Source: Actinomycetes bacterium (GTDB lineage Bacteria; Actinomycetota; Acidimicrobiia; Acidimicrobiales; Palsa-688). From it: DNA of 5,288 nucleotides. The DNA lies in NCBI GenBank assembly GCA_021816565.1, contig JAKAXN010000331.1, positions 1-5,288 of the forward strand, written 5' to 3'. The notes below the pieces were generated by a model. It searched no databases. It saw only the letters and a list, made by a program, of their open reading frames with translations, and was not told where the DNA came from. Of this stretch, positions 1-5,288 are shown in pieces (the first letter of the stretch is position 1; each line of letters opens with the position of its first letter). The position numbers and the translations under genes are program-made.

Positions 1-134
1 GCCGTAGGCAGCTCGACAAGACAGTCTGCCGAGTGGGATTCAGCAGTGCGGCACAATTCCCCCCCAGAGTGCTGCGACGGCGGCCAGTTGTTCCACCCGT
101 TCGTCGGGCTATGAACCCGAAGGTCTGTTGGCGC
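1..134. other. Unassigned sequence left of the istA remnant
   Basis: I see no gene I can support here. Short open stretches exist on both strands but none gives a recognisable protein. The minus strand next to istA would be expected to encode the IS21 helper ATPase IstB, but no IstB-like sequence continues through it. The IS21 element therefore appears to break off close to the end of istA. A short partial gene running off the left edge cannot be excluded. Confidence 0.4.
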
Positions 135-138
135 TCAC
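109..138 (-). pseudogene. istB: Possible istB start stub, nine codons then stop
   Basis: On the minus strand a GTG at 138-136 overlaps the istA stop by four bases (GTGA), the classic translational coupling of istA and istB in IS21 elements. The frame reads nine codons (MSANRPSGS) and meets TAG at 111-109. IstB, the AAA+ ATPase that activates the IstA transposase, is normally about 250 residues, so only a stub could be left here. The overlap may also be chance, because nine residues cannot be assigned by similarity. Confidence 0.25.
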
Positions 139-1268
139 CCGGTCACCTCCTGCTCCGCCATCACGGTCGATCCGGGGAACGCCAGGCGGATGACCTCGGC
201 CATCTCCTCCAGATCCACCTTCGGTTCGGCTCCCCCGGCGCCGAGCAGCCGGGCCCGCTCGGCCAGCGCGGCGGCCCCGGGCGGCCGGTTGGCTTTGCGG
301 TCACACGGCCTTGCCGTGCTGAACTGGCCGAGCACGACCTTCTCCAACGCCTCGCGGTGTCCCGCGGTGCGCACGATCAGCCCCGCCCCGGCCGCCGCGA
401 GGCTGTGGGTGACCAGCACCGCACTGGCCGGGCTGACCACATCGAGCGTGTGGGTGCCCAGCCGGTGACGGAGCGTCATCGTCTGGCCGGCCAGACCGGG
501 CGGGACCGAGTAGCGGTTCCCCCGAAACGCCACGGTGGCCCGGGCGTCCACCGCCGCTTCGGTCTCCACCGTGGCCGGAAACACCGCCGCGGGCAACGCC
601 AACAACGGCTCCGCGTCGGCGAGCTCACCCACGGTCGGCCAGCGGGGCCGCTCACCGCTGGCCGGCGGATCGTCGATCCGGCCCGGGCTGCGCAGCCGGG
701 CATCGCCCGTGGTCGCCCAGAACCGGTCCAGGCTCACCTGGGCCGCCTCCATGCTGTCCGCAGCGAGTGTCCGCCACCACCGGCCGCAGGCGAAGCGCAC
801 TGGGGATTCGACCGCTCCTTTGCGGTTCCCCCGCCGGGGCGGGCACGCGGCGATCGCGGCGCCATAGTGCTTGGCCACCGGGGCGAAGCTGGCCTGAACG
901 TCGCCGCTGCCGGGCACGATCACCGTGGCCATGCGATCCACCCGCCAGACCCGGGCCGTGCCGCCCAGCCGGCGCAGCACCGCGTCCATCGCCTCGACCA
1001 GGTGCGCCTGATCGGTCGCCGGGGCCAGCACGCCCCGGGTCCGGCCCGAATGCGGCAGCGTCCCCAACAACACATAGGCCGTGCCCCCCCACGGCGCCTT
1101 GCGCCGCTCGAACCAGTCCCACTGGATCTCCTCCCCGGCCGGGTGGGGAAGATCGATCGTCTCTCGGCCGGTCACCCCGTCGCACGCCTCGCAGTGCGGG
1201 CGCAGCCCGGCCGCTCGCAGCTGACGGGCGAAACTCGGATACGAACGGTCATAACCCAGCGGGACCAC
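135..1268 (-). pseudogene. istA: IS21-family transposase IstA, N-terminally truncated
   Basis: This is the C-terminal three quarters of an IS21-family DDE transposase, which cuts and joins element ends together with IstB. Counting from the GTG at 1268, the retroviral-integrase-like core shows QWDW with D51, RVDR with D111 and KGAVE with E154, a plausible DDE triad. A conserved stretch ending in NRYSVPPG at about residue 250 begins the C-terminal beta-barrel region usual in this family. The 377 residues compare with roughly 500 for complete relatives; the N-terminal helix-turn-helix region that binds the element ends is absent. The frame stays open upstream to the TAG at 1334-1332, and residues such as KDYDEVV (about 1283-1263) look like genuine IstA, so real homology probably reaches about 1283 and the GTG is just the first available start. 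The protein is probably inactive. Confidence 0.85.
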
Positions 1269-1297
1269 CTCGTCATAGTCCTTCGCTGAGGCGTTGA
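1269..1297. other. Head-to-head junction of two 5'-truncated transposase genes
   Basis: Within these bases the minus-strand istA frame and the plus-strand IS256 frame meet, each lacking its beginning. IstA-like codons run to about 1283 on the minus strand. IS256-like codons (SFAEALMSAEA) begin about 1279 on the plus strand, directly after an in-frame TAG at 1276-1278. No terminal inverted repeat, leader or promoter of either element is visible between them. A deletion that removed both 5' ends, or illegitimate joining of two fragments, explains this better than insertion of one intact element into the other. Confidence 0.6.
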
Positions 1298-2430
1298 TGT
1301 CGGCCGAGGCGCAGGCGCTCTGCGGTGCCGGCTACGGGGAGGTCAGCCCGGAGCGGATCAACAGCCGCAACGGCTACCGGGCCCGGGAGTTCGACACCCG
1401 GGCGGGCACGATCGAGCTGGCGGTGCCGAAGCTGCGCAAGGACAGCTACTACCCGGGCTGGCTGCTCACCCCCCGCCGGCGGGCCGAGCAGGCCCTGACC
1501 CAGGTAGTGGCCCAGTGCTACATCGAGGGGGTCTCGACCCGGCGGGTGGACGACATCGTGCGAGCCATGGGCATCGACGGGATCTCCAAGTCCCAGGTGT
1601 CGCAGATGGCCAAGAGCCTCGACGGCCAGGTCGAAGCGTTCCGGTCCCGGCCGCTCGACGCCGGCCCCTACACCTACCTGTGGCTCGACGCGCTGACCCA
1701 GAAGGTGCGTGAGAGCGGCCGGATCGTCAACGTGGCCGTGGTGGTCGCCACCGGCGTCAACGCCAACGGGAACCGCGAAGTGCTCGGCATGGACGTCATC
1801 ACCACCGAAGACGGCGCCGGCTGGCTGGCCTTCCTGCGCTCCCTGGTGGCCCGCGGCCTGTCGGGTGTGCAGCTGGTCATCTCCGACGCCCACGAGGGTC
1901 TCAAGGCGGCCATCGAGTCGGTCCTGGCCGGCGCGTCGTGGCAGCGGTGCCGGACCCACGCCATGCGCAACCTCCTCACCCGGGTCCCCAAAGCTTCCCA
2001 GGCCATGGTCGCCACCTTGGTGCGGACCATCTTCGAGCAGCCGGACTCCAAGCAGGTCTGGGCCCAGCACGCCCGGGTCGTCGAGCAGCTCACCGACCGC
2101 TTCGCGGACGCCGCCAACATGCTCATCGACATGGCGCCAGACCTGCTCGCTTTCACCGCCTTCCCGGTCGAGCACTGGACCGCCATCCGCTCCAACAACC
2201 CCCAGGAGCGGCTGAACAAGGAGCTCCGCCGGCGCACCGACGTGGTCGGCATCTTCCCCAACCGGGCCGCCGTCATCCGCCTCGTCGGCGCCGTGCTCGC
2301 CGAACAACACGACGAGTGGGCCGTCGCCCGGCGCTACATGTCAGCAGAGACCCTCACCAAGGCCCGCATGCGCGTCATCGACGGAGAACCCGAGGAGGTG
2401 ATACAACACCAACTGACCGAAGCCGTGTAG
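1294..2430 (+). pseudogene. IS256-family (mutator-type) transposase, 5'-truncated, catalytic core intact
   Basis: This is a DDE transposase of the IS256/mutator family. Counting from the TTG at 1294, the conserved block NSRNGYR lies at 23-29 and VPKLR at 44-48. The catalytic aspartates are D132 (WLDAL) and D198 (VISDAH), the conserved C-R-T-H is at 219-222, and the catalytic glutamate is E305 within NNPQERLNKE. The end is complete (TAG at 2428-2430). Relatives I know are somewhat over 400 residues. Here only 378 can be read from 1294, and the homologous frame is closed by TAG at 1276-1278, so roughly 35-50 N-terminal residues are missing. A GAGG at 1288-1291 sits five bases before the ATG at 1297, so a shortened protein could still be made, but without part of its DNA-binding region. 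It is clearly a different subtype from the IS256-type gene at 2725. Confidence 0.88.
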
Positions 2431-2451
2431 AACTACAGATCAACGGTTGAT

Positions 2452-2472
2452 GTGGTGGTCGTCATACACCAC
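2452..2472 (+). repeat. Short hairpin after the first IS256 gene
   Basis: GTGGTG at 2452-2457 is perfectly complementary to CACCAC at 2467-2472 with a nine-base loop, 22 bases after the stop codon. There is no T-run after it, so an intrinsic terminator is not supported. It may belong to the right terminal region of the element. Confidence 0.35.
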
Positions 2473-2565
2473 TCCCGTGGGCTCGACCGATGGCGGGCGA
2501 TGGCCGAGATCGACCACCCCCGTTTCCTCAATGCATGCGCTTCCACATCTTCTCCCGTTGTCAAC

Positions 2566-2648
2566 ATGGTGACCGGGGGCTCCTCCTCGCTGGCTTGGTG
2601 TGAGAACCGCCAGCATCAAGGGGGAGCCCCCCTCGACTGGTGGACCAT
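2566..2648. repeat. Large nested imperfect inverted repeat
   Basis: Three nested pairings share one axis. ATGGT (2566-2570) pairs with ACCAT (2644-2648), GGGGGCTCC (2575-2583) with GGAGCCCCC (2623-2631), and GCTGGC (2589-2594) with GCCAGC (2609-2614). The 20 exact pairs are separated by unequal internal loops. The structure lies outside any gene. It could be a structured transcript, a remnant of the end of another mobile element, or a barrier to transcription entering the downstream transposase. No U-tract follows, so it is not a standard terminator. Confidence 0.6.
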
Positions 2649-2672
2649 CACCGGGAGTGTCCACGTAACGGT

Positions 2673-2688
2673 GTTTCCGGCCTGAAAC
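2673..2688. repeat. Small inverted repeat upstream of the second IS256 gene
   Basis: GTTTC (2673-2677) faces GAAAC (2684-2688) across six bases, 37 bases before the ATG at 2725. It may lie in or near the left end of this IS256 element. Its significance is low without the matching right end, which is outside the window. Confidence 0.25.
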
Positions 2689-2705
2689 GCTGAGCGGAGC
2701 TCGGC

Positions 2706-2713
2706 GAGGAAGG
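2706..2713 (+). promoter_or_regulatory. Ribosome binding site of the second IS256 transposase
   Basis: GAGGAAGG is a strong Shine-Dalgarno-like sequence. It is eleven bases before the ATG at 2725 and overlaps the in-frame GTG at 2713, which rules out that GTG as the start and favours the ATG. Confidence 0.6.
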
Positions 2714-2724
2714 TGGACATACTG

Positions 2725-3540
2725 ATGACTGCAACACTGGAAGATGTGGCCAAGAAGAAGCCGGCGGAGCTGTCAGCGGAGCAGCAGGCGGCGGCCGAGC
2801 TGGTCCGGATGGCCAAGGAGCAGGGCCTGTCGCTGACCGGCCCGGACGGGCTGTTGAAGCAGCTGACCAAGTCGGTGATCGAGACCGCTTTGGATGAGGA
2901 GATGACCGACCATCTCGGTTATGCCAAGGGCGACCGGGCCGGGATCGGCGCGGAGAACATCCGTAACGGCACTCGGTCCAAGACGGTGCTGCCGGCGAAC
3001 ACGGGCCCGGTGGAGATCGACGTGCCCAGGGACCGGGCGGGGACTTTCGAGCCGCAGATCGTCAAGAAACGCCAGCGCCGCCTGGGCGAGGTCGACGAGA
3101 TCGTCCTGTCCCTGTATGCGAAGGGGCTGACCACGGGGGAGATCTCGGCGCACTTCGCGGAGATCTACGGGGCGTCGGTGTCGAAAGAGACCATCTCGAG
3201 GATCACCGACCGGGTGGTCGAGGAGATGACCTCCTGGCAGGCCCGGCCCCTGGATGAGGTGTACGCGGCGATCTTCATAGACGCGGTGGTGGTCAAGATC
3301 CGCGACGGCCAGGTCGCCAACCGGCCCATCTACGCCGCGATCGGCGTCAGCCTGGACGGCGAGAAGGACATTCTGGGCCTGTGGGCCGGCACCGGCGGGG
3401 AGGGCGCCAAGTTCTGGATGGCAGTCCTAACCGACATCAAGAACCGGGGTGTCCGCGACATGTTCTTCGTGGTCTGCGACGGCCTGAAAGGCCTCCCCGA
3501 GGTGGTCGGGAACGTGTGGCCCCAAGCCACGGTCCAGACC
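2725..3540 (+). pseudogene. IS256-family transposase, 5' part, interrupted by an IS110 element
   Basis: The first 272 codons of a mutator-type DDE transposase. From the ATG at 2725, the N-terminal region with GLLKQLTKSVIE (42-53) and DHLGY (62-66) is typical of this IS256 subgroup. It is followed by NGTRSKTV (81-88), a helix-turn-helix-like segment with GLTTGEIS and SKETISRI (134-160), and catalytic D186 (FIDAVVVKIRDG) and D252 (VVCDGLKGLPE). Homology stops after T272 at base 3540, where IS110 DNA begins. The open frame continues to a TAG at 3778-3780, but those 80 extra residues are translation of non-coding IS110 sequence and its leader. The expected continuation (CIIHLIRNTF) is found in the correct frame at 5048. 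The catalytic glutamate would lie in the right part beyond the window, so the gene as it stands is inactive. Confidence 0.93.
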
Positions 3541-3541
3541 T
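3540..3541 (+). other. Left core dinucleotide CT of the insertion site
   Basis: C3540 is the last base of IS256 codon T272 (ACC) and T3541 is the first base of the next codon (TGC) in the empty site. The same CT recurs at 5046-5047 at the other junction. This is the signature expected of exchange at a CT core. Confidence 0.75.
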
Positions 3542-3607
3542 CGTTAGTTCACAGTGGTGGCGCCCGGAGTGGTTTCGGGTGTCATCCGCATCGACGGGAG
3601 AGAGCCA

Positions 3608-3638
3608 GTGCAGACCGACCTTCGAGGTCCCGATGCAG
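3608..3638 (+). promoter_or_regulatory. Target-binding guides of the bridge RNA
   Basis: The left guide at 3608-3616 and right guide at 3632-3638 flank the apical hairpin 3617-3629. Both register exactly on the CT core of the actual insertion site: the left guide ends at the core C, and the right guide ends in AG, complementary to CT. A direct repeat of TGCAGACC (3609-3616 and 3634-3641) overlaps both guides, so a second copy of the left-guide-like sequence exists. The order guide-hairpin-guide makes the first copy the likely left guide. Confidence 0.78.
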
Positions 3639-3675
3639 ACCTGTTCCTCCCGTTGGTGACGGACCTCGAACTGCG

Positions 3676-3707
3676 AACTGGAGTCGCGCTGTGAGCGCCA
3701 TTACGAG
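3676..3707 (+). promoter_or_regulatory. Donor-binding guides of the bridge RNA
   Basis: The left donor guide at 3676-3685 and the right donor guide at 3703-3707 flank the hairpin 3686-3698. They match the joined ends of the circularised element (...AACCGGAGT-CT-CGT...), again in register with CT. The right guide is only five bases, and beyond it the match is poor (next base mismatched), so it is the weakest of the four. Confidence 0.72.
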
Positions 3708-3737
3708 TGACGGTGGTGGTCTGTCGGCGCGGGTGAG

Positions 3738-4385
3738 TCAACCTCGAAGAGGAGGCTCGACGGGCACCCGACCGGAGTAGCCGATCCGACCGCAGAAGCC
3801 GGCCATGCGGGCCTCGCCGACCCGCCCGGCAGCTTGAGGGGTGGGATAGTCCCGCAGGAAGGCCAAGGTGGCGTCACGGTCGACGGTAGAGAATAGGGCC
3901 ACCACCGCAGGGTGATACGCCAGGAGCGTCTCACGCAGCTGCGCCTCCACTGTGATCTGCGACTCGCAACACTGGCGGCGATGGCGGACAACCGCCCGCA
4001 ACTCGGCATGCAACATGCTCGGCACCCCAAGCGACCGCCACCGCCACCCGTCAGTGCGCAGAGCGTCGGCCAACACGAAGGCATCGAAGCGGTCGTTCTT
4101 GCGGACGGCGGCCTGATAGCGCTCCCGGGCCCTCGCTGAGGTGCGGGGACTGACCGGGAACACCCTCAGCTGATCCTGCTGCAGACGTTCCACGAGCAGA
4201 CCCTCGCTGCGTTCGATCGCCACCCCGACCAGATCGTCCAGGCAGGTCAGTGACCCGATCAGCTCGTCGATGCCTTCACGGTCATGGACGAACCGACGGT
4301 TCCAGACCTCTCTTCCCTCCGGGTCGACCACCGCCACCTGATGGTGGGCGCCGCCCCAGTCGATACCAGCAAACAGCTGTGACAT
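3738..4385 (-). pseudogene. IS110 recombinase N-terminal DEDD half, inverted inside its own element
   Basis: The N-terminal RuvC-like catalytic domain of an IS110 transposase, reading from ATG at 4385-4383. The acidic tetrad is complete: D9 (GIDWG), E58 (IERSEG), and D98 and D101 (KNDRFDAFVLAD), at almost the same spacing as in IS621. Later residues include FLRDYPTPQA and the conserved GEARMAGFC. Genuine sequence ends near VPVE (3756-3767); four more codons read inverted leader and then TGA at 3740-3738. It lacks the whole C-terminal domain, which lies on the opposite strand starting next to its start codon. A GAGGAG at 4395-4390 (minus strand) is correctly placed as ribosome binding site, so the fragment might be translated if transcribed. 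It has lost its original position after the bridge RNA. A half protein with DEDD but no serine domain should not recombine alone. Confidence 0.9.
3749..3758 (+). repeat. Left arm of the inverted repeat at the inversion boundary
   Basis: GAGGAGGCTC at 3749-3758 matches the reverse complement of 4386-4395 (GAGGAGCCTC) in 9 of 10 bases. The inverted block 3759-4385 lies exactly between the arms. On the plus strand this arm still follows the original leader (ACCTCGAA), so it marks where the ribosome binding site and start codon of the intact gene would have been. Confidence 0.75.
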
Positions 4386-4944
4386 GAGGCTCCTCGTCAG
4401 TCGGTTGCGCACCCATCTGCTCTCGGCGTCGACGGGCAGCGTGAACGGTCACTGTTTCGCCGCGTTGGCCCTGGCCGACCAGCTGCAGCTACTCAACGAT
4501 CAGATCCGCCGATACAACCGGCGGATCGACGAGCTCTTGGCCGATCATCCCGACAGTGTCGTGTTCTCGAGCTTCCCGGCGGTGGGTCGCATCACCGCAT
4601 CCGAGCTGTTGGCTGAGATAGGCGAGGACCGTTCCCGCTTCCCGACCGTTGACGTGTTGTTGGCCGAGGCTGGAGCGGCGCCAGTGACGCTGGCCTCAGG
4701 GAAGGTGCAGCGGGTTCGGATCCGCTACGCATGCAACAAGCGGCTGCGTTCGACCACGACGAGCTGGGCCTACACCCTGAAGCGGATCGACCCTGTCTCC
4801 CGTCGCCGCTACCAGAGCGCGGTCGAGCGTGGCGCTACCCAACACGGAGCGCTGCGATCAGTGGCCGCCAGCTGGCTGCGCGTCCTGTGGCGCTGCTGGC
4901 AAGACGCCGCTCCCTACGACCCGTCCCGGCACCGGCCCAGCTAA
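4384..4944 (+). pseudogene. IS110 recombinase C-terminal (Tnp/Transposase_20) half
   Basis: The C-terminal part of the same IS110-type recombinase, on the plus strand and ending at TAA 4942-4944. Counting from the ATG at 4384, a helical, probably coiled-coil linker runs at about 28-54 (LQLLNDQIRRYNRRIDELL). The Transposase_20 region follows: SFPAVGRITASELLAEIG (63-80), FPTVDVLLAEAGAAPVT (86-102), then ASGK with S105 as the probable catalytic serine. The end, SWLRVLWRCWQ...PYDPSRHRP, is the family's usual C-terminus. True homology begins at about residue 4; the ATG arises from the inversion boundary and has no convincing ribosome binding site. Together with the inverted half this adds up to about 390 residues, normal for the family, so both halves come from one gene. 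Confidence 0.9.
4386..4395 (-). repeat. Right arm of the inverted repeat, doubling as ribosome binding site
   Basis: GAGGCTCCTC on the plus strand reads GAGGAGCCTC on the minus strand, immediately before the ATG of the N-terminal half. It is therefore a ribosome binding site (GAGGAG, four-base spacing) as well as an inversion arm. The other crossover lay within codons, so its complement belongs to the internal coding site. Confidence 0.75.
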
Positions 4945-5031
4945 CCGCCTCCCGCAACCGACTGAACCGGCATCGGGGTTGTTCAACGCGCCCAAGAGAG
5001 CTTCCAGCGAGACGGCTCCACGCGCCCAGGG

Positions 5032-5037
5032 TTGACA
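5032..5037 (+). promoter_or_regulatory. -35 hexamer of a probable circle-junction promoter for the bridge RNA
   Basis: TTGACA is a perfect -35 consensus ten bases before the right element boundary, pointing outward. In an excised circle it would be followed across the CT junction by the left end. A weak TTCACA (3548-3553) would then start 16 bases after it and could serve as a -10. IS110 elements are known to form such promoters when their ends join, driving bridge RNA and recombinase. In the integrated state the same hexamer points into the IS256 remnant with no good -10. The -10 is poor, so this is a moderate-confidence call. Confidence 0.5.
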
Positions 5038-5045
5038 ACCGGAGT

Positions 5046-5047
5046 CT
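5046..5047 (+). other. Right core dinucleotide CT of the insertion site
   Basis: Bases 5046-5047 are CT, preceded by the element end GGAGT and followed by the IS256 continuation GCATC. Together with 3540-3541 it accounts for every base of the restored IS256 frame. Confidence 0.75.
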
Positions 5048-5288
5048 GCATCATCCACCTGATCCGCAACACCTTCCGCCTCGCCAGCCGCCGGGACTGG
5101 GACGCCCTCAAGAAGGACCTGCGACCCATCTACACCGCGGTGAACGCCGATGCCGCCCTGGCCGCGTTCGGGGAGCTCGCCGACAAGTGGGAGCAGCGCT
5201 ACCCGGCGGTCATCCGGCTGTGGGCGAACGCCTGGGAAGAGTTCATCCCGTTCCTGGACTACGACGTGGAGATCCGCAAAGTGCTGTG
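5048..5288 (+). pseudogene. IS256-family transposase, 3' part, continuing beyond the window
   Basis: The frame starting TGC ATC ATC at 5048 reads CIIHLIRNTFRLAS and onward for 80 codons with no stop to the window edge. This is precisely the segment following the VQT residues that end the left part at 3540. Joining 3540 (or 3541) to 5048 restores the reading frame without loss or gain, showing clean insertion rather than decay. The segment contains the conserved RLWANAWEEFIPF region that precedes the final catalytic glutamate of IS256 transposases, which must lie past 5288 if retained. There is no start codon or ribosome binding site of its own. Confidence 0.92.

Follow-up and report, generated by a model that had tools for sequence, protein, structure and literature searches.

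The window, a 5,288-nucleotide stretch of actinobacterial DNA, contains a gene for an IS256/Mutator-type transposase that is interrupted by a second insertion sequence. Read from the window and Pfam, the gene starts at 2713, stops at 3541 and resumes at 5048. Its 5' part (2713..3541, plus strand) matches Pfam Transposase_mut over residues 26-276 (E 1.3e-84), and its 3' part (5048..5288, plus strand), which leaves the window, matches positions 252-331 of the same profile (E 2.3e-21). The profile runs on across the insertion, the upstream part reaching 252 and the downstream part resuming from 252, and the reading frame of the host gene across the junction is V-Q-T^C-I-I-H. Between the two parts lies an IS110-family element of 1,506 bp, identified by reading the sequence (3542..5047, plus strand); this length starts at the base behind the left core CT (3540-3541) and includes the right core CT (5046-5047). 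Its right end is 103 bp long (4945-5047). Eight related elements or element types, a set that excludes the window and locus L002, are 1,486-1,562 bp long, and the left end up to the recombinase match measures 200-276 nt (excluding the value for L018). From its sequence, the element is very probably an IS110-group insertion sequence with a bridge RNA in its left end.

The surrounding genes appear to be nested insertion-sequence wreckage. A second IS256-family transposase (1294-2430, plus strand), of a type that reads W-Q-R, is missing its first part and lacks the V-Q-T site; it carries the codon block targeted by two of the related elements described below (L020 and L021). It adjoins an integrase-core/Mu-transposase-C protein on the minus strand (135-1268; rve, Mu-transpos_C_2), which is probably IS21-like.

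The recombinase gene of the element is divided between the two strands. The RuvC-like DEDD half (3738..4385, minus strand, 215 aa) matches Pfam DEDD_Tnp_IS110 (E 1.5e-29) and the other half (4384..4944, plus strand, 186 aa) matches Pfam Transposase_20 (E 3.2e-15), whereas in relatives both domains belong to one protein, about 394 aa long where intact. The directions of the open reading frames, the domain halves and the junction letters indicate that the first half of the gene lies in an inverted segment of about 634 bp (3756..4389, minus strand; ends within a base or two). P0001, a 90% relative, scores 168 bits against the NCBIfam model 'IS110 family RNA-guided transposase', for which the cut-off is 140; the halves in the window score 85 and 79 bits, each below that cut-off. 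The first-pass annotation of this DNA had described the element as carrying a bridge RNA, which agrees with our reading, and made no mention of the inversion. As read here, the window copy has a broken recombinase gene with the predicted RNA and both ends intact, and it probably cannot move unless another copy supplies the recombinase. With its recombinase gene in two parts, this copy should not be presumed active.

Nucleotide searches with positions 3530-4440 gave one short match in plasmids (80% identity over 8% of the query) and none in phages; with no close DNA relative from these searches, the crossover of the inversion cannot be placed exactly. One explanation is that the inversion is a chimera of assembly or amplification and that the real copy is intact. 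Inverted chimeras arise from amplified DNA, and 15 of the 17 related loci have a full-length, colinear recombinase match (L002 and L021 match in part). However, a typical inverted chimera has one junction, while here two junctions fit a reciprocal exchange and both half-genes are open, and we regard a chimera as rather unlikely. Alternatively, the recombinase of the element could itself have inverted the segment at donor-like sites. Both junctions read GGAG-N-CT-C (3751-3758, and the complement of 4386-4393), like the donor GGAG-T-CT-C, and IS621 is reported to invert DNA between opposed sites (PMC11208160). Nevertheless, a simple exchange at CT would not yield the two junctions and, at the same time, the frame read in intact relatives (P0001), GGAG is common in ribosome-binding sites, and the inverted word common to the two ends of the inversion is an ordinary 6-bp match, equalled in 92 of 228 comparable boxes. 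We consider it very unlikely that the recombinase of the element made the inversion.

The putative bridge RNA consists of a 5' stem-loop (3564..3578) followed by a target-binding loop with its closing stem (3593..3654, internal hairpin 3617-3629) and a donor-binding loop with its closing stem (3658..3725, internal hairpin 3686-3698), all on the plus strand. Six pairs of the 5' stem-loop are kept in nine of nine sequences, with two-sided changes, and the two loops are predicted from local folds and comparative pairs. Folding z-scores are -4.28 for the target loop (3590-3660), -2.57 for the donor loop (3658-3726) and -3.35 for 3542-3729. The 5' hairpin and two guide loops had been proposed from the letters alone; local folds and comparative structure bear this arrangement out, except that the donor closing stem reaches 3725 rather than ending at 3724. 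The donor loop is absent from the whole-region minimum-energy fold and appears locally and comparatively. The consensus predicted from nine RNAs contains the 5' hairpin and both loops, with 38 pairs; in 19 of them both partners change in one sequence or more, as counted on the very alignment that yielded the prediction. The covariation term contributes -5.78 of the consensus energy of -46.91 kcal/mol, and some pairs of the donor loop and the outer target loop are broken in one to three of the nine sequences. A scan of the window with Rfam release 15 returned three chance-level matches up to E 10, none of them over 3542-3729. We rejected assignment to the IS1111 type, because the RNA lies in the left end and not in a long right end.

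Four candidate guides can be read in the two loops. The left target guide (LTG, gtgcagacc, 3608..3616, plus strand) agrees with the flank GTCCAGACC at 8/9 positions including the first core base, or 7/8 without the core. The right target guide (RTG, gatgcag, 3632..3638, plus strand) is the reverse complement of CTGCATC, at 7/7 positions with the core and 5/5 without. In the donor loop, the left donor guide (LDG, 3676..3685, plus strand) agrees with the right end at 9/10 positions, the odd one being G-U compatible (8/9 without the core, or 9/9 with G-U), and the right donor guide (RDG, acgag, 3703..3707, plus strand) agrees with CTCGT at 5/5 positions with the core and at 4/5 over the five non-core bases. 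These guide coordinates and match counts, first given in the first-pass annotation, proved right when the sequence was read again. Together the four guides fit the empty site of the IS256/Mutator gene and the joined ends of the element, following the register published for IS621. In that register the 5' side of each loop pairs with eight or nine bases of the bottom strand, and the 3' side with four to seven of the top strand (PMC11208160).

Matches of this length can arise by chance, and the register was chosen in knowledge of the flanks. When the 200-nt left end was dinucleotide-shuffled 20,000 times, with thresholds of 7/8 for LTG, 7/7 for RTG, 8/9 for LDG and 5/5 for RDG, single guides were frequent for LTG (4,256) and RDG (8,558) and were found 270 and 523 times for RTG and LDG; any single guide match is weak evidence. 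The target pair alone appeared in 11 shuffles and the donor pair alone in 40. All four guides in order and spacing were found in 0 of the 20,000 shuffles, on which we rejected chance guides, and all four in order in 0 of 195 other 200-nt stretches of the window on both strands. Among relatives, moreover, the guides differ according to flank and end while their offsets stay nearly constant, and the structure is shared. It is therefore extremely improbable that the matches reflect chance or an after-the-fact register.

Relatives were collected by scanning genome contigs with the joined protein, which gave three loci, and by whole-genome searches with P0001 as the query, which gave more. A plasmid search returned 20 records, of which four were used; a second Pseudonocardia plasmid (H3) and H6-H20 were left out, as were L004-L006, which duplicate L001-L003. 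A protein search reported 2,389 proteins. The recombinases compared are 49-73% identical to P0001. In viral contigs, the joined protein found no relative and the exact RNA pattern had no match, while a search with alignment A1 gave one relative at 37%.

An IS256-type gene is present on both sides of the element in all 17 related loci tested, which come from ten genomes or plasmids (tblastn with the IS256 proteins of the window as queries). In 15 loci of the V-Q-T type the upstream gene part ends at residue 276, the same as in the window, although L002 reads A-Q-T. The other two, L020 and L021, are of the W-Q-R type and break at residue 218 of the other IS256 transposase of the window, that is, at homologous codons with changed guides; the host gene of L020 is itself in several pieces. 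Six more distant relatives (36-39% identity) gave no IS256 match at E 1e-5, with only about 140-245 bases on one side available for L011, L012 and L013; L007 and L008 (27% and 23% identity) were excluded from this flank test. Two of the loci hold unusual forms of the element. L002 (about 2773-3390) is an element of about 0.6 kb with the RNA and both ends and only recombinase residues 5-102, perhaps a non-autonomous deletion form. L021 (2254-5146) is 2,894 bp long with its recombinase match in three pieces, and probably has a further insertion inside.

In one genome, G400, the element is present eight times, every copy scoring 391.8 bits; the eight insertions occupy separate places and fall in four different IS256-type genes. 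The flanks of these genes share 53-82% ungapped identity between genes, and all eight copies lie at the same cut site. L016, L017 and L055 are in one gene, and L018, L056 and L058 in another. L017 and L018 (contig 1, 1750714-1758969) lie about 4 kb apart in two different IS256-type genes and form a nested repeat island. In a published table for Mycolicibacterium hassiacum (Table 1 of PMC10832570), two IS110 starts follow an IS256 start by 842 bp and two others precede one by 1,463 bp. These repeated offsets are what the same insertion site would give, and they suggest that this arrangement has been sequenced before.

We tabulated flanks, ends and guides for 14 rows, including the window. In V-Q-T insertions LTG reads G/A-TGCA-G/A-AC and in W-Q-R insertions TGGCAGCG, and RTG changes likewise. 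RDG reads CGT where the ends start CGTT and CATC where they start CATC. The offsets of the guides are nearly fixed among relatives. This plain contrast between target types and between ends carries the case, more than the p values that follow. Permutations were run on nine RNA/guide types, omitting L015, L018, L057, L019 and L054, which have the same guides as L016. Own pairings of target guides and flanks score 103 against a permuted mean of 81.9 (p 0.0004), made up of LTG (64 against 51.1, p 0.008) and RTG (39 against 30.8, p 0.0006). Donor guides and ends score 115 against 92.3 (p 0.00005, the lowest value that 20,000 permutations can give), with LDG at 73 against 63.0 (p 0.0003) and RDG at 42 against 29.3 (p 0.0005). 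These p values are indicative, since the guide patterns were set by eye with the flanks in view and the guide types are related, and two target classes and two clades supply most of the signal, so that few of the events are independent. The first-pass annotation had pointed to such a comparison of relatives, and across the nine RNA types the target guides vary with the type of target, of which there are two, and the donor guides with the ends of the element. Its bridge-RNA reading is supported by these changes, and the structure and recombinase domains fit; its description of the system as apparently undocumented holds for this element, but the mechanism itself is published (PMC11208160, PMC11208158, PMC11187229).

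The left end lies directly 5' of the recombinase gene in intact relatives, and it might be mainly the leader of the recombinase mRNA, with the protein alone picking the target. Against this, the target guides differ between V-Q-T and W-Q-R insertions, the donor guides follow the ends, and it is known that both IS110 and IS1111 elements make use of RNAs of this kind (PMC11208160, PMC11187229), so that a leader acting without guide function is highly improbable.

The 12 V-Q-T rows, which share guides and are not independent, contain 12 LTG mismatches between guide and target, nine of them at third codon positions; of the other three, L002 has one at position 2, in what reads as an Ala codon, and L003 and L053 have theirs at position 1. 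RTG likewise has 12 mismatches in these rows, every one of them at position 2, 3 or 5 among the five right-hand bases; there the codons are degenerate or switch between Val and Ile.

The junctions in the 14 rows read N-T on the left and C-T on the right. Seven of the left junctions have C before the core T and five have G, while T and A occur once each. The invariance of the core T and C-T is partly imposed by the search, which located the right end by the pattern GAGTCTG and the left end by start words beginning with T. The variable first core base on the left fits top-strand cleavage 3' of the core as well as the GT, AT and TT cores reported for IS621 (PMC11208158). The dinucleotide AC (3639-3640), next after RTG, could act as a handshake guide to the donor GT; it fits but is invariant. 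Candidate handshake bases of the donor loop match the target in 10 of the 14 rows, the exceptions being the window, L001, L002 and L009. In L003, L015-L018, L053, L054, L019, L020 and L021, the bases after RDG fit the two pre-core bases of the target (AC or CG) and change with it; the window's own clade does not fit.

In a 21-row tree, in which the window is represented by the N-half only, the rows that sit in IS256 genes, together with four protein rows of unrecorded site, are separated from six others with support of 100/100. The W-Q-R pair joins the Nocardia row, the Mycolicibacterium-plasmid row and three further V-Q-T rows with support of 91/93, which is below the program's star. This grouping makes it likely that guides were re-aimed within the lineage.

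In the proposed mechanism, the recombinase, where it is made, would bind the bridge RNA. The target loop would pair with the V-Q-T-C codons of an IS256-family transposase gene and the donor loop with the end-to-end junction of the circular element. Strand exchange would take place at a core with a fixed T, the other core base being free to differ in the target. The analysis itself shows that the guides are complementary to target and donor, that among relatives this complementarity shifts as targets and ends do, that the RNAs have a structure in common and that 17 of 17 related loci tested are inserted at one homologous position of IS256-type genes; transcription of the RNA, pairing and catalysis are inferred.

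The bridge RNA of IS621 and other IS110 elements is alike in its position in the left end, its 5' stem-loop and two loops, its guide lengths (eight or nine bases on the left, four to seven on the right), its nearly invariant core T and its recombinase with RuvC and Tnp domains (PMC11208160, PMC11208158). However, IS621-like elements are found in REP repeats (PMC11208160, PMC11208158), whereas the target here consists of codons inside IS256-type transposase genes. The IS621 recombinase has 328 residues (PDB chain) compared with about 394 aa in intact relatives of the window element, sequence similarity between them is weak (E 5.1e-6), and the split recombinase of the window copy is also unlike IS621. 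IS4321/IS5075, which use the ends of Tn21-family transposons, and IS1383, which uses those of IS1384, are likewise described as DEDD-type elements specialised on another mobile element. In contrast to the present case, their reported targets are terminal inverted repeats rather than transposase coding sequence. The seekRNAs of ISEc11 and ISXne4 also come from related elements with naturally changed guides and targets (PMC11187229), but both target types here are homologous codons of two subfamilies of one transposase family.

With a probability of roughly 75%, this is an actinobacterial IS110 lineage whose bridge RNA specialises it in disrupting IS256-family transposase genes at a single conserved block of codons, with guides re-aimed between subfamilies at homologous codons: an RNA-guided transposon parasite that tracks the conservation of its prey's protein. 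It looks like an IS110 lineage that lives in IS256 elements, of which a limited literature search, mostly of open-licence papers, returned no description. The bridge-RNA system is already known, and the dedicated transposase target is the part worth following. If this reading is true, the guides would read codons that the transposase can hardly change, so that the prey could not easily escape by mutation, and the lineage would have switched guides between prey subfamilies. It would offer naturally re-aimed guide pairs with their targets in place, along with tolerated mismatches and changes of the first core base, and would be a case of one transposon controlling another.
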